A stretch of 64,000 nt of DNA, from NCBI GenBank assembly GCA_013289875.1, contig JABCZC010000001.1, forward strand, positions 1 to 64,000, read 5' to 3'. Shown in pieces: positions 1 to 64,000 of this stretch. The notes under the pieces are model-generated. The model was not told the DNA's origin. It ran no database searches and was given only the letters and a program-made list of their open reading frames with translations. This DNA comes from Acidobacteriota bacterium (GTDB lineage: Bacteria > Acidobacteriota > Terriglobia > Terriglobales > Acidobacteriaceae). The translations under genes and the position numbers were made by a program. The stretch's first letter is position 1, and every line of letters starts with the position of its first letter.

Positions 1-99
1 ACCGGGACAAAGCTTAACCGTGTTGGCCCACGATCCCCAGCACAGCATGCTCAGGGTCATAAAAGAAAGAGCGACGGCATACGTCTCCGGCTGGTACAA
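1..99 (-). CDS. GRP-type sugar transporter, N-terminal part only
   Basis: The window edge cuts this minus-strand gene after 33 codons. The visible N-terminus contains a hydrophobic stretch ending in MLCWGSWANTVKL, which I recognise as the first membrane segment of the GRP/ureide-permease-like sugar transporter group common in Acidobacteriota and Bacteroidetes. I place the start at a TTG (97-99), because AAGGAG lies seven bases upstream (107-112) and an in-frame TGA lies just before it. Such proteins have about ten membrane segments and move sugars across the inner membrane. The substrate cannot be told. No ATG fits the frame before residue 14. The assignment rests on one motif, so it is probable rather than certain. 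Confidence 0.7.
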   Translation of the reverse strand, partial: MYQPETYAVALSFMTLSMLCWGSWANTVKLCPG

Positions 100-251
100 G
101 ACTCGGCTCCTTAGAAGGTCTCCAATTCATCTCCGAACGATACTTGCCAGCCGCCCAGAAGGCCAGCTTTAACCCAACCTGGAGAACTCGAGCCTCGTTC
201 TCACCGGTAGCGGGGAACTGCCCCCTTTTCGTCTAGTCCGGTAAATAAGAG

Positions 252-1697
252 CTATTGAGTGGGAACAAGGAAGAGAAGGGAAAGCCCGAATGCAAGGGCA
301 GACACAGCGAATGTGACAACCATAAAGCCCATCATGCGCCTCATCTTGATACCCGCAATCGCAAGAATTGGCAGAGCCCAGAAGGGCTGCAGCATGTTGG
401 CAACCGATTCACCCATCGCAACTGCCATCGTCGTTCCCGCGAGCGATGAGTGCAGTGCTTGAGCCGCCGGTACCGCAAATGGGCCTTGCACTGCCCAATG
501 GCCACCTCCGCTCGGCACGAAGAGCGTAATGATCATCGAAGTGAGATAAGTGAAGAAGGGAAGAGTACGCTCGGTTGAGAAGCGGATAAATATCCTAGAC
601 AAAACCCCTGCCAGACCCGTTGTTGTAATGATGCCCATCAGTCCGCCATAAAGGGGGTATTGAAGGATAAGAGAGCCGCTGATGCGAGCAGCGTGTTTCA
701 CCGCTCCGATGTAGGCAAACGGCCGCCAATGAAGAAGCAGGCCACCTAGAATCAGCATAATGATGACGGAATTGAGATCGAGCGCAAAGCCGGTGTGTTG
801 CCACTGGACGATCAGCGCGAAGAGCCCAAAGGCTACGAGAACTAAATTGAGAATCCATGCATTATCAAGCTTGGATCCGAAGCCATCTTCGCGCTCTCTG
901 GTATGGACCTGCTGATCCTCCTTACGGAGACGCTCGGGGTCTGCCACGATGGTATTTCGCTCGATCGGCTGCAGCGCACGAAAGATCATCGGCAGAGTGA
1001 TCAGCAATATAAGACACGGAATGAGGTTGAACCTGGTGAACACTGTCTCACCAAGAGGGATGCCGTGCCCCGTCACCTTCTCGACGATATTCAGCGCGGA
1101 ACCATGTGTCGCCTGTGAAAGAGCAATCGAGCCGGATAGCCCCTCTGTAGAAACAACGAAGCCCGTATAAGCTGCCGCCACCAGCCAACCGAAGTCCAGC
1201 CTGACGCGCTTTGCAATCTCACGGGCAAGCAGTGCAGCGGTCACCAGACCCAGTCCCCAGTTGATCCACGAAGCAATCAAACTCACTGCTATGGTGAGCG
1301 AAATTGCAGATTGAGGCGTTGAGACGAGGGAGGCGATCTTCGCCAAGCCTCTCTGTACCGGACGTGCGATTGCCAGTGCATAGCCCGCAACGAGCATGAT
1401 GACCATCTGGAAGGCGAAGGCGAAGATCGCAAAGATGCCTCCGTACCAGGCCAACGCCACACTCGGCACCGTTGCGTTCGGTGCAAACATTAACGCAAGG
1501 AAGGCACCTGAAAGCGTCAGAAGTACTGCAAATACGAAAGGGTCGGGCATTCCCCTTTCGAATAGGTAGACAGAGATACCGGTGACGCGCCCGAGCAGGG
1601 ACTGCTTTCTCTCCTCATCTTCGATTGCAGATGTAGACCTTGTGTCTTCACTTCGGGTGGATCGTCGTTTCAGCCGCATCTTTGTCCTATGCTCCAT
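252..1697 (-). CDS. AtoE-family short-chain fatty acid transporter
   Basis: Encodes about 481 residues with a dozen or so hydrophobic segments, the usual size for the AtoE/YhcL short-chain fatty acid transporter family, which imports acetoacetate or butyrate-like acids. Family-like features are the polar N-terminus followed by YLFERGMPDPF near residue 50, the central SWINWGLGLV segment, and the late SGGGHWAVQGPF motif. I chose the ATG at 1697. A TTG four codons upstream (1709) is possible, but neither has a strong SD. The gene stands alone. The partner usually found with atoE, a CoA transferase, is not present, so the substrate is inferred from family only. Confidence 0.85.
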   Translation of the reverse strand: MEHRTKMRLKRRSTRSEDTRSTSAIEDEERKQSLLGRVTGISVYLFERGMPDPFVFAVLLTLSGAFLALMFAPNATVPSVALAWYGGIFAIFAFAFQMVIMLVAGYALAIARPVQRGLAKIASLVSTPQSAISLTIAVSLIASWINWGLGLVTAALLAREIAKRVRLDFGWLVAAAYTGFVVSTEGLSGSIALSQATHGSALNIVEKVTGHGIPLGETVFTRFNLIPCLILLITLPMIFRALQPIERNTIVADPERLRKEDQQVHTREREDGFGSKLDNAWILNLVLVAFGLFALIVQWQHTGFALDLNSVIIMLILGGLLLHWRPFAYIGAVKHAARISGSLILQYPLYGGLMGIITTTGLAGVLSRIFIRFSTERTLPFFTYLTSMIITLFVPSGGGHWAVQGPFAVPAAQALHSSLAGTTMAVAMGESVANMLQPFWALPILAIAGIKMRRMMGFMVVTFAVSALAFGLSLLFLVPTQ

Positions 1698-1897
1698 CCC
1701 ATCGGACAAAGATGGTTAGAGGTTCAAGCGATACGCATTCTGCCGATCGCGAGGTCAGATCAAATGATACAAAAATCACCTTCAGAAGATTCACGAGGGT
1801 CAAGAGCAGATTGACCTGCTTCGAGCAAGCTGGAAAGGACTGTTGCTTGCACGACCTACTAACAGGCATTATCAGGCCTCGCTTGGCTCTCTCGTCC

Positions 1898-2236
1898 CTA
1901 TTCTTCCATTTGGCGCTTCATGCGCGCGAGCAGATCGACCGCGCGCGAGGCATAATGGCTGATCCAGCGATCGTAGATGTCCTTGATGGGAAGCGGGTTA
2001 ATGTAATTCCAGCGCTGGCGTCCCTGGCGCTTTACGATGACGAGATCCGCTTTCTCGAGCACGCGCAGGTGCTGCATGACTGTGCATCTGTCCAGGCTGC
2101 GAAAGTGGCTGCAGAGATCTCCCGTCGTTCTCGGCTCATCTTTCAGCAGATCAAGAATTTCTCGTCTTTTGTAATCGGCCAGCGCCTTGAAGACCCGTTC
2201 CTGTTTGTCGGATTTCTTGTTGCCCGCTGTTGACAT
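1898..2236 (-). CDS. ArsR-family winged-helix repressor
   Basis: A 112-residue protein with the ArsR-type winged helix: FKALADYKRREILDLL at the N-terminal helix, a recognition region around DRCTVMQHLRVLEKADLV, and a wing at VKRQGRQRWNYIN. No metal-binding cysteine pair is visible, so it belongs with the non-metal ArsR regulators that accompany SRPBCC/AHSA1 genes. The frame stays open upstream of the ATG at 2236, but the upstream codons run through the operator and promoter of the divergent gene. The start codon sits inside a perfect palindrome (2235-2254), which suggests autoregulation. It is divergent from the SRPBCC gene, with 54 bases between starts. Confidence 0.9.
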   Translation of the reverse strand: MSTAGNKKSDKQERVFKALADYKRREILDLLKDEPRTTGDLCSHFRSLDRCTVMQHLRVLEKADLVIVKRQGRQRWNYINPLPIKDIYDRWISHYASRAVDLLARMKRQMEE

Positions 2237-2244
2237 GTTATAAT
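2217..2244 (+). promoter_or_regulatory. Predicted promoter of the SRPBCC gene
   Basis: A perfect -10 box TATAAT (2239-2244) is preceded by TTGTTG (2217-2222) with a 16-base spacer. It would start transcription about 40 bases before the SRPBCC start codon. The -10 box lies inside the palindrome at 2235-2254, so binding there would block this promoter. Confidence 0.55.
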
Positions 2245-2254
2245 AATATAACAT
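2235..2254. promoter_or_regulatory. Palindromic operator, probably for the ArsR-type repressor
   Basis: A perfect inverted repeat with 8-base arms ATGTTATA and TATAACAT around the spacer ATAA. It covers the start codon of the repressor gene on one strand and the -10 box of the divergent SRPBCC gene on the other. Dimeric winged-helix repressors bind sites of this shape. That this protein binds here is inferred from position. Confidence 0.6.
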
Positions 2255-2290
2255 ATATTGATCGCGAACAGGATCATCCGAGGAGGAAAT

Positions 2291-2761
2291 ATGGAGCTCA
2301 AATTTCAAGTGCAGGCAAGAATTCAAAAGCCGGTCGAGGAGGTCTTCGACGGCGTCTATAATCCGACGAAAATTACGCAGTACTTCGCCACAGAATCAGC
2401 GAGCGGCCCGTTGACCCAGGGATCGCGAGTGATCTGGAGGTTTGCGGATTATCCGGAGGATGTTCCGCTGTCGGTGAAGGAGGTCATCGTCAATCAGCTT
2501 ATTGCCTTCGAGTGGGAAGCGGGGGATGGTTACAACACCCGCGTTGAGATACATTTCGAGTCTCTCGGCAAGGATGGAACCCTGGTGAAGATATCGGAGT
2601 CTGCATGGCAGGAGAATCAAACGGGACTCGATCGCTCCTATCAGAACTGCCAGGGATGGATGAATATGGTCTGCTGCCTGAAGGCGTATCTGGAGTATGG
2701 CATCAATCTACGGAAGGGATTCTTTGGCGATCTGAAGCGAGGCAAAGACGCTCTGGAGTAG
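2291..2761 (+). CDS. SRPBCC (AHSA1-like) domain protein
   Basis: A 156-residue single-domain protein of the SRPBCC/START-like superfamily in the AHSA1-related group. It begins with the strand QVQARIQKPVEEVFDGVYNP, has the FEWEAGDGY strand in the middle, and ends in a long C-terminal helix starting around QNCQGWMNMVCCLKAYLE, as in the family. The start is ATG 2291 with AGGAGGA at 2281-2287. An earlier in-frame ATG at 2258 would include the promoter and SD and is rejected. These domains form a hydrophobic cavity. Partners of ArsR-type regulators in this arrangement are common, but their ligand is usually unknown. It ends 26 bases from the convergent TonB receptor. Confidence 0.85.
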   Translation: MELKFQVQARIQKPVEEVFDGVYNPTKITQYFATESASGPLTQGSRVIWRFADYPEDVPLSVKEVIVNQLIAFEWEAGDGYNTRVEIHFESLGKDGTLVKISESAWQENQTGLDRSYQNCQGWMNMVCCLKAYLEYGINLRKGFFGDLKRGKDALE

Positions 2762-2787
2762 GAAAGAGAGCTTCTCAACTCTGCTCA

Positions 2788-5700
2788 TCAGAAATTCAAT
2801 CGTCCGCCGATCTGGATCTGGCGCTGGCGGTAGAGTGCGGTGCTGTTGGCGTTGGTGACGTTTCCGAATGTCGATGTGCCGGCGGTGGTGCCTCCGCCTA
2901 GATATGTGAGATGAGCGGTGTTGGTGTATGAGGCGTCATTGTCGATGATGTACCCAATTGGATCAATCGAAGTTACATTTTGATGGTTGAGGATATTGAA
3001 GGCCTCGCCCAGCAGCTCAAAGGTGATGCGGTCAGTGAGATGCGTGCGCTTGGAGAAGCGTACGTCGAGATTGGTGACGGACGGGTAGCGGAAGGTATTG
3101 CGGCCGACCTGGGGAATGAGATCGTTCCCTCCGTACCCGTTGAGGCTTGCGCCGAGACCGCTGATGCGTGGGCCAGAGCCGGCTCCGCCGAGAATGACAC
3201 CGGGATTGTTGATGGCGACGCAGGCGGGGCCGGATTGCAGGTACTCCTGATACGAGCAGGAGGGTGCGGGGATGGCGCCGGTGGTGCGCATGGTGTAAGG
3301 CAGGCCGGTTCGCCACTCGCCTGAGGTGCCTAGCGAGTAGCCGTTGAGCAACGCGCCAGCGAAGCCGCGCAGATGCCAGGGCGTTTGCGCGACGATGCTG
3401 CCGGCGGCGCGCTGACGCACGTCGAAGTTCGAGTTACCGTGCTCAAGGCTGGGGTTGGTGGGGTCGTAGACGTCGTTATTGTCGGCGAAGATGGACTCGT
3501 TCTGGTTGTCGTCGATGGCGTGCGAGTATGTGTAACCGATATTGATGCTAAGTGCGCTGGCCATGCGACGGGTAAGGCGGACGACCGCCGCCTGATAGCG
3601 GGCATTGGTCTCGCTGGTGATGTCAGTGATGGCGCGGTAGGCGGGATGGAGGCGCTGGTAGAAGAAGTTAGTGGTGTAAGCGCCGCCCTTGATGGGGCCG
3701 AGGTGCTGCGGGTCTTCGATGGTGTAGTTGAGCACGCCGAGCGCGTTGAGATCGACATTGGTGTCGATGAAGTTGGGCAACTCGCGCGCGTAGGAGCCCA
3801 AATAGGTGACGGTGAGAGCGGTGCGACGGCCAAGCTCCTGCTGCAGAGAAAGCTCGGTCTGATCGATTTGCGGATTCTGGAAGTGCCTGTCGAAGTAGAT
3901 AGCGTTGGGCTCGACCAGGAGATAGGCATCGCTCGAAAAAACATAAGGGAAGGGTGGCGCGCCGGTGTCGAGCGGGCGGAAATAGTAACTGCGCTGTGCG
4001 GCCGGTGCTCCGGTGGTGGTGAGCGCGCTGTAAATCGTCGCGTTCGAGATCCGGCCATAGTAGATGCCGTATCCGCCGCGGAGAACCGTGCGGCCGGAGC
4101 CGAAGATGTCCCAGGCAAAACCGGCGCGCGGACCGAAGTTGTTGCGGTCGTGAGGCATGACGGCGGTCTGGGGAATGTCGGGATTGGCGAGGAGCTTGGT
4201 GGGGTTGGGCAGGTCTTCGTATTCGTAGCGGACGCCGAGCGAAAGAGTGAGGCGCCGGGTGAGCGTCCAGTCGTCGGCGATAAAGGCGGCGTAATCGGCG
4301 GTTTCGAAGGTCCAGGAGGGCTCGCCGATGGCCTGTTCGTAATACGAGTAGCAGGGATCGAGCCCGGCGCCAGTGGTGGTGCTGTCGCAGTGGTTGGGCG
4401 CGACCAGGTCGGAGACGAAGTTGAGGATGCTGGAGTAGGAGTAGGATCCGGCCTGGTTGTTCAAGCCGCTGATGGTGTCGGTGACGTAGTTGTAGTCGTA
4501 TCCGAACTTGATGGCGTGCTTGTGGTGAATCCAGGTGACGGCGTCGATGAATTGCTGGCGCGTCTCGTCGGGATACTGCGGCTTGTCGAGCGAAGAGCGC
4601 GTGCCAAAGGTGAATCCCGAGCTGCGGTTGACGGCGATCTGCGGGGGAAGGCCGAGGCTGTTGTTGGCAAATTGCTGCTCAAAGAGAGTGGGGGCGCCGG
4701 CAAGCTGGGAGATCAGTTCGCGGCTGTATTGATATCGCGCGCCGTTGAGCAGGTTAGGGGTGGCGAAATATTCCCAGCCGGCAATGGCGGCATCGGAGTT
4801 AGTTCGGCTGGTGCCGAAGCTTCCAATGCCGTATGTGTCCGAGGTCTGCGTGGCCGCGCCGTTCAGCGCAGTGCGGCGCATGAAGTTGTACTGCGCGACG
4901 ACATGATTACGATTGTTGGGCCGCCAGTCGATCTTGGGAAAGAAGATAACCTGGCGAGCGGTGCGCGGCACATCGCCAAGCTGGGCGTTGAGGTCAGCGA
5001 CAGTGGTGTTCCAGGCGACGAGCGCCTGGGCTGGGCTTTGTCCCATCCGACCCGCGAGCGTCTCAAGCGTCTGCGCGGACGGGGGAGCAAAGAATGTCTC
5101 AGGCTCGTTGGCGCGGGCAACGCCAGGGAAGTCTCGCTGGTGCTGCTCGTAGGCGAAGAACCAGAAGAGCTTGTCGTGGCGAATAGGACCTCCGGCGGAG
5201 GCGCTCCATTGCATGCGGTTGTCGGCGGGCTTGTAAGGAACACTGACATACTGGCCAAGCGGGTCGCGCTCGGTGAGCGTGGTGTATGCGTTGGCCGCGC
5301 CCCAGGCTGCGTCTCGATCGTAGAAAGATGCCTGCCCATGCAGGCGGTTGGTACCGCTTCGGGTGACGCTATTAATGATGCCTCCGGCTGCGTGTCCATA
5401 TTCCGAAGAGAAGTTCGAGGTATTCACCTGGAACTCGTTGATCGCCGCCTGGGTCGTGGAGTAGCCGTTGCCGCTGCTGCCGCGCTGGCGTCCTGAAAAG
5501 GCCAGATTGTGGTCCGCGCCGTCGAGGGTGATGCCGTTCATCAACGGGCTGAGTCCGCGGAAACTGAGGGCGTTATCCTCGCCGGCGGGTGCGGAGCCGG
5601 CGGATAGTGCGGCTAATCCTGACCACTGGCCGCTGCTGCTGGGAAGGCTGTCCAGGGCCTGCTGATCAATGTTGCTGCTCACGGCGGGCGAGAGGTCGGG

Positions 5701-6096
5701 TTGTGATCCGTGCTCATTCGCAGGAGCCGTGTTGTCACCGTAAGCGAGAGTAAGCTTCGGGGCGAGCAGGGTTACGCGGCCGACTTCGACGATCACCCGA
5801 TCCATTTTCCAGGCGGCGAGCCCGGGCGCGCTGACACGGACCGAATAGATTCCGGGGGCGAGTTCGGCGAATCGGAAATTGCCGTTTCGGTCGCAAAGCA
5901 TCTGGCTCTGGCTGCCCGTGGCCGTGTTGCGCAGAGTGACAAGCGCGGGAAAGAGACGTCCGCCGCTGTCGGATACCTGTCCGGCGACGGAGCCCCCGGT
6001 GCCGGACTGCGCGGACGCAAGATGAAAGGCGCAGGCGAGGAGCAGAAGGAGCAGTGGAATCCAGCAAGGACGCGCGAAGCCGTATCGGTCGTTCAT
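2788..6096 (-). CDS. Oar-like TonB-dependent outer-membrane receptor
   Basis: An 1,102-residue outer-membrane protein. A signal peptide (about 1-29, ending near SAQS) is followed by a carboxypeptidase-regulatory-like beta domain (about 34-115, with GGSVAGQVSDSGGRLFPA), a plug region with LSFRGLSPLMNGITLDG, and a long beta-barrel ending in the aromatic-terminated strand IQIGGRLNF expected for outer-membrane insertion. This is the large Oar/CarboxypepD-reg receptor type that is strongly expanded in Acidobacteriota. The ligand is unknown; polysaccharide or peptide import is the usual guess. The start is supported by AGGAGA (6104-6109) seven bases before the ATG. Energy could come from the tonB-exbBD operon at 36.9-39.6 kb. 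A 707-codon antisense frame inside it is a shadow. Confidence 0.92.
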   Translation of the reverse strand: MNDRYGFARPCWIPLLLLLLACAFHLASAQSGTGGSVAGQVSDSGGRLFPALVTLRNTATGSQSQMLCDRNGNFRFAELAPGIYSVRVSAPGLAAWKMDRVIVEVGRVTLLAPKLTLAYGDNTAPANEHGSQPDLSPAVSSNIDQQALDSLPSSSGQWSGLAALSAGSAPAGEDNALSFRGLSPLMNGITLDGADHNLAFSGRQRGSSGNGYSTTQAAINEFQVNTSNFSSEYGHAAGGIINSVTRSGTNRLHGQASFYDRDAAWGAANAYTTLTERDPLGQYVSVPYKPADNRMQWSASAGGPIRHDKLFWFFAYEQHQRDFPGVARANEPETFFAPPSAQTLETLAGRMGQSPAQALVAWNTTVADLNAQLGDVPRTARQVIFFPKIDWRPNNRNHVVAQYNFMRRTALNGAATQTSDTYGIGSFGTSRTNSDAAIAGWEYFATPNLLNGARYQYSRELISQLAGAPTLFEQQFANNSLGLPPQIAVNRSSGFTFGTRSSLDKPQYPDETRQQFIDAVTWIHHKHAIKFGYDYNYVTDTISGLNNQAGSYSYSSILNFVSDLVAPNHCDSTTTGAGLDPCYSYYEQAIGEPSWTFETADYAAFIADDWTLTRRLTLSLGVRYEYEDLPNPTKLLANPDIPQTAVMPHDRNNFGPRAGFAWDIFGSGRTVLRGGYGIYYGRISNATIYSALTTTGAPAAQRSYYFRPLDTGAPPFPYVFSSDAYLLVEPNAIYFDRHFQNPQIDQTELSLQQELGRRTALTVTYLGSYARELPNFIDTNVDLNALGVLNYTIEDPQHLGPIKGGAYTTNFFYQRLHPAYRAITDITSETNARYQAAVVRLTRRMASALSINIGYTYSHAIDDNQNESIFADNNDVYDPTNPSLEHGNSNFDVRQRAAGSIVAQTPWHLRGFAGALLNGYSLGTSGEWRTGLPYTMRTTGAIPAPSCSYQEYLQSGPACVAINNPGVILGGAGSGPRISGLGASLNGYGGNDLIPQVGRNTFRYPSVTNLDVRFSKRTHLTDRITFELLGEAFNILNHQNVTSIDPIGYIIDNDASYTNTAHLTYLGGGTTAGTSTFGNVTNANSTALYRQRQIQIGGRLNF

Positions 6097-6406
6097 CGGG
6101 ACTTCTCCTAACTGAAACCCCTAAGCAAAGGCCATCCGGTTCCGAGATAAGAGCGGCCCCGTCGTCGAAGTTCGAGCGAGACCGCCGAGATGAACCACAG
6201 CATGAGTAACACAAGCCTTTCCCGGTGCGCGGATGAGTGCCACGCATCGGGAATGCGGATGCGCTACGTGGCGCAGACGCGATTCCCAAGGTTTATCGAG
6301 CGCGACACATGCAGAGACGTGGGGGGCGTCCCGGCATGAGGCTTGCTCTTAATTCCCTGGATTAGGTGAGAGAAGAGTAATCGATTCGTTAAAATAGAAG
6401 AGACAA
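6097..6406. other. Intergenic region between the Oar-like receptor and obg
   Basis: 310 bases between divergent genes. The receptor SD lies at the left edge, and a GAAGAG-type SD plus a TTAAAAT stretch (6389-6395) lies before obg, a plausible -10 box without a convincing -35. I see no further gene or repeat. Confidence 0.5.
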
Positions 6407-7456
6407 ATGTTCATCGATGAGGCAAAAATTCGGGTCAAGGCCGGTGACGGAGGTAATGGTTGCATGGCCTTCCGGCGGGAGAAGTTCGTTCCGCGGGGCG
6501 GACCCTCGGGCGGAGACGGCGGCAACGGCGGCGATGTGATCATGGAATCGACCCAGCGCCACAACACGCTGATGTACTTCCGCTTCAATCCCGAGCACAA
6601 GGGCGAGCGCGGCGAGCACGGCATGGGATCGAATTGCACCGGACGCGAAGGCAAAGATGTGGTGCTGAAGGTTCCCGTGGGCACGGCACTGTACGACGCG
6701 GAGACGGGCGAGATGGTACATGACTTCGCGCGCGCTGACGAGCGCATCGTGATTGCGAAAGCGGGGCGAGGCGGCCGTGGCAACCAGCACTTTGCGACGT
6801 CGACGCATCAGGCTCCGCGCGAACATGAGCTGGGCAGGCCGGGTGAAGAGCGCGTTTACCGGCTGGAGCTGAAGGTGCTGGCCGATGTGGGGCTGGTGGG
6901 CTACCCCAACGTGGGCAAGTCAACGCTGATTTCGCGCATCTCAGCGGCCAAGCCAAAGATCGCGGATTATCCCTTCACCACGCTCGAGCCGAATCTTGGT
7001 GTGGTGTCGATCGGGGAAGCTCCGCATGAAGAGAGCTACGTAGTCGCGGATATTCCCGGGCTGATCGAAGGCGCGCACCTGGGTGCGGGGCTGGGCGTGC
7101 AGTTTCTGCGGCACATCGAGCGCACCCGTGTGCTGGTACACCTCGTAGATGTGTCCGACGCGAGCGGTCGGCTCGATCCTGTCGAGGACTTTAAGGTGAT
7201 CATGGGCGAGCTGAAGAGCTTCGGCCACGGGCTCGATGAGAAGCCGATGATGGTCGTTGCGTCGAAGGCGGATGTGGCGAATCCCGAGAAGCTGAAGAAG
7301 CTGCAGACGATGGCGAAGCGCAAGAAGCTGCCGTTTTACGAGATTTCGGCGGTAACGGGGCTGGGCATCGAGAAGCTGAAGTATGCCATTGGCGAGAAGG
7401 TGAGCGCTGCGCGCAAGGCGGCGGAAGCGGAAACGGAGCCGGAGAAGGCTCTTTGA
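6407..7456 (+). CDS. obg: GTPase Obg (CgtA)
   Basis: A 349-residue Obg-family GTPase involved in late 50S ribosome assembly and stress control. The glycine-rich Obg fold fills residues 1-158 ([20 protein letters not shown]). The G domain follows, with G1 GYPNVGKST near 166, the switch region [13 protein letters not shown]3 [12 protein letters not shown], and a KAD motif for guanine recognition (VASKAD). The protein ends soon after the G domain, so the variable C-terminal OCT domain of some family members is absent. In many bacteria obg follows rplU-rpmA; here it stands alone, facing a convergent serine hydrolase. Confidence 0.97.
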
Positions 7457-7522
7457 GAGATACGTCGGCTGATTGATGAGTTCTCTGCGCCGGATGTTTT
7501 GTTCCGATCCGAGAGCAGAAAA

Positions 7523-7577
7523 AGCAGATCCTTCGACTTCCCCTTCGCGGCGCTCAGGGTCCGCTCAGGATGACAAC
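7523..7577. repeat. Candidate dispersed intergenic repeat
   Basis: Between the convergent obg and serine hydrolase genes lies a stretch containing CCTTCGACTTCCCCTTCG, then GCTCAGGGTCCGCTCAGGATGACAA. From memory, CCTTCGACT...GCTCAGGATGACAA strings recur between genes in many Acidobacteriota genomes. Only one copy occurs in this window, so its repeat nature is recalled, not shown here. Confidence 0.35.
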
Positions 7578-7627
7578 TCTAACTAGATAGCCCTTCTGAT
7601 ATTCAACCCTCTATCAAAAACGCAGCC

Positions 7628-8824
7628 CTAGAAAAAATGATCGATCAGTTCGTCGCGCAGCTCGAAGTCGAAGCTGCGGGTGTTCTGCGTCTTGTCCTGC
7701 GCGTCGGTGTTGTAGGCAACGACGTAGGCGCTGCGCGTGGCGGGGTCGATGTAGAAGTGGCTGCGGAAGCCGTTCTGCCATCCGGCGTGACCGATGAGGC
7801 GCAGCTTGCCGTCGGTGTGGACGAAGAAGCTGGTGGTCACGTCGTCGTGCGCGCCGGAGCGGGAAACGAAGTCTTCATCAGGAACGACGGGCAGGTAAGG
7901 CTTCCACATCTCCTCGAGTGATGAACGCTTGAGGATGGCGTCGTATTCGGCTTGGCGCGCGGGATCTCCCAGAAGAAAGTGCAGGTACTTGATCACGTCG
8001 GGCAAGGGCGCGTTGAGGCCGCCGTTCGAGCGGGTGATGCCGGTGTTGAAGTCGAACTCGTCCTCGGCGAGCTTGCCGTCCTTCAGGTCCCAGCTATGCG
8101 AGCGGTAGCGCAGCAGGTTGTAGGGGCTGCGATCGAAGTAAGTGCGCGTCATGCCGAGGGGCAGGAGGATGTTCTTCTCCATGTAGAGCTGGTAGGGATC
8201 GCCGGAGAGGCGCTCGACGATTTCGCCGAGGAAAACGACTCCAAGGTTGGAGTAGCTGAAGCGCGAGCCGGGCTCGAAGGCCACGTTGGTGTAGGGCAGC
8301 ATGGCGACAATCTGCGACCACTGCGTGGGCTCGAAGGGCTGCCAGTCGGCGTCGCGCCAAGGCCAGGTGGCGTCGCGGAAGCCTCCGGAGTGCGACATGA
8401 CGTGGCGGATGGTGACCTTGGAGATGGGTCCGTAGGGATCGTGGACGGCGGCCAACTCGGGGAGGTACTTGATGAGCGGATCGTCAAGCGAGAGCAGGCC
8501 GCGATCGCGGAGCTGCATGATGGCGATACCTGTGAAGCTCTTGGTGCAGGATGCCCAGTGGTAGGTGGTGTTGTCGTCGACTTGCACGGCAGGCGACTGG
8601 CTCTGGACGCCCCCTTGATTCTGCACACCATAGTTGTCGTGGAGGACGACTTCTCCGTTGCGGATAAGGACAAGGCTGCTGCCGAGGATGCCGTTGCGGC
8701 GTAGTCCGGATTCGTAGAAGGACTTGATGGCGGCGAGGTCGGGGGATGGGGAGGATTGCGCTGAAGCCGGGACGAAGGCCGAAAGCAGGATGGGAGTGAA
8801 GAGGCAGAGGGAAAGCTTGCGCAT
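7628..8824 (-). CDS. Exported serine hydrolase, class C beta-lactamase fold
   Basis: A 398-residue protein with a signal peptide (about 1-23, ending SAQ) and a beta-lactamase/DD-peptidase-like domain. The catalytic Ser-x-x-Lys is SCTK in HWASCTKSF, the Tyr-x-Asn motif is YSN in FSYSNLGVV, and the third motif is HAG in IGHAGWQNGF. The active site is therefore complete for the AmpC/esterase EstB/penicillin-binding group. Members hydrolyse D-amino peptides, esters or other amides, and the substrate cannot be read from sequence. The start is taken at ATG 8824, since the longer frame from 8854 would put ten polar residues before the signal peptide. It stands alone and converges with obg. Confidence 0.9.
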   Translation of the reverse strand: MRKLSLCLFTPILLSAFVPASAQSSPSPDLAAIKSFYESGLRRNGILGSSLVLIRNGEVVLHDNYGVQNQGGVQSQSPAVQVDDNTTYHWASCTKSFTGIAIMQLRDRGLLSLDDPLIKYLPELAAVHDPYGPISKVTIRHVMSHSGGFRDATWPWRDADWQPFEPTQWSQIVAMLPYTNVAFEPGSRFSYSNLGVVFLGEIVERLSGDPYQLYMEKNILLPLGMTRTYFDRSPYNLLRYRSHSWDLKDGKLAEDEFDFNTGITRSNGGLNAPLPDVIKYLHFLLGDPARQAEYDAILKRSSLEEMWKPYLPVVPDEDFVSRSGAHDDVTTSFFVHTDGKLRLIGHAGWQNGFRSHFYIDPATRSAYVVAYNTDAQDKTQNTRSFDFELRDELIDHFF

Positions 8825-8931
8825 GAACCGTCCTTGAAGATGTCGTGCTGGCATTCTATAGAGCGGAAGTTTGCGCAGAAAAAGAAAATGCGCGGCGATT
8901 GCTCACCGCGCATTTCGGCTTAAGACAGCCT

Positions 8932-10092
8932 TTAAGCAGACTGAGCGCTTTGCAGGTGGCCGCTGGGGTTGCTCTTCACGCGGAAGCGCTTCATGTTGAT
9001 CGACAGGACGCGCTCCATCTTACGCAGCGTGCCCTTCTCCTCGGGAGCGGCGAAGGTGGAGGCGATTCCGCGAGCGGAAGCGCGGCCGGTGCGGCCGATG
9101 CGATGGACGAAGTCCTCGGCCTCGCGCGGCATGTCGTAGTTCACGACGTGGGCCACGTCAGCCACGTCGATGCCGCGAGCGGCAACGTCGGTGGCAACGA
9201 GAACACGGTGGTGACCCTGGGAGAAGCTGCGCAGGGCGGCGTTGCGCTGCGACTGCGAGCGGTCTCCGTGGATCTGCGTGGCGGAGTGGCCGGAGCGCGC
9301 GAGACGCCGGGCGACACGGTCCGCGCCGTGCTTGGTGCGCACGAAGACCAGGAAGCTGCCCTTGCTCGAATCGAGCAGGTGCTCGAGCAACTCGTGCTTC
9401 TTGTCGGTGGCCACTTCGAATGTCTGCAATTCGACATTCTCAGCTGGCTTGAGGACAGAGCCGATCTCGATGCGCGCGGGATTCTTCACGTAATCGCGAA
9501 TCACTTCCTTGATCTGCGGGCTAAGGGTCGCGGAGTAGCAGAGCGTCTGGCGCTCCGCAGGCAACGCGGCGACGATGCGCTTGATGGCCGGCTTGAAGCC
9601 CATGTCGAGCATGCGGTCCACTTCGTCGAGCACGAGCATTTTTATCCCGCTCAGGTTTACCAGCTTGCGGCTGAGGAAGTCTTCGAGGCGTCCGGGGGTG
9701 GCGACGATGAGCTGCGCGCCGCGGCGGATCTGCTGAAGCTGCGGCCCCTCGGCCATTCCACCGACGACGAGCGCGGCGGAACCCTGGTTTCCGGTGAGCT
9801 TGCGATAGTGCTCCTGCACCTGCATGGCGAGCTCGCGGGTTGGAAGGAGGATGAGCCCGAAGGCTCCGCGGGTTCTGACTTCGGCGCGGGTTCCGCTACC
9901 CATCTTTTCGATGAGGGGGATGAGGAAGCTGAGGGTCTTGCCGGTGCCGGTCTGGGCGGTAGCGAGAATGTCGCGGCCTTCGAGGGCGGGCGGGATGGCT
10001 CCGGCCTGCACGGGAGTGGGGGTGATGAATTTTGCATTGGCCAACTGCTGCTTGAGCGAGGCCGAAATATTGAAATCGGAAAACTGGTTCAC
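8932..10092 (-). CDS. DEAD-box RNA helicase, RhlE-like
   Basis: A 386-residue ATP-dependent RNA helicase core with almost no extension. It shows the Q motif (FITPTPVQ), motif I AQTGTGKT, Ia PTRELAMQ, motif II as DEVD rather than DEAD, motif III SAT, motif IV VFVRTKHGA, V ATDVAARGID and VI HRIGRTGR. The Val in motif II is a conservative change seen in part of the family. The protein should unwind RNA during ribosome assembly or mRNA decay, probably at low temperature. A leader of about 340 bases precedes it, consistent with post-transcriptional control. It stands alone. Confidence 0.95.
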   Translation of the reverse strand: MNQFSDFNISASLKQQLANAKFITPTPVQAGAIPPALEGRDILATAQTGTGKTLSFLIPLIEKMGSGTRAEVRTRGAFGLILLPTRELAMQVQEHYRKLTGNQGSAALVVGGMAEGPQLQQIRRGAQLIVATPGRLEDFLSRKLVNLSGIKMLVLDEVDRMLDMGFKPAIKRIVAALPAERQTLCYSATLSPQIKEVIRDYVKNPARIEIGSVLKPAENVELQTFEVATDKKHELLEHLLDSSKGSFLVFVRTKHGADRVARRLARSGHSATQIHGDRSQSQRNAALRSFSQGHHRVLVATDVAARGIDVADVAHVVNYDMPREAEDFVHRIGRTGRASARGIASTFAAPEEKGTLRKMERVLSINMKRFRVKSNPSGHLQSAQSA

Positions 10093-10519
10093 TTGATCCT
10101 TAATGGGCTAGCCTGAGTTCATCCACGTGCCGGTATATCGACACACCACGGCTGCCGGTCTAGCTGGTTCCCTGCGGACAGGTCTAAAAGACCGGTGCGG
10201 GAAGATAATGAATTACGTAGGGAAGTTCTGAGGGATGATACTAAGGTTTCCTCGGCTCTGCCGCACGCTGCGTATTCGGTCGGAACGCGAAAGGCGACGA
10301 CCTGGCCCAAAGGCTACTAGTAAATACCGGGGCCATTCCGCTGAGGGGCTTGGAAACTACCTGCCAGGCGATCTTGCCGGATCCGGATGAAGGTGAGGGC
10401 GAGAGCGGCTCACAACCAAACAACTGAGCGTGACTTGATTGTAGCACGATGGGGCTGTGCGGTTCCTGCTAACGCTGTGATTCCACGCTGATCGCTGCGA
10501 CAAGCGGCTACTCGATCCT
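10093..10519. other. Long leader and intergenic region upstream of the RNA helicase
   Basis: 427 bases without a credible gene. Read toward the helicase (minus strand) it begins with an extended -10 box near 10440 and contains mutually exclusive pairings. CCGGTCT (10155-10161) can pair with AGACCGG (10189-10195), while GGTCT (10181-10185) and AGACC (10189-10193) form a tight hairpin with an AAA loop. No known riboswitch is recognised. Confidence 0.4.
10438..10446 (-). promoter_or_regulatory. Extended -10 promoter for the RNA helicase
   Basis: The minus strand reads TGCTACAAT, an extended -10 box (TGn plus TACAAT), with no clear -35. Transcription from about 10431 would give a 5' leader of roughly 340 bases before the helicase start codon. 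Confidence 0.4.
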
Positions 10520-10990
10520 CTAGACCACACTGAGTTGGCTCGCGGGTGTTCGTATGCACGCCGAGATGCGCGCCAGCAATTCAGTCGGGTGCACGGGCTT
10601 GAGGAGAAGCGCAAAGTCATGGCCTTCGTTCCGGGCGTTGGCCAGCAGGTCAAGGGTCGACGCCTGCCCTGAAAACAACAGGACCTTGCAATCGGGGTGA
10701 GCTGACCGCATGGAGATCGCCAGGTCGATGCCGCTCATGCCAGGCATGAAGACGTCGGTGATGAGCAGGTCGGGAGAGATCGCACGCGCGATCTGGAGCG
10801 CGCTAGCGCCGTCATAGGCGGGCATCACAGTAAATCCGCTGCGCGAGAGGATGGCCGTGAGAGTGTCGGCGATCACGTGTTCGTCGTCAACAACCAGCAC
10901 AACCGGTTGATGAGCATCTGTCTGTGTCGTCAGACCCTTCTGTGCTATTTCGGCGAGGGGAATCGTCTGAAAATACAATTGTCCTGACAT
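10520..10990 (-). CDS. Single-domain response regulator
   Basis: A 156-residue protein consisting of one CheY-like receiver domain. The acidic pocket is in VVLVVDDEHV, the phosphorylated Asp in LLITDVFMPGMSG, and the conserved Lys in LLLKPVHPTEL. About 37 residues precede the domain and a short tail follows, with no DNA-binding or enzymatic output. It should act by protein contact in a phosphorelay. The start at 10990 is chosen because GAGGT lies seven bases upstream of this ATG; a codon at 11011 also keeps the frame but lacks such a site. It is divergent from the small gene at 11179. No kinase is adjacent. Confidence 0.9.
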   Translation of the reverse strand: MSGQLYFQTIPLAEIAQKGLTTQTDAHQPVVLVVDDEHVIADTLTAILSRSGFTVMPAYDGASALQIARAISPDLLITDVFMPGMSGIDLAISMRSAHPDCKVLLFSGQASTLDLLANARNEGHDFALLLKPVHPTELLARISACIRTPASQLSVV

Positions 10991-11115
10991 CGAACTTACC
11001 TCTACAAGCACCGTAACAGGGTTCTGGAGATACGGGGTAACTATTTAAAAATCTGCTATTTAGAGGTTAGTAATAATTTCTCTTCAAACCCTCTTGATCT
11101 CTGTCCAGCCAGCAT

Positions 11116-11151
11116 GTTAGTTTATGATCTCGTTTACGTTAGTTTAATGAT
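11116..11151 (+). promoter_or_regulatory. Paired direct repeats upstream of the small gene
   Basis: GTTAGTTTATGAT (11116-11128) is repeated as GTTAGTTTAATGAT (11138-11151). The starts are 22 bases apart, about two helical turns, placing both copies on one DNA face just upstream of the SD of the next gene. This is the layout of a tandem activator site. Confidence 0.4.
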
Positions 11152-11178
11152 ACGCTTATGTCAGGAGGGGAATGCGCG

Positions 11179-11481
11179 ATGTCAACCAACGAAACTCCAT
11201 CACCCATGAAATTTGACTCCATGCTTCAAGCTGATGTACCCAAAGGACGAGACGGCAAACATAAGAAGATTGTTTCGCAACTCCTCAGCGACATCGACCA
11301 GCTGCAGCCGGGAACGGCCCTTAAGGTACCCTTAGCCGAGCTGCCTGACACCAAAGAGAACATTCGCTCGGCTCTGAGCCGCGCCACCAAGCAAAAGGGG
11401 ATCGATGTGGCTACGTCCAGCGACGACGAGTTCCTGTACGTCTGGGTAGCAGATGAGAAGCTAACTCATAACGGGTCGTAA
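11179..11481 (+). CDS. Small protein of unknown function
   Basis: A 100-residue soluble, charged protein that I do not recognise. The start at 11179 is supported by AGGAGGG (11163-11169). An in-frame ATG at 11158 lies before that SD and is rejected. The middle is rich in Lys and Asp (GRDGKHKKIVSQLLSDIDQL). The C-terminal half, with ENIRSALSRATKQKG and then DEFLYVWVA, looks like a helix followed by beta strands, and could be a small DNA-binding fold; that is a guess from pattern only. No signal peptide or membrane segment is visible. Direct repeats upstream suggest regulated expression. It lies between the response regulator and the permease gene. Confidence 0.7.
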   Translation: MSTNETPSPMKFDSMLQADVPKGRDGKHKKIVSQLLSDIDQLQPGTALKVPLAELPDTKENIRSALSRATKQKGIDVATSSDDEFLYVWVADEKLTHNGS

Positions 11482-11690
11482 GAAAGCCGATTCCAGAGAA
11501 AGCCGATTCCAGCGTGTCCAATTGCGGACGCAAGGATTCGTCGTTGAACACTCCTCCCGCCTCAGGAGTCACCTCCCTTCTTTAGAATCAGAGGCTAACC
11601 TACTATTTCGTTGGCCGCAGACGTGCATTCTCTCCATGCAATCGTCGCCCTCCCCCGTTTCCGGCGACCTCAGGTTGTGGAGGCCTTTCC

Positions 11691-14120
11691 ATGCAGACCC
11701 TTTTGCACGATGTTCGATTCGCGATTCGGCAGCTTCGCAAGTCGCCCGGCTTCGCTCTGACTGCAATTCTGACCCTGGCCCTGGGAATTGGGGTGAATAC
11801 GGCGGTCTACAGCATGATGGACGCGGTGGTGCTACGTCCGCTGGCGGTTCCCGATCTCAATCGCGTGGTGACCGTAGCCGAGGAACAGAAGCGGGGCGAT
11901 TACGAGCAGGTGGCACTGGCGAACTACGAGGACTGGAAGCGGCAGAGCCGGTCCTTCGAGGATCTGGCGGTAAGGACATCCGCCGATCTAACGCTTACCG
12001 GAGCGGGCGACGCGGCGCATGTACAGGCCAGCTATACTTCTCCGAACTTTTTTGACGTGATGCGGGTCGAGCCACTCATCGGGCGTGTCTTCGCCAACTC
12101 AGAAGCGCAGCCGGGCAAGGATAACGTCGCGGTTCTCGGCTATTCATTCTGGAAGAAGCAGTTCGGCGCCGATCCTGGCGTGGCTGGCCGCAAGGTTGAG
12201 CTCGATGGACAGACCTACACTGTGATCGGCGTGATGCCGAAGACGATGCAGTATCCGTCGTATACCGATATTTTTCTGCCTTTTGCGCCCTCTGCCGCAC
12301 AGCTCGACAATCGCAGGAACCACGACTACCTGGTCACTGGACGGCTACAGCCTGGAGTGACCGTAGGGCAGGCGCAGGCCGAACTGCGTAGTATCGCTCA
12401 GCGGCTGGCGCAGACGTATCCGGCGACGAACCGGGACTGGTCGGTGAAGGTGGAACCGCTGCTGGACGATATCAACGGCGAGCTGACGCCGCTTTACTTC
12501 CGCATGATTCTAGGGGCTACTATCTTCGTGCTTCTCATCGTCTGCACGAACGTGGCGAACCTGCAGCTTGCCCGCGGCATCGCCCGCCGGCCGGAGATTG
12601 CCATGCGGACAGCACTCGGCGCAGGGCGGCGGCGGCTGGCGAGCCAGCTGCTGACGGAGAATATCCTGCTGGGCCTGATGGGAGCGGCGGGCGGTGTTCT
12701 TCTGGCCAAGCTGGTGCTGCACATCAGCCTCATTACGATGCCTGAACGCATTGCGCGTTATATGGCGGGATGGTCCAACATCGCTCTCAACGGCCGAGCA
12801 CTGGCTTTCTCGCTGCTGCTGGCCATCGCCGCAGGGGTGGTTTCAGGATTTCTGCCGATGCTTGAGGCTATGCGCGTGAATCTGGTCGATCAGCTCAAGG
12901 CGGGGTCCCGGAGCGTGGCCGGATCTGGCCGGACACACCGGCTGAGAAGTCTTTTCGCGCTGGCGCAGATCTCGCTGGCAGTCGCGCTGGTGATCGGGGC
13001 TGCCCTAATGTGCAAAGGCGTATGGTCGATGTTCAGCCTGGCCGATGTGTACGGACCAAAACAGGCGCTCACCTTCCATGCCTATCTGCCAGGCTCACGC
13101 TATGCGACTGCGGAAAAGCAGGTCGCATGGTACAAGGACAGCCTGGAAAGGCTTCGCGCGTTGCCGGGGGTGTCGGCCGCGGCTATCACGACTTCTCTAC
13201 CCTACGGCGATGACCAGTGGATGGACGATTTTCGCATCGAAGACCGCCCGCTGGTACCGGGTAAAATCCAGAGCGCGCAGCGCATCACCGCGGACCAGGG
13301 GTATTTCGGCGCCCTGCACATCCCCATTCTCTCCGGGCGCAATTTCAGCACAAGCGACGGACCCGACGCTCAGCCGGTCGCCATCGTCAGCCGCAAATTC
13401 GCCGCGCAATACTTCCCCGACGGGAACCCGATCGGCCATCGCATTCAGCTTGGAGCATCACGCGATGGACATGAGCCGTGGGTAAGGATTGTCGGCGTCG
13501 CCGGCGACGCAACGTACACGTGGATTGATCGGGTGGTTCAACCGGCCGTGTATCTCAACGCCGTCCAGATGCCGCCGTCGGGAGGTGCGACTTATGTCGT
13601 CGTCGCGCAAGGCAATCCGCTGGCGCTCGTCCCGGCGGTTCGTAATGCGCTCGCGGCGGTCGACCCCGGCGTACCGCTGGAAAATGTCGAGACTTACGAG
13701 CAGTTCCTGCACGAAACGTCGATCGGATTTATCAATGTGGCAGCATGGCTGGGTGGCGACGCCTTTCTTGCATTCCTGCTGGCGGCGATTGGTGTTTTTG
13801 CCGTGATGGCCAACCTGGTGGCAGAGCGGAAGCGCGAGATTGGCATCCGCCTGACGCTCGGCGCGCGCCGCGAAGACATCCTGCGCATGATTCTGGGCAG
13901 GGCCGCGCTTCTGACCGGCGTAGGAGTTGGGGTCGGCATCATGATGGCGGCGGGAATGGCGCGCATGCTCGCGAATCTGCTGTTCGGCGTGCGTCCGGGC
14001 GACCCTGTTGTATTTGTCACAACAACGGTGACGATTATGCTAATCGCCTTATTCGCAAGCTGGGTGCCGGCGCGAAGGGCCTCGGGGGTCGATCCGGTGG
14101 AATCGTTGCGCGCGGAATAG
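11691..14120 (+). CDS. MacB/FtsX-type ABC permease, acidobacterial orphan type
   Basis: An 809-residue inner-membrane protein with two MacB-PCD/FtsX units in tandem. The first begins with the family signature DVRFAIRQLRKSPGF and a membrane segment (ALTAILTLALGIGVNTAVYS), followed by a periplasmic domain up to about 270 and three membrane segments. The second unit has a similar extracytoplasmic region and ends in three segments and the closing sequence WVPARRASGVDPVESLRAE. Acidobacteriota carry many such duplicated permeases without an adjacent ATPase gene, and none is adjacent here. The transported substrate is unknown; macrolide or peptide efflux is the family precedent. It lies about 100 bases upstream of the BlaI operon, whose own promoter lies between them. 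Confidence 0.92.
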   Translation: MQTLLHDVRFAIRQLRKSPGFALTAILTLALGIGVNTAVYSMMDAVVLRPLAVPDLNRVVTVAEEQKRGDYEQVALANYEDWKRQSRSFEDLAVRTSADLTLTGAGDAAHVQASYTSPNFFDVMRVEPLIGRVFANSEAQPGKDNVAVLGYSFWKKQFGADPGVAGRKVELDGQTYTVIGVMPKTMQYPSYTDIFLPFAPSAAQLDNRRNHDYLVTGRLQPGVTVGQAQAELRSIAQRLAQTYPATNRDWSVKVEPLLDDINGELTPLYFRMILGATIFVLLIVCTNVANLQLARGIARRPEIAMRTALGAGRRRLASQLLTENILLGLMGAAGGVLLAKLVLHISLITMPERIARYMAGWSNIALNGRALAFSLLLAIAAGVVSGFLPMLEAMRVNLVDQLKAGSRSVAGSGRTHRLRSLFALAQISLAVALVIGAALMCKGVWSMFSLADVYGPKQALTFHAYLPGSRYATAEKQVAWYKDSLERLRALPGVSAAAITTSLPYGDDQWMDDFRIEDRPLVPGKIQSAQRITADQGYFGALHIPILSGRNFSTSDGPDAQPVAIVSRKFAAQYFPDGNPIGHRIQLGASRDGHEPWVRIVGVAGDATYTWIDRVVQPAVYLNAVQMPPSGGATYVVVAQGNPLALVPAVRNALAAVDPGVPLENVETYEQFLHETSIGFINVAAWLGGDAFLAFLLAAIGVFAVMANLVAERKREIGIRLTLGARREDILRMILGRAALLTGVGVGVGIMMAAGMARMLANLLFGVRPGDPVVFVTTTVTIMLIALFASWVPARRASGVDPVESLRAE

Positions 14121-14171
14121 GGAGGATCAGATGGTTAGGCAAGGTGGCCGTTGCGAAAAACTCCCCGATCT

Positions 14172-14185
14172 ACGAAGATCTTCGT
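14172..14185. promoter_or_regulatory. BlaI-type operator, distal copy
   Basis: A perfect 14-base palindrome ACGAAGATCTTCGT ending at the first base of the -35 box of the blaI promoter. Its centre is 22 bases from that of a second, similar palindrome (14193-14208). Two such dyads over a promoter are typical of BlaI/MecI repressors. Confidence 0.7.
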
Positions 14186-14212
14186 TGACAACTACGAACA
14201 TCTTCGTATACA
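14185..14212 (+). promoter_or_regulatory. Promoter of the blaI-blaR operon
   Basis: A consensus -35 box TTGACA (14185-14190), a 16-base spacer and TATACA (14207-14212) as -10. Transcription should begin around 14219, only a few bases before the ATG at 14222, so the mRNA would have almost no leader. Both operator palindromes overlap the promoter. Confidence 0.75.
14193..14208. promoter_or_regulatory. BlaI-type operator, proximal copy
   Basis: TACGAACATCTTCGTA is a 16-base dyad with one mismatched pair near the centre. It fills the spacer between -35 and -10, so a bound repressor would exclude RNA polymerase. It shares the ACGAA...TTCGT core with the distal site. Confidence 0.7.
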
Positions 14213-14221
14213 GTTCCGGTC

Positions 14222-14614
14222 ATGAAAGAAAAGAACCGCCATCTGCCGAAACCAACAGAAGTGGAACTCGAGCTTCTGCGCGCTTTGTGGGGCATGGGCT
14301 CAGCCTCCGTTCGTGAATTGCACGAGGTCGTCAGCCGGCAGCGCGCCCTGGGATATACGTCAGTGCTGAAGACGCTGCAGATCATGACCGAGAAGGGTCT
14401 AGTGGAGCGCACGGAGGCGGGCAAGGCACACATCTATCATGCAGCGGCCAGCCAGGAAGAAACCCAGAACCAGCTGCTGCGCGACCTGACTGAACGCCTG
14501 TTCTCGGGCTCGGCGGCACAGCTGGCGATGCATGCGCTATCGATGCAGTCGGCTAGCGAAGAGGAATTACAAGAGATCCGCAAGATCATCCGTCAAAAGA
14601 GGGAGAAGCAATGA
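14222..14614 (+). CDS. blaI: BlaI/MecI-family repressor
   Basis: A 130-residue BlaI/MecI/CopY-type repressor. The N-terminal winged helix runs from KPTEVELELLRALWGMG through SVRELHEVVSRQRALGYTSV to LKTLQIMTEKGLVER. A C-terminal helical dimerisation region follows and contains the site where an activated BlaR-type pathway would cleave. The ATG almost coincides with the predicted transcription start, so translation may be leaderless. Two operator dyads lie immediately upstream, implying autoregulation of the whole operon. Its last four bases overlap the sensor protease gene (ATGA). The family usually controls beta-lactam resistance but in many phyla controls unrelated targets. Confidence 0.93.
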   Translation: MKEKNRHLPKPTEVELELLRALWGMGSASVRELHEVVSRQRALGYTSVLKTLQIMTEKGLVERTEAGKAHIYHAAASQEETQNQLLRDLTERLFSGSAAQLAMHALSMQSASEEELQEIRKIIRQKREKQ

Positions 14615-16656
14615 CCTACACGACGCAAGGCATTGGTTTGGGAATCCCGGGATGGGAAGCGCTGGGATGGACGCTCATCCATTTCTGCTGGCAGGCGGCA
14701 GCGATCGCACTGCTGTACCGGCTGGTCGATCTCACGCTGGGAAAGGCGCGCAGCAATATTCGCTATGTCGCAGCTCTGGCGACGCTGCTGGGCATGCTCG
14801 CGGTCGCGATGGTGACGCTGGGTTATGAAGAGATGCGCGGCCAGCAGGGCCGGACAGAGCGCGATCCGGCTGCAGTGGGCGGCTCGACCATGATTGCCGC
14901 TGCGAGTGCCGCAGTGCACCTTCTTCCTCGCGTGAACTATGGGAGAGGCGTGGCGTGGCCCGGTGAGAGTGCAGGACTTCTTGAAGCAGCGAAGGAGGGG
15001 ATACGGCCGGCGATGCCATGGCTGGATGCGATGTGGCTGGTCGGGGTGCTGCTTCTCTCGGCGCGGACGGTCGGCGGCTGGTGGGTAATTCAGCGGCTGC
15101 AGCGCGCGAGCCTGGTGCGGGTGCCTCCAGATGTGCGGTACAGCTTCGCGCGGTTGTCTCTGCGCCTCGGCATATGGTGGTCGATCGATTTGCGCATCAG
15201 CGAGCGGATTTCGAGCCCGCTGGCGATGGGGGTGATGCGGTCGCTGGTTCTGCTTCCGGCGTCGGCGCTGACGTCGCTCAGCCCGGCGCAGCTTGAGGTG
15301 GTGCTGGCGCATGAGCTGGCGCATATCCGACGCGCCGATTACCTGTGGAACATGGTGCAGACCATGATCGAGACGCTGTTCTTCTTCCATCCGGCAGTGT
15401 GGTGGGTGAGCGGAAATCTGCGCCAGCAACGCGAGCTGTGCTGCGACGATGTGGCGCTCGAATGTTGCGCGGACCCGCTGGTCTATGCCACGGCTCTGCT
15501 ATGCCTGGAAGAGCAGCGCGGCTTGCGTCCGCACCTGGCGATGGCACTCGACGGCCATCCGCGGAAGGGGCTACGGGCCCGGATTAGCCGCATGCTGGGC
15601 GAGGCTCCGCGGGATGGAAGTGAGATCGCACCATGGTCGCTCGTGGGCATGTGCGCGATGCTGGGGCTGCTTCTGCTGCCGGCGCACCAGGTCTTCGCGG
15701 GACTTTACCCGATTGATGTTTCCACAAAGCAACAGGCAACAACACCTATGATGGCATCGACTGTCGTGGCCGAGCCGCATTCTTCAAAGATTGCCGGAGA
15801 TCCTAATGGGGATGCTCCCGCCCCAGCGTCTGCACCGGCTGCAGGATCCAAACCACCAGCCGCCATCGCGAGCAGTAAGAATGTGGGGACTCTCCCGGTT
15901 GCGGCAGTCCTGCCTCCGGCTCCGAAGCCACAACCTGCGCCCGCACCGGAGGTAGCGGTAATCGCTCCTGGAGCCGGGATCTCAGCACATGCGATGACGA
16001 TGACCTTCGCTTCGCCAAGGTCGCGCGCAACGCCCCGGACAGAGATGGTCTATGCCTACGCCGCGGCCTTCGCGCAGGCAAGCTCGGAAGCGGGCGCTGC
16101 AAAGAGTGACTACATCGACCAGATGCGCGCCGCGGGGTATAACGTCGATCTGGATAAATATGTTGCGATGAAGATCCAGGGTGTCACTCCGGAGTATGCG
16201 CGCAGCATGGCGGCGACGGGCTTTGGTAAACCCACAGCGGACGAGCTGATTGCGATGAAGATCCAGGGTGTGGATCCAAGCGAGGTTGCAGAACTCAAGG
16301 CGGCGGGTATCGAGCCCGGCAGTTATCAGGACCTGATCAAGTACCGCATCTTCAACGTGTCGCCGGAGTTCGTTGCGGGCATGAAGGCGGCAGGATACAA
16401 CAACCTCCCCACAAAGAAGCTTGTCGAGCTGCGCATCCAGGGTGTGACTCCGGAGTTTGCGAAGGCGACAAAGCAGCAGTGGCCCGATGCGACGGTCGAT
16501 CAGCTGGTGCAGCTTCGGATCTTTAACATCAATGGGGCGTTCATCGCCTCAGCGAAGCGGCATGGCCTGGAGCCTCTCACGATTGAGAAGCTGGTGAAGA
16601 TTCGGATCTCCGGCGTGCTGGATGACGAGGATCAGAAATCGGAGAAAACACAATGA
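14611..16656 (+). CDS. BlaR1-like M56 membrane protease with C-terminal repeat domain
   Basis: A 681-residue membrane protein. Membrane segments lie near 17-37 and 51-71, a third near 138-155 and one near 345-365. Between the last two is the cytosolic M56 zinc-protease domain with HELAH (about 234-238) and the later family motif RQQRELCCDDVALE. After the last segment comes a Pro/Ala-rich linker (about 385-455) and, in place of the penicillin-binding sensor domain of true BlaR1, six tandem repeats of 28-29 residues (about 500-677, for example FVAGMKAAGYNNLPTKKLVE). The repeats should lie outside the inner membrane. By analogy with BlaR1, a signal sensed outside would activate the protease and inactivate the neighbouring repressor. 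The signal is unknown; beta-lactams are unlikely. Confidence 0.9.
   Translation: MTYTTQGIGLGIPGWEALGWTLIHFCWQAAAIALLYRLVDLTLGKARSNIRYVAALATLLGMLAVAMVTLGYEEMRGQQGRTERDPAAVGGSTMIAAASAAVHLLPRVNYGRGVAWPGESAGLLEAAKEGIRPAMPWLDAMWLVGVLLLSARTVGGWWVIQRLQRASLVRVPPDVRYSFARLSLRLGIWWSIDLRISERISSPLAMGVMRSLVLLPASALTSLSPAQLEVVLAHELAHIRRADYLWNMVQTMIETLFFFHPAVWWVSGNLRQQRELCCDDVALECCADPLVYATALLCLEEQRGLRPHLAMALDGHPRKGLRARISRMLGEAPRDGSEIAPWSLVGMCAMLGLLLLPAHQVFAGLYPIDVSTKQQATTPMMASTVVAEPHSSKIAGDPNGDAPAPASAPAAGSKPPAAIASSKNVGTLPVAAVLPPAPKPQPAPAPEVAVIAPGAGISAHAMTMTFASPRSRATPRTEMVYAYAAAFAQASSEAGAAKSDYIDQMRAAGYNVDLDKYVAMKIQGVTPEYARSMAATGFGKPTADELIAMKIQGVDPSEVAELKAAGIEPGSYQDLIKYRIFNVSPEFVAGMKAAGYNNLPTKKLVELRIQGVTPEFAKATKQQWPDATVDQLVQLRIFNINGAFIASAKRHGLEPLTIEKLVKIRISGVLDDEDQKSEKTQ
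16108..16641 (+). repeat. Six coding tandem repeats in the BlaR1-like protein
   Basis: Six units of about 28-29 codons. The shared pattern is aromatic/hydrophobic-x-x-x-(M/L)-(K/R)-A-x-G-(Y/F/I), then a short variable turn, L-(V/I)-x-(M/L)-(K/R)-I-(Q/F)-(G/N)-V-(T/S)-P-E. Copies two, four and the first unit of this array are the most alike. The same unit occurs five times in the next gene. Confidence 0.85.
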
Positions 16657-17444
16657 ACTCCAGACGCGTGTTGTTTGGGGCGGTTCTGGTGGCGCTGGCT
16701 GCGGTTTCGCTGCGCGCAGACGAGACTCTCGAGAGCCTGAGCGGCACATGCGGCATCCGGGCTTCGACCGAATCGAACAAGTTCGAGTTGAGCCTGGATC
16801 GGGGGACGGAGTGCGACAGCGGCAAACACTGCCACAGCTCCAATATGCAGGAGGCGCTGGTTGCCTTTACCGGCATCACGCTCTCCGATCTGCATCGTGA
16901 AGGCGCACATCTCTATGCAGTGCTCACTGCCGAGGCGGGCACGCTGCGCTGCTCGGGCAACGTTCACGACTCCGAGCTAACGGGATCGTTCACCTTCGAG
17001 CCGAACAAGGCCTTTGCGGCGCGGATGCGCGAGTTGGGAATTACAGGGCTGGACTCGGACAAGCTGGAAGTGTACGCGCTGTTTCACATCGAGACATCGT
17101 GGGTGGTGGCTTTGCAGAAAGCCGGCGTCACGGGCATCGACGCCAGCAATCTGATCGCACTGCGAATCTTCAATGTCACGCCCGAGTATGTGCAGAGTCT
17201 TGCCGCGCTCGGCTACTCGGTGCCATCTGCCGAAAAGCTGGTCGGACTCAAAGTGCAGGGAGTGAATCCGGCGGAGATCAAGCAGATTCAGGCGATGGGC
17301 TATCACCCCAGCATTGACGAGCTGATCCAGATGCGGATCTTCAAGGTGACTCCAGACTTCATCGAGCGCATGAAGGCGAAGGGCTTCGACAACCTGACCA
17401 TCGCCAAGCTGGTGCAGATACGGATTTTTAAGATCGCGGACTGA
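16653..17444 (+). CDS. Secreted protein with BlaR-type tandem repeats
   Basis: A 263-residue exported protein; its start overlaps the end of the protease gene by four bases (ATGA), so the two are translationally coupled. A signal peptide (about 1-22, RRVLFGAVLVALAAVSLRA) precedes a domain of about 95 residues with several Cys (GTCGIRAS, GTECDSGKHCHSS, TLRCSGN), possibly disulphide-linked. The C-terminal half has five copies of the repeat unit found in the protease, such as FIERMKAKGFDNLTIAKLVQ. I recognise no named family. Shared repeats and strict operon position suggest it binds the sensor, as ligand, co-sensor or inhibitor, in the periplasm. This is inference. Confidence 0.85.
   Translation: MNSRRVLFGAVLVALAAVSLRADETLESLSGTCGIRASTESNKFELSLDRGTECDSGKHCHSSNMQEALVAFTGITLSDLHREGAHLYAVLTAEAGTLRCSGNVHDSELTGSFTFEPNKAFAARMRELGITGLDSDKLEVYALFHIETSWVVALQKAGVTGIDASNLIALRIFNVTPEYVQSLAALGYSVPSAEKLVGLKVQGVNPAEIKQIQAMGYHPSIDELIQMRIFKVTPDFIERMKAKGFDNLTIAKLVQIRIFKIAD
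17010..17441 (+). repeat. Five coding tandem repeats in the secreted partner
   Basis: Five units of 28-29 codons with the same hydrophobic pattern as the array at 16108-16641. Units two to five are clear; the first is divergent (ALFHIETS in place of RIFNVTPE). Confidence 0.8.
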
Positions 17445-17486
17445 CGGCAGCTATAGGCGGATTCCCGCGGCAATTCGACGAAGCCG

Positions 17487-19271
17487 TCACTGAGCGTTCA
17501 ACTTCTTCAGCATCCTGACGGCGTTTGAATTGCCGGGATTGATCTGCAAAGACTTCTGGTAGTACTCGATGGCGAGCTGCTGATCGCCGTTATCCATATA
17601 GGCTTCGGCGAGGCTGTCATAGGTGTTGTATGACTGCGGGTAGACTTCAACGCTCAACTTGAAAATCGCAATCGCATCGGGATATTTCTTCAAGTGGATC
17701 AGTTGATAGCCCAGCGTAATCAATTGATTCTCACTGAAATCGTAAACGCCGGGCTGCGTGGTCTTGAATTCGTGGTACTGCGCGACCGCGGCATCGGCTC
17801 CCTTCTCCTGGATCGTCTTGAACATGATTTCGCCGATGGGTTTTCTGCCGGCGAGGTCCACCACCTTTGCCAGCATTCCATCCAGCGCAGATCGATCGAA
17901 GACTCGCCCTCCGTAAACGACAGCAGCAATTTTGCGGGTGTTGCCGATATTGTCGAGTGGATTGGCATCAAGGAGGACAAGGTCGGCGATTTTTCCGGTC
18001 TCGACGGTGCCAAGATCCTTCTCCCGGCCTAAGAAGCGCACTGGATTGAGAGTGGCGGCCTGCAGAGCCTGCATGGGAGTCAGCCCGGCCTGCACGAGAT
18101 AGCCCAGCTCGTCATGCAGACCGAAGCCGGGGAAGCAATACGGATTTGCGGTGTCGGTGCCGGCCAGGATTCCCACCCCTGCTTTCTGCATCGCGCCCAC
18201 TACTTCGAGATCTTTTTGAAATTCTCTTTTTGAGTAGGCGAAATCTTCCGGCGTGCGCTTTCCATCGATGGCCGCCGGGGTCCAGTCGCCTTTGACTGAA
18301 AAGGGCAGATACTTCAGCCGAACATCCTTGAGAAAAGCCGGATCGTCTCCATACGCGAACATGTGCAGCAGAGTGAACGTCGGGACCTGCCAGGTGCCAT
18401 TGCCCTTCAAGAGGGCAGACAGTTCAGCGGCCTTCTGCGGACTGTATGTATCCAGCATCATCTCCCTAATTTCTCTTACGTGTTGCCCCCAGAATTTCGG
18501 CTTGCCCGAATCCAGGTCGTCCGCTAGGTCCGCCTGTTGGGCCTGAAGCAGTTCTGCCTCGCGTGTTGAGCAGGCGGGGAGAATGCTGATCAGGTGTTCG
18601 AAACTCTTCTGCCCGGCTCTGGACGCTTCCTGGGCAGAGACGGAGATCGGCACGTGCCCCACAAACGAAATTCTCTGCTTCCTGGATTCGTCGGCGATGG
18701 CGAAGTACTCTTCACGAGGGAGACCCTGGTATACCTTCACGAAATCTGCCCCGTATTGCTTCGCTATGTCGACCGCCTGGCGAGCCTGCTGTTCACTGCT
18801 CACGGAGACCGATCCAGGCCAATACGGTTTTGGTCCGTCGATGATCGGACTGGCAATCCACATGTGCGGGCCGAGCAGTTGCCCGGCTTCGATCTGCTTT
18901 CGCCACTCGTAGTGGTTCGGGGAGCCCCACATGATGCGTATGCCGGTTACGCCATTGGCGATGAACAGCGCCAAGTAGTCTTTGCCGGTGGGATGAACGT
19001 GCATGTCCCACAGGCCAGGGATGAGAAATTTGCCGGTGGCATTGACCACCTGCGCGCCTTTGGGGATGGCGGCTCCGCTGCTTTTGGCTATCTGCGTGAT
19101 GCGATCGCCAACGATGATGACTGTCATATCCGGCCGGGCCGGCGCGCCGGTTGCGTCAATCACGGTTACATGACGGATGGCGATGACTGTCTGAGGAACG
19201 CCCGGGCTCGTCTGCGCGACCAGTGAGGGCAGGAGAAGCGGGAGAATGAACCATCCACAGAGTCTTCTCAT
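17487..19271 (-). CDS. Exported amidohydrolase with C-terminal TPR segment
   Basis: A 594-residue protein with a signal peptide (about 1-19, ending LVAQ). The amidohydrolase (imidazolonepropionase-like) domain shows DMHVH after PGLWDMHVHPTG for the first metal, a candidate carbamylated Lys in DFVKVYQG, metal His in SFVGHVPIS and SFEHL, and the late Asp in AGTDTANPY. The residues after about 480 form TPR-like helices (DSLAEAYMDNGDQQLAIEYYQ). Related enzymes cleave peptides or cyclic amides, often Xaa-Pro dipeptides; the substrate here is unknown. The TPR part may mediate binding. It is divergent from the GH1 gene and convergent with the repeat-protein gene. Confidence 0.88.
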   Translation of the reverse strand: MRRLCGWFILPLLLPSLVAQTSPGVPQTVIAIRHVTVIDATGAPARPDMTVIIVGDRITQIAKSSGAAIPKGAQVVNATGKFLIPGLWDMHVHPTGKDYLALFIANGVTGIRIMWGSPNHYEWRKQIEAGQLLGPHMWIASPIIDGPKPYWPGSVSVSSEQQARQAVDIAKQYGADFVKVYQGLPREEYFAIADESRKQRISFVGHVPISVSAQEASRAGQKSFEHLISILPACSTREAELLQAQQADLADDLDSGKPKFWGQHVREIREMMLDTYSPQKAAELSALLKGNGTWQVPTFTLLHMFAYGDDPAFLKDVRLKYLPFSVKGDWTPAAIDGKRTPEDFAYSKREFQKDLEVVGAMQKAGVGILAGTDTANPYCFPGFGLHDELGYLVQAGLTPMQALQAATLNPVRFLGREKDLGTVETGKIADLVLLDANPLDNIGNTRKIAAVVYGGRVFDRSALDGMLAKVVDLAGRKPIGEIMFKTIQEKGADAAVAQYHEFKTTQPGVYDFSENQLITLGYQLIHLKKYPDAIAIFKLSVEVYPQSYNTYDSLAEAYMDNGDQQLAIEYYQKSLQINPGNSNAVRMLKKLNAQ

Positions 19272-19366
19272 GCGACTTCTTTCCGCCAGCCGACTATTGT
19301 TATGAGATTCGGTCCGGAGGGTATTGTCGGTGCGGGCTGAGTATAGCTAATTGCAGTCGGTCTACG

Positions 19367-19384
19367 CATCTGTTCGCACAGATG
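19367..19384. promoter_or_regulatory. Inverted repeat between the amidohydrolase and GH1 genes
   Basis: A perfect dyad CATCTGT-TCGC-ACAGATG, 7-base arms around a four-base centre, in the divergent intergenic region. It could be an operator for either gene. TTGACT (19437-19442) downstream may be the -35 box of the GH1 promoter. Confidence 0.4.
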
Positions 19385-19492
19385 AGTGCGGAGAGACTGC
19401 TGAATGACGCGGCCACATGACCTCCAGATAAAACGTTTGACTGGCTTATAGGGACGGTGATAGGTTCGCGAGCCGCGGGAGGTTTGCGGATT

Positions 19493-21034
19493 ATGAATCG
19501 CCGAAATTTTGTCAGGAATTCGCTGGTGACTGCCGGCGCCGCAATGGTCGCAGACCGGAGATTGTCTGCGCTGCGGTTTGCCTCTCAGGAAAAGATTCCG
19601 GGCGCGATTCCGGATTCTGTGATCGACGCAGCCCGCTTTCCGGATGGATTTCTGTGGGGCATGGCGTCGGCCTCCTACCAGGTGGAAGGTGCGTGGGACG
19701 CGGATGGAAAAGGCGAATCGATTTGGGACCGGTTCTCGCACACGGTCGGCAAAGTGAAGGGCGGAGCCATGGCAGATGTCTCGTGCGATGATTACCACCG
19801 CTATAAAGAAGACATCGCCATCCTCAAGCGCCTGAATCAGAAGAGCTATCGCTTTTCGATTTCGTGGGCGCGCATTCAACCCACTGGCACGGGCGCTGTC
19901 AATCAAAAAGGAATCGACCACTACAGCCGCGTGACGGATGCGGTGCTGGAAGCGGGCCTGCGTCCGTTCTGCACGATCTATCACTGGGACCTTCCCCAGA
20001 GACTTGAGGACCGCGGGGGCTGGCCGAATCGCGATCTGGCCGGCTACTACGCCGAATTTGCCGGGATCCTGGCGAAGTATCTGGGCGATCGCATTACGGT
20101 GTGGGCTCCGTTCAACATGCCGTGGACGTTTACCTACTACGGGTATGGGATCGGCGTCTTTCCGCCGTGCAGGAGCGACTTCTACCTGTTTCTGCGCGCT
20201 GCGCACACGGTCAACCTGGCGCAGGGCGAGGCATTGCGCGCCATCAAGGCTGCGTCTTCGAAGGCCACGGTGGGCAGCGCGTACGGCATGGCTCCGGCTT
20301 ATCCAAAGACGGACAGCGAGGCTGATCGCGCGGCGACGGAGCGCTATCACGCGATGAACAATCTCTACTTTCTCAATCCGGCGATGCATGGCGAGTATCC
20401 GAAGGCCTTTGTGGGCGAGCCTCCGTATGACGCGATGGGGTACAAGGCGGGCGATGACAAGATCATGAAGGCTCCGCTGGACTGGGTGGGATTTCACTAC
20501 TACACGCGGCGGATTGTGTCGGCTGCGAGCGGCGGTGCCGGATCGAGCGGAGGCGGACACTTCGGCACGGAGACTGAGGGTGAGGGTGGGTCGGCGGCGC
20601 GCGATCCGCTGACGCAGATCCACGTCGAGATGCCGACGGAGGGTCCGCTGACTGAAGCGGGCCTCGAGATATGGCCGCGCGGGATGTATGACCTGGTGAC
20701 GCAGATTTCGCGCGAGTACAACCACCCCGTTATCGAGATCAGCGAGAACGGCTGCTGCTATCTTGACGCGCCGGACGAGACGGGCCGGGTTCCCGATGCA
20801 CGGCGCATAGCGTTTCATCGGCAGATATTGGCGGAACTGGCGCGCGCGATTTCCGATGGAGCAAAGGTGCGAGCGTATCACGCTTGGACGCTAGTGGATA
20901 ACTTCGAGTGGGCCGATGGATACACGCAGCGATACGGGCTTACCTACGTGGATTTTCGCAGTCAGAAGCGGACAGTGAAGGACTCTGGGCTATGGTACGG
21001 GCGGGTCGCTGCGTCGGGGCGACTGGGTGTGTGA
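19493..21034 (+). CDS. Tat-exported GH1-family protein lacking the acid/base Glu
   Basis: A 513-residue glycoside hydrolase family 1 protein with a twin-arginine signal (NRRNFV at the N-terminus, then a hydrophobic stretch). The start is ATG 19493, about ten bases after GGGAGG. Family features are present: FLWGMASASYQVEGAW near the barrel start, YRFSISWARIQPTG, YHWDLPQRLEDRGGW, and the nucleophile in IEISENG (Glu about 418). In the position of the conserved NEP motif with the acid/base Glu, the protein reads FNMPW, so Met replaces Glu (about 209). It may therefore be inactive, need an external acid, or act on activated substrates, as myrosinases do with Gln. The C-terminus is otherwise complete. 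Confidence 0.9.
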   Translation: MNRRNFVRNSLVTAGAAMVADRRLSALRFASQEKIPGAIPDSVIDAARFPDGFLWGMASASYQVEGAWDADGKGESIWDRFSHTVGKVKGGAMADVSCDDYHRYKEDIAILKRLNQKSYRFSISWARIQPTGTGAVNQKGIDHYSRVTDAVLEAGLRPFCTIYHWDLPQRLEDRGGWPNRDLAGYYAEFAGILAKYLGDRITVWAPFNMPWTFTYYGYGIGVFPPCRSDFYLFLRAAHTVNLAQGEALRAIKAASSKATVGSAYGMAPAYPKTDSEADRAATERYHAMNNLYFLNPAMHGEYPKAFVGEPPYDAMGYKAGDDKIMKAPLDWVGFHYYTRRIVSAASGGAGSSGGGHFGTETEGEGGSAARDPLTQIHVEMPTEGPLTEAGLEIWPRGMYDLVTQISREYNHPVIEISENGCCYLDAPDETGRVPDARRIAFHRQILAELARAISDGAKVRAYHAWTLVDNFEWADGYTQRYGLTYVDFRSQKRTVKDSGLWYGRVAASGRLGV

Positions 21035-21045
21035 TTGATATCGAT

Positions 21046-21600
21046 CTATTGCCTTTGCAGCTTTTCCTTTGTAAGGCTGTTCCACTGTTCTATTGATTCG
21101 GGAACAGGCGGCGAGATTGTGCCGGGAGCGATGCTATCGACGATGCGCTGCGGAGGGACGTTGCCGTCCGAGGCGCGGAAAAGTCCTTTGACCCAGGCGA
21201 TGGCCACCAGCCCCTCCTGAGATGCAGAGACAGGCGAGCGGAAGACCTGTTCCATGTAGACCCACTTTTCGTCCCAGCAGAGGGTGCGGGTGGAGAGAAT
21301 AAAAGGGGCGAAGAGCGCGAGCGGCCGGCGGTAGGTGATGGAGAGCGAGCCGACGAGCGGCATCCAGCCCTCTTTGAGCACAAGCGTGAGAATGCCGGTG
21401 GCGGCGGAGAGGTGGATGCGGCCGTAATCCATGAAGCTGAGATAGCGGGCGTTGTTGAGGTGCAGGTTGAAGTCGATGTCCTGCGGCCAGACGCGCAGGC
21501 GAAGCACGTCCTCGTCGAAGACGCCGATACGAGGCAGCGGGCGGATCTTCTGGCGGATGGCGAGAGCCGGGATGCGGACGAAGCTGTTGTAGTGGGACAT
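21046..21600 (-). CDS. Hotdog-fold thioesterase-like protein
   Basis: A 184-residue protein of the acyl-CoA thioesterase/THEM6-like branch of the hotdog fold. The signature DIDFNLHLNNARYLSFMDYGR near residues 40-60 corresponds to the DxxxHxNNxxY segment of 4HBT-type enzymes, where Asp and nearby residues form the active site. A central strand SLSITYRRPLALF and a late YMEQVFRS segment complete the fold. It should hydrolyse an acyl-CoA or another thioester in the cytoplasm; the chain length is unknown. It converges with the GH1 gene with an 11-base gap. Confidence 0.85.
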   Translation of the reverse strand: MSHYNSFVRIPALAIRQKIRPLPRIGVFDEDVLRLRVWPQDIDFNLHLNNARYLSFMDYGRIHLSAATGILTLVLKEGWMPLVGSLSITYRRPLALFAPFILSTRTLCWDEKWVYMEQVFRSPVSASQEGLVAIAWVKGLFRASDGNVPPQRIVDSIAPGTISPPVPESIEQWNSLTKEKLQRQ

Positions 21601-21717
21601 GGGATGCAGGAAAGCGGGGAGCTAAAGTCCGGGTAGCTAAGAACCGGTTAGCATAACCCAGGTCCGAGAATCCGGACCTGGGGCACGCGGCGTCTTCACC
21701 TGAGTTTACAGGGATCG

Positions 21718-22338
21718 CTAGCGCAGGCTGCGCCAGTCTTCGCTGAGAAAGAGGCGGATGGCGGCGACGCCTGCGGCTCCGTCAGCAATGCAGAGCACGG
21801 CGTTCTTTTGAGTGACGCCGCCGAGGGCGAGAACCGGAACCGGAGCGGCGCCGCGGCAAGCCTTCGATAGCGCGGCGAGCCCCTGTCCGGGGAGAGACGT
21901 TTCGCCGGGGTCTATTTTTTCGAATACAGGCGCGTAAAGGATGAGGGAAGCGTCGCGAGCGGTCCGCACTTCGTCCACCGAATGGCAGGCGCGACTGACG
22001 ACGGGCTCGATTCCGGCGCGGCGATAGATCACGCGGGCAGCATCCAAGGCATCAGGGGGCGAATTGCCGGGCAGGTGGACTCCGTCGGCTCCGGCGGCGA
22101 GGGCGGTTTCAGCTGCGCCGTTCAGGAGGATGCGGGTGTGGATGCTTTCGCTGCGCACTGCCCCGATGATCTGGCGGGTGAGCGCCAGCAGGTCGGGCTG
22201 CGGGAGATCCTTTTCGCGGACCTGAATGTAGTCGACGCCACCATGTGCCCATTTGCGGGCCAGCTCGACGAGCGCAGCCTGTCGCTCCACCTCACCGCCG
22301 GGCAGGAGTTGACGGCTGGTGATAGCGTATAGAAGCAT
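21718..22338 (-). CDS. Thiamine-phosphate synthase superfamily protein (ThiE/TenI-like)
   Basis: A 206-residue TIM-barrel protein. It starts with LLYAITSRQLLPGG and has YIQVREKDL, which binds the pyrimidine phosphate in ThiE, the phosphate loop GADGVHLPGNS, and ALGGVTQKNA near the end. The usual ThiE motif GPxFxTxTK is replaced by YAPVFEKIDPGETS, so this may be a TenI-like or otherwise altered member rather than a proven synthase. The start at 22338 is chosen because the recognisable domain begins there; ATGs at 22380 and 22419 are in frame, and no clear SD decides. No thiamine genes are adjacent. Confidence 0.8.
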   Translation of the reverse strand: MLLYAITSRQLLPGGEVERQAALVELARKWAHGGVDYIQVREKDLPQPDLLALTRQIIGAVRSESIHTRILLNGAAETALAAGADGVHLPGNSPPDALDAARVIYRRAGIEPVVSRACHSVDEVRTARDASLILYAPVFEKIDPGETSLPGQGLAALSKACRGAAPVPVLALGGVTQKNAVLCIADGAAGVAAIRLFLSEDWRSLR

Positions 22339-22490
22339 TTTTCGACTATAGACGGTCGAGACGGGACGGGTTTCCCGCATTGGGCGTAAATTGCTACACC
22401 AGAGATTCACGCAAGGCATACACTGTCGGGGTTAAGATGGGCGCGTGATACGGTTCAGGTGAGTCCAGTTCCAGTGAGTGCACGGAAAAC

Positions 22491-23879
22491 ATGGCTACTT
22501 ACGATTTGGTCGTGATTGGATCGGGTCCTTCGGGTCAGCGCGCGGCAGTCTCCGCGGTGAAGAAGGGCAAGCGTGTGGCCCTGGTGGAGATGCGCAGCGT
22601 GGTGGGCGGCGTGTGCATCAACACCGGCACCATTCCCAGCAAGACGATGCGCGAAGCGGTGCTGCATCTCTCCGGCTACAACTATCGCTCCATCTATGGC
22701 ATGAACTACCGCGTGAAGGAAAAGATCACGATGTCGGATCTTGCCTTCCGCGTGCAGCACGTGATCAAGACAGAGATCGATGTGACCGAAGCGCAGCTGT
22801 CGCGCAACGGCGTGGACGTGATGACCGGCCTCGCCAGTTTTGAGGATTCGACGCATGTTCGCGTAGTGGGGATGAACGGGTCGAATGTGCTGGAGGCGGC
22901 CAATATCGTGATCGCCGTCGGCACCAAGCCGGCCGATACCGCCAAGGTTCCGATCAACGGCCGCACCATTATCAACAGCGACCAGGTGTTGGAACTGCAG
23001 ACGCTGCCGAAGACCCTGATCGTGGTGGGCGGCGGCGTGATCGGCGTCGAATACACCTGCATGTTCTCCGCGCTGGGCGTGCGCGTGACGCTGGTGGAGA
23101 AGCGGCCCAAGCTGCTGGAGTTTGCCGACCAGGAAATTGTCGAAGCGCTGAGTTATCACCTGCGCGACAGCCGCGTGACCATGCGCCTGAACGAGGAAGT
23201 GGAGAGCGTGGAAGAGCTGGGCGGCGCGGTGGTCGCGAACCTCGAGAGCAAGAAGAAGCTGTCCGGCGACGCGCTGCTATACGCGGTCGGGCGGCAGGGC
23301 AACATCGACGAGCTGAACCTGCCGGCTGCTGGCATCGAGGCCGATTCGCGCGGGCGGGTTCCGGTGGACAAGGATTTTCGCACCAAGATTCCGCATATCT
23401 TTGCCGTCGGCGATGTGATCGGCTTTCCCAGCCTCGCTTCGGTTTCGATGGAGCAGGGGCGCATCGCGGCGGAGCGCGCTTTCGGCGAAACCACCGTGCA
23501 ATCCAATCCGAGCTTCTATCCCTACGGGATTTACACCATTCCGGAGATCTCCTTCATCGGCAAAACAGAGGAGCAGTTGACCGAGGAAGACGTGCCGTAC
23601 GAGGTGGGCGTGGCGTACTACCGTGAGATTGCGCGCGGGCAGATTCGCGGCGATACGACGGGGCGGCTGAAGTTGATTTTTCATCGCGAGACGCGAGAGA
23701 TTCTTGGCGTGCACATTATTGGCGAGGGCGCGGCAGAGCTAGTGCACATCGGACAGGCGGTCATGGTGCTGAAAGGCACCGTGGACTATTTCATCAATAC
23801 CGTGTTCAACTACCCCACTCTGGCCGAGTGCTACAAGGCAGCCGCATTCAATGGTGTGAATCGCCTGGCACGGTACTGA
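22491..23879 (+). CDS. sthA: Soluble pyridine nucleotide transhydrogenase
   Basis: A 462-residue FAD-dependent enzyme of the Si-specific transhydrogenase group that exchanges hydride between NADPH and NAD in the cytoplasm. The FAD site is at VVIGSGPSGQRAA near the N-terminus. The family replaces the redox CxxxxC of dihydrolipoyl dehydrogenases with CINTGTIPSK, seen here near residue 42, so no disulphide can form. The nucleotide-binding motif is VVGGGVIGVEYT, and the second FAD contact is FAVGDVIGFP. The C-terminal dimerisation domain is complete. It precedes the ROK gene by 28 bases and may be cotranscribed, linking NADPH balance with sugar phosphorylation (inference). Confidence 0.94.
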   Translation: MATYDLVVIGSGPSGQRAAVSAVKKGKRVALVEMRSVVGGVCINTGTIPSKTMREAVLHLSGYNYRSIYGMNYRVKEKITMSDLAFRVQHVIKTEIDVTEAQLSRNGVDVMTGLASFEDSTHVRVVGMNGSNVLEAANIVIAVGTKPADTAKVPINGRTIINSDQVLELQTLPKTLIVVGGGVIGVEYTCMFSALGVRVTLVEKRPKLLEFADQEIVEALSYHLRDSRVTMRLNEEVESVEELGGAVVANLESKKKLSGDALLYAVGRQGNIDELNLPAAGIEADSRGRVPVDKDFRTKIPHIFAVGDVIGFPSLASVSMEQGRIAAERAFGETTVQSNPSFYPYGIYTIPEISFIGKTEEQLTEEDVPYEVGVAYYREIARGQIRGDTTGRLKLIFHRETREILGVHIIGEGAAELVHIGQAVMVLKGTVDYFINTVFNYPTLAECYKAAAFNGVNRLARY

Positions 23880-23907
23880 AACTGGGCGCGGAGACAGGAG
23901 CGGCGAT

Positions 23908-24819
23908 ATGGCAAAGACCGTTGGCGTAGTCATGACGGAAAAGGTGGTTGCGGGATTGCTCGAAGACCACAAGGTGGTCGGCGAACTGAAACATTTCCCG
24001 GAGGTTTCGGACGAGGGGCATGACGCGGAGGAGAATGGCGGCCTGATCGAGCTGCCCGCCGACGCGCTGGCCGAACTACTGTGCGAGCTGATTGCCACGC
24101 TGGCTCCGGCAGGCAGCGGGGTGGAGGCGGCGGGCATCGCTGTGCCCGGCATTGTGCGCAACGGCGTGATCGAGGACTCGCCGAACCTGCAGCAGCTGAA
24201 GGGCGCGAACATTTTGGGGACGGTCAAGAATGCCCTGGCGGCGCGCGGGCTGGACTACAACATGAGCGTGCTGAACGATGCCGACGCGGTCGCGGCAGGC
24301 GTGGCGGCCACCCGGGGACAACTGGATCGGCTGGTGCGCGTGTGGACCATCGGCAATGGCATCGGATTCGGACGGTTCCCTTACACAGACGGCCCCTGGG
24401 AGGGTGGACACACCGTGGTCACCCTCGATCCCAAGGAGAAATACTGCGCTTGCGGCGGCAAGGGACACCTCGAAGGCATCACCGGCCACCGCGCCATGCG
24501 GCTCCGCTTCCTGGACCTGGAGCCGGATGAGGTATTCGCCCATGCACGAAAGGGCGACCGGCGCTGCGCTGAGTTCGTGGAACTATGGCATTGCGCGCTG
24601 GCGGCGGCGACGGCTTCGCAGATCCATCTCGAAGGACCGGGACGCTTCTACTTCACAGGACGGGATATCTCGCGGCTCGATCTGCCCCGGCTCAAGGAGC
24701 ACCTCTACCAGATGGTCAAGATGAGTCCACTGCAGAGCTATACGGTTGAAGTGATACCCGAAGACCCGACCTTATCGCTGATCGGAGCGGGCGCGGCTGC
24801 GGAGCACGCAGGGCGCTGA
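23908..24819 (+). CDS. ROK-family sugar kinase-like protein
   Basis: A 303-residue ROK (repressor, ORF, kinase) protein without a DNA-binding domain. The first ATP site is divergent (VGVVMTEKVVAGLL). The catalytic Asp lies in VLNDADAVAAG, the sugar-contact region is GNGIGFGRFP, and the zinc motif reads KYCACGGKGHLEG, where one of the usual three Cys is replaced by His. It probably phosphorylates a hexose or N-acetylated hexose in the cytoplasm, but the divergent N-terminus leaves the activity open. It follows sthA on the same strand and converges with the second serine hydrolase gene. Confidence 0.85.
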   Translation: MAKTVGVVMTEKVVAGLLEDHKVVGELKHFPEVSDEGHDAEENGGLIELPADALAELLCELIATLAPAGSGVEAAGIAVPGIVRNGVIEDSPNLQQLKGANILGTVKNALAARGLDYNMSVLNDADAVAAGVAATRGQLDRLVRVWTIGNGIGFGRFPYTDGPWEGGHTVVTLDPKEKYCACGGKGHLEGITGHRAMRLRFLDLEPDEVFAHARKGDRRCAEFVELWHCALAAATASQIHLEGPGRFYFTGRDISRLDLPRLKEHLYQMVKMSPLQSYTVEVIPEDPTLSLIGAGAAAEHAGR

Positions 24820-24831
24820 GGCGTCGCCAGG

Positions 24832-26040
24832 TCAGGGGTGTTTGCGGCTTTCTTCGATGTAGGACGACGTATAGCCTTCCCATTCCCAGGGAGTGACAGT
24901 GTCTCCGAGGATTGTTTGAAATAAGGCGCGGAAGGCCAGCTCGCCGTTGTCGCTGTTGGTGAGCACGATCATGCAGGACTTCTGCCTCTCAAAGCAGATC
25001 ATGAAGTTCTGCGCGCCGTCGCCGTGGCCCTCCTTGAAGAAGGCGGGACCGTAGGGCGTCTTCGTCAGTAATCCCCAGCCTACGCCGTATGCCAGCCCAA
25101 CTTCGGTTGCCTCCTTGCCTTCGCCTTCGTTGGGACCGAAGGGAAACTGATGCACCGAGTGGATGCGGAGGACCGGACTCAGCATAGCGTCGCGGGTGGA
25201 TGCTTTGATGATCCTGTTGTCCAGCAGCGCAGAAGCAAACCGGGCAAGATCGTCTGCGCTGGTGGTCATCGATCCCGCGGCACGCGCGGGAAAGCGGCGC
25301 GTCTGCGCGTGAAATTTCTCATTGGAGTCGAAGCGGTCGGCGACATCGGCCTCAAATTCCTTGCGATAGATGATGCCGGTACGCGTCATGCCTAGCGGTG
25401 TGAAGATGGCTTCCTGCATCAGCTCGTCGATCGGCTTCTGTTTCTTTTGTTCGATCACGAACTGGACGAGGTTGATGCCTTCTCCCGAGTAGAGGAAATC
25501 TGTGCCCGGCTTGAAGCGCAGATGCATCTTCTTGTCAGGTTCGATGAAGGCGAAGTTCGCCAGACCGGAGCTGTGCGACAGCAGCATGCGCGGTGTCACG
25601 GTCGGCCATGCCGGGTCTTTCGCGATCTCCGAGGCGGTCTCGCGATAGGGCTCGTATTCGTCGAGCGACTTCGGGAGCTGGCTGGCTATGGGCTGGTCAA
25701 GATCAAATTCTCCGCGCTCGACCAATAGCATGACATAAGTCGCAAAGACGCTCTTGGTAATCGATGCTGCCCAGGTGGTCGTCTGCGCGTCCATGGGCAG
25801 ATCGGTATCCTTGTGTCTTAGGCCGTAGGCGGCGCTCCAGACGAGCTGGCCGTTGTTGAGGACGGCGATCTGGGCTCCCGTAACATGGGCGGCGGCGAGG
25901 GTCTTCTTCGCAAGGGCGTCGGCGTCAGCAACGGAAATGCTGGATCCGTCGAGGCGGCGGATGGCGTTTGCCGATCGAGGCTGGCCCAGGGCAGAAGCAC
26001 AAAAGGAAAGGGCGACAGCGAGGAATACGGGATAACGCAT
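24832..26040 (-). CDS. Exported serine hydrolase, class C beta-lactamase fold
   Basis: A 402-residue exported protein with a signal peptide (about 1-19) and the catalytic Ser-x-x-Lys as SITK in WAASITKSV. The second motif region is YSGEGINLV, where the usual YxN Asn is replaced by Gly, and the third is HGDG in KEGHGDGAQNF. The family includes esterases, D-aminopeptidases and penicillin-binding proteins. It is only distantly like the hydrolase at 7.6-8.8 kb. The substrate is unknown. A short gap separates it from the downstream convergent ROK gene. Upstream on the same strand lies the RDD gene, 27 bases away, so the two may form an operon. Confidence 0.88.
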   Translation of the reverse strand: MRYPVFLAVALSFCASALGQPRSANAIRRLDGSSISVADADALAKKTLAAAHVTGAQIAVLNNGQLVWSAAYGLRHKDTDLPMDAQTTTWAASITKSVFATYVMLLVERGEFDLDQPIASQLPKSLDEYEPYRETASEIAKDPAWPTVTPRMLLSHSSGLANFAFIEPDKKMHLRFKPGTDFLYSGEGINLVQFVIEQKKQKPIDELMQEAIFTPLGMTRTGIIYRKEFEADVADRFDSNEKFHAQTRRFPARAAGSMTTSADDLARFASALLDNRIIKASTRDAMLSPVLRIHSVHQFPFGPNEGEGKEATEVGLAYGVGWGLLTKTPYGPAFFKEGHGDGAQNFMICFERQKSCMIVLTNSDNGELAFRALFQTILGDTVTPWEWEGYTSSYIEESRKHP

Positions 26041-26067
26041 CCACTCGATGCTACAGGGACGGCGGCT

Positions 26068-27483
26068 CTACCGGTAGCTGCGCTGGTAGGTCTTGCTGAT
26101 GCGGTCGTGCCACCCAAGGCGGTCGTCGTCGAAAAGAGGCCACAGGAAGCCCAGTCCAAGTGGCATCGCCGAAAGGAAAAGCGCGGCGATGCGCCAGCGG
26201 AGGGCTTCGCGCGTGGGGTTTTCGTCGTCGAAGGTACAGAGGGCGATCCTGGCATAGCGCATGCCCGGCGTGCAATCGGACCAGGTAAAGAAGAGCACCT
26301 GGTAAAGCAGAAAAATGGACACGAGGGCAAGACCGGAATAGACGAGAGCCGGTTTCCCCACTGGAGGGTGGGTCGTGCTGGCTACGAAGACCAGCACAAA
26401 GAGCAGAAAGGCGATGAGAATAAGGGCGGCGTCAATGATGCCGGCCATGAGCCGATCCTCGATCGACGCCACGTGGAGCGGGGGCAGATCCAGCAGGGAC
26501 AATTGGGATAACGGCGAGTCGGGCTGATCGAAATGGTCTGGGTCGCGCTGACTGGCACCCTGAGGGTCGCCGGCGGAGCGGGCTGACCGAGAACCCGGAG
26601 CGTGGCCGGCATTCCCTTCCGGGTCGTCAGCGGCACGGCGCAGGCTGGAGCGAGCGAGGATTGGAGCGCTCATCACTGGCACCTTGTGGGTGGGCTTCGC
26701 ATCGAGGCGAATGGAATGCCACTCGGGCAGCACCTGCTCGACGACAGGCGCCAGTGAGTCGGGCTCGTGGGAGATGGCTTCGGATTCCACTTCGAAAATA
26801 CGCAGCTGGGACTTCTCCGGAGCAGGTAGCTCGTCACGAAGCGGACCTTCGGCATGGCGGGGACGCGCTTTGCGGGGGGCAACCAGTTCGCGGGGGAATT
26901 CGAGGATGCGGACGGGCAGCGGTTGCGCCGGGGCTATGACGCAGTCCTCGAACGGGTCAAAGAATTCGGTGATACGCGTACGAGCGGGGTCGAGCCTGGC
27001 TTGCGGTGGCGGACTGATGCGCGGCTCAGGCAGCGAACCGGGATGAATGTAGTATTGGATCCGTTCGGGGGTACGTTCCACTGGTGGCTCGGCGGCGATT
27101 TTCGGCTCGCGTTCTTCGTTTGGCGTGTCGAGTCCGGCCCAGAGAACATCTGTGACCGCTTGTGCAGCATCGTGGGCATCTCTTGCGGCCTTCGCAGCCG
27201 CTTCGGCAGCGCGGGCGGCGTTGGCGGCCTCGGCGGCAAGCATTTCGCTGTAGGACGGAACCCTGGAGTAACGCTCGGCGACTCGGGCGGCAACACGGGC
27301 AGCCCGAGCGGTTTCCGAACCGGCAGCGGTGGCGCTTTCCAGGCCGGGGAGGGCCGGCTGATTGTCGGGATTGCGGGTGCGGCGGATGCGATGCGCAACC
27401 AGGCGGGCATTCACCTCCTGCTTCCATGCGGGCGTGGAGGGTGAATCGCTATCGTAGACGGCACTCTGCGGCGAAGTACTCAA
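26068..27483 (-). CDS. RDD-domain membrane protein with long helical N-terminus
   Basis: A 471-residue protein. Residues 1-330 are soluble, Ala-rich and partly coiled (AANAARAAEAAAKAARDAHD) and then Pro/Arg-rich and probably disordered. The C-terminal 140 residues form an RDD domain with three membrane segments, beginning at SIEDRLMAGIIDAALI and containing the family motif TPGMRYARI. RDD proteins have been linked to ion or small-molecule transport; function here is unknown. The start is TTG 27483, supported by AGAGGA six bases upstream. It precedes the serine hydrolase gene. Confidence 0.85.
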   Translation of the reverse strand: MSTSPQSAVYDSDSPSTPAWKQEVNARLVAHRIRRTRNPDNQPALPGLESATAAGSETARAARVAARVAERYSRVPSYSEMLAAEAANAARAAEAAAKAARDAHDAAQAVTDVLWAGLDTPNEEREPKIAAEPPVERTPERIQYYIHPGSLPEPRISPPPQARLDPARTRITEFFDPFEDCVIAPAQPLPVRILEFPRELVAPRKARPRHAEGPLRDELPAPEKSQLRIFEVESEAISHEPDSLAPVVEQVLPEWHSIRLDAKPTHKVPVMSAPILARSSLRRAADDPEGNAGHAPGSRSARSAGDPQGASQRDPDHFDQPDSPLSQLSLLDLPPLHVASIEDRLMAGIIDAALILIAFLLFVLVFVASTTHPPVGKPALVYSGLALVSIFLLYQVLFFTWSDCTPGMRYARIALCTFDDENPTREALRWRIAALFLSAMPLGLGFLWPLFDDDRLGWHDRISKTYQRSYR

Positions 27484-27767
27484 CGGCGGTCCTCTTTTCT
27501 TTCAGATGCGCTGCCGGGAGTCGATGAGCGAGACGAAGGCCGGAGAAAACGCGTCTGTTGTTATAGTCGGCAGCAATGGTAGAGAGGCCAGGAGGAGGCG
27601 GATTGACGTTCCAGCACGCATATTTGCCCGGCAATCCGTACACATACGGGAATCCGAACACATATGGTGCGCTCATTGGGATCACTCCAATGTTGGCGAG
27701 GAAACGATTTTTCGAGCCAGAGCGGCGGCGCTTCCATCGGCTCGGAGCAACTACGTAGGGCTTTGCT

Positions 27768-30356
27768 ATGCTTAGTTTGCCCCTAGCGATGAGAGCCCGC
27801 ACTTTTTTGTTTACCACGCTGCTACTGCTCTGTCATCCGCAGCTTTGGTCTCAGGCGTTAACGAAGCAGTTTCCCCCGGCGGAAGAGAGCGGCTCTTTTC
27901 CCGATGATCCCAGTCTCCAGAGCGCGATTCCAGAAGCGCATGTAGTGCCGCCCCCTCCGGTGGGCGTGCCGGTAAAGATCGGAGCCGACACACAAACCTA
28001 TGTGAAGACGGATACCGGAGGACTGTACACCCTGAGCGGGCATGCCGTGATCCACTACAAGGATTACGTAGTGTCGGCCGACCATGTCACCTACAACCAG
28101 GACACGGGCGACGTGGTGGCCGAGGGCCATCTGCATCTCGACGGCGGCCCGGATGATGCCCATTTTGTCGCAGATCACGGCACGATGAATCTGGACCGGC
28201 ATACGGGCCACTTCTACGATGTGACGGGGACGCTGGGCGTGGAGCAGACGCCAGGCAAGAAGATGGTGTTCACCTCGGGGAATCCTTTTGCGCTCACCGG
28301 CCGCGAGATGATCCAGACGGGTCCGCAGGATTACCAGGTAATCGACGGCACGATCACTTCATGCCGGCTACCCAAGCCGGACTGGCAACTGATCGCGCAC
28401 GATTTCTTCCTCGAGGATGGCAAGGCGCGGGCGAAGAACAGTGTGTTTGAGCTATTGCGGATGCCAGTTTTTTTTCTGCCCTATGTAACGCATCCGGTAA
28501 ATGACGGCGCGCGGGACTCAGGCTTTCTGATCCCGATCATCGGAAACGATACAAGCAAGGGTCTGATTCTGGGCGAGGAAGTTTACTACGTGATGGGACG
28601 CAGCGCCGATCTGATCGTGGGGTCGGAGTATTTCTCCAAGCGCGGCTTCGCGCCGCTGGGTCAGTTCCGGTACAAGGGCCGGGGGTACGACTTCGCCACG
28701 GTGCGCTTCCACAGCCTGCTGGACCGGCTGACAGGAACACAGAACCAGGGCGGTGTGGATCTGATTGCCGATGGCCGATATGATTTCGACTCCGAAACCC
28801 GGGCGGTTAGCGACGCAGAGTACCTGAGCTCTTATGCCTATCGCCAGGCTTTTGAAGAGAACTACGCGGTCGTTACCAACTCCGAGGTGAAGTCGACGGT
28901 TTTCCTTTCCCACTCGCACCAGGGTCTTTTTGAGGGCGTCGGCTTCAATCGCTACCAGAGCTTCGAAAGCAATCAGAGCTCGACGAGCGGCCAAGAGGAG
29001 ATTCGCATTCTGCACATTCCCACGCTGCAGTTCGAGGGGTTGGATCAGTCGCTCGGCGACTCGCCGCTGATGTGGGGCGCGGACGTTACGGGCTCGGGCC
29101 TCTCGCGAACCGAGCCGGGGTTTGAAACGTCGCGAATCGTGCCACGGTTCGATTTTTACCCGCATCTGGCGCTGCCGGTGCATTTCGGCGGCTGGACGCT
29201 TCGACCGGTGGTGGCGGTGCGGGACACCTTCTACGGGAAGAGCCAGAACCCGGGCCCGATCGGGATGGTTCCCACGGAGCGCGACGCGACCTTAAACCGC
29301 AAAGATTTCGAGGCAAGCGTGGACTTACGTCCTCCGGCGCTGATGCGGGATTTCTCCGCGCCATGGCTGGTGCATCTTCTGGGGGCAGAGGTGCGCCACA
29401 CGATCGAGCCCGAGGTCCAGTATCTCTATGTGGTGGGCATCGACAACTTCAATTCTGTTCTGAAATTCGACGGCGTGGATGTGGCCAGCAACACGAACGA
29501 GCTCGACTACTTTCTGACCCAGCGGCTGTTTCTGCGGCATGTCCAACCGCATCCGTGCAATGGGGATGAGGCGCTGGGGCCGGACGAGGTTTGCGGCGGC
29601 GAATCAGTGGACTGGCTAACGTGGCGGGTGGGGCAGAAATACTTTTTTAATCCCAATTTCGGCAACGCGATCACGACGGGAACCCGCAATGTGCTGGACA
29701 CAACGCTGGACCTGAGTGGAGTGGCGTTTCTGACCGCCCCACGCTACTACTCGCCGGTGATTTCGCGGCTGCAATTTCACACGTCGGCTGCGACGGATGT
29801 GGAGTGGGATCTCGATTACGACACCAAGGCGGGCAAGCTGGATTCGAGCAATGTCTTCGCATCCTATCGACACGGTGACTACTCCTTCAACATGGGCTTT
29901 GCGCATCTGGACACTCTGACCGGGGCACCCCCGGCGGGCGGGACCACAAGCAGCACGGAGGACGTTACGGGGAGCGACAGGGGGAGCGACAGGGGGAGCG
30001 GAACGGTGAGCGAGAACCGGAAGACAGCTCCGGCGGCGACCTCGGGCACCAGTACAACGACCAGCACAACGTCTCCTATCACTGTTTACAATCAGCTGCG
30101 GGTGACGGCTACCTACGGGAGCCCGATCAAGCGGGGCCTGAGCGCAGGCGTGAGCACGGGCTATGACTTTGAACTGCATAATTTCCAGTACATCGGCGGG
30201 CAGACGGGCTACAACTGGAACTGCTGCGGGCTAAGCTTCGAGGTGCGGAAGTATTCGCTGGGCAGCGTGCGCAACGACACGCAGTACCTGTACAGCTTCA
30301 CCCTGGCGGGGGTGGGGTCGGCGGGCAGCCTGAAGCGCGCGGAGCGCGTGTATTAA
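27768..30356 (+). CDS. lptD: LPS-assembly outer-membrane protein LptD
   Basis: An 862-residue LptD/OstA protein that inserts lipopolysaccharide into the outer leaflet of the outer membrane. After a signal peptide (about residues 8-29 from the first Met) comes the OstA-like beta-jellyroll (about 60-190, GGLYTLSGHAVIHYKDYVVSAD), then the barrel domain, with FFLPYVTHPVNDGARDSGFL at its start. A Ser/Thr-rich insertion (about 725-760) lies in a barrel loop and is encoded by short DNA repeats near 29970-30002. An alternative start is the ATG at 27789. The presence of LptD supports a true LPS-type outer membrane. LptE is not in the window. Confidence 0.93.
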   Translation: MLSLPLAMRARTFLFTTLLLLCHPQLWSQALTKQFPPAEESGSFPDDPSLQSAIPEAHVVPPPPVGVPVKIGADTQTYVKTDTGGLYTLSGHAVIHYKDYVVSADHVTYNQDTGDVVAEGHLHLDGGPDDAHFVADHGTMNLDRHTGHFYDVTGTLGVEQTPGKKMVFTSGNPFALTGREMIQTGPQDYQVIDGTITSCRLPKPDWQLIAHDFFLEDGKARAKNSVFELLRMPVFFLPYVTHPVNDGARDSGFLIPIIGNDTSKGLILGEEVYYVMGRSADLIVGSEYFSKRGFAPLGQFRYKGRGYDFATVRFHSLLDRLTGTQNQGGVDLIADGRYDFDSETRAVSDAEYLSSYAYRQAFEENYAVVTNSEVKSTVFLSHSHQGLFEGVGFNRYQSFESNQSSTSGQEEIRILHIPTLQFEGLDQSLGDSPLMWGADVTGSGLSRTEPGFETSRIVPRFDFYPHLALPVHFGGWTLRPVVAVRDTFYGKSQNPGPIGMVPTERDATLNRKDFEASVDLRPPALMRDFSAPWLVHLLGAEVRHTIEPEVQYLYVVGIDNFNSVLKFDGVDVASNTNELDYFLTQRLFLRHVQPHPCNGDEALGPDEVCGGESVDWLTWRVGQKYFFNPNFGNAITTGTRNVLDTTLDLSGVAFLTAPRYYSPVISRLQFHTSAATDVEWDLDYDTKAGKLDSSNVFASYRHGDYSFNMGFAHLDTLTGAPPAGGTTSSTEDVTGSDRGSDRGSGTVSENRKTAPAATSGTSTTTSTTSPITVYNQLRVTATYGSPIKRGLSAGVSTGYDFELHNFQYIGGQTGYNWNCCGLSFEVRKYSLGSVRNDTQYLYSFTLAGVGSAGSLKRAERVY

Positions 30357-30361
30357 GACCG

Positions 30362-30480
30362 TAGTTCTCAGTGGTCAGTTCCCAGTCCTCAGTGGAGCTG
30401 GCTGTGAGTTGCTGAGCCGGGCGTCTGATGGCTGAGAACTGACAACTGAGAACTGACAACTGGGGACTGGCAACTGACAG
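30362..30480. repeat. Intergenic tandem and inverted repeat block
   Basis: Two perfect copies of the 14-mer TGAGAACTGACAAC (30433-30446, 30447-30460) are followed by a degenerate third (30461-30474) and a partial one. An inverted, degenerate version (TAGTTCTCAGTGGTCAGTTCCC and onward, 30362-30394) lies upstream, so the transcript between lptD and the next gene could fold on itself. Confidence 0.65.
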
Positions 30481-30530
30481 CCGGAACCAGCCCGGGATGC
30501 GATAATGAAAGCATCCGAAAGGTGGTTGGC

Positions 30531-31559
30531 TTGTCGCAAATTCGACTCTCCCTGGTTTGCCTGCTGGCGCTTGCAGCGGCGGGATGCAGGGCGCAAACTG
30601 TTGCAAAAACCGACATAGATCCGAAGACCGATCGCAAGATCGAAGTGATGGTGCGCGCGAAACTCACGGTTCCCGCTGACTATCAGATCGCGATTGGACC
30701 GCGTATGCCGAGCGATCTGGCAGGATTTGACACCGTGCAGATTACATTTACACTGCCCGGGCGACCCGATCACTCACAGACAATACCTTTCCTGTTGTCG
30801 AAGGACGGCAAGACGCTGGCCAGGATTTCGCGCTGGGACATCTCCAAGGACCCCGTGGACCTCGTGCCTTCCGCCGACAGGCCGGTTCGCGGAAACCCCG
30901 CCGCCAAGGTCGTAATCGTGAACTACGACGATCTGGAATGCCCGTACTGCGCGAAGATGCACGCGGAGCTTTTTCCGGAGACGCTGGATCACTATAACGG
31001 CCTCGTGAAGATCGTGTACCGCGATCTGCCGCTCGAGGAGCTGCATCCCTGGGCGGTGCATGCGGCCGTGAATGCAAATTGCCTGGCAGCGCAGAGCGCG
31101 ACGGCTTACTGGGGCTATGTGGACTATCTGCACACGCATGGCCAGGATGTGACCGGCCCGGATCGCGACCTGACGAAGGCGAACGCGACGCTGGATAAGC
31201 TGGCAAAGCTCCAAGGCGAAAGAAACAAGCTGGATGCGGCGAAGTTGGACGCCTGCATTTCCAAGCAGGATGAAACCGCGGTCCGCGCCGAGATGAAGCA
31301 GGCCGCAGGCATGGGGATTCAACAGACTCCGACGCTCTATGTGAATGGAGAAGCGCTTGAGGGGGCTCTGCCCGCCAAAACGCTGTGGACCATGATCGAT
31401 CGCGCGCTGGTATCGGAAGGAATCACGCCGCCGCCGAATGAGTTCAATCAGCCGGCAGAGAAGCAGGAATCGGCACCGGGGAGCAAGCCGACGGCGCCGG
31501 CGACTGCACCGGTTCCGGCTCCAGCAATGGCTCCTAAACCCACTACAGGATCTAACTAG
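30531..31559 (+). CDS. DsbA-like thioredoxin-fold lipoprotein
   Basis: A 342-residue lipoprotein. The lipobox LAAAGC near residues 15-20 should place it in an outer or inner membrane, facing the periplasm. After a domain of about 85 residues, the DsbA-like fold begins at GNPAAKVVIVNYDDLE and has the redox motif CPYC. The cis-Pro loop reads QQTPTLYVNGEAL. It should form, isomerise or reduce disulphides in exported proteins. The C-terminal 40 residues are Pro/Ala-rich. I choose the TTG at 30531, with AAGGTGG (30519-30525) five bases before it; the GTG at 30522 overlaps this SD. Its place between lptD and a SurA-like gene fits envelope assembly. Confidence 0.85.
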   Translation: MSQIRLSLVCLLALAAAGCRAQTVAKTDIDPKTDRKIEVMVRAKLTVPADYQIAIGPRMPSDLAGFDTVQITFTLPGRPDHSQTIPFLLSKDGKTLARISRWDISKDPVDLVPSADRPVRGNPAAKVVIVNYDDLECPYCAKMHAELFPETLDHYNGLVKIVYRDLPLEELHPWAVHAAVNANCLAAQSATAYWGYVDYLHTHGQDVTGPDRDLTKANATLDKLAKLQGERNKLDAAKLDACISKQDETAVRAEMKQAAGMGIQQTPTLYVNGEALEGALPAKTLWTMIDRALVSEGITPPPNEFNQPAEKQESAPGSKPTAPATAPVPAPAMAPKPTTGSN

Positions 31560-31693
31560 ACGCGACGGCTGCTTTCCAGTGAGCGCCGGGCCCATTTATG
31601 CTGGAATGGCGGGTCTGCGTTAGATTTAAACCGGTCGAGTGTGTCAGCGCGAGCTGCGTACGACGCTCCGTATGACGCACAAGGAGATAACTG

Positions 31694-32809
31694 TTGCAAT
31701 TCCGATTGAACGCAGCGCTGACTGCCTTTTCCCCGAATCGTGCGCGCAAAATAAATTTCTCAAGCGCTCCGGCGATGCTGGCTCTTGCTGCTCTGTGTGC
31801 AGCAGGCGCGGCGGGCTGCCAGCGCGGTCACAGCCCTGACACCGTGGCCACCGTGAACGGCAAGCCCATCCTGCGCTCGGATGTGGAAGCGCGATACCAG
31901 GACACGCTGGGTGAATCTCACCAGCAGCCCTCCAAGGAACAGGCGGACATCGTCCGCCTGAACGTTGTCCGCGACCTGATCGATCAGGAGATTGTGATGC
32001 AGCGCGCGGCCAAGCTGAACCTGTCGGCAAGCGATGAAGAGGTCGATAGCAAGGTGAACGAGATTAAGGCGCCGTACACGCAGGAGGAGTTCAACAAAGT
32101 CCTGGCCGACAAGCACCTGACTCTCGACGCCATGAAGCGGCAGATCCGCACTGCGAAAACGGAAGAAAAGCTCTTCAACAAGGAAATCAACTCGAAGATC
32201 AATATCACCGACGCCGATATCGCAAACTACTACAACGCGCACAAGTCGGAATTCAACCTGCCCGAGGCGCAGTATCACCTGGCACAGATTGTGGTCACTT
32301 CCATTCCCGTACCTGCACAGCAGGTGGGCAATCTGCAGAACAACAAAGCGATGAACGACGCCGACGCGAAGAAGAAAATCGAGATGCTGCACAACCGCAT
32401 TGTGAGCGGCGAGGATTTTGGCATGCTGGCGGCGAACTGGTCCGAGATGCAGTCTAATGCCCAGAGCGGCGGCGACATGGGCTTCGTGTCGGAATCGCAA
32501 TTGCACTCCGAACCCGAAGTTTATGCGGCAATCAATAAACTGCAGCCGGGGCAGGTAACGGAAGTGCTGCCTCTCTACGGAAACACTCCTGTGGGCAAAA
32601 AGGCCGTAGGCTACGCGATCTACAGGCTAGTGGACAAGGAAGCGGCGGGCCAGCGAGAGCTGAACGATCCGCGCGTGCAGCAGGCGATCCGCAAGCAGCT
32701 GCGCGATGCGCGTTCGCAGCTGCTGCAAAACGCCTACCTCGAGATGCTGCGCGACCAGGCACGGGTTGAGAATTACTTCGCCGAGCAGATCTTCAAGAGC
32801 GCGCAGTAG
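31694..32809 (+). CDS. SurA-like peptidyl-prolyl isomerase lipoprotein
   Basis: A 371-residue periplasmic folding factor. A hydrophobic N-terminal segment ends in AAGAAGC, a possible lipobox near residue 42. The SurA N-terminal domain follows (VATVNGKPILRSDVEARY, then helices), and a PPIC-type rotamase domain (about 185-300, with QYHLAQIVVTS and the later GGDMGFVSESQL). It should chaperone outer-membrane proteins such as LptD and the TonB receptors. The start is TTG 31694, with AAGGAG (31681-31686) seven bases upstream. The next gene follows after nine bases on the same strand. Confidence 0.88.
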   Translation: MQFRLNAALTAFSPNRARKINFSSAPAMLALAALCAAGAAGCQRGHSPDTVATVNGKPILRSDVEARYQDTLGESHQQPSKEQADIVRLNVVRDLIDQEIVMQRAAKLNLSASDEEVDSKVNEIKAPYTQEEFNKVLADKHLTLDAMKRQIRTAKTEEKLFNKEINSKINITDADIANYYNAHKSEFNLPEAQYHLAQIVVTSIPVPAQQVGNLQNNKAMNDADAKKKIEMLHNRIVSGEDFGMLAANWSEMQSNAQSGGDMGFVSESQLHSEPEVYAAINKLQPGQVTEVLPLYGNTPVGKKAVGYAIYRLVDKEAAGQRELNDPRVQQAIRKQLRDARSQLLQNAYLEMLRDQARVENYFAEQIFKSAQ

Positions 32810-32818
32810 ATAAAAATC

Positions 32819-33810
32819 ATGAGCCGATATGGCATTCTGGGGTTCGGGCATCACGCCGCCAAGCGGCTGATGAAAGGCTTTGCCGAGGCCAGCGAATCAA
32901 AGCTGGTGGGCCTCTGGCGGCGTGACACCGAGAAGGCTCGCGTGAACGCGAAGGAGTATGCGATACCGCTTGTCTTCGATACGCCCGAGGCACTATGCGC
33001 TTCACCGGAGATCGATGCGGTCTTCATTGTGTCTCCCGATGCGCTGCATCTGCCGCACGTGCTGCTCGCCGCGAAGCACGGCAAGGCGATCCTGTGTGAA
33101 AAGCCGCTGGCGCTGAATGTGGGCGAAGCAGAGGAAATGCTGGCTGCCGCCAAGGCGGCCAAAGTGGCTTTTGGTGTGGCGCAGAATATGCGTTACAACC
33201 GCAGTCTCGACCTCATCCGCAAGTGGATCGCCGCGGGCCGCATCGGCAAACCGCAGCTCGCACACTCGCAGTTTTCGTACTCCGCCGAGGGCAGCCCGAG
33301 GACGTGGATCTACGATCCGGCGCTGGCCTGCGGCGGTCCGATCGGCGATGTCGGAATTCATTGCGTCGATGCTTTGCGTTTTGTGCTGGGAACTGATGTG
33401 ACCGCTGTGAGTACGCTGGCGCACAGGGATGCGGGCTCGGGACAGGTTGAGTCGCACGCCGTCGTTGCTCTCGATCTGGCATTTGGGGCGATGGCTACGG
33501 TGACGGTGACAACTCGATCCGAATATCGCACCGTCATCGAAGTGACGGGGGAAGCGGGGGTGATCTTATGCGAGAACGGGCTTACGGTCGACTACCCGGT
33601 CGATGTGGTCCTGCGGCGTGGCGGGGATATCGTCGCGAGTGAGCGCGTCTCCAATGCCGACGCGTATAGCCGTATGCTGGATGGCTTTCCGCGTGGGTCG
33701 AAGGCCGGGGGGCGTATCTGGCCCCGGCGGAAGACGCGCTGTACAACCAGCGCGTTATTGACGCGGCCTATCGGAGCTGGCGCGACGGCACCAGGCAGCC
33801 GATCGGTTAG
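32819..33810 (+). CDS. Gfo/Idh/MocA-family oxidoreductase, frame disrupted near the 3' end
   Basis: An NAD(P)-dependent oxidoreductase of the Gfo/Idh/MocA family. The Rossmann fold begins with GILGFGHHAAKRL; the family motif is CEKPLALN, and the substrate domain has GGPIGDVGIHCVDALRF. The frame stays intact to GFP near residue 291, then runs into a basic tail ending at 33874. A shift of one base at 33686-33690 restores a natural end (FSAWVEGRGAYLAPAEDALY, then a stop at 33808-33810), which meets the convergent biotin carrier gene with minimal overlap. I read this as a one-base deletion or sequence error. Substrate unknown; likely a sugar or cyclitol. Confidence 0.8.
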
Positions 33811-34325
33811 TCGATCACGGCGAGCACATCGCCGACGGTCACGGTGTCGCCGGGGACGACGCGCATCTCGGTGACGGTTCCGGCCTTCGGGGACTTCAGC
33901 TCGTTCTGCATCTTCATGGCTTCGATCACCACCACGCCCTGATTGGCTTCGACGGCCTGACCTCGCTCGACCAGCACGCGCACGACACGTCCAGGCATGG
34001 AAGCCTTGATGACTTTAGGCCCATCAGCGCCGCCGGCGTGTGCACGGCGTGTCTTAAGCGAGCGCGGATCTTCGATGCGATAGGGGAATCGCCTACCGTC
34101 GAGATAGAGCGCGTGATCGTTTCCATTGATGGCAGGCGCATCGTCTTCGAGCACCACGCGATGCGAGCGGCCGTCGATGATGATCGAAAGTACTCCGGGG
34201 CGCAGCATCCGGGCTTCAATTTCGAGCGGCTGCCCGTCGAGAGTGACGTGGTATTGCCCTGAAGACGTGGCGGGCGCCAGTTCTACGATTCGCAGGCGTC
34301 CCTCAATCTCGACTTCGAGCTTCAT
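33807..34325 (-). CDS. Biotin carboxyl carrier protein
   Basis: A 172-residue carrier subunit of a biotin-dependent acyl-CoA carboxylase. Residues 1-95 form an N-terminal beta-rich region, a linker follows, and the biotinyl domain fills the C-terminus, with the biotinylated Lys in IEAMKMQNELKSP. The start codon overlaps the stop of the biotin carboxylase gene by one base (TAATG), so the two are translationally coupled. This pairing, with the biotin carrier directly after the carboxylase, is usual for propionyl-, methylcrotonyl- or related carboxylases. No carboxyltransferase gene is adjacent. Confidence 0.92.
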   Translation of the reverse strand: MKLEVEIEGRLRIVELAPATSSGQYHVTLDGQPLEIEARMLRPGVLSIIIDGRSHRVVLEDDAPAINGNDHALYLDGRRFPYRIEDPRSLKTRRAHAGGADGPKVIKASMPGRVVRVLVERGQAVEANQGVVVIEAMKMQNELKSPKAGTVTEMRVVPGDTVTVGDVLAVID

Positions 34326-35839
34326 TAGCGCAGGCCTTCCCGGCGCGCTGCGGATTTCCAGGCACTCCCCACGGTCTGGCTGGCTGGAGCGGGAATGCTG
34401 CGAGCGTTTTCAAAGAATGCGGCGGCAACTGCGGCGACGGTTTCATCTCCGGCAGCGGCCGCGGATGGCGATTGCGCGAGGAGGCGGTCGAGAAATCCGG
34501 TGTCGATGGGGGCGGTTCGGAAGTCTTCGTCGCTGAGAATGCGGCGGAAGAGGCCGAGGTTAGTGCGAATCCCGCCGATGACATATTCGTCGAGCGCACG
34601 CAGCAGGCGCGCAATAGCCAGCTCGCGGGTAGGCGCGTAAGCAATGAGCTTCGAGAGCATGGGGTCGTACTCCATGGGGACGACCCAGCCCTCGTAGATA
34701 CCGCAGTCTTCGCGTATGCCGGGGCCTCCGGGCTGGAGCAGGCGGGTGATGCGGCCGGGCGAAGGAAAAGAGCCGTTGTCCGGGTCCTCGGCATAGACGC
34801 GGCACTCGATGGCGTGGCCACGGAGGTGGATATCGTCCTGCATCAGAGGCAGAGGCTCGCCCTGAGCGATGCGAATCTGGAGGTGCACGAGATCGAGGCC
34901 AGTGACCAGTTCGGTGACCGGGTGTTCGACCTGGAGCCGCGTATTCATCTCAAGGAAATAGAAGTTTTGCTCATCGTCCAGGAGAAATTCGACGGTTCCG
35001 GCGTTCGTGTAGCCCTGGGACTGCGCCAGGCGAACCGCGGCTTCTCCCATGCGCCGGCGAAGCGCAGGGTCGACGACGGCGGAGGGCGCTTCCTCGATGA
35101 CTTTCTGGTGCCGCCGCTGAACGGAGCACTCGCGCTCGCCAAGATAGAGGCAGTTGCCGTGTTCGTCGGCGAGGATTTGAATCTCAATATGCCGGGGGCG
35201 CTCGATCAGCTTCTCCAGGTAAACTTCATCGGACCCAAAAGCGCGGAGCGCCTCGCTCTGCGCAGCTTCGAAGGCCGCCTGCAGGTCTTCGAGGCGGGTG
35301 ATAGCCCGCATGCCCTTGCCTCCGCCGCCGGCCGCAGCCTTAAGCATGACAGGGTAGCGGATCTCGTCAGCGACGGCGTAGGCTTCGGCCAGAGAGGCCA
35401 GGGCGCAGGTCGATCCCGGAATGCGCGGCATTCCGACGGCATCGGCTGCCCGCCGGGCGCTGGTTTTCGATCCCAGGGCGCGCATGGCGGAGGCACGCGG
35501 CCCTATAAATTTCACGCCCGCATGCTCGCAGGCCTCGGCAAAATCGGCGTCCTCGGAGAGAAAGCCGTAGCCGGGATGGATGGCGTCTGCCCCGGTGCGG
35601 CTGGCGATGTCGAGGATGAGATCGCCGCGCAGGTACGATTCAGAGGCGGGTGGCGGACCGAGCCAATGTGCCTCGTCGGATTCGAGAACATGCAGCGCGG
35701 CCCGATCGGCGTCGGAATAGACGGCCACCGTCGCGATGCCGAGCTCCCGGCAGGCGCGATGAATGCGCAGCGCGATTTCGCCGCGATTGGCGATGAGAAT
35801 CTTTTTAAAGGCCGGCGATGGGAGGTTGGGTCGCAACAA
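34325..35839 (-). CDS. Biotin carboxylase subunit
   Basis: A 504-residue ATP-grasp biotin carboxylase. It has the biotin carboxylase N-domain at FKKILIANRGEIALRI, the ATP-grasp glycine loop KAAAGGGGKGMR, the active-site segment EMNTRLQVEHPVTE and the C-terminal domain. It carboxylates biotin on the carrier encoded next to it, using bicarbonate and ATP. The extension of about 45 residues after the usual end is Ala-rich. No ATG starts the frame, and tandem TTGs at 35837-35839 and 35834-35836 are the best candidates, without a clear SD. The gene begins just 17 bases after the terminator of the TPR gene upstream, so its promoter must overlap that region or readthrough must occur. Confidence 0.92.
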   Translation of the reverse strand: MLRPNLPSPAFKKILIANRGEIALRIHRACRELGIATVAVYSDADRAALHVLESDEAHWLGPPPASESYLRGDLILDIASRTGADAIHPGYGFLSEDADFAEACEHAGVKFIGPRASAMRALGSKTSARRAADAVGMPRIPGSTCALASLAEAYAVADEIRYPVMLKAAAGGGGKGMRAITRLEDLQAAFEAAQSEALRAFGSDEVYLEKLIERPRHIEIQILADEHGNCLYLGERECSVQRRHQKVIEEAPSAVVDPALRRRMGEAAVRLAQSQGYTNAGTVEFLLDDEQNFYFLEMNTRLQVEHPVTELVTGLDLVHLQIRIAQGEPLPLMQDDIHLRGHAIECRVYAEDPDNGSFPSPGRITRLLQPGGPGIREDCGIYEGWVVPMEYDPMLSKLIAYAPTRELAIARLLRALDEYVIGGIRTNLGLFRRILSDEDFRTAPIDTGFLDRLLAQSPSAAAAGDETVAAVAAAFFENARSIPAPASQTVGSAWKSAARREGLR

Positions 35840-35855
35840 GTCATTCTATTAGGTA

Positions 35856-35883
35856 AAAAGCCCCCGGCGCGCCGGAGGCTTTT
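35856..35883 (-). terminator. Factor-independent terminator of the TPR lipoprotein gene
   Basis: Inverted repeat AAAAGCC-C-CCGGCG / CGCCGG-A-GGCTTTT with one mismatch, followed on the minus strand by a run of T. It lies 20 bases after the stop codon of the TPR gene and just before the biotin carboxylase start. Confidence 0.8.
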
Positions 35884-35903
35884 ACGAGAGAAGGCAATGA
35901 CTT

Positions 35904-36719
35904 CTACATAACCACGCCATTTGCCTTTTCGTTTTTCTTTTCTTCGTTTGCCTTGCGCGTGTTCATGGCCTTCTCGCGCCACTCATCCACCTGCGCCATG
36001 TCGTCCTTGCGGGCTGCTTCATTGCCGCAGTCAAGGTCGGCCTTGCGGCGATACATGAGCTGGAGGTAGGACATGGCGTCGTCATACGAGGGACGGATTT
36101 CGACGGCTTTATGAAGATAATCGAGGCCTTCGTTCACGAGCGGCGTATTCTTCTCGATCAGCTCCTGACAAGTCTTCTTGGGCATCTTGACGTTTCCCGC
36201 ACCGTCGTCCTGCATGCCGACGTCCTTGAGCGCCTGGACGGCATTGCGATAGGCCAGACGCCAGTCGATGCTGCCGATGGTGTATGCGGCCTCGGCATCC
36301 TGCGGATCGACGGCGAGGACCTTCATCTGCCACTGCTTGGCGTCGTCATACTTGTCGATATTGAAGTAGAGACTGGCCATGTTCTTGAGGCTGTTGATGT
36401 CCTTCGGATCCTTCGCAAGCACGGCCTGAAAACCCTGCATGGCCAGATCGGCGTTTTTTAGATTTTCAGGGGTGGTCAGATCAGGGACAACCTGCTGGGC
36501 ATATGCGGTAGCCAGATACAGATGGGCCATGGGAAGCGAGGGGTCGAAGTTCACCGCCTGCTGGAAATGGTTAATAGCTTCCTCGTACTTCGCGCTCTTA
36601 TAGGCCTGGACGCCCTTATTCAACTGATCGCGGGCCTTGAGGCGCTGGCATCCGGCCATCAGGACAATCAACGAGAGGGTTGCGGCGGCCATCACCGGAA
36701 AACGTACAATGCGATTCAT
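35904..36719 (-). CDS. TPR-repeat lipoprotein
   Basis: A 271-residue lipoprotein with the lipobox LMAGC (Cys about 24) after a hydrophobic signal, so it is attached to a membrane and faces the periplasm. At least three TPR units are visible: KGVQAYKSAKYEEAINHFQQA, then AKDPKDINSLKNMASLYFNI, and AVDPQDAEAAYTIGSID. The last 40 residues are charged (KANEEKKNEKAN). Such proteins usually act as scaffolds in envelope assemblies. It lies downstream of tonB-exbB-exbD-exbD on the same strand, but a terminator and its own promoter separate it from that operon. Confidence 0.87.
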   Translation of the reverse strand: MNRIVRFPVMAAATLSLIVLMAGCQRLKARDQLNKGVQAYKSAKYEEAINHFQQAVNFDPSLPMAHLYLATAYAQQVVPDLTTPENLKNADLAMQGFQAVLAKDPKDINSLKNMASLYFNIDKYDDAKQWQMKVLAVDPQDAEAAYTIGSIDWRLAYRNAVQALKDVGMQDDGAGNVKMPKKTCQELIEKNTPLVNEGLDYLHKAVEIRPSYDDAMSYLQLMYRRKADLDCGNEAARKDDMAQVDEWREKAMNTRKANEEKKNEKANGVVM

Positions 36720-36807
36720 TCTGTGTCTCGTCTCCTTCGATTACCAGTAGGCTCCTGGCAACTGGGATGCTTCAAAGTGGCACATAGTCAAAAATCCTTG
36801 CGCTGTG

Positions 36808-36835
36808 ATTGTACTTCGTTTACGCAATTAGGCAA
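36808..36835 (-). promoter_or_regulatory. Promoter of the TPR lipoprotein gene
   Basis: On the minus strand TTGCCT (36830-36835), a 16-base spacer and TACAAT (36808-36813) form a good promoter. The leader would be about 80 bases, with AAGGAG shortly before the ATG at 36719. Confidence 0.65.
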
Positions 36836-36913
36836 GGGGGTTCAAACGAAATTCTGGAGGTTGAGCAGGCTCCACGACCCTGAATGGACACAGACGAGTC
36901 CAGCAGAAGATGG

Positions 36914-36939
36914 AAAAAGCGGGTCTTATTGACCCGCTT
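36914..36939 (-). terminator. Terminator overlapping the stop codon of exbD (second copy)
   Basis: On the minus strand a 9-bp stem AAGCGGGTC / GACCCGCTT encloses a five-base loop, and the stop codon TAA lies in this loop. A run of five T follows. The end of the coding region is therefore part of the terminator of the tonB operon. Confidence 0.8.
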
Positions 36940-37360
36940 CAATCTTGGGAGTGATCAATCCAATGTGATCGACGCCTACCGCGTGACCAATGTCGATGAT
37001 TTCAGCCACGCTGGAGAAGTTGAGGTTTGGATCGCCCTTGACGAACATGACCTTCTCAGCGCGGGGGGCAAAGATTTCATCGAGACGGGTGCGCAGCTGG
37101 TTCTTGGCGACGTCGTCCTGATTAATCTTGTAGCTGGGAATTCCATTTGCAGAGCCGATTATCTGCACCACAATGGTGCGGTCGTTGGGCTGCTCCTGGT
37201 TGGGGTTCTTGGGCGGCTGGGGCACCAGCGCGTCCAACCCCTTAGGGGTGATGGGCACGATGACCATGAAGATGATCAACAGCACCAGAAGTACGTCGAT
37301 CAGAGGAGTTACATTGATGTCCGAGTTCAGGCCGCCCGGTCCGCCACTTGCCATTCCCAT
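36926..37360 (-). CDS. exbD: ExbD/TolR-family protein, second copy
   Basis: A 144-residue ExbD/TolR protein with a single membrane segment near residues 14-38, containing the family motif [19 protein letters not shown] and its essential proton-carrying Asp. The rest is periplasmic. With ExbB and TonB it converts the proton gradient into motion for outer-membrane import. It is the last gene of the tonB-exbB-exbD-exbD operon, and its stop codon lies in the terminator loop. Two ExbD copies in one operon may form heteromeric units or serve different TonB proteins. Confidence 0.93.
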
Positions 37361-37411
37361 ATGTCAGTTCCTCGTTTCTCTGACCTTCGGCCAGAGGTCA
37401 AATCCTTGCTG

Positions 37412-37861
<450 letters not shown>

Positions 37862-37993
37862 TCTTGACTCCGTCGATCGGCTTCCTTCAACTGCATGGCG
37901 AAGATTCTGCACCGGGAGCGAAGCCGGGCCGAGCCCGCCCCTCTCCCGATGCGTGATTCTCGCTGTCCTCCCCTACGGCCGGGGACAAAGCAA

Positions 37994-38734
37994 TCAGCGG
38001 CGATTACTCTGCTTGATGAAGTAGTCGATCAGTTCGCTCGAGGAATTGTCCATCTCGACGTCGAAGGCTTCAACCTTGTTGGTGAAATAGTTGAACGTCA
38101 TGACGGCGGGGATAGCCACCAACAGGCCGAAAGCAGTCGTGACCAGCGCCTCTGAGATACCGCTGGCGACGGCGCCGATACCTGGCGTCTTCTGCGTGGC
38201 GATTTCCTGGAAGGCCTTCAAGATACCGGCGACGGTTCCGAAGAGTCCGACAAATGGAGCCGTAGAGCCGATAGTAGCCAGGCCGCCGAGGCCGCGCTTG
38301 AGCTTGGCATGCACAATGGCTTCAGAGCGCTCGAGAGCGCGCTTGGAGGATTCAATCTGCTCAGCAGTGATGGCACCCCCGCTGCCGTAGTTGCGGAACT
38401 CCTGCAGACCGGCGGTGACCACTTCGGCCAGGTGCGACTTCTTGTTGCGGTCGGCAACCTTAATGGCCTCATCCAGCTTGCCTTCCTTGAGGGCGCCGGC
38501 GACGCGTGGAGCGAATTCGCGCGACTGCTTGCGGGCTGCGTTGAAATACAGATAACGGTCGATGATGACAGCCAGCGACCAGATCGACATGATGAAGAGC
38601 ACAGCCACCACGCCACGTGCCAGCCAGCCCATGTTGTTCCAAAGATCCATCGGGGCGAATCCGACCGACTGATCTTGAAACAGGCCCAAGGCTGCTGGGT
38701 GGAAAACAAGTTGATTGAGATGAGCGAGAATCAC
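37994..38734 (-). CDS. exbB: ExbB/TolQ/MotA-family proton channel
   Basis: A 246-residue ExbB/TolQ protein with three membrane segments: one near 38-58 (MSIWSLAVIIDRYLYF), one near 150-175 (TIGSTAPFVGLFGTVAGILKAF) and one near 190-215 (SGISEALVTTAFGLLVAIPAVMTF). The second and third hold the conserved TAPFVGLFGTVxGI and ALxTTAxGLxVAIPA motifs lining the proton path. It forms the stator-like ring around ExbD. It follows tonB in the operon. Confidence 0.95.
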   Translation of the reverse strand: MILAHLNQLVFHPAALGLFQDQSVGFAPMDLWNNMGWLARGVVAVLFIMSIWSLAVIIDRYLYFNAARKQSREFAPRVAGALKEGKLDEAIKVADRNKKSHLAEVVTAGLQEFRNYGSGGAITAEQIESSKRALERSEAIVHAKLKRGLGGLATIGSTAPFVGLFGTVAGILKAFQEIATQKTPGIGAVASGISEALVTTAFGLLVAIPAVMTFNYFTNKVEAFDVEMDNSSSELIDYFIKQSNRR

Positions 38735-38832
38735 TGAATCTTTCCTCCTGAGGAGTAATTTCCTGGGAATTTGTAAGACATTAGCGGCTGCAGGCTGCTT
38801 GCCCGGGGCTGCCGGGAAGGCTTAACCCGGCA

Positions 38833-39570
38833 TCAACCACCGAGGGTAAAGATCACGTTGACCTGAGTCTCAACCTCAACCGGCTCGCCGTTGAGCAGGT
38901 AGGGTCTGTAACGCCAGGTTTTGACGGCTTCCATTGCAGATTGCTGCAGCATCGGCGGGCCGCTGAGGACACGGAGATTTTCGATGGTGCCCGACTTGGA
39001 AATGGTTGCCTGAAGGACAACCGTTCCCTGGATACGAGCGGCTTTGGCGATGGCCGGATATTGCGGGGTCATTCCGCCAAGCTTGTTGCCGGCGATCACG
39101 CCGGCAGAAACGTTGATCTTTTTCGGGGCTGCTGCTTTCACAACAGGCGCGGGGCCTGTGCCGATACCGCCCAGAATGCCCCCCATGACACCGCCGGCGC
39201 TTCCGCCAGAGCCGTCCATGCCTGCGACGCCTGCCATCGCTGGCGGCGGAGCGCTATCATCTTTCACTTGTTTGATTTCTTTCGGAATCTTGGTCGGAGC
39301 GACAAGCTGGTTATTCATCATCTCCGAAACCACCTTCTGAATGTGAACCGGAGCAGGCGGCGGAGGGGGTGGCGGCGGTGGCGGCGGTGGCGGAGCGACC
39401 AGCAGCGTGCTCATGGCGGCCTTGGGCAGGGCTTCGGGATAGATCAGCGGAATCAAAACCAAGGCCGCGATGATCGAACCATTGAGCAGTACTCCCACGA
39501 AGGTGAAATATTTGCTCTTCGTCTTGATCTGTCCGCCGGACTCCATTAGAGCATCTTCAAACATGGCCAA
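38833..39570 (-). CDS. tonB: TonB energy-transducing protein
   Basis: A 245-residue TonB protein. A short cytoplasmic start leads to one membrane segment near 26-46 (VGVLLNGSIIAALVLIPLIY). Then comes an uninterrupted run of about 13 Pro near 62-74 and a Gly-rich linker. The C-terminal TonB domain (about 155-245) has PQYPAIAKAARIQGTVVLQATI and ends in VNVIFTLGG. It links the inner-membrane motor to TonB-box receptors such as those at 2.8-6.1 and 48.2-50.4 kb. It is the first gene of the operon. Confidence 0.93.
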   Translation of the reverse strand: MAMFEDALMESGGQIKTKSKYFTFVGVLLNGSIIAALVLIPLIYPEALPKAAMSTLLVAPPPPPPPPPPPPPAPVHIQKVVSEMMNNQLVAPTKIPKEIKQVKDDSAPPPAMAGVAGMDGSGGSAGGVMGGILGGIGTGPAPVVKAAAPKKINVSAGVIAGNKLGGMTPQYPAIAKAARIQGTVVLQATISKSGTIENLRVLSGPPMLQQSAMEAVKTWRYRPYLLNGEPVEVETQVNVIFTLGG

Positions 39571-39745
39571 CCTCGGAAGTGAGAAACGTTGTTACCACCT
39601 TTAGACACCGGAACGGTACTACTTTGTTCCCGGTTTAGTCCACTTAATCCCATTTTGGCGATCAGCCAGCCCAACGGTGGAAAAAAAGTGAGTGCTTCGT
39701 TCTATCACAAACTCCACAGGTCAGGAAATATCTTCGTAACAGGCG

Positions 39746-40951
39746 CTATGCTCTTGCCCGCTTTGCCGCCGGTAAAACCGCCGCTTTCCCGCGCTTCGCC
39801 CGCCAGTCCTGGTAAGCCACGAGCATAGGCGCCGCCACGGCGATTGACGAGTACGTGCCGATGAGAATGCCGATGACCAGAGCGAAGGAGAAATTGCGCA
39901 GCACTTCTCCGCCGAAGATATAGAGCGAGAGCACGGTGAGGAAGGTGAGGCCCGACGTAAGAACGGTCCGGCTCAGAGTCTGGTTGATGCTGCGGTTGAC
40001 CACATTGGCCAGGGGCTCGCGACGCGTAAGGCGCAGGTTCTCGCGGATACGATCGAAGACAACGATAGTGTCGTTCATCGAGTAGCCGATCAGCGTGAGA
40101 ATGGCGGCGATGACGGTCAGCGAGATTTCCTTATTGAACAGCGAGAAGGCGCCGACGGTGATGAGCGTGTCATGGAAAACCGCGACAACGGCAGCCACCC
40201 CGTAGATCAGCTCGAATCGGAACCACAGGTAAACCAGCATGCCGGCCAGCGAGTAGAGAGTGGCGAACAACGCCTGCTTGCGTAGTTGCGCGCCCACCTG
40301 GGGACCGACGATTTCCACGTTACGAACTGCAAAACCCGAGAGATTGGCACCCTGCTTTAGTTCGTTCACCACGGCCGGGGTAGCTATGCCGGAAAGGCTG
40401 TCGATGGAATCGAAGAGGCCGCTGTGCTGATTGTCGCGATAGTCGAGAATGGCGTTCGCCTGCTGCGTGTAGTGCTGGGTGGCCGCGTCGCTGGCACCCA
40501 GATGCTCCGGATCCTTTTCTGCGAGCCATCCGGCGAGCGATCCGCGTCCGGTATTATCGAGGTCCAGCTTCCCCTGGTTGGCCGCGCCACCGGCGGAGTA
40601 GTTGGTGGTCAGCGCGTTCACGATGGCGGCGCGACCCTGGTCGAGAGCGGCCTCGCTGGTCTGGCTTTGCGCCAGGGTAATGAGGACCTCGTGATTTGGC
40701 GCAACGCCGTAGGTCGTGATGCGAGCGTCTCTCAATCCTGCCCTGTCGGCGGCAGAGCGAATCCGGTCGATGTCGGGCTGCTGGTCAAACTTCACGCGCA
40801 CCACGGTGCCGCCGCGAAAATCCACGTCCAGCGGCAAATGATGCCAGAACAACATCGACAGCACGCCGGACACGCTGAAAATGAGCGAAAACCCGAGGAA
40901 ATACCACTTCTTCCCGAGCCAATCGATATTTACTTGCCGAAACAGTTCCAC
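39746..40951 (-). CDS. secF: Protein-export membrane protein SecF with enlarged periplasmic domain
   Basis: A 401-residue SecF. The first membrane segment is near 15-35, the family motif VDFRGGTVVRV follows, and the later VEIVGPQVGAQLRKQ motif precedes five more segments in the C-terminal half (YSMNDTIVVFDRIREN). Together with SecD it uses the proton gradient to pull exported proteins. It is about 80 residues longer than the E. coli protein: an extra stretch of roughly 90 residues (NTGRGSLAGWLAEKDPEHLG and on) sits in the first periplasmic domain. The gene directly follows secD. Confidence 0.95.
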   Translation of the reverse strand: MELFRQVNIDWLGKKWYFLGFSLIFSVSGVLSMLFWHHLPLDVDFRGGTVVRVKFDQQPDIDRIRSAADRAGLRDARITTYGVAPNHEVLITLAQSQTSEAALDQGRAAIVNALTTNYSAGGAANQGKLDLDNTGRGSLAGWLAEKDPEHLGASDAATQHYTQQANAILDYRDNQHSGLFDSIDSLSGIATPAVVNELKQGANLSGFAVRNVEIVGPQVGAQLRKQALFATLYSLAGMLVYLWFRFELIYGVAAVVAVFHDTLITVGAFSLFNKEISLTVIAAILTLIGYSMNDTIVVFDRIRENLRLTRREPLANVVNRSINQTLSRTVLTSGLTFLTVLSLYIFGGEVLRNFSFALVIGILIGTYSSIAVAAPMLVAYQDWRAKRGKAAVLPAAKRARA

Positions 40952-40989
40952 GAAATTCGCCTGCTCCTAAATTTCTTTCCTGCGCCCTG

Positions 40990-42600
40990 CTAAATCGAGA
41001 GCGCTTCTCCGCGTTCCTTGCGGTTGACGTTCGCGTCGAAGATGACGCGCGAAACAAAGACCGCCGTGAACAGGTTAGCCAAAAGTCCGAAGGTCAATGT
41101 CACGGCGAATCCGCGCACCGGGCCGGTACCGAAGATGAAGAGAATCGCCGCTGAAACAATGGTGGTCACGTGCGTATCGATAATGGTCGTCCAGGCGTGC
41201 GCGAAGCCCTGATCGACGGCGACTGCGGGAGATTTGCCCGCACGCAGCTCCTCGCGAATGCGCTCGAAGATGAGCACGTTGGAGTCGACGCCCATGCCGA
41301 TGGTGAGGATGACGCCCGCAATCCCAGGAAGAGTCAGCGTCGACCCGGTATACCCCATAAAGCCGAGCAAAATGACCAGGTTGAGAAAGAGCGCCAGGTC
41401 GGCATTGATGCCCGCTCCGCGATAGTAGATGAGCATGAAGGCCATGACGGCCAGCATGCCTACGATCGAGGCCATCACGCCTTGATGGATGGAATCGGCG
41501 CCGAGCGATGGTCCTACCGTGCTCTCCTGGAGGTAGTGGAGCGATGCAGGAAGAGAACCGGTGTTGAGCAGCATGGAGAGATCATTCGCCTGCTGCTCGG
41601 TCATGCCTCCGCCAATGTTTCCCTGATCGCGAATCTGGTCTTTGATGACGGCAACTTCACGAATCTTGTTGTCGAGCACCACGGCAAGATTCTTGCCCAC
41701 GTTCGCGCCGGTAAACTCGGCAAAATGGTCTCCCGCTGCCGTGGTCAGATAAAAATCGACTTCGGGCTCGCTGGTGTTCGAATTCCGGCCGGTGCGAGCG
41801 CTGCGCAGATCCGTACCGCCGACTTCCGCCGACCGCTTGATCTGGTAATACTGAACGCCGCCCGTGCGCGAAACGCCGGGCGCAGTGGGAACGATGATCG
41901 AGTCGATCGGCACGCTGCCGCCTAGTTGCTGCAGCGCGTCCTGTTCGCTCGTATAAGGGCCTCCGAGCACAGCGTGAATTTCAAGGCGCGCCGTGGATTG
42001 GATCACATCTTTCACGCGCCCGAGATCGTCAACTCCGGGCAGCTCCACCAGGATCTGATTGCTGCCGAGGTTGTACTCCTGGATGACTGGTTCGGTGGTG
42101 CCAAGCTCGTTCACGCGCTGCGTGATGACGACAATCGACTGATCGACGGCGCGTTTCTTGATCTCCGCGACCGCCGTCGGCTTCATGGTGAGCGTCCAGG
42201 TATTGTTCGCGCCCGATGTGATGTCGTACTGCGTTCCGTACTTCGAGTTGAGTACGCTGCGGACGTCTCCGCCGCGATCGGCGGGCGCGCCGTTGATAAC
42301 AATCGCGTCGGGCCGGGTGAGATCGGGTCCCACCGAACCCACGGTAATACCGTTCTGCTGGAGATCCTGCTTGATGTGCGCGGCGTCGCTGTCGCGCGCG
42401 ATGCCGACGGCCTCGTCAACCATCACCTGCAGAATGAGGTGCGTACCTCCCTGGAGATCGAGACCGAGGTGGATGCGATTGAGAATCGAAGCCTTGAGCT
42501 TGGACGGGGACAGGCCGCCGGGGATTCCGATGATCCCAAGGACAAAGAAGATCAGGACGGCGAAGATCGCAATGGTTTTGGTAGTGAGATTCTTACTCAT
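40990..42600 (-). CDS. secD: Protein-export membrane protein SecD
   Basis: A 536-residue SecD with one N-terminal membrane segment, the motif LGLDLQGGTHLILQV near residues 46-60, a large periplasmic domain, and five C-terminal segments containing GMGVDSNVLIFERIREEL near residue 440. The proton-relay Asp lies in this last motif. It works with SecF, encoded 38 bases downstream, and with YajC, encoded 21 bases upstream, so the classic order yajC-secD-secF is preserved. Confidence 0.96.
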   Translation of the reverse strand: MSKNLTTKTIAIFAVLIFFVLGIIGIPGGLSPSKLKASILNRIHLGLDLQGGTHLILQVMVDEAVGIARDSDAAHIKQDLQQNGITVGSVGPDLTRPDAIVINGAPADRGGDVRSVLNSKYGTQYDITSGANNTWTLTMKPTAVAEIKKRAVDQSIVVITQRVNELGTTEPVIQEYNLGSNQILVELPGVDDLGRVKDVIQSTARLEIHAVLGGPYTSEQDALQQLGGSVPIDSIIVPTAPGVSRTGGVQYYQIKRSAEVGGTDLRSARTGRNSNTSEPEVDFYLTTAAGDHFAEFTGANVGKNLAVVLDNKIREVAVIKDQIRDQGNIGGGMTEQQANDLSMLLNTGSLPASLHYLQESTVGPSLGADSIHQGVMASIVGMLAVMAFMLIYYRGAGINADLALFLNLVILLGFMGYTGSTLTLPGIAGVILTIGMGVDSNVLIFERIREELRAGKSPAVAVDQGFAHAWTTIIDTHVTTIVSAAILFIFGTGPVRGFAVTLTFGLLANLFTAVFVSRVIFDANVNRKERGEALSI

Positions 42601-42621
42601 GGGGTTCGTATTGGATGGGAA

Positions 42622-42933
42622 CTACTTTGCTTCCTCGTCGGTGGTGACCGATGCAATCGCGCTTTTGACCACTTCGATCCTAATGTTGTCGGGGGGAATC
42701 CGCAGCTGGATGGCGTCGTCCTTGATGGAGAAAATGGTGCCGCGAATGCCGCCGGTGGTGGTGACCTTGTCGCCCGACTTCAGGCTGCTGAGCATCTGCT
42801 GCCATTGCTGCTGCTTCTTCTGGTTGGGGCGAATCAGCAGGAGATAGAAGACTCCAATGATGAGGACAAACGGGAGAAACGAGAGCAGGCCAGGAGGAAT
42901 CGCGGCAGCCAAAAAAATCGTTAACGTCAACAC
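42622..42933 (-). CDS. yajC: Sec translocon accessory protein YajC
   Basis: A 103-residue YajC with one membrane segment (about 15-35, LSFLPFVLIIGVFYLLLIRP) followed by a small soluble domain with SLKSGDKVTTTGGIRGTI, the family signature. I place the start at a GTG (42933), since AGAGG lies five bases upstream; the longer frame to 42987 adds a non-family N-terminus. It lies between tgt and secD, the usual order. Confidence 0.93.
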   Translation of the reverse strand: MLTLTIFLAAAIPPGLLSFLPFVLIIGVFYLLLIRPNQKKQQQWQQMLSSLKSGDKVTTTGGIRGTIFSIKDDAIQLRIPPDNIRIEVVKSAIASVTTDEEAK

Positions 42934-43227
42934 ACAATCCTCTTTCGGCGGAGCACGAAGAACGCTGCCCAGCACCACTTGCATCAATAGATTTCAGGAA
43001 AGGCCCCGGGCTAAGAGGAAATTCTTTGCCGATAGGGCTTCGAACAGCGCCTGCTGCTTCCTTCTACTTCGGTAAAACGCGGGCTGGCGGCCGGGCTTCC
43101 ATGTGCGCCGCCGGTCTCGCCGGGTGCGCACACGTTACCGCATACCCGAAGAGGCCCTAGTACCATAGCATCGCGTACCGGATTGAGCGGTGTCAAGGCG
43201 TTGGGGCTTCGGACATGCCGGAGCGCA

Positions 43228-44337
43228 TCAGCGGTCTGGCGCAGCCGATTCAATTTTCTGCCGCACCCTGCTCATCGTGTCCAGATAAAACGCCAGATTG
43301 TGCAGCGTGTTCAGGACCGCTGACAGCGGTTCCTGCGCGGCCATCAGGTGGCGGAGGTACGCCCGGCTGTAACGGCGGCAGACCAGGCACCCGCAGTTGG
43401 GATCGGGAGGGCCCTGATCCTCGGCATATTGGCGGTTCTTGATGTTGAGGCGGCCCTCGGATGTGAAGAGCAGGCCGTGGCGGGCGGCTCGGGTGGGCAG
43501 CACGCAGTCCATCATGTCGACACCCATCGCGGCGTATTCGGCGATCTCGTCGGGATAGCCGACTCCCATGACGTAGCGGGGTTTATCGGCGGGGAGCAGA
43601 GGCAGCGTCTCGGCGATGACCTCGCGAGTGAGCGCGCGCGGCTCGCCGACGCTCAGGCCACCGATGGCGTACCCGGGAAAATTGAGCTCGACGAGGCGCT
43701 CGGCGGATTCGCGGCGGAGATCCTTGTACATGCCACCCTGCACGATGCCGAAGAGGCTGGGCGTCCGGCCTTCTAAGGCTTCGGGCCAGGGGCGCTCGTG
43801 CTTGTGCCGCTCGAAGTGCTGCTTGCTTCGCGCTGCCCAGCGCAGCGTCAGGTCTAACGAACGGCGGGCGCGTGCGTAGTCGGCGGGATACTCGGTGCAC
43901 TCGTCGAAGGCCATGGCGATATCGGAGCCGAGGGCGATCTGCACGTCCATGGAGTGCTCAGGCGAGAAGAAGTGCGTCGAGCCGTCGAGGTGGGAGCGAA
44001 ATTCGACGCCGTCCTCGGAGACCTTGCGCAGCTCGTTCAGGCTGAAGACCTGGAACCCACCCGAGTCGGTGAGGATGGCGCGGGGCCAGCTCATGAATCG
44101 GTGCAGGCCGCCCATGCGCCGGATGAGGTCATGACCGGGACGCAGGTACAAGTGATAGGTGTTGCCAAGGATAATGCGGGTGTCGAGCTCCTCTAATAGA
44201 TGCTGCGGCACGGCCTTGACCGAGCCGGCGGTTCCGACCGGCATGAAGACCGGGGTTTCGATGGCGGCGTGCGGCAGCGTCATGGTGGCACGGCGCGCGG
44301 TTCCGTGGGTCTGGAGGATCTTGAAGTCGAGGGACAC
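43228..44337 (-). CDS. tgt: Queuine tRNA-ribosyltransferase
   Basis: A 369-residue TGT that exchanges guanine-34 of certain tRNAs for the queuosine precursor preQ1. The base-binding Asp is in LTDSGGFQVFS (about 90), the catalytic Asp in VGYPDEIAEYAAMGVDMMDCVLPTR, and the zinc ligands are in CGCLVCRRY with a later His. The start is GTG at 44337. It is followed after 294 bases by yajC-secD-secF, an old association with no functional link known. It is divergent from tdk, 99 bases apart. Confidence 0.97.
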   Translation of the reverse strand: MSLDFKILQTHGTARRATMTLPHAAIETPVFMPVGTAGSVKAVPQHLLEELDTRIILGNTYHLYLRPGHDLIRRMGGLHRFMSWPRAILTDSGGFQVFSLNELRKVSEDGVEFRSHLDGSTHFFSPEHSMDVQIALGSDIAMAFDECTEYPADYARARRSLDLTLRWAARSKQHFERHKHERPWPEALEGRTPSLFGIVQGGMYKDLRRESAERLVELNFPGYAIGGLSVGEPRALTREVIAETLPLLPADKPRYVMGVGYPDEIAEYAAMGVDMMDCVLPTRAARHGLLFTSEGRLNIKNRQYAEDQGPPDPNCGCLVCRRYSRAYLRHLMAAQEPLSAVLNTLHNLAFYLDTMSRVRQKIESAAPDR

Positions 44338-44436
44338 TCAGGTGATTGTAAGCGGCGGGATTTTGCCCCGAAAATCCTCAGAGTGGTTCTGGCGGCGACT
44401 GTAGACTGTCAGAAATCCACGAGGACTTTGTCGCAG

Positions 44437-45075
44437 ATGTCCCAAGTTCATGTTGGTGCGCATCCCGGACGCATTGAAGTCATCACCGGCCCCATGTTTT
44501 CCGGCAAGTCGGAGGAGCTGATCCGGCGATTGAAGCGGGCGCAGATTGCCAAGCTGCGGGTGATCTGCTTCAAGCCCGATCTCGATGCGCGGTATCATCG
44601 GACGGCCATCGCTTCCCACAGCTCGCAAACGCTGGAAGCGATCACAGTGGCGAATGTCGAGGCGTTGAAGGCGGAGCTTTTTCCGGTGATCGACCAGATC
44701 GAGGTCATCGGCGTGGACGAGACGCAGTTTTTTGATGCCTCTCTGCTGCCGCTTTCGCTGGAGCTGGTGCACCTGGGCAAGCGGGTGATTCTGGCCGGCC
44801 TCGATACGACGTTTGCAGGCGAGCCGTTTCCGCCGGTCCCGGACTTGATGGCGGTTTCCGATGAAGTGACGAAGCTGTCGGCGGTCTGCATGCAGTGCGG
44901 CGCTCCGGCGATCCATACACAGAGGCTGGGGTCGAACCAGTCACTGGTCCTGGTTGGCGCGGCCGGGCTGTATGAGGCTCGCTGCCGGAGGTGCTTCCGA
45001 CCTTACGTGGATGAGCAGGGAGCCAAGCAACTGGAGCTACCCACGGGAGCGGACCAGGTACCCCCCTCCCCCTAA
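44437..45075 (+). CDS. tdk: Thymidine kinase
   Basis: A 212-residue type II thymidine kinase for dTMP salvage. The Walker A motif is GPMFSGKSEELIRR, the Walker B/catalytic region is IGVDETQFFD, and the lasso region is AGLDTTFAGEPFPPVPDL. Four Cys in CMQC and CRRC bind the structural zinc. The start is ATG 44437, with GAGGA at 44421-44425; a longer frame to 44200 runs over tgt and is rejected. Its end borders the AT-rich island at 45.1 kb. Confidence 0.95.
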   Translation: MSQVHVGAHPGRIEVITGPMFSGKSEELIRRLKRAQIAKLRVICFKPDLDARYHRTAIASHSSQTLEAITVANVEALKAELFPVIDQIEVIGVDETQFFDASLLPLSLELVHLGKRVILAGLDTTFAGEPFPPVPDLMAVSDEVTKLSAVCMQCGAPAIHTQRLGSNQSLVLVGAAGLYEARCRRCFRPYVDEQGAKQLELPTGADQVPPSP

Positions 45076-45453
45076 CCCCCTATACTCTCGGATTTTTTTG
45101 CAATTCATTGATCTTATTCAGGTTAAGGATCGACCTCCCAGGGAAATTATTGATTCTAAATCAGTATCAGATAAATCATTCGTTCTAGATGGGTTATTAG
45201 GCATCCTTGATTCGTCAGGACTTATCGGCTCGTCATTGATTCTAAATAGGTTACGGCTTGCATATTGCTTTCAAGGGAAGAGATTTCCCCTCTACTTCTA
45301 TTTTAGGGGATTAAGCGAAATTCCCGGCCAGATCTCTTTGGGGTGGTTCGCTTTTAGAATGTTTGGTTTAGAGAAGAGATTGACCCCGGTGGGTGTTGAC
45401 AGAGGCTGAGCCAGGGGACGATAGGACACTCGCGGCCCTGGCAGGGTTCCTCC
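45076..45453. other. AT-rich island of unknown origin
   Basis: This stretch is visibly poorer in GC than its neighbours. One plus-strand frame is open from about 45098 (TTG) to the stop at 45409 and could encode about 103 residues (with FVLDGLLGILDSSGLIGSS in it), but no SD is seen and no family is recognised. ATTGATTCTAAAT occurs twice (45149-45161, 45235-45247). It may be a fragment of transferred DNA. Confidence 0.4.
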
Positions 45454-45639
45454 TTAGCTGACGATGATGGACGAGATGCGGTTATTCCAGGTGTGCCCGT
45501 GGCGGAAGGGAACGTTGCGCAGGTCGGGGACACTTCGGCCGATCACGGTGGTTCCATTTGCGTAGTTGCGATCGTGGTTACAGCCCGGTTCCGCTTCGCA
45601 TGGTGGTGTTAGCTGTGGCAGCCGAAGGCGTCTAGATTT
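45454..45639 (-). pseudogene. Beta/gamma-crystallin or I36-inhibitor-like gene remnant
   Basis: Immediately after the FkbM stop codon, the same minus-strand frame stays open for 61 codons to a TAA at 45454-45456. The final part reads SVPDLRNVPF then WNNRISSIIVS, which resembles the last strands of beta/gamma-crystallin and peptidase-inhibitor I36 domains (typically WNDRISSxxV), preceded by two Cys. No start codon or signal peptide is present, so it looks like the 3' end of a decayed secreted-protein gene. Confidence 0.5.
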
Positions 45640-46515
45640 TCATGGCTGCGCCCAAGGTCCGGGGCTCTGTTCGTTTGGCCATGCAAACAAGCGAACCGGG
45701 ACGGGATCTGCGAGAACCATTTCAGCAGCGGAGTATGAATTGTTCGCTAACCAAAGCTGGATCTCTTCTCGCGCCCGCGTTGTATGAATTTCCGCTATGA
45801 TCAGCGGGCGTTTGGTTGCGAAGAGCTTCGCGCCTCCGCGAAGCACCTCCGACTCGCCCCCTTCGACATCGATCTTGATCAGGTCCGGCGCACGAGTAGC
45901 TGAGGCTACAAATTCGTCGAGAGACACAACCGGCACGTGGATCAGATCGCCGGTCCCCAATATGGGACGGCTCTCCCCGGTTTCCACCCCGCCCTGCGAG
46001 CGCATGGTCTTCCCACATCGAAATGGAACTGTCTTGTCTCTGCCGGAGGACCATACCGCCGCGTGAACTACCTGCAGAGTGTCCTGCAACTGGTTGGCGA
46101 TGGCGTGTTCGCGCAGTCGTTCTACATTCACGGGATCTCCGTCGAAGGCCACGACGCTACCGGCGGGACCGACAAGTCTTGCGGCACCGAGGGCAACGGT
46201 TCCGATATAGGAGCCAACGTCATATACCACCCAGCCCGGTTGAACGGCGGATGAAATCGCACTCTGCACCTCCGGCTCATGTTCCCCGAGCCACATACCT
46301 GCTTCTTCGGGAAACCTGAGACGCATGCAGAGTTGAGCCGACAGGCCGCCTTTCACCCGGACCCAAACAGGCCCTTTTGGCAAAAGGGACGTTCTAATCC
46401 AGACTTTGCATCTCTCGATGGGCTTTCTTGTCGAGGGCCACCGTAGCATGATGCGCTCAAGAACAGCTTTGGGCGCAAAGTACAAACGGTAGAGAAGAGT
46501 GGAGGGTCGCTTCAT
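45640..46515 (-). CDS. FkbM-family methyltransferase
   Basis: A 291-residue SAM-dependent methyltransferase of the FkbM family. The SAM site is at VYDVGSYIGTVALGAARLV (about 97-115), the acidic residue binding ribose is in VVAFDGDPVN, and the family signature DLIKIDVEGGESEVLRGG is near 215-232. FkbM enzymes O-methylate sugars, glycolipids or polyketides, and in genome islands they often modify surface polysaccharides. No glycosyltransferases are adjacent, so the substrate is open. It lies beside an AT-rich, possibly transferred region. Confidence 0.88.
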   Translation of the reverse strand: MKRPSTLLYRLYFAPKAVLERIMLRWPSTRKPIERCKVWIRTSLLPKGPVWVRVKGGLSAQLCMRLRFPEEAGMWLGEHEPEVQSAISSAVQPGWVVYDVGSYIGTVALGAARLVGPAGSVVAFDGDPVNVERLREHAIANQLQDTLQVVHAAVWSSGRDKTVPFRCGKTMRSQGGVETGESRPILGTGDLIHVPVVSLDEFVASATRAPDLIKIDVEGGESEVLRGGAKLFATKRPLIIAEIHTTRAREEIQLWLANNSYSAAEMVLADPVPVRLFAWPNEQSPGPWAQP

Positions 46516-46575
46516 CTTGGAGACGGCCTATTCAGGGGCCGATATCTTTCACATCGGCCCCATATCTCCGGCCGC

Positions 46576-48078
46576 TTACAGCGCCGTCGTGACCGCCTTC
46601 ACTTCGGTGTAGCTGTTGAAGACGTCGCCGCCCATTTCGCGGCCCCATCCCGATTGCTTGTATCCGCCGAAGGGCAGCGCGGCGTCGAAGACGTTGTGGC
46701 AATTGATCCAGACGGTTCCGGACTTGAGCCGTTTGGCCATTTTGTTGGCGATGGAGAGATTGCTGGTCCAGACGCTCGCCGCCAAGCCGTAAATCGTGTC
46801 GTTGGCTTCGCGAGCGATGCGGTCGATGTCGTCGTCATTGAACGGCATGGCGCAGACGACCGGCCCAAAGATCTCCTCGCGGATCACCTTCATCTCCGGC
46901 TTGGTATGCGTGAGCACGGTGGGATGAACGAAGTATCCCTTCTCGGCTGCGGGGCGTCCGCCGGCGGTGGCCTTCGCGCCTTCGTTCAGGCCGGAGTCAA
47001 TGAAACCAGAGACGCGCTGATACTGCTCCTCGGAGACGAGCGGGCCCATCTGCGTTTCGGGATCGAGGCCGGAGCCGACGCGGATCTTGGACGCGATGTC
47101 AGAGACGCCTTCGACCACTCGGTCGTAGACGTCCTTGTGCGCGAGCAAGCGGGAGCCGGCGCAGCAGCACTGTCCGTGATTGAAGAAGATGGCCGAGGCG
47201 GTTCCGGCAATGGCCTTGTCGAGATCGGCGTCGGGGAAGACGATCGCTGGGGACTTGCCGCCCAACTCGAGCGTGACCTTCTTGAGATTGCCGCGGGCCG
47301 CGCCGACGATGAGCTTGCCGACTTCGGTCGAGCCGGTGAAGGCGATCTTGTCGACCAGATCGTGAGCCGCGAGCGGGGCTCCGGCGCCTTCACCGTATCC
47401 GGTGAGCACATTGACGACGCCCTCCGGGAAGCCAGCTTCCTGAATGAGCTCGGCCAGGCGCAAACCCGATAACGGCGTCTGCTCGGCGAGCTTGAGAACG
47501 ACGGTGTTTCCTGCCGCCAGCGCTGGACCGAGCTTCCAGGCGGCCATCAGTAGCGGGAAGTTCCACGGGATAATCTGGCCGACGACGCCGATGGGCTCGC
47601 GCAGCGTGTAGGTAAGGTATTCGCCGGGGAAGGAGATGGGAAAGGTCTGGCCCATAATCTTGGTAGCCCATCCGCCCATGTAACGGAAGAGATCGACGGC
47701 CAGCGGCACATCTGCGGCGCGGGCCACGGCGAGCGGCTTACCATTGTCCATGGATTCGAGTTCGGCGAATTCTTCGAGATGCGATTCAAGCAGGTCGGCT
47801 AGCTTCCACAGCAGCCGGCCGCGCTGCGAAGCGGTGATCTTTCTCTGCCAGGGGCCTTCGTCGAAGGCGCGGCGGGCGGCGCGGGCAGCGCGGTCTACAT
47901 CGACGGCTTCCGCTTCAGGGACGTGAGCCATTACCTCTCCGGTAGCCGGGTTGTAGACAGGCAGTGTCTTTCCCGAGGCGGCTTTGACGAACTTGCCGTC
48001 GATGAGCATGCGGTGCTCGGAGGAAATGAAGTTGGAGGTGTTCTTATCGAGGCGGGGATCAAGAGCGATGGTCGCCAT
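46576..48078 (-). CDS. NAD(P)-dependent aldehyde dehydrogenase
   Basis: A 500-residue aldehyde dehydrogenase. NAD-site motifs are IIPWNFPLLMAAWK and the turn AFTGSTEVGKLI; the general-base Glu is in TLELGGKSPAIVF, and the catalytic Cys is the last of CCC in FNHGQCCCAGSR. Late motifs EEIFGPVVCAMPF and INCHNVFDAALPFGGYKQSGWGREMG complete the domain. It is close to the betaine/retinal-type group that oxidises a wide range of aldehydes. The gene stands alone, with an upstream gap of 100 bases to the TonB receptor gene. Confidence 0.94.
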   Translation of the reverse strand: MATIALDPRLDKNTSNFISSEHRMLIDGKFVKAASGKTLPVYNPATGEVMAHVPEAEAVDVDRAARAARRAFDEGPWQRKITASQRGRLLWKLADLLESHLEEFAELESMDNGKPLAVARAADVPLAVDLFRYMGGWATKIMGQTFPISFPGEYLTYTLREPIGVVGQIIPWNFPLLMAAWKLGPALAAGNTVVLKLAEQTPLSGLRLAELIQEAGFPEGVVNVLTGYGEGAGAPLAAHDLVDKIAFTGSTEVGKLIVGAARGNLKKVTLELGGKSPAIVFPDADLDKAIAGTASAIFFNHGQCCCAGSRLLAHKDVYDRVVEGVSDIASKIRVGSGLDPETQMGPLVSEEQYQRVSGFIDSGLNEGAKATAGGRPAAEKGYFVHPTVLTHTKPEMKVIREEIFGPVVCAMPFNDDDIDRIAREANDTIYGLAASVWTSNLSIANKMAKRLKSGTVWINCHNVFDAALPFGGYKQSGWGREMGGDVFNSYTEVKAVTTAL

Positions 48079-48178
48079 TAGAGACTCCTTGGCGGGGATA
48101 ATTTTAGGCGGAGATAAAGTTACTCCTCTCGATGCTGGAGTGGCAAAAGACAGGGATAGCTGCTTTGCGATCGGGAAT

Positions 48179-50440
48179 CTAATCTCCCCAGGTCAGATGC
48201 AGGCCGACGCGGGCGATGCGCGGGGTTCCGAGGGTGAGGACGGGGGTTCTGCCGACCTGGATGGCGCGGTCGAAGAGGTTTTCGCCCGAGGCGTAAACCT
48301 GCAGATGGCGTCCGATGTCGCGCGAGCCGTAGACGTCCAGGCGGAAATAGCTTACGAGCAGGTACTGGTTGGCGTCGTCATCGTACTGGCGGCCGCTGTT
48401 GCGGGCCTGCAGGCTGAGCACGCCAAAGCGCGGGTCACTCAGGCGGAGCTGCGCCGTGGCGATGTTGCGCGCTACCTGGGGAATCCACTTGCCGACGAGA
48501 TAAGGCTCCTGCGCATATTTTGTAACCGTGGCGTTGGCATATTGGTATCCACCGACGAGGCTGATCCAGCGGGCCGGTTGCGTGGCGTAGTCGAGAGAGA
48601 TGCCGCGGCTCTCGATCTGGCCAAGATTCTCACGCTTGAGGAGCGTAGATGTGGGAGTAGTGACGAGAGTCAGAGCGGTGATGGGGTGGTTGACCTGCGT
48701 CCAGAAATAGCTGGCGCGGAAGGTTGAGCCAACGCGGGGCAGGTCGGTTTGGAAGCCGGTCTCCCAACCGGTGGCGCGTTCGGAGACCAGGTTGGCGTTG
48801 GGAAGCGTGGTCTGCTGGCCTACCTGGCCGGTCCGGTAGAGCTCGTTCTGGGTGGGCGCACGATAGGCGCGAAAAGCGGAGCCATTGAGGGCAAACGCGG
48901 AGTTGATACGCCGCGTAACGCCGATGCGAGGATCAAAGGGGGTTTCATTGAACGACGGCAGGACGGCGCTGGTGGTTTTGGTGTATTGCACTGCGTTGAA
49001 GTTCGAAAAATGATCGACGCGTGCCGAGGCGCTGAGCGTCCACTTGGATGGAGTGTAGAGGACCTCGCCGTAAACGCCGGTTTGACGTTGCCGGGCCGTG
49101 GTATTGAGGATTCCGCCTGCGGCGGTCAGGAGGGTTTCGTCGTCGGAGGCGCGGACGTCGTGAGTGTCGGCTCCGGCGAGGACCAGCAAGTGGGAGCCGA
49201 AGGAATGATACCAGCGGGCCGCAGCGCCGAGTTCGGTCGCGGGATCATAACCGTAGCGGGTAGGCGTTTCCGAAGCGCGGTCGGTGGCGATGATGGAGAA
49301 GGTCTGGCGGTAATGCTCTTCGACGCCCCAGAAGCGGAAGACGAAGGAGGAGACGTCGGCGCCGGCAATGTATCTCCACAGACGGGTGCTGTTGACCTGG
49401 AAAGGCGTGCCGTTGTGGCGATCTTCATTAAGCAAGCCGCCGCGCAGGAAGGCCAGGTCACTCTCGTGGAACTGGCGGTCGACTTCGGCGATGGCGTTCT
49501 GGGCGTGGACATTGGAGGGCTGATCGATGGGGCCGCGCACATCGGGCGCGACCAGGATGTATCCGTCGGTGGCCACGACGCCTCCGCTGCCGAGAGCCGA
49601 CCATGGGCCGGACTTGAGGGTGCCGAGAATCGCGTTGTCGGTGGTGGCTTCGCCTCCGTAGCTGGTGTTGAGCTGCAGGCCGGCGGCCTGAGGCCGGACA
49701 GGAACGACAGTGATCACGCCGCCGATGGCGCTCGACCCATAGAGGTCGGAGGCTCCGCCGCGGACCACCTCGACGGAATGGATGGAAAGCGACGGCAGCT
49801 CTTCCCAGTGAATCCAGCCGCCATAAGGATCGTTCAGCGGCGTGTCGTCGAGGACGACGAGGGAGCGGCTAGCGGCGGTGGAGCCGAGTCCGCGCAGGGA
49901 GATGCCTTCACTGGTAGGGTTGGCCACAAGAGAACTCGACCGCCGAAAGAGCTCGAAGCCGGGAACCTGGCGCAATTTGCCGTCAAGGGCCGAGGAGGCC
50001 GACTCGCGGAGCTGCTGGGTGCTCAGGATGCGCGTGCTGGCCGGGCTGTCGGCGGTGGCCAGGGGCGATCGGTAGGCAGAAACGATCACTGATTCGAGCG
50101 GCTGCTCAAGAACAACAGTAAGCGGAGTACCGGCGGAAATCGGCACCGTGACGGTTACGTAATGGGCATTGCTGACCTTGATCTCCGAAGTCCCAACGGG
50201 TATTTCAAAAGAGCCGTCAGCGCCGGTCGTGGCCAAAATGCGTCCGGAGGCATCGAGCACGGTCGACTGCGGCAATGGGGTGCCGCGCGCGTCGACCACC
50301 TTTCCATGCAGGCCGACCGGCGTTGCCTGAGCGGTACCCAGCGCATTTTGGGCACGGCTAGGTGCGGGAAACAGAAGCGCCGCAAGCGCGGTCAGAAACA
50401 GGATTCGCTGGGAGCTGCGAGTCATGTGGCGTATGTCCAT
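48179..50440 (-). CDS. TonB-dependent receptor with N-terminal regulatory-like domain
   Basis: A 753-residue outer-membrane receptor. A signal peptide (about 6-30, ending PSRAQ) is followed by a carboxypeptidase-regulatory-like domain (GLHGKVVDARGTPLPQSTVL), a plug domain with the typical LRESASSALDGKLRQVPG and SVEVVRGGASDLYGSSAIGG, and a beta-barrel. It resembles metal-chelate and vitamin receptors more than the Oar type. The last residues are LHLTWGD, lacking the terminal aromatic. Starts at ATG 50440 and 50425 are both plausible; the first lies one base after the folK stop, so the two genes are probably coupled, an odd pairing. Confidence 0.9.
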   Translation of the reverse strand: MDIRHMTRSSQRILFLTALAALLFPAPSRAQNALGTAQATPVGLHGKVVDARGTPLPQSTVLDASGRILATTGADGSFEIPVGTSEIKVSNAHYVTVTVPISAGTPLTVVLEQPLESVIVSAYRSPLATADSPASTRILSTQQLRESASSALDGKLRQVPGFELFRRSSSLVANPTSEGISLRGLGSTAASRSLVVLDDTPLNDPYGGWIHWEELPSLSIHSVEVVRGGASDLYGSSAIGGVITVVPVRPQAAGLQLNTSYGGEATTDNAILGTLKSGPWSALGSGGVVATDGYILVAPDVRGPIDQPSNVHAQNAIAEVDRQFHESDLAFLRGGLLNEDRHNGTPFQVNSTRLWRYIAGADVSSFVFRFWGVEEHYRQTFSIIATDRASETPTRYGYDPATELGAAARWYHSFGSHLLVLAGADTHDVRASDDETLLTAAGGILNTTARQRQTGVYGEVLYTPSKWTLSASARVDHFSNFNAVQYTKTTSAVLPSFNETPFDPRIGVTRRINSAFALNGSAFRAYRAPTQNELYRTGQVGQQTTLPNANLVSERATGWETGFQTDLPRVGSTFRASYFWTQVNHPITALTLVTTPTSTLLKRENLGQIESRGISLDYATQPARWISLVGGYQYANATVTKYAQEPYLVGKWIPQVARNIATAQLRLSDPRFGVLSLQARNSGRQYDDDANQYLLVSYFRLDVYGSRDIGRHLQVYASGENLFDRAIQVGRTPVLTLGTPRIARVGLHLTWGD

Positions 50441-50441
50441 C

Positions 50442-50984
50442 CTAAATGCCGCGATAGGCGGGGCCCGCCGAAGGCAGGATCTGGATGGCATCCGCGTTGT
50501 TCGGGCCATCGATCGGCAGTTCGGCAAGCAGTTCGCGCATCCTCCTGCGCAGCACCGGGTGGAGCAGGTCGGGGGCGATTTCGGCAAGAGGAGCCAGAAC
50601 AAAGCGGCGATGCGCCAGTTCGGGATGCGGCAGGGTGAGGCTGGGCGTCTCCAGGACAAGACCGTCCATCAGCAGCAGGTCGAGGTCGAGGGTGCGGGGG
50701 CCTTTGGGGACGCCGGTGGCGCGATCCCGGCCGAAGGAACGCTCAATTGCCAATAGGCATTTGAGCAGGCTTTCGGGGTCCTGGTCTGTGCGCAAGGCTA
50801 TTGCGGCGTTGATGAACGCCGGCTGATTCTGGTAGCCGACGGGTGCAGTTCGATAGAGAGACGAACGGGCCGAGATGCCACCGATGGTCGCCAGCGATTC
50901 AATGGCGGCCAGCACGATTTCAGAGGGGGGCCCGGCAGGCGAGGAGAGATTGGAGCCGAGTCCGATGTAGGCGGTTTGCGACAT
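50442..50984 (-). CDS. folK: 6-hydroxymethyl-7,8-dihydropterin pyrophosphokinase
   Basis: A 180-residue HPPK that transfers pyrophosphate from ATP to hydroxymethyl-dihydropterin in folate synthesis. Family motifs are AYIGLGSNLS at the start, YRTAPVGYQNQPAFINAAIAL, the ATP/Mg motif GPRTLDLDLLLMDG and LPHPELAHRRFVLAPLAEIAP. I take ATG 50984; a longer frame to 51317 covers the divergent nadD gene and is a shadow. folB and folP are not adjacent. A TonB receptor gene follows after one base. Confidence 0.96.
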   Translation of the reverse strand: MSQTAYIGLGSNLSSPAGPPSEIVLAAIESLATIGGISARSSLYRTAPVGYQNQPAFINAAIALRTDQDPESLLKCLLAIERSFGRDRATGVPKGPRTLDLDLLLMDGLVLETPSLTLPHPELAHRRFVLAPLAEIAPDLLHPVLRRRMRELLAELPIDGPNNADAIQILPSAGPAYRGI

Positions 50985-51066
50985 GCGGTTCGTAATCAGA
51001 ATAGACCGCAGGATGCCGCCAAATCCCACATTCGCATTAGGATCATAGGACGATGAGAGTGGCGCT

Positions 51067-51741
51067 ATGAAGCTGGCACTGTTCGGCGGCAGTTTCGATC
51101 CTCCGCATCGCGGACACGTCTCCTTGGCACGGCTGGCGATGGATCGGCTGCTCCTGGACCGAGTGCTGGTCGCGCCGGTGGGCTCGCAGCCGCTTAAGCA
51201 GGAAGCGACGGCAGCCAGCTTCGAAGATCGGGTTGAGATGGTTCGGCTGGCATTTGCCGGCGAGCCGGGAATGGAGGTCTCCCGGATAGACGCGGCCCGG
51301 GCGGATGGGCGGCCCAATTACACCATCGATACACTCCTCGAATTGAAGCGCGGTTTGAGAGCTGAGGACACCCTGTTTTGCCTGATGGGCGCAGACTCGT
51401 TTCTGACCATCGGGAAGTGGCATCGCGCGGCGGAGTTGCTGGTGGCCTGCGATTTCATTGTCGGCGCCCGGCCGCACTTCGACCTGGGACGTGTGGCAGC
51501 GGAATTGCCGGAGAGCATCTCGCTCGGGTCGGTAGATGCGGATCTGCCCGGCTGCCAGGTGCTGGGCCTGCGCGGCAAAGACGGGAGATCGCAGCTTTAC
51601 CTGTTTCCCGACCTGGCCATCGATATTTCGGCGACGGAGGTGCGGTCGGCGCTCAGGCGAAGCGCGGATCGCGACGCCACCGCGCATAGACTGCTCCAGC
51701 CGGCAGTGGTGAGGTATATCCAGCAGCACAAGCTTTACTAA
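51067..51741 (+). CDS. nadD: Nicotinate-nucleotide adenylyltransferase
   Basis: A 224-residue NadD that makes deamido-NAD from nicotinate mononucleotide and ATP. The nucleotidyltransferase signature FGGSFDPPHRGH is at the N-terminus, and the second motif DISATEVRSALRR near the C-terminus. The central KWHRAAELL segment fits the family. It is divergent from folK, 82 bases apart, and followed after 77 bases by rsfS, a common pair. Confidence 0.96.
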   Translation: MKLALFGGSFDPPHRGHVSLARLAMDRLLLDRVLVAPVGSQPLKQEATAASFEDRVEMVRLAFAGEPGMEVSRIDAARADGRPNYTIDTLLELKRGLRAEDTLFCLMGADSFLTIGKWHRAAELLVACDFIVGARPHFDLGRVAAELPESISLGSVDADLPGCQVLGLRGKDGRSQLYLFPDLAIDISATEVRSALRRSADRDATAHRLLQPAVVRYIQQHKLY

Positions 51742-51818
51742 AAGGAATAAGCAGCTAGCGCCGACAAGCAATTGCACGCTACCATGGATCGTTCCCGAGG
51801 AGAAGAAAAACTACCGAG

Positions 51819-52379
51819 ATGTCATCGACCGAAACCCGCACGATGGTACTGGCTGCGGCCGCAGTCTGCGAAGAAAAGAAGGGCGAGGAAACCAAGGTAC
51901 TCGAGCTGGACCCGGCGGACTCGGGCTTCACCGACTTCTTCCTGATCACCAGCGGGTCAAACGAGAAACAAACGCAGGCGATCGCCGACGGCATTGAACT
52001 CGAATTGAAGCGGAAGTTCGCCACTTATCCGAACTCGGTGGAAGGCCGCAAGGTGGCAGAGTGGATTCTGATGGACTACGTGGACTTTGTTGTCCACATC
52101 TTCCTCAAGGAGAAGCGCGCATACTACGATATAGAGCGATTAAGGAAGTCGGCCAGGCGCTTGGATGTGGCCGAGCTGAAAGCCGCGCTTACTGAGAAGA
52201 CTCTCGCGGCAAGAAAGAAGTCTCCGGTTAAGGTGAGCGCCGAGGCGGTGAAAACGGCAGCGGCGAAAAAGACTGCGGCAAAGAAAGCTGTTCGTGCGAA
52301 AACAGCAGCGAAGAAAGCTGCAAGATCTCGGGCAAAGAAAGTAGCGAAAACGATAGCGAGGAATCCAACGGGTAGCTGA
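51819..52379 (+). CDS. rsfS: Ribosomal silencing factor RsfS with histone-like tail
   Basis: A 186-residue protein. Residues 1-115 are the RsfS domain (DSGFTDFFLITSGSNEKQTQAIADG, then GWILMDYVDFVVHIF-type strand, here EWILMDYVDFVVHIFL), which binds ribosomal protein uL14 and blocks subunit joining in stationary phase. The remaining 60-70 residues are almost only Lys, Ala, Arg, Thr and Val (TAAAKKTAAKKAVRAKTAAK), as in bacterial histone H1-like proteins. Typical RsfS ends at about 105-130 residues, so the tail is an addition that may bind rRNA or DNA. It follows nadD. Confidence 0.94.
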   Translation: MSSTETRTMVLAAAAVCEEKKGEETKVLELDPADSGFTDFFLITSGSNEKQTQAIADGIELELKRKFATYPNSVEGRKVAEWILMDYVDFVVHIFLKEKRAYYDIERLRKSARRLDVAELKAALTEKTLAARKKSPVKVSAEAVKTAAAKKTAAKKAVRAKTAAKKAARSRAKKVAKTIARNPTGS

Positions 52380-52563
52380 GTTCCCCAAGATGCGGATTTC
52401 CGCGTTCCCAAATGTGTGTTGCCGAAGGCTGCTCTGAAGGGAAAAAGCAACGGGCCGACTCGCGCCCGGGCTCTTAAAAAGCTCCGTAGAAGGGCGATTT
52501 GCCAAATCAAATGGCGTTTTGCAGTTGGCTTGTCTGGTTGTGTGTTACGGAGAACTCAAGGGC

Positions 52564-54132
52564 ATGAACAAGACCCGCGCACAGGAAGGCCCAAACAGCA
52601 GCCTGGACGAGGCGGCAGGACTAGGACCTTGGCCTGCAGAGATGTGCAAGGCGATGATTGAGTCCTCGCCGTGGCCGATGTTTGTCCTCGATTGCGAATT
52701 GCGGTGCGTTGTCGAGGCAAATGGCGCGGCGATCGCAAAATACCAGATGAGCCGGGAGAATTTACGGGCTCGGGGGGTTGAGGAAGTACTGCCGGCCCAT
52801 CGGCGCGCGGAACTGAACCGGCTGCTGGACGCGAGACTGGATGGTCCCGCCCTAGATACGGTCTCCGAACATATCCTCCCCGACCGGACGCTGCTTCCAG
52901 TAGAGGTTCGGTCCTTTCCGCTGCTGTGGAATGACCGCCCATCGCGATTTTTCATGGTTCGCGATCTGCTGCCAAGACCAGCGGCGGGGTGGGATACGAA
53001 ACTGGCAGGAGAAATCGATCTCATCGGGCGAGTTTCGGGATCGGTTGCGCACGACTTCAATAATCTCCTCACGGTGATTCTGGCGGTAGCCGAGCAACTG
53101 CAGGAGGGCGAGGGCGATCCTGAACAGCAGATCGAACTGATTGCGAAGACCGTGCGCAGTGCGCAGGATCTGGCGCATCAACGCTTAAGCCTGGGCGGCA
53201 GCCAGGCAATGCGGCGCGAAAGGCTCGATTTGAATGCGGTCCTGAGTGAGCAGGCAGAAGTGCTCGGAGTCCTGCTCGGCAAGCAGATCGAATTGGAGAT
53301 GGACTTCGATTCGGAATTATGGCCGGTCCTCGCTGACGCGGCGCAATGGCGTGAAGTCGTGCTGAATCTGGCCGTGAATGCGCGCGATGCCATGCCGGAG
53401 GGCGGCAAGCTCTATATCTCGACTCATCATGAGCTGGTGACGTCCGACAACCACGAGCTGGGATTGGCGCGCGGCCGCTACGCGCATCTGGTGGTGCGGG
53501 ATACAGGTCATGGCATGACGGAAGACACTCGTTTGCACGCTTTCAAACCCTACTTTTCGACGAAATCAAGAAGCAGGAATAGCGGCCTGGGCCTGGCATC
53601 AGTGCATGCGGTGGTGCAGCAGAGCGGAGGCAGCATTCGCCTAAGGAGCGCGCCCGGCGAAGGTGCACGCTTCGATATTTTCATCCCCGCTCAGCCGGAA
53701 GAGGCGCAGGAGGTGCCGCAGGGTGGACTCGTACTTCTGGTGGAAGACGCGGACGAGCTGCGCAGGATGATCCAGGATTTCCTGACAGCGCGCGGGTATG
53801 AGGTGATTGCCTGCGGCAGTGCGGAGGTCGCGCTGAAATGGGCGCGAACGCTGGCGCGCAAGCTGGATCTGGTGATCTGCGACCTGATTTTGCCGGATCT
53901 GCCCGGAGATATGCTGATTGAACAGCTTCGCGAGCAGCGTCCTGAAACCAAAGTGATATTCATGTCGGGACAGCATGGGGCCGAAGATGCGATGCAGGCC
54001 GCCGGCGAGGCGTCGGATATAGCGTGCCTGGAGAAGCCCTTCAGCCTGCACCAGCTTGCGCAGACCATTGCAGAAACTTTGGGGAGCGCGGCAGACCCCG
54101 CGCGAGTTGACAGCATCCAAGGTACAGGTTAG
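52564..54132 (+). CDS. Hybrid histidine kinase with PAS and receiver domains
   Basis: A 522-residue soluble kinase. A PAS domain occupies about 25-130 (MFVLDCELRCVVEANGAAIAKYQ). The dimerisation helix has the phosphorylated His in GSVAHDFNNLLTVILA, a form seen in soluble hybrid kinases. The ATPase domain has NLAVNARDAMPEGG (N box), DTGHGM and SGLGLASVHAVV. A C-terminal receiver has acidic residues in LVLLVEDADELRR, Asp in LVICDLILPDLPG and Lys in CLEKPFS. No membrane segment is seen, so it senses a cytoplasmic signal. The 3' end overlaps the his promoter. The single-domain regulator at 10.5 kb could be a partner, with no evidence beyond compatibility. Confidence 0.93.
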   Translation: MNKTRAQEGPNSSLDEAAGLGPWPAEMCKAMIESSPWPMFVLDCELRCVVEANGAAIAKYQMSRENLRARGVEEVLPAHRRAELNRLLDARLDGPALDTVSEHILPDRTLLPVEVRSFPLLWNDRPSRFFMVRDLLPRPAAGWDTKLAGEIDLIGRVSGSVAHDFNNLLTVILAVAEQLQEGEGDPEQQIELIAKTVRSAQDLAHQRLSLGGSQAMRRERLDLNAVLSEQAEVLGVLLGKQIELEMDFDSELWPVLADAAQWREVVLNLAVNARDAMPEGGKLYISTHHELVTSDNHELGLARGRYAHLVVRDTGHGMTEDTRLHAFKPYFSTKSRSRNSGLGLASVHAVVQQSGGSIRLRSAPGEGARFDIFIPAQPEEAQEVPQGGLVLLVEDADELRRMIQDFLTARGYEVIACGSAEVALKWARTLARKLDLVICDLILPDLPGDMLIEQLREQRPETKVIFMSGQHGAEDAMQAAGEASDIACLEKPFSLHQLAQTIAETLGSAADPARVDSIQGTG

Positions 54133-54135
54133 GTT
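54107..54135 (+). promoter_or_regulatory. Predicted his operon promoter
   Basis: TTGACA (54107-54112), a 17-base spacer and TAGGTT (54130-54135), the latter a weak -10. It lies in the last codons of the histidine kinase gene. Transcription would start about 54142, only a few bases before the leader ORF at 54144. Confidence 0.5.
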
Positions 54136-54143
54136 TTCTCTAG

Positions 54144-54227
54144 ATGCGGATTCGCGTTCACTATCGTCATCATCACCATCATCATCACGTGACGAGCGTG
54201 TCGGCGGATCTGCGTGGCTTGAGTTAA
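54144..54227 (+). CDS. hisL: Histidine operon leader peptide
   Basis: A 27-codon frame, too short for ordinary gene calling, in front of the his operon. It reads MRIRVHYR, then seven consecutive His codons (54068-offset positions 54168-54188), then VTSVSADLRGLS and TAA. In all, eight of 27 codons are His. The peptide itself need have no function. Its translation would report the supply of charged His-tRNA: a ribosome stalled on the His run leaves 54201-54211 free to pair with the terminator arm, while a ribosome reaching the stop covers that segment. This is the arrangement known from hisL of enteric bacteria. No clear SD is seen, consistent with an almost leaderless transcript. Confidence 0.85.
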   Translation: MRIRVHYRHHHHHHHVTSVSADLRGLS

Positions 54228-54263
54228 CAGCCTGACTAAGAGATCCTGAGAAAGAGCCCGCCG
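54201..54263 (+). promoter_or_regulatory. Predicted antiterminator pairing of the his leader
   Basis: CGGCGG (54202-54207) can pair with CCGCCG (54258-54263), which is the 5' arm of the terminator, and GGATCT (54206-54211) with AGATCC (54241-54246). The first pairing excludes the terminator stem. The upstream strand lies within the leader ORF, downstream of the His codons, as an attenuation mechanism needs. Confidence 0.6.
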
Positions 54264-54285
54264 GCGAAAGCACTGGCGGGCTTTT
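54255..54285 (+). terminator. Attenuator terminator of the his operon
   Basis: A 10-bp stem AGCCCGCCGG / CTGGCGGGCT with one wobble pair and an eight-base loop, followed by TTTT. It lies 27 bases after the leader stop codon and 31 bases before hisI. It may also end kinase transcripts. Confidence 0.8.
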
Positions 54286-54316
54286 ACATTTGGCGCAATA
54301 ACAAACGGGATAAGGG

Positions 54317-54676
54317 ATGATGAGGGACATACCAATCGATTTCGCGAAGATGGACGGACTGGTTCCGGGTATTGTGCAGGATGCCCGGACGGCAGAAGTG
54401 CTGATGGTCGGGTTTCTGAATGACGAGAGCTATCGTAAAACGCTCGAAACTGGCTTTGTCACATTCTGGAGCCGCACCCGGCAGAAGCTGTGGATGAAAG
54501 GCGAGACCAGCGGTAACCGCCTGCGCGTGATCGATGCGGCTACCGACTGCGATCAGGACACACTGCTGTTTCGAGTGCAGGTGGAGGGCGATGGGCTGGT
54601 TTGCCATGAAGGCACGGTGAGCTGCTTCACGCGACCGATTCCTGTCGGTGCGACGGTCGAAGGAGAAGTACGCTGA
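54317..54676 (+). CDS. hisI: Phosphoribosyl-AMP cyclohydrolase
   Basis: A 119-residue HisI that opens the purine ring of phosphoribosyl-AMP in histidine synthesis. The metal ligands are in [11 protein letters not shown] (three Asp for Mg) and in the pair of Cys in [11 protein letters not shown] (zinc), together with an upstream Cys. The substrate motif [21 protein letters not shown] is typical. No HisE pyrophosphohydrolase domain is fused, and no hisE lies in the operon. It is the first structural gene after the attenuator. Tandem ATGs at 54317 and 54320 are both possible starts. The stop overlaps the hisG start by one base. Confidence 0.96.
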
Positions 54677-55551
54677 TGGCGAACAAGCTGCGGTTGGGAA
54701 TTCCTAAGGGAAGCTTGCAGGATGCAACCATCTCGCTGTTCGAACGCGCGGGCTGGCGGATTTTTGCTAACGGGCGATCGTATTTTCCTTCGGTCGACGA
54801 TGCCGAGATCGAGTGCATGCTGATTCGCGCGCAGGAGATGACCCGGTATGTCGATCACGGCGTTCTGGACGCGGGACTGACGGGCATCGACTGGGTGGTA
54901 GAAAGCGCACTGGATGTAAAGAGCGTGACCAGCCTGACGTACGCGAAGCAGAGCCGCACCAAAGTGCGCTGGGTGCTGGCCGTTCCCGAGGATTCCCCGT
55001 TTGAGCGGGCGGAGGATTTGAGCGGCAGGATTATTGCCACCGAGCTGGTGGAAGTGACGAAGAAGTATTTTGCCGCTAAGAACGTGCCGGTTAAGGTGGA
55101 CTTCAGCTGGGGCGCGACCGAGGTGAAGCCTCCCATGCTGGCCGATGCGATTGTGGAGGTGACGGAGACGGGCAGCTCGCTGCGCGCCAACCGGCTGCGC
55201 ATTATCGACACGGTGATGGAAAGCGAAACGCACCTGATTGCGAATCATGCGGCCTACGAGAACCCGTGGAAGAAGCAGAAAATCGATAGCCTGGCTTTGA
55301 TGCTGAACGCGGCGATTTTCGCACAGGGACGCGTCGGCCTCATCCTCAATGTGGAGAAGGTGAATCTACCAGCCGTGCTGGCCGTCTTGCCAGCGCTCAA
55401 TTCTCCTACCGTATCGGAGCTATCCGATCCGGCCTGGGTGGCGCTGAATACGATTCTCGAGGAAGGCGTCGTGCGCGAGGTGGTGCCCAAGCTCAAGGCG
55501 GCAAAAGCAACAGGGATTGTCGAGTATCCGCTAAACAAGGTGGTGCTGTAG
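54676..55551 (+). CDS. hisG: ATP phosphoribosyltransferase, long form
   Basis: A 291-residue HisG catalysing the first, committed step (ATP plus PRPP). The catalytic lobes begin with [23 protein letters not shown]; the PRPP loop is in [14 protein letters not shown]. The C-terminal domain from about 215 ([29 protein letters not shown]) is the PII-like regulatory domain of the long form, which binds histidine, so no HisZ partner is needed. Feedback inhibition by histidine would add to the transcriptional attenuation. It overlaps hisI by one base. Confidence 0.96.
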
Positions 55552-55554
55552 ATC

Positions 55555-56811
55555 ATGAAGATGATCTCGACAATCCGACGCGGCGCGAAGGCGCGGATCG
55601 CCGAGCTGATTGCGCGGCGGAGTAATACCTACGAGCGCGCCATGCCCGCAGCGCGGCGCATCGTTGAGGGTGTGCGCGAGGGAGGCGATGTGGCCCTTCG
55701 CCGCTATGCTGCTCAGCTTGATCATCTTTCGCCACAGATACCGTTACATATTACAAGACATGAGTTGACAACAGCATGGGAGGCAACTCCCCCTCCACTT
55801 CAGCGTGCTTTGCAGGTGGCGGCGAGGAACATCCGAGCATTTGCCGAACGGCAACGTCCGCGGGATTGGGACTTCGCCCCGGTGCGCGGGGTGACGGTGG
55901 GGCAACGGATTTGTCCTATTTGTGCTGTTGGCTGTTACGTACCCAGCGGCCGCTATCCGCTGCCCTCTACGCTGCTGATGACGGTGATTCCGGCGCAGGT
56001 GGCGGGAGTGGAACGGATAGTCGTGGCGTCTCCCAGGCCAGCGAAGGAGACTCTGGCTGCAGCGGCGATGCTGGGCGTGACGGAGTTCTACCGCATCGGC
56101 GGAGCGCAGGCGATCGCGGCGCTGGCCTACGGAACACAAAGCATTTCATGTGTAGACAAGATCGTCGGACCGGGCAATGCGTATGTGACAGCGGCGAAGA
56201 AGCTGGTGGCCTTCGATTGCGCGATCGACATGCTCGCCGGACCGACAGAGATTGTGGTGACCAGCGAGAAGGGCAATGCGGACTGGATTGCCGCTGATCT
56301 CATCGCACAGGCCGAACACGATCCGGACGCGCTGGCGATCTTCGTGACGAGTACGGCTTCCCTGGCACAGGCCGTGGTTGCTGAGGTGAAAACACAGATG
56401 CAATCGAACCCGACCGCTGCGGAGGCGATCTCACGCAGCGGGATGGTCATCGTGGCGGCGACCGTGGAAGAAGCGCATGAGATTACAAATCGGTTCGCGC
56501 CTGAGCATCTGACCGTCGATAGCGAGGCCGACCTGGCCTGGGTAAAGAATGCAGGGTCCGTGTTTGTCGGACCCTATTCTGCGCAGTCGCTGGGAGACTA
56601 CGTTTCCGGACCGAATCACACGCTGCCGACGGGCGGCCTGGCGCGGGTACGCGGCGGGTTGAGCGTGATGGACTTCGTAAAGGTAATCACCGTGCAAGAA
56701 TACAAACCCGAAGGCCTGCGGCAGTTAGGCCCGGCAGCGATAGCACTGGCCGAAGCCGAGGGATTGCACGGACATGCGACGGCGATTCGCTTGAGGGGCA
56801 TCCATGAATAG
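55555..56811 (+). CDS. hisD: Histidinol dehydrogenase
   Basis: A 418-residue HisD that oxidises histidinol to histidine with two NAD, the last step of the pathway. The core signature is VDKIVGPGNAYVTAAKKLVAF followed by IDMLAGPTEIVV. The active-site zinc ligands are within IAQAEHDPDA, GPNHTLPTGG and ATEGLHGHA-like (here AEGLHGHATAIRLR). The start lies three bases after the hisG stop, and the end overlaps hisC by eight bases. Confidence 0.96.
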   Translation: MKMISTIRRGAKARIAELIARRSNTYERAMPAARRIVEGVREGGDVALRRYAAQLDHLSPQIPLHITRHELTTAWEATPPPLQRALQVAARNIRAFAERQRPRDWDFAPVRGVTVGQRICPICAVGCYVPSGRYPLPSTLLMTVIPAQVAGVERIVVASPRPAKETLAAAAMLGVTEFYRIGGAQAIAALAYGTQSISCVDKIVGPGNAYVTAAKKLVAFDCAIDMLAGPTEIVVTSEKGNADWIAADLIAQAEHDPDALAIFVTSTASLAQAVVAEVKTQMQSNPTAAEAISRSGMVIVAATVEEAHEITNRFAPEHLTVDSEADLAWVKNAGSVFVGPYSAQSLGDYVSGPNHTLPTGGLARVRGGLSVMDFVKVITVQEYKPEGLRQLGPAAIALAEAEGLHGHATAIRLRGIHE

Positions 56812-57898
56812 CGTCAGAACGCAGGGCCCGCAGCCGCGCGAACTGATTCGGCGAATGAGGGAGTATCACCCCCCCTTGGGCGATCGCAGCGGGTTGCGGC
56901 TGGACTTCAACGAGAATACTTTGGCCTGTTCGCCTCGTGTGCTGGAGGTCCTGGGGCAGATCTCGCGTGCCGAGTTGACAATGTATCCCGAGCGCGAGCC
57001 GGCCGAGCGCTTGATCGCGGATCATCTGAAGCTGAAGCCCGCGCAGGTGTTGCTGACAAACGGCGTGGACGAGGCGATTCATGTCCTCTGCCAGACCTAC
57101 CTGGGCGCGGGCGATGAAGTGTTGCTGCCGGTGCCGACGTATTCAATGTATGCGGTGTACGCATCAGGGACAGACGCGAAGCTGGTCGAAGTGCAGACGG
57201 ATGCAGACTTCCGTTTCCCTCTTGAGGCGCTGCTTGCGAAGATCACTCCGGCGACGAAGGTGATAGCGATAGCGAATCCCAATAGCCCCACGGGGCAGGT
57301 GGTGCAGCGCGACGATATTTTGCGCGTGGTCGAGGCAGCACCGCAGGCAGTGGTGCTCGTAGACGAAGCCTATTTCCATTTCTACGGGCAAACGGTCATC
57401 GATTTAGTCGGGCGCGTGCCAAATGTAATCGTGATGCGCACATTTTCCAAAGCATATGGTCTGGCGGGGCTGCGGCTGGGCGTCCTGGCTGCCGACGAGG
57501 AGCAGATGCGGTGGATGCGGCGGGTGATTTCTCCCTACAGCGTCAACTCTCTGGCACTGGCGTGCCTGCCGGCGGCGATTGGCGATCAGGCTTACATCGA
57601 TTGGTATGCGGACGATGTTCTGGCCGCTCGCGGAGAGTTTACTGCGGCTCTCGATCGGATGGACGTGCGGTACTGGCCTTCCGAAGCGAATTTTGTTCTG
57701 ACACACATTGGCCCCTCGCATGCCGAGTTCTGCCGTGCGATGCGTGAACGCGGCGTTCTGGTGCGGGACCGGTCGGCCGATCCCGGGTGCGACGGGTGCG
57801 TGCGCATCACCATCGGCACGCGCAAGCATATGCAGCGCGGCGTGCTGGCGATGGAAGAGTGCCTGCGCGAAATCGAATGGATGGGAGACGCCGAGTGA
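56804..57898 (+). CDS. hisC: Histidinol-phosphate aminotransferase
   Basis: A 364-residue fold-type I PLP aminotransferase of the HisC family. It begins with [13 protein letters not shown], the family's substrate segment, has [12 protein letters not shown], then VDEAYFHF for PLP, and the Schiff-base Lys in [14 protein letters not shown]. It converts imidazole acetol phosphate to histidinol phosphate. The stop overlaps the GTG start of hisB by four bases (GTGA). Confidence 0.95.
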
Positions 57899-58494
57899 CG
57901 AAGTCAAAGCGAACCGGCACAGTCGATCGCAAGACGGCGGAGACAGAGATCCATCTGCGGCTGACGATCGAAGGCGCGGGGCGTTACGCGGTTTCGACCG
58001 GCATCAGGTTTTTCGATCACATGCTGGAGTTGTTTGCTCGGCATGGGGCGTTCGATCTCGACCTGACGTGCAAGGGCGATCTGGATGTGGACCAGCATCA
58101 CACGGTGGAGGACGTCGGCATCGCATTAGGCGAGGCCGTTGACAAGGCGCTCGGCGATAAGCGTGGCATTTTGCGAGCCGGATATTTTCTGATGACGATG
58201 GACGAGACCCTGGGCCTGGCGGCGATCGATCTGAGCGGCCGCTCGGCCTGCGTGGTGGACACGAAGGTCAGGACGCGGCTCGTTGGCGATTTGCAGACAG
58301 AGCTTGTCGAAGATTTCTTCGAGGGATTTTCACGCGGTGCGCGCGCGAATGTTCATTTGAAGACAATGTACGGGCGTTCGAATCATCACAAGATAGAGGC
58401 ACTGTTTAAGGCCTTTGCGCGGGCGCTAAGGGTCGCGTGTTCACGTGACGAGCAGTTGGGCGAGATGTTGCCCAGCACAAAAGGCCTGCTGTGA
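57895..58494 (+). CDS. hisB: Imidazoleglycerol-phosphate dehydratase
   Basis: A 199-residue monofunctional HisB. Metal motifs are [25 protein letters not shown], and [17 protein letters not shown]. The phosphatase domain fused to HisB in enteric bacteria is absent, so histidinol-phosphate phosphatase must be encoded elsewhere. The start is GTG 57895, overlapping hisC, and the stop overlaps the GTG start of hisH by four bases. Confidence 0.96.
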
Positions 58495-59087
58495 TTGCGG
58501 TCGTCGATTACAAGGCGGGGAATCTGACCTCGGTGATGAAGGCGCTAAGGGCCGTCTGTGTGGAGGCCGAGGCGACGGAAGATCCGAATGTAGTGAGGCG
58601 CGCAGAAAAGATTGTGTTGCCGGGCGTGGGACACTTTCAGGCCACAGCATTTCTGGAACGGCGCGGATTGCGGGAAGCGATAGAGGAGCGGATCGCGCAG
58701 GGTGTGCCGTTTCTCGGAATTTGCGTAGGCCTGCAGTGGCTCTATCGCGGAAGCACTGAAGCTCCCGGCAGCCGTGGCCTCGCAGCATTCGATGGGATCT
58801 GCGATCGGTTTGTGGGGGGCAAGAAGGTTCCGCACGTGGGATGGAATTCTCTGGTCGTGCAGCAGAATTCGCGGCTGCTGCGTGGAGTCGAGACGGGGGA
58901 TTTTGTGTATTTTACTCACTCCTACAGGGCTCCCGTGCTTCATGACACCGTGGCAGTTACAGAGTATGGCGAGGCGTTCACGTCGGCCGCTGAGCGCGCA
59001 AATGTGATGGGAGTTCAGTTCCACCCGGAGAAATCCGGAATGGCGGGTTTGCGCATACTGCGCAACTTCGTGGAGCTGGAATGCTGA
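58491..59087 (+). CDS. hisH: Imidazole glycerol phosphate synthase, glutaminase subunit
   Basis: A 198-residue class I glutamine amidotransferase. The catalytic triad is Cys in [13 protein letters not shown], and His and Glu in [10 protein letters not shown]. It starts with the characteristic [14 protein letters not shown]. It passes ammonia to HisF, encoded by the next gene, which overlaps by seven bases. The start codon is GTG. Confidence 0.96.
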
Positions 59088-59842
59088 CCAAGCGGATTAT
59101 TGCCTGCCTTGACGTCACCGCTGGCAGAGTCGTCAAGGGTGTGCAGTTCGTCGATCTTATTGACGCGGGCGATCCTGCGGAATTGGCCTCACGGCACGCG
59201 GAGGCAGGGGCAGATGAGATTGTCCTGCTGGATATTTCCGCCACGCACGAAGGCCGCGGAACGCTGCTCGATACGGTCCGCCGGACATCACAGCGATTGT
59301 TCGTTCCGTTTACCGTCGGGGGCGGCGTGAGGACTCTTGAGGATGCGGCTGCGGTCTTCGATGCAGGCGCGGATAAGGTGAGCGTCAACTCAGCTGCGTT
59401 CCGTAGGCCGGAGCTGATCGACGAGATTGGCGCGCGGTTCGGAGCGCAGGCGGTGATTGTGGCCATCGACGCGAGGCGAACGAATTACGGCGCCGAGGTT
59501 TTTGTCGAGGGAGGACGCAAGGCTACCGGACGCAAAGCTCTGGACTGGGCGCTCGAGGCAGAGCAACGCGGCGCCGGGGAGATTCTGTTGACTTCGATGG
59601 ATGCAGATGGGACACAGGTAGGCTTCGATTGCGAGCTGACGGCTGCCGTGAGCGACGCCGTGCAGATTCCTGTGATTGCTTCAGGAGGCGCAGGGAATGC
59701 GCGGCATTTCTCCGACGTGTTCCTCCGCGGAAAAGCGGACGCGGCGCTGGCAGCGAGCATTTTTCACTTCGGCATCTCAGATGCGCGAGCTTTGAAAGAA
59801 GAGATCGCGCGGGACGGTGTACCGGTGCGGCTGCCATGCTGA
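59081..59842 (+). CDS. hisF: Imidazole glycerol phosphate synthase, cyclase subunit
   Basis: A 253-residue TIM barrel. The catalytic Asp is in [16 protein letters not shown] and the second in [13 protein letters not shown]; phosphate sites are GGGVRT and ASGGAGN. With HisH it forms imidazole glycerol phosphate and AICAR. The gene overlaps hisH by seven bases and hisA by seven. Confidence 0.97.
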
Positions 59843-60510
59843 TTCCTTCGATCGATTTAATGGGCGGGCGCATTGTGCAACTGGTGCGGGGCGCGGAAAT
59901 CAAGCTTGCCTTTGACGATTTCGAGTATTGGATCGACCGCTTTTCGTCTTATCCCATGGTTCAGTTGATTGACTTGGATGCGGCGATGCGACGTCGCGAC
60001 AACGCTTCGTTGATCGGGAAGATCGCGAAGCGGCTGCCGTGCCAGGTGGGCGGGGGGATTCGGACGCCGGAGCAGGCGAGAATGCTGCTGGACTCCGGCG
60101 CGCGGCGCGTCATCCTTGGGTCGGTGCTGTTCGGCCCGACGGGGGTCGATACAAAAGTGGCGGAATTGCTGGGAGCGGCGATCGGGCGTGAGCAATTTGT
60201 AGCCAGCATTGATACAAAAGAAGGAAGAGTCGCGGTTCGTGGGTGGAAGGAGACCGTCGATCTGACACCGGAGCAGGCAATTCAGACGCTCGATCCATAT
60301 TGCGGCGCATTTCTCTACACGCATGTGGATACGGAGGGAACGATGCAAGGCTTTCCGTTTGAGCGCGCACGGACCTTGCGCGGTTTGACGTTGCGGCGGC
60401 TCATTGTAGCCGGAGGAATTCGCGAACAAACCGAGATCGACGCCTTGGACGCGATTGGCGTTGATGCGGTCGCGGGAATGGCGGTGTATACAGGGTTGCT
60501 GGCTACTTAA
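59836..60510 (+). CDS. hisA: ProFAR isomerase
   Basis: A 224-residue TIM barrel, somewhat shorter than the usual 240-245. The catalytic Asp is in [15 protein letters not shown], the second Asp in [16 protein letters not shown], and [20 protein letters not shown] and VAGGI give the family phosphate and substrate sites. It isomerises the aminoaldose intermediate before HisF. I take ATG 59836, which overlaps hisF; a longer frame from 59629 is a shadow of hisF. The 3' end overlaps a small convergent gene by eight bases. Confidence 0.94.
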
Positions 60511-60676
60511 GGCCGGCCTTTCGTTCTCGCCACCCGTAAAGGAAGCCCACAATGACGAAGATCAGGGCGATGAGCGCAAGCAGCCAGGCTTGATGAGCAT
60601 GTCCTCGCGTGATGCGGAGGATGGTATCGGCGAGCCAGAAGGCGGCGATGATGAACCAGATCGATGAGGGACGCAT
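60503..60676 (-). CDS. Small two-helix membrane protein
   Basis: A 57-residue frame below usual size limits, found on the minus strand directly after hisA. It encodes MRPSSIWFIIAAFWLADTIL, a short polar turn with RGHAHQA, a second hydrophobic helix (WLLALIALIFVIVGFLYGW) and a basic tail RERKAGLK. Two membrane segments with a positive end are a convincing protein pattern rather than chance. Function unknown. The stop overlaps the hisA stop region by eight bases, so the two genes converge without a terminator between them. Confidence 0.65.
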   Translation of the reverse strand: MRPSSIWFIIAAFWLADTILRITRGHAHQAWLLALIALIFVIVGFLYGWRERKAGLK

Positions 60677-60775
60677 TTCTTTTCGGAGGATACATCTTAA
60701 GTGCTTCCGGATGATCTAAGCTATTGAGTCCGGATGGGCGGCGCAAAGGCGGGTCGGGGGGATTGAGAAAGAGCG

Positions 60776-61978
60776 ATGACGAAAAAGAGCGGGTTGCGGC
60801 TGGCGAAGCGGCTGGACGAGGTGGGCTTTTCCGATATTGTGCAGATTCGGAATAAGGTGCTGGACTTGCGGGCGTCGGGGCAGATGGTGCACTCGTTCCA
60901 TGGCGGGGAGCCATTCTTTGATACTCCGGAGCCGATCAAGTACGCGATGTTGAAGGCGCTGGTGGAGAACAAGACGCGGTACGCTCCGTCGTCGGGCATT
61001 GAGCCGTTGCGCGCGGCGCTGGCGAAAAAACTGCAAACTCGAAATCGGATCGACGCGACAACCGACAGCGTGATTGTGACTGCTGGCGGAGCGCATGCGC
61101 TGCACGTTGCTTTTCAGGCAGTGCTGAATCCCGGCGACGACGTGCTGCTGTTTTCACCATATTGGACTCCGATTCGTGACATGGTGACCGGAGCCGAGGC
61201 GCGGGCTCTGCTGGTCCCGACGGCAACGGCGCGCCGCAACGGCCTGACCAAAACGCTGGAGCAATTTTCGACCCCGCACACGCGGGCGATCTACTACAAC
61301 ACGCCACAGAATCCGTCAGGCACCGTGTTTTCGCGCGCTGACGCGGAAGAAGTCGCAGCCTTCGCGAAGAAGCACGAGTTGATTGTGATTGCCGATGAGG
61401 CCTACGAGGACCTGGTGTATGAAGGCGAGCACTTCTCGATTGCTTCGCTGCCGGGCATGGCGGAGCGGACGATTACGACCTTCACGTTTTCAAAGTCATA
61501 CGCCATGACGGGGTGGCGCATTGGCTATGCGGTAGCCGGCGAGTTGTTTATGTCGGGGCTGAAAAAGCTGGTCTTGTATTCGATCAACGGCGTATCTACG
61601 CCGACGCAATGGGCGGCGCTCGACGCCCTCTCTACACCGCAGAGCGTGATCGATGCGCGACGCGCGGAGTATCGCGCGAAACGAGATATGCTGGTGGCGG
61701 GATTGTGCGAATGCGGGCTGGAGTGTGAGACTCCGGAAGGCGCCTTCTATGCATTTCCCGACGTGAGCAAGATTCATAAAGACAGCCGCAGAGTGGCGGC
61801 CATGCTGCTGGACAAAGCTCACGTTGCGACCATCCCCGGAGTGGTGTTTGGGGCGCAGGGCGAGGGGCATGTGCGCTTCGGATATTCTGTGCCTACTGAC
61901 GCGATCACGGCCGGTCTGGCGGCGCTGAAAAGTTATTTCAAAGCGACTCCGCTCACGGCGAAGCAAGGTTTCGATTAG
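60776..61978 (+). CDS. Class I/II PLP-dependent aminotransferase
   Basis: A 400-residue aminotransferase of the aspartate-aminotransferase-like fold type I group. Typical features are the substrate region FHGGEPFFDTP, TAGGAHALHVAFQAVL, YYNTPQNPSGTVFS (Asn and Pro contacts), VIADEAYEDLVYEG and the Schiff-base Lys in FTFSKSYAMTGWRIGYA. The Arg binding the carboxylate lies in VRFGYS near the end. The amino acid substrate is not evident. It follows the his operon but is separated from it by a convergent small gene, so a part in histidine synthesis is not implied. Confidence 0.92.
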   Translation: MTKKSGLRLAKRLDEVGFSDIVQIRNKVLDLRASGQMVHSFHGGEPFFDTPEPIKYAMLKALVENKTRYAPSSGIEPLRAALAKKLQTRNRIDATTDSVIVTAGGAHALHVAFQAVLNPGDDVLLFSPYWTPIRDMVTGAEARALLVPTATARRNGLTKTLEQFSTPHTRAIYYNTPQNPSGTVFSRADAEEVAAFAKKHELIVIADEAYEDLVYEGEHFSIASLPGMAERTITTFTFSKSYAMTGWRIGYAVAGELFMSGLKKLVLYSINGVSTPTQWAALDALSTPQSVIDARRAEYRAKRDMLVAGLCECGLECETPEGAFYAFPDVSKIHKDSRRVAAMLLDKAHVATIPGVVFGAQGEGHVRFGYSVPTDAITAGLAALKSYFKATPLTAKQGFD

Positions 61979-62093
61979 ATGAAAATGCCGTCATCAAGAT
62001 TGATAGCGAACTAAAGTCGGGCGAAACACGTCAAAATGAAAGCAGGACAAGTAATATTGCAACAATCTGCTCTTCGTACGAATCTTAACCGGC

Positions 62094-62936
62094 ATGCATT
62101 TAAATCTCAGGTGTTTTCCCCGATGGATTGCGGCAGGCGCGTTGTGTCTCGCCTGTACCTTCGTGCCTCGTGTTCAGGCGCAGGATGCAGCAGAGTCCGC
62201 TCACGCCGTTGATATGCCCGATTTACCCGACGCTCCCAGCGCAGTTGCCGCGCAGAGCTCATCCTCGCAACCGGCATCGACCCCGACAACACAGGGACAA
62301 CCACCATCAGCAAATAACAATAGCCTTGAAGGCAAGCAGACTAAGCGCATTCTTTGGATCATTCCAAATTTTCGCGCGGTGTCGGTCGATGCGAAACTTC
62401 CTCCGCAAACCGTGAAGGAGAAGTTTTGGGGGGCAACCCAGGACAGCTTCGATTACTCGTCAGTCATTTACGTGGGCATACTGGCGGGGATATCACAAGC
62501 CGAGGATTCGATTCCGGAATTTCACCAGGGAGCCGCCGGTTATGGACGCTACTACTGGCACACTTTTGTCGACAATGCGGACGAAAATTACTGGGTAGAA
62601 TTCTTCCTGCCGGTCGCGTTTCGCCAGGATCCGCGGTACTACACCCTGGGGCGGGGCGGAATCATCAAGCGTACCGGCTATTCCATTTCGCGAGTCTTTA
62701 TCACGCGGACGGACGCTGGGAACAACACTTTCAACGTGTCGGAGATTGTCGGCGCAGGCGCGGCAGCAGGCATATCGACGCTGTATTATCCGTCGCGATA
62801 CGCGACGTGGACCAAGACCGGACAGCGCTGGCTGATCAGTGTTGGCCTCGATGGCGGAACATTCCTCTTCAAGGAGTTCTGGCCGGACATCAACGCTAAG
62901 ATTTTCCACCAGAAGCCTGAGACGAGCGCTCCTTAA
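62094..62936 (+). CDS. Secreted protein of unknown function
   Basis: A 280-residue exported protein I cannot assign. A signal peptide (about 1-29, ending VQAQ) is followed by a Pro/Ser/Gln-rich linker to about 85. A conserved-looking domain then begins with RILWIIPNFRAV and includes KFWGATQDSFDYSS, FRQDPRYYTLGRGG and YYPSRYATW, with a hydrophobic helix at GAGAAAGISTLYYP. The many aromatic residues and periodic polar pattern suggest an outer-membrane or cell-surface protein. Similar proteins seem to be frequent in Acidobacteriota, recalled rather than checked. Confidence 0.75.
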   Translation: MHLNLRCFPRWIAAGALCLACTFVPRVQAQDAAESAHAVDMPDLPDAPSAVAAQSSSSQPASTPTTQGQPPSANNNSLEGKQTKRILWIIPNFRAVSVDAKLPPQTVKEKFWGATQDSFDYSSVIYVGILAGISQAEDSIPEFHQGAAGYGRYYWHTFVDNADENYWVEFFLPVAFRQDPRYYTLGRGGIIKRTGYSISRVFITRTDAGNNTFNVSEIVGAGAAAGISTLYYPSRYATWTKTGQRWLISVGLDGGTFLFKEFWPDINAKIFHQKPETSAP

Positions 62937-63007
62937 CAGTGGCGCCTTTTTCTTCGCGTTAGTATCGAAGCAGTTTCGAAACTTTGCGCTGGAGGGACCC
63001 TGCGCGA

Positions 63008-63973
63008 ATGCTGAAAGTCGGCGTGCCCTGGTGGATCGATCCCGTCTGGTTCAACCTCTTCCCAGCCGGAATTGAGATCGCGCGCATCGAGGCCAAGCCT
63101 GAGGAGACCATCGAGGTCGAGTTCTGGATCGTGCCAGCCTATCCAAAAGAGGCGGCCCAGATGGCTCCTCACCTGAGCGGCGTGCGCGTGGCGCAGTCGC
63201 TGCTGGCAGGCGTGGACTGGCTTCAGCCTCTGATACCACCGCATGTGACTCTGTGCGATGCACAAGGCGTGCACAACATTCCCACGGCGGAGTGGGCGGT
63301 ATCGGCGATTCTTGCGGCGCTCAAGTATTTTCCCTTTTACGTCGACTTGCAGCGGGCGAGCGATTGGCGAGGACGCAAGGAAGTGGACGAGCGGTACCGC
63401 GCCTTGCAACGCATCGAGCAGAGACCTATTCCGCCGGTCCTTCAAGAGGAACTCTTCGGCAAGCGGGTAATGATCGTCGGCTATGGAGCGATCGGGCGGG
63501 CGATCGAGGAGCGGCTGGTCCCATTCGGAGTGAAGATTGTTCGCGTCGCGCGCGCCGCCCGCGACGGCGTGAAGGGCGTCGATAGGCTGCTTGGTCTGCT
63601 GCCCGATGCCGATGTGGTGGTATTGATTGTTCCACTCACGCCGGAGACGACAGGCATGATTGGCGAGCGGGAACTGGCGCGGATGAAGCAGGGCGCGCTG
63701 CTCGTGAATGCGGCTCGCGGCCCTGTCGTAAATACCGACGCGCTGCTGGCGGCCCTGGAAGCGGGCCGGATTCGAGCGGTAGTGGACGTGACCGATCCGG
63801 AGCCTCTGCCAAAAGAGCACCCAATGTGGAACGCTCCCAATTTGTTCATTACTCCGCACGTAGCAGCTTCGAGCCCGATGTTTCTGCCGCGGGCGATGCA
63901 GTTTGCAGCAGAGCAGGTGGCGCGTTACGTGAAGGGCGAGCCGCTGAAGAACGTAGTTGAGGGGCGATACTAA
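63008..63973 (+). CDS. D-2-hydroxyacid dehydrogenase
   Basis: A 321-residue NAD-dependent D-isomer 2-hydroxyacid dehydrogenase. The NAD site is VMIVGYGAIGRAIEERL (near 155). Catalytic residues are Arg in NAARGPVVNTDALLAALEAG, Glu in DVTDPEPLP and His in ITPHVAASSP. Substrates in the family range from lactate to phosphoglycerate or glyoxylate; the short N-terminal substrate domain gives no clear hint. I take ATG 63008 with GGAGGG (62991-62996) upstream; an ATG at 62984 would precede that SD. The gene ends 27 bases before the window edge. Confidence 0.92.
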   Translation: MLKVGVPWWIDPVWFNLFPAGIEIARIEAKPEETIEVEFWIVPAYPKEAAQMAPHLSGVRVAQSLLAGVDWLQPLIPPHVTLCDAQGVHNIPTAEWAVSAILAALKYFPFYVDLQRASDWRGRKEVDERYRALQRIEQRPIPPVLQEELFGKRVMIVGYGAIGRAIEERLVPFGVKIVRVARAARDGVKGVDRLLGLLPDADVVVLIVPLTPETTGMIGERELARMKQGALLVNAARGPVVNTDALLAALEAGRIRAVVDVTDPEPLPKEHPMWNAPNLFITPHVAASSPMFLPRAMQFAAEQVARYVKGEPLKNVVEGRY

Positions 63974-64000
63974 GGGACAATACTGGGAGTGGAGACGTCA

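Follow-up and report, generated by a model that had tools for sequence, protein, structure and literature searches.

A probable ribosome-mediated histidine attenuator on a predicted leaderless transcript in Acidobacteriota

In a member of the Acidobacteriota, bacteria that are abundant in soil, the histidine biosynthesis operon is very probably controlled by a ribosome-mediated transcription attenuator whose transcript is predicted to be leaderless or nearly so. Here, we describe this attenuator in a 64,000-nucleotide stretch of DNA, which we refer to as “the window”, and in related genomes. In the window, a 27-codon frame encoding MRIRVHYRHHHHHHHVTSVSADLRGLS* is followed by a terminator and then by eight his genes (Table 1). 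These parts are conserved upstream of hisI in relatives, and two competing helices covary. Judging from the sequences, the run of His codons at the start of the RNA probably lets the bacteria switch on histidine synthesis only under histidine scarcity. Ribosome-mediated attenuation is already a known mechanism, and it also occurs on leaderless transcripts in Actinobacteria and Sinorhizobium. A literature search that took in few subscription papers and no supplements found no description of a his attenuator in Acidobacteriota, and according to a 2010 survey, almost no predicted attenuator of this phylum had an assigned function (PMC2965389). The leader described here gives a likely function to one Acidobacteriota attenuator, which is spread across many families of the phylum.

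We propose the following mechanism. RNA polymerase would begin transcription at or near the A of the leader start codon. Without a Shine-Dalgarno sequence, a ribosome would load onto the 5′ end of the RNA. When charged His-tRNA is scarce, the ribosome would stall on the His run; region 2 (54200–54207) would then be free to pair with region 3 (54258–54265), meaning that the terminator could not form and the eight his genes would be transcribed. When histidine is plentiful, the ribosome would reach the stop codon, and region 2 would be either covered or held in the 1:2 hairpin. Region 3 would then pair with region 4, and transcription would stop at about position 54285.

Table 1. Features of the his leader and operon, in coordinates of the window
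Feature	Position	Strand	Basis
−35 box TTGACA	54107..54112	+	sequence; TTGAC at −45 to −33 from leader ATG in 159/170 leaders
−10 box TAGGTT (17-nt spacer; 8 nt to leader ATG)	54130..54135	+	sequence; TTGAC + 15–19 nt + TAnnnT in 154/170
Leader peptide ORF, MRIRVHYRHHHHHHHVTSVSADLRGLS*	54144..54227	+	sequence; His-rich short ORF in 170/175 distinct upstream regions
Predicted 1:2 hairpin (regions 1 and 2 paired), includes start codon	54144..54215	+	MFE
Seven consecutive His control codons (eighth at 54159–54161)	54168..54188	+	sequence
Region 2, antiterminator 5′ side	54200..54207	+	covariation with region 3
Region 3, antiterminator 3′ side, part of terminator 5′ arm	54258..54265	+	covariation
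Intrinsic terminator (3:4 stem 54256–54281; T run TTTT 54282–54285)	54256..54285	+	folding; covariation
Regulated operon hisI-hisG-hisD-hisC-hisB-hisH-hisF-hisA	54317..60510	+	NCBIfam and Pfam matches

The leader ORF is conserved among relatives. We collected 186 hisI loci: one from a search of the window's own genome (L001), 30 plus 75 further stretches, and 80 named loci, including Acidipila rosea, Terriglobus roseus, Edaphobacter, and Granulicella. Together, these loci hold 175 distinct upstream regions. With a His-rich ORF defined as one having at least four His codons within 11 codons behind the start codon, such a short ORF was found in 170 of the 175 regions, and in 170 of the 171 that extend at least 200 nt. 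Four of the remaining five have <200 nt upstream, which is too short to judge; the fifth, L109, lacks a His-rich ORF. Among control sequences made from the 170 regions, the same definition was satisfied by only 2 of 170 reverse complements and, after dinucleotide shuffling, by 23 of 850. Because the His-rich ORF is kept so widely, we conclude that the His leader is not a product of chance. The longest His run per leader has a median of 5 codons, with a longest run of only 2 in 12 of the 170 leaders, and both His codons are used (732 CAT and 492 CAC). Thus, as is typical of ribosome-mediated attenuators, the amino acid made by the operon is the one whose codons are repeated in a row in a short leader ORF. 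Two loci have unexpected titles, and mis-binning is possible for both: L109 is titled Prevotella (HisI identity 65%), and L091 is titled Rhodanobacteraceae but has a leader of the Acidobacteriaceae type (HisI identity 75%).

An earlier note, made from the letters of the window, had described a 27-codon frame with seven consecutive His codons plus one more; that frame is indeed present, and the conserved His runs that the note proposed to look for in related Acidobacteriota exist. The reading in which a CAY repeat lies by chance beside an unrelated terminator has next to no probability: Tandem Repeats Finder does report a short ATC-type repeat at 54163–54187, but a chance origin is contradicted by the 170 leaders in which the His-rich ORF is conserved and by the covariation seen across 132 sequences.

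The second part of the attenuator, the terminator, was likewise described in the earlier note as a hairpin with a T run before hisI, and folding bears this out, with a stem energy of −18.7 kcal/mol for 54256–54281. A consensus scan of the window did not report the terminator at 54256–54285. The window and 163 of 170 leaders have a terminator between the leader and the first structural gene; in the other seven, none was found under the criteria applied. Stems of −10 kcal/mol or lower occur in 160 of 170 leaders versus 2 of 170 mononucleotide shuffles. In an alignment of 132 sequences (A1), 92.9% of terminator cells are paired and 61 cells are double-changed, neither value being reached in any of 500 shuffles; four terminator pairs show a double change, a number reached by 6 of 500 shuffles. 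Between the leader stop codon and the terminator (54230–54255 in the window), many Acidobacteriaceae in A1 have a short purine-rich word, AGAGATC or CAGGATT, as read by eye.

The third part is the antiterminator. An alternative pairing of 54202–54207 with 54258–54263 had been suggested for the window; it is real, and extends to 54200–54207 with 54258–54265. In A1, 93.8% of antiterminator cells are paired and 57 are double-changed (0 of 500 shuffles for each), while versions of the pairing slid along the alignment are only 23–52% paired. RNAalifold returned the antiterminator when given no structure. Four antiterminator pairs show a double change, a number reached by 100 of 500 shuffles, and these shuffles ignore relatedness. 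For this reason, a HisI tree was also used for a parsimony count, which gave 14 pair-keeping double changes for the antiterminator and 19 for the terminator. Region 3 therefore covaries with each of its two partners, a requirement for an attenuator, and the covarying stems proposed as a check on the window are found in related Acidobacteriota for both helices. Energies of the best duplex between the post-His stretch and the 5′ half of the terminator point the same way: the mean is −22.98 kcal/mol, while shuffling the stretch gives −15.82 and swapping partners gives −20.45; in 120 of 163 leaders, the duplex is at or below the 5th percentile of its own shuffles. As in other members of the class, then, the antiterminator joins sequence downstream of the control codons to the terminator 5′ arm, and it and the terminator exclude each other.

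Conservation after the His run could instead reflect the peptide. The post-His peptide looks conserved, with VSAD and VLAAVSG types, and peTrpL of Sinorhizobium meliloti is reported to act in trans (PMC7298713). A His-rich peptide that acts in trans by binding metal or RNA, with RNA structure secondary, is nevertheless very unlikely: the antiterminator covaries, the downstream genes are his genes, and in five leaders (L026, L091, L152, and the near-identical pair L093 and L131) the frame over the post-His stretch is shifted while the RNA motif is present. In these five, the CGGCGG motif of region 2 is read as Cys-Arg-Arg, not Ser-Ala, and in the four that are included in A1 it aligns with the antiterminator columns. 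Since the motif persists where the frame over it has shifted, the constraint is on the RNA rather than on the peptide, and we reject peptide conservation after the His run as the main constraint.

Ribosome stalling was modeled with a ribosome footprint placed on about the third His codon; the regions used are the best-pairing ones, a choice that favors pairing in all three states. Of 163 leaders, the share expected to form at least five antiterminator pairs is 98% with a stalled ribosome, 55% with a ribosome at the stop codon, and 67% with no ribosome. Going from the stop state to the stalled state, the expected number of pairs rises by at least 2 in 104 of the 163 leaders and falls by that much in none; relative to no ribosome, stalling gives more pairs in 64 leaders and fewer in 1. 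For the window itself, the expected number of antiterminator pairs is 10.7 in the stalled state, 7.8 in the stop state, and 0.03 in the ribosome-free state. According to the footprint model, then, a ribosome parked on the stop codon of this leader leaves region 2 mostly free, which would mean that termination when histidine is plentiful needs the 1:2 hairpin to re-form after ribosome release, or depends on kinetics.

The 1:2 hairpin is strong in the minimum free energy structure of the window. Among relatives, it is poorly conserved, with 63.3% of cells paired; the mean folding z is −1.56. The start codon, which is part of this hairpin, has a pairing probability of 0.89 in the window versus a mean of 0.24 in the family and 0.39 in shuffles; it exceeds 0.8 in only 5 of 170 leaders, so occlusion in the window is not typical of its relatives. 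In Corynebacterium glutamicum ilvBNC, hairpin H1 is said to block translation initiation (PMC11857589). As a mechanism for the family, start-codon occlusion permitting a single round of ribosome loading was rejected on the basis of the 0.24 paired as compared to 0.39 in shuffles.

The predicted transcription start of the window leader, read from its promoter boxes, is at about 54142–54144. A consensus promoter scan of the window reported no promoter because its rule demands four of six matches in each box; the boxes were read by eye instead. In 159 of 170 leaders, TTGAC occurs 33–45 nt ahead of the leader ATG; from how often it occurs further upstream, 0.008 per leader would be expected. In the 154 leaders where TTGAC is followed after 15–19 nt by TAnnnT, the gap from TAnnnT to the ATG is 8–10 nt in 116 and 11–19 nt in 23. 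Transcription starts 6–8 nt after a −10 box; the 5′ UTR would therefore mostly be 0 to about 4 nt. Because of the position of TTGAC, we predict that the leader peptide is read from a leaderless or nearly leaderless end. Duplexes with the anti-Shine-Dalgarno sequence have a mean energy of −1.16 kcal/mol at the leader versus −3.81 at hisI, and are below −4 kcal/mol in 13% of leaders versus 49% at hisI; these values, and the lack of a Shine-Dalgarno sequence before the start codon that is characteristic of leaderless genes, apply to the leader set as a whole rather than to the window singly. The suggestion, already made for the window, that the leader may be translated from a leaderless end is thus supported by promoter spacing in 170 leaders and by a Shine-Dalgarno signal weaker than at hisI.

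A variant in which the attenuator works but transcription starts further upstream, with an ordinary ribosome-binding site for the leader, is unlikely. It would suit the 23 leaders with gaps of 11–19 nt and the 13% with the stronger anti-Shine-Dalgarno duplexes, the start being placed by promoter geometry alone; against it stand the position of TTGAC in 159 leaders, the difference in mean duplex energy between leader and hisI, and start codons that are more open than in shuffles. Leaderless genes have been predicted at about 13% in three Acidobacteria (PMC3160421). A leaderless his leader would extend leaderless initiation as an attenuator input to a phylum beyond the reported Actinobacteria and Sinorhizobium. 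A gene for a hybrid histidine kinase/response regulator (52519–54132) has its 3′ end within the his promoter.

Matches to NCBIfam and Pfam establish all eight genes of the his operon that the earlier note had placed behind the leader. The hisA gene seems to overlap the end of hisF, with its start read from the sequence. A search of the window's own genome with a covariance model of the leader found no second his attenuator (next match, E 0.11).

Enteric his leaders are longer and contain multiple hairpins. Korolev (2015, a conference paper) reportedly searched for His-containing leader peptides in Actinobacteria. Enteric hisL (RF00514) shares with the window leader a run of His codons, a terminator, an antiterminator, and a his operon; unlike hisL, the window leader is predicted to be leaderless and has one antiterminator helix, formed by the post-His region 2 and the terminator arm. 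The Rfam model of His_leader, RF00514, scores 29.8 bits in the window (E 0.0037), below its gathering score of 49, and at gathering it matches 0 of 20 relatives. Proteobacteria and some Firmicutes have His attenuators (PMC9413887). Those of Firmicutes have the same kind of peptide, with 3–5 His codons, and a terminator and antiterminator before his operons; they belong to another phylum, and the parts of that article available to us do not mention leaderless starts. Leaderless leader peptides are reported from Streptomyces (S. lividans trpL, ilvL, and leuL; PMC8079986), Corynebacterium (C. glutamicum ilvBNC; PMC11857589), and Sinorhizobium (S. meliloti trpL; PMC7298713), with transcripts that start at or next to the leader ATG. 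In these leaders, as described there, leader translation sets termination; the amino acids and phyla are different. A T-box or metabolite riboswitch in place of ribosome stalling is extremely unlikely for the window. While his genes are under T-box control in Firmicutes (PMC9413887), no Rfam family reaches its gathering score in the window, the best of 15 weak Rfam matches is His_leader with no T-box among them, and the leader is only about 145 nt, much of which is the His ORF.

The leader extends beyond the family of the window. At E ≤ 0.01, the covariance model has matches in 65 of 297 Acidobacteriota genomes, 29 from the window's family and 36 from outside it. The outside-family genomes contribute 40 matches, of which 34 stretches were examined. 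An ORF with at least four His codons is present in 23 of these stretches. A his gene follows in 22 of the 34: a HisI match comes directly after 18 of them, hisG after two, and hisD after two; the other 12 were not shown to precede a his gene. The 22 his-gene leaders come from 12 families other than that of the window. The 23rd stretch with a His ORF, L244, precedes a prephenate dehydratase gene. Of 40 further chosen hisI upstream regions from outside the family, the leader is present in seven, which add no new family, and absent from 33, where hisI may not be the first gene.

The covariance model also led to candidate leaders for Arg and for the aspartate family. There is an even chance, in our estimation, that the window belongs to a phylum-wide set of leaderless leader-peptide attenuators built on one plan for different amino acids. 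In such a set, histidine would be sensed ahead of hisI, hisG, or hisD, arginine ahead of argC, and amino acids of the aspartate family ahead of asd, with Cys and Phe as possible further members. The common plan would consist of a TTGACA-type promoter by the leader ATG, control codons, a GC-rich region 2, and a terminator of the CCCGC..GCGGG type.

The argC (TIGR01850) and asd (TIGR00978) leaders were reached via weak, partial matches of the covariance model. In family f39, 10 of 11 argC loci (L322–L331; identity to the query ≥65% in each) have an ORF with 6–7 Arg codons, a TTGACA ... TAnnnT promoter with the ATG 9–14 nt past TAnnnT, and a terminator; the eleventh, L346 (38% identity), lacks an Arg leader. 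In each of the ten, pairing between the stretch after the Arg codons and the terminator arm beats that of at least 185 of 200 shuffles. We consider these leaders to be a candidate arginine attenuator, nearly leaderless by its predicted promoter. The other 19 argC-like loci, from other families, have no such leader, and the literature search for Arg leaders found none. Among 29 asd loci (L368–L396), 18 have some short ORF and a terminator, and eight of these have TTG[AC] at a leaderless distance. Many asd leaders are, by eye, rich in Thr, Met, Lys, or Ile codons, e.g., MTRTITITVTTRKRELDSARGWLVYAS in L372, with a Met-rich type in L386, L387, and L394; from their codon content, they are candidate aspartate-family attenuators. 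In the window's genus and its close relatives, 28 of 30 asd and argC loci were placed, and none has a convincing leader; L406 and L424, from this group, have a short ORF before a hairpin. A crude scan of the window's genus (seven trpE, six leuA, and five ilvB loci), in which some gene starts may be wrong (e.g., L303), found no Leu or Ile/Val leader, and at trpE only four ORFs with at least two Trp codons, which do not resemble one another.

Other amino acids appear in single loci. In genome G271, L238 and L250 have Cys runs (CACC and CVCCC) before terminators, and L250 precedes a sulphur transporter gene (Pfam Sulf_transp), an arrangement reminiscent of mycobacterial poly-Cys leaders. Mycobacterial Cys leaders are said to be leaderless leader-peptide attenuators (Canestrari 2020), for another amino acid and in another phylum. 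Four more distant homologues lack the Cys leader. In L244 (genome G157), a short ORF containing WRYFYFSFF and a terminator are located directly before the prephenate dehydratase gene (L244:413–1273), making this a candidate Phe/Tyr leader.
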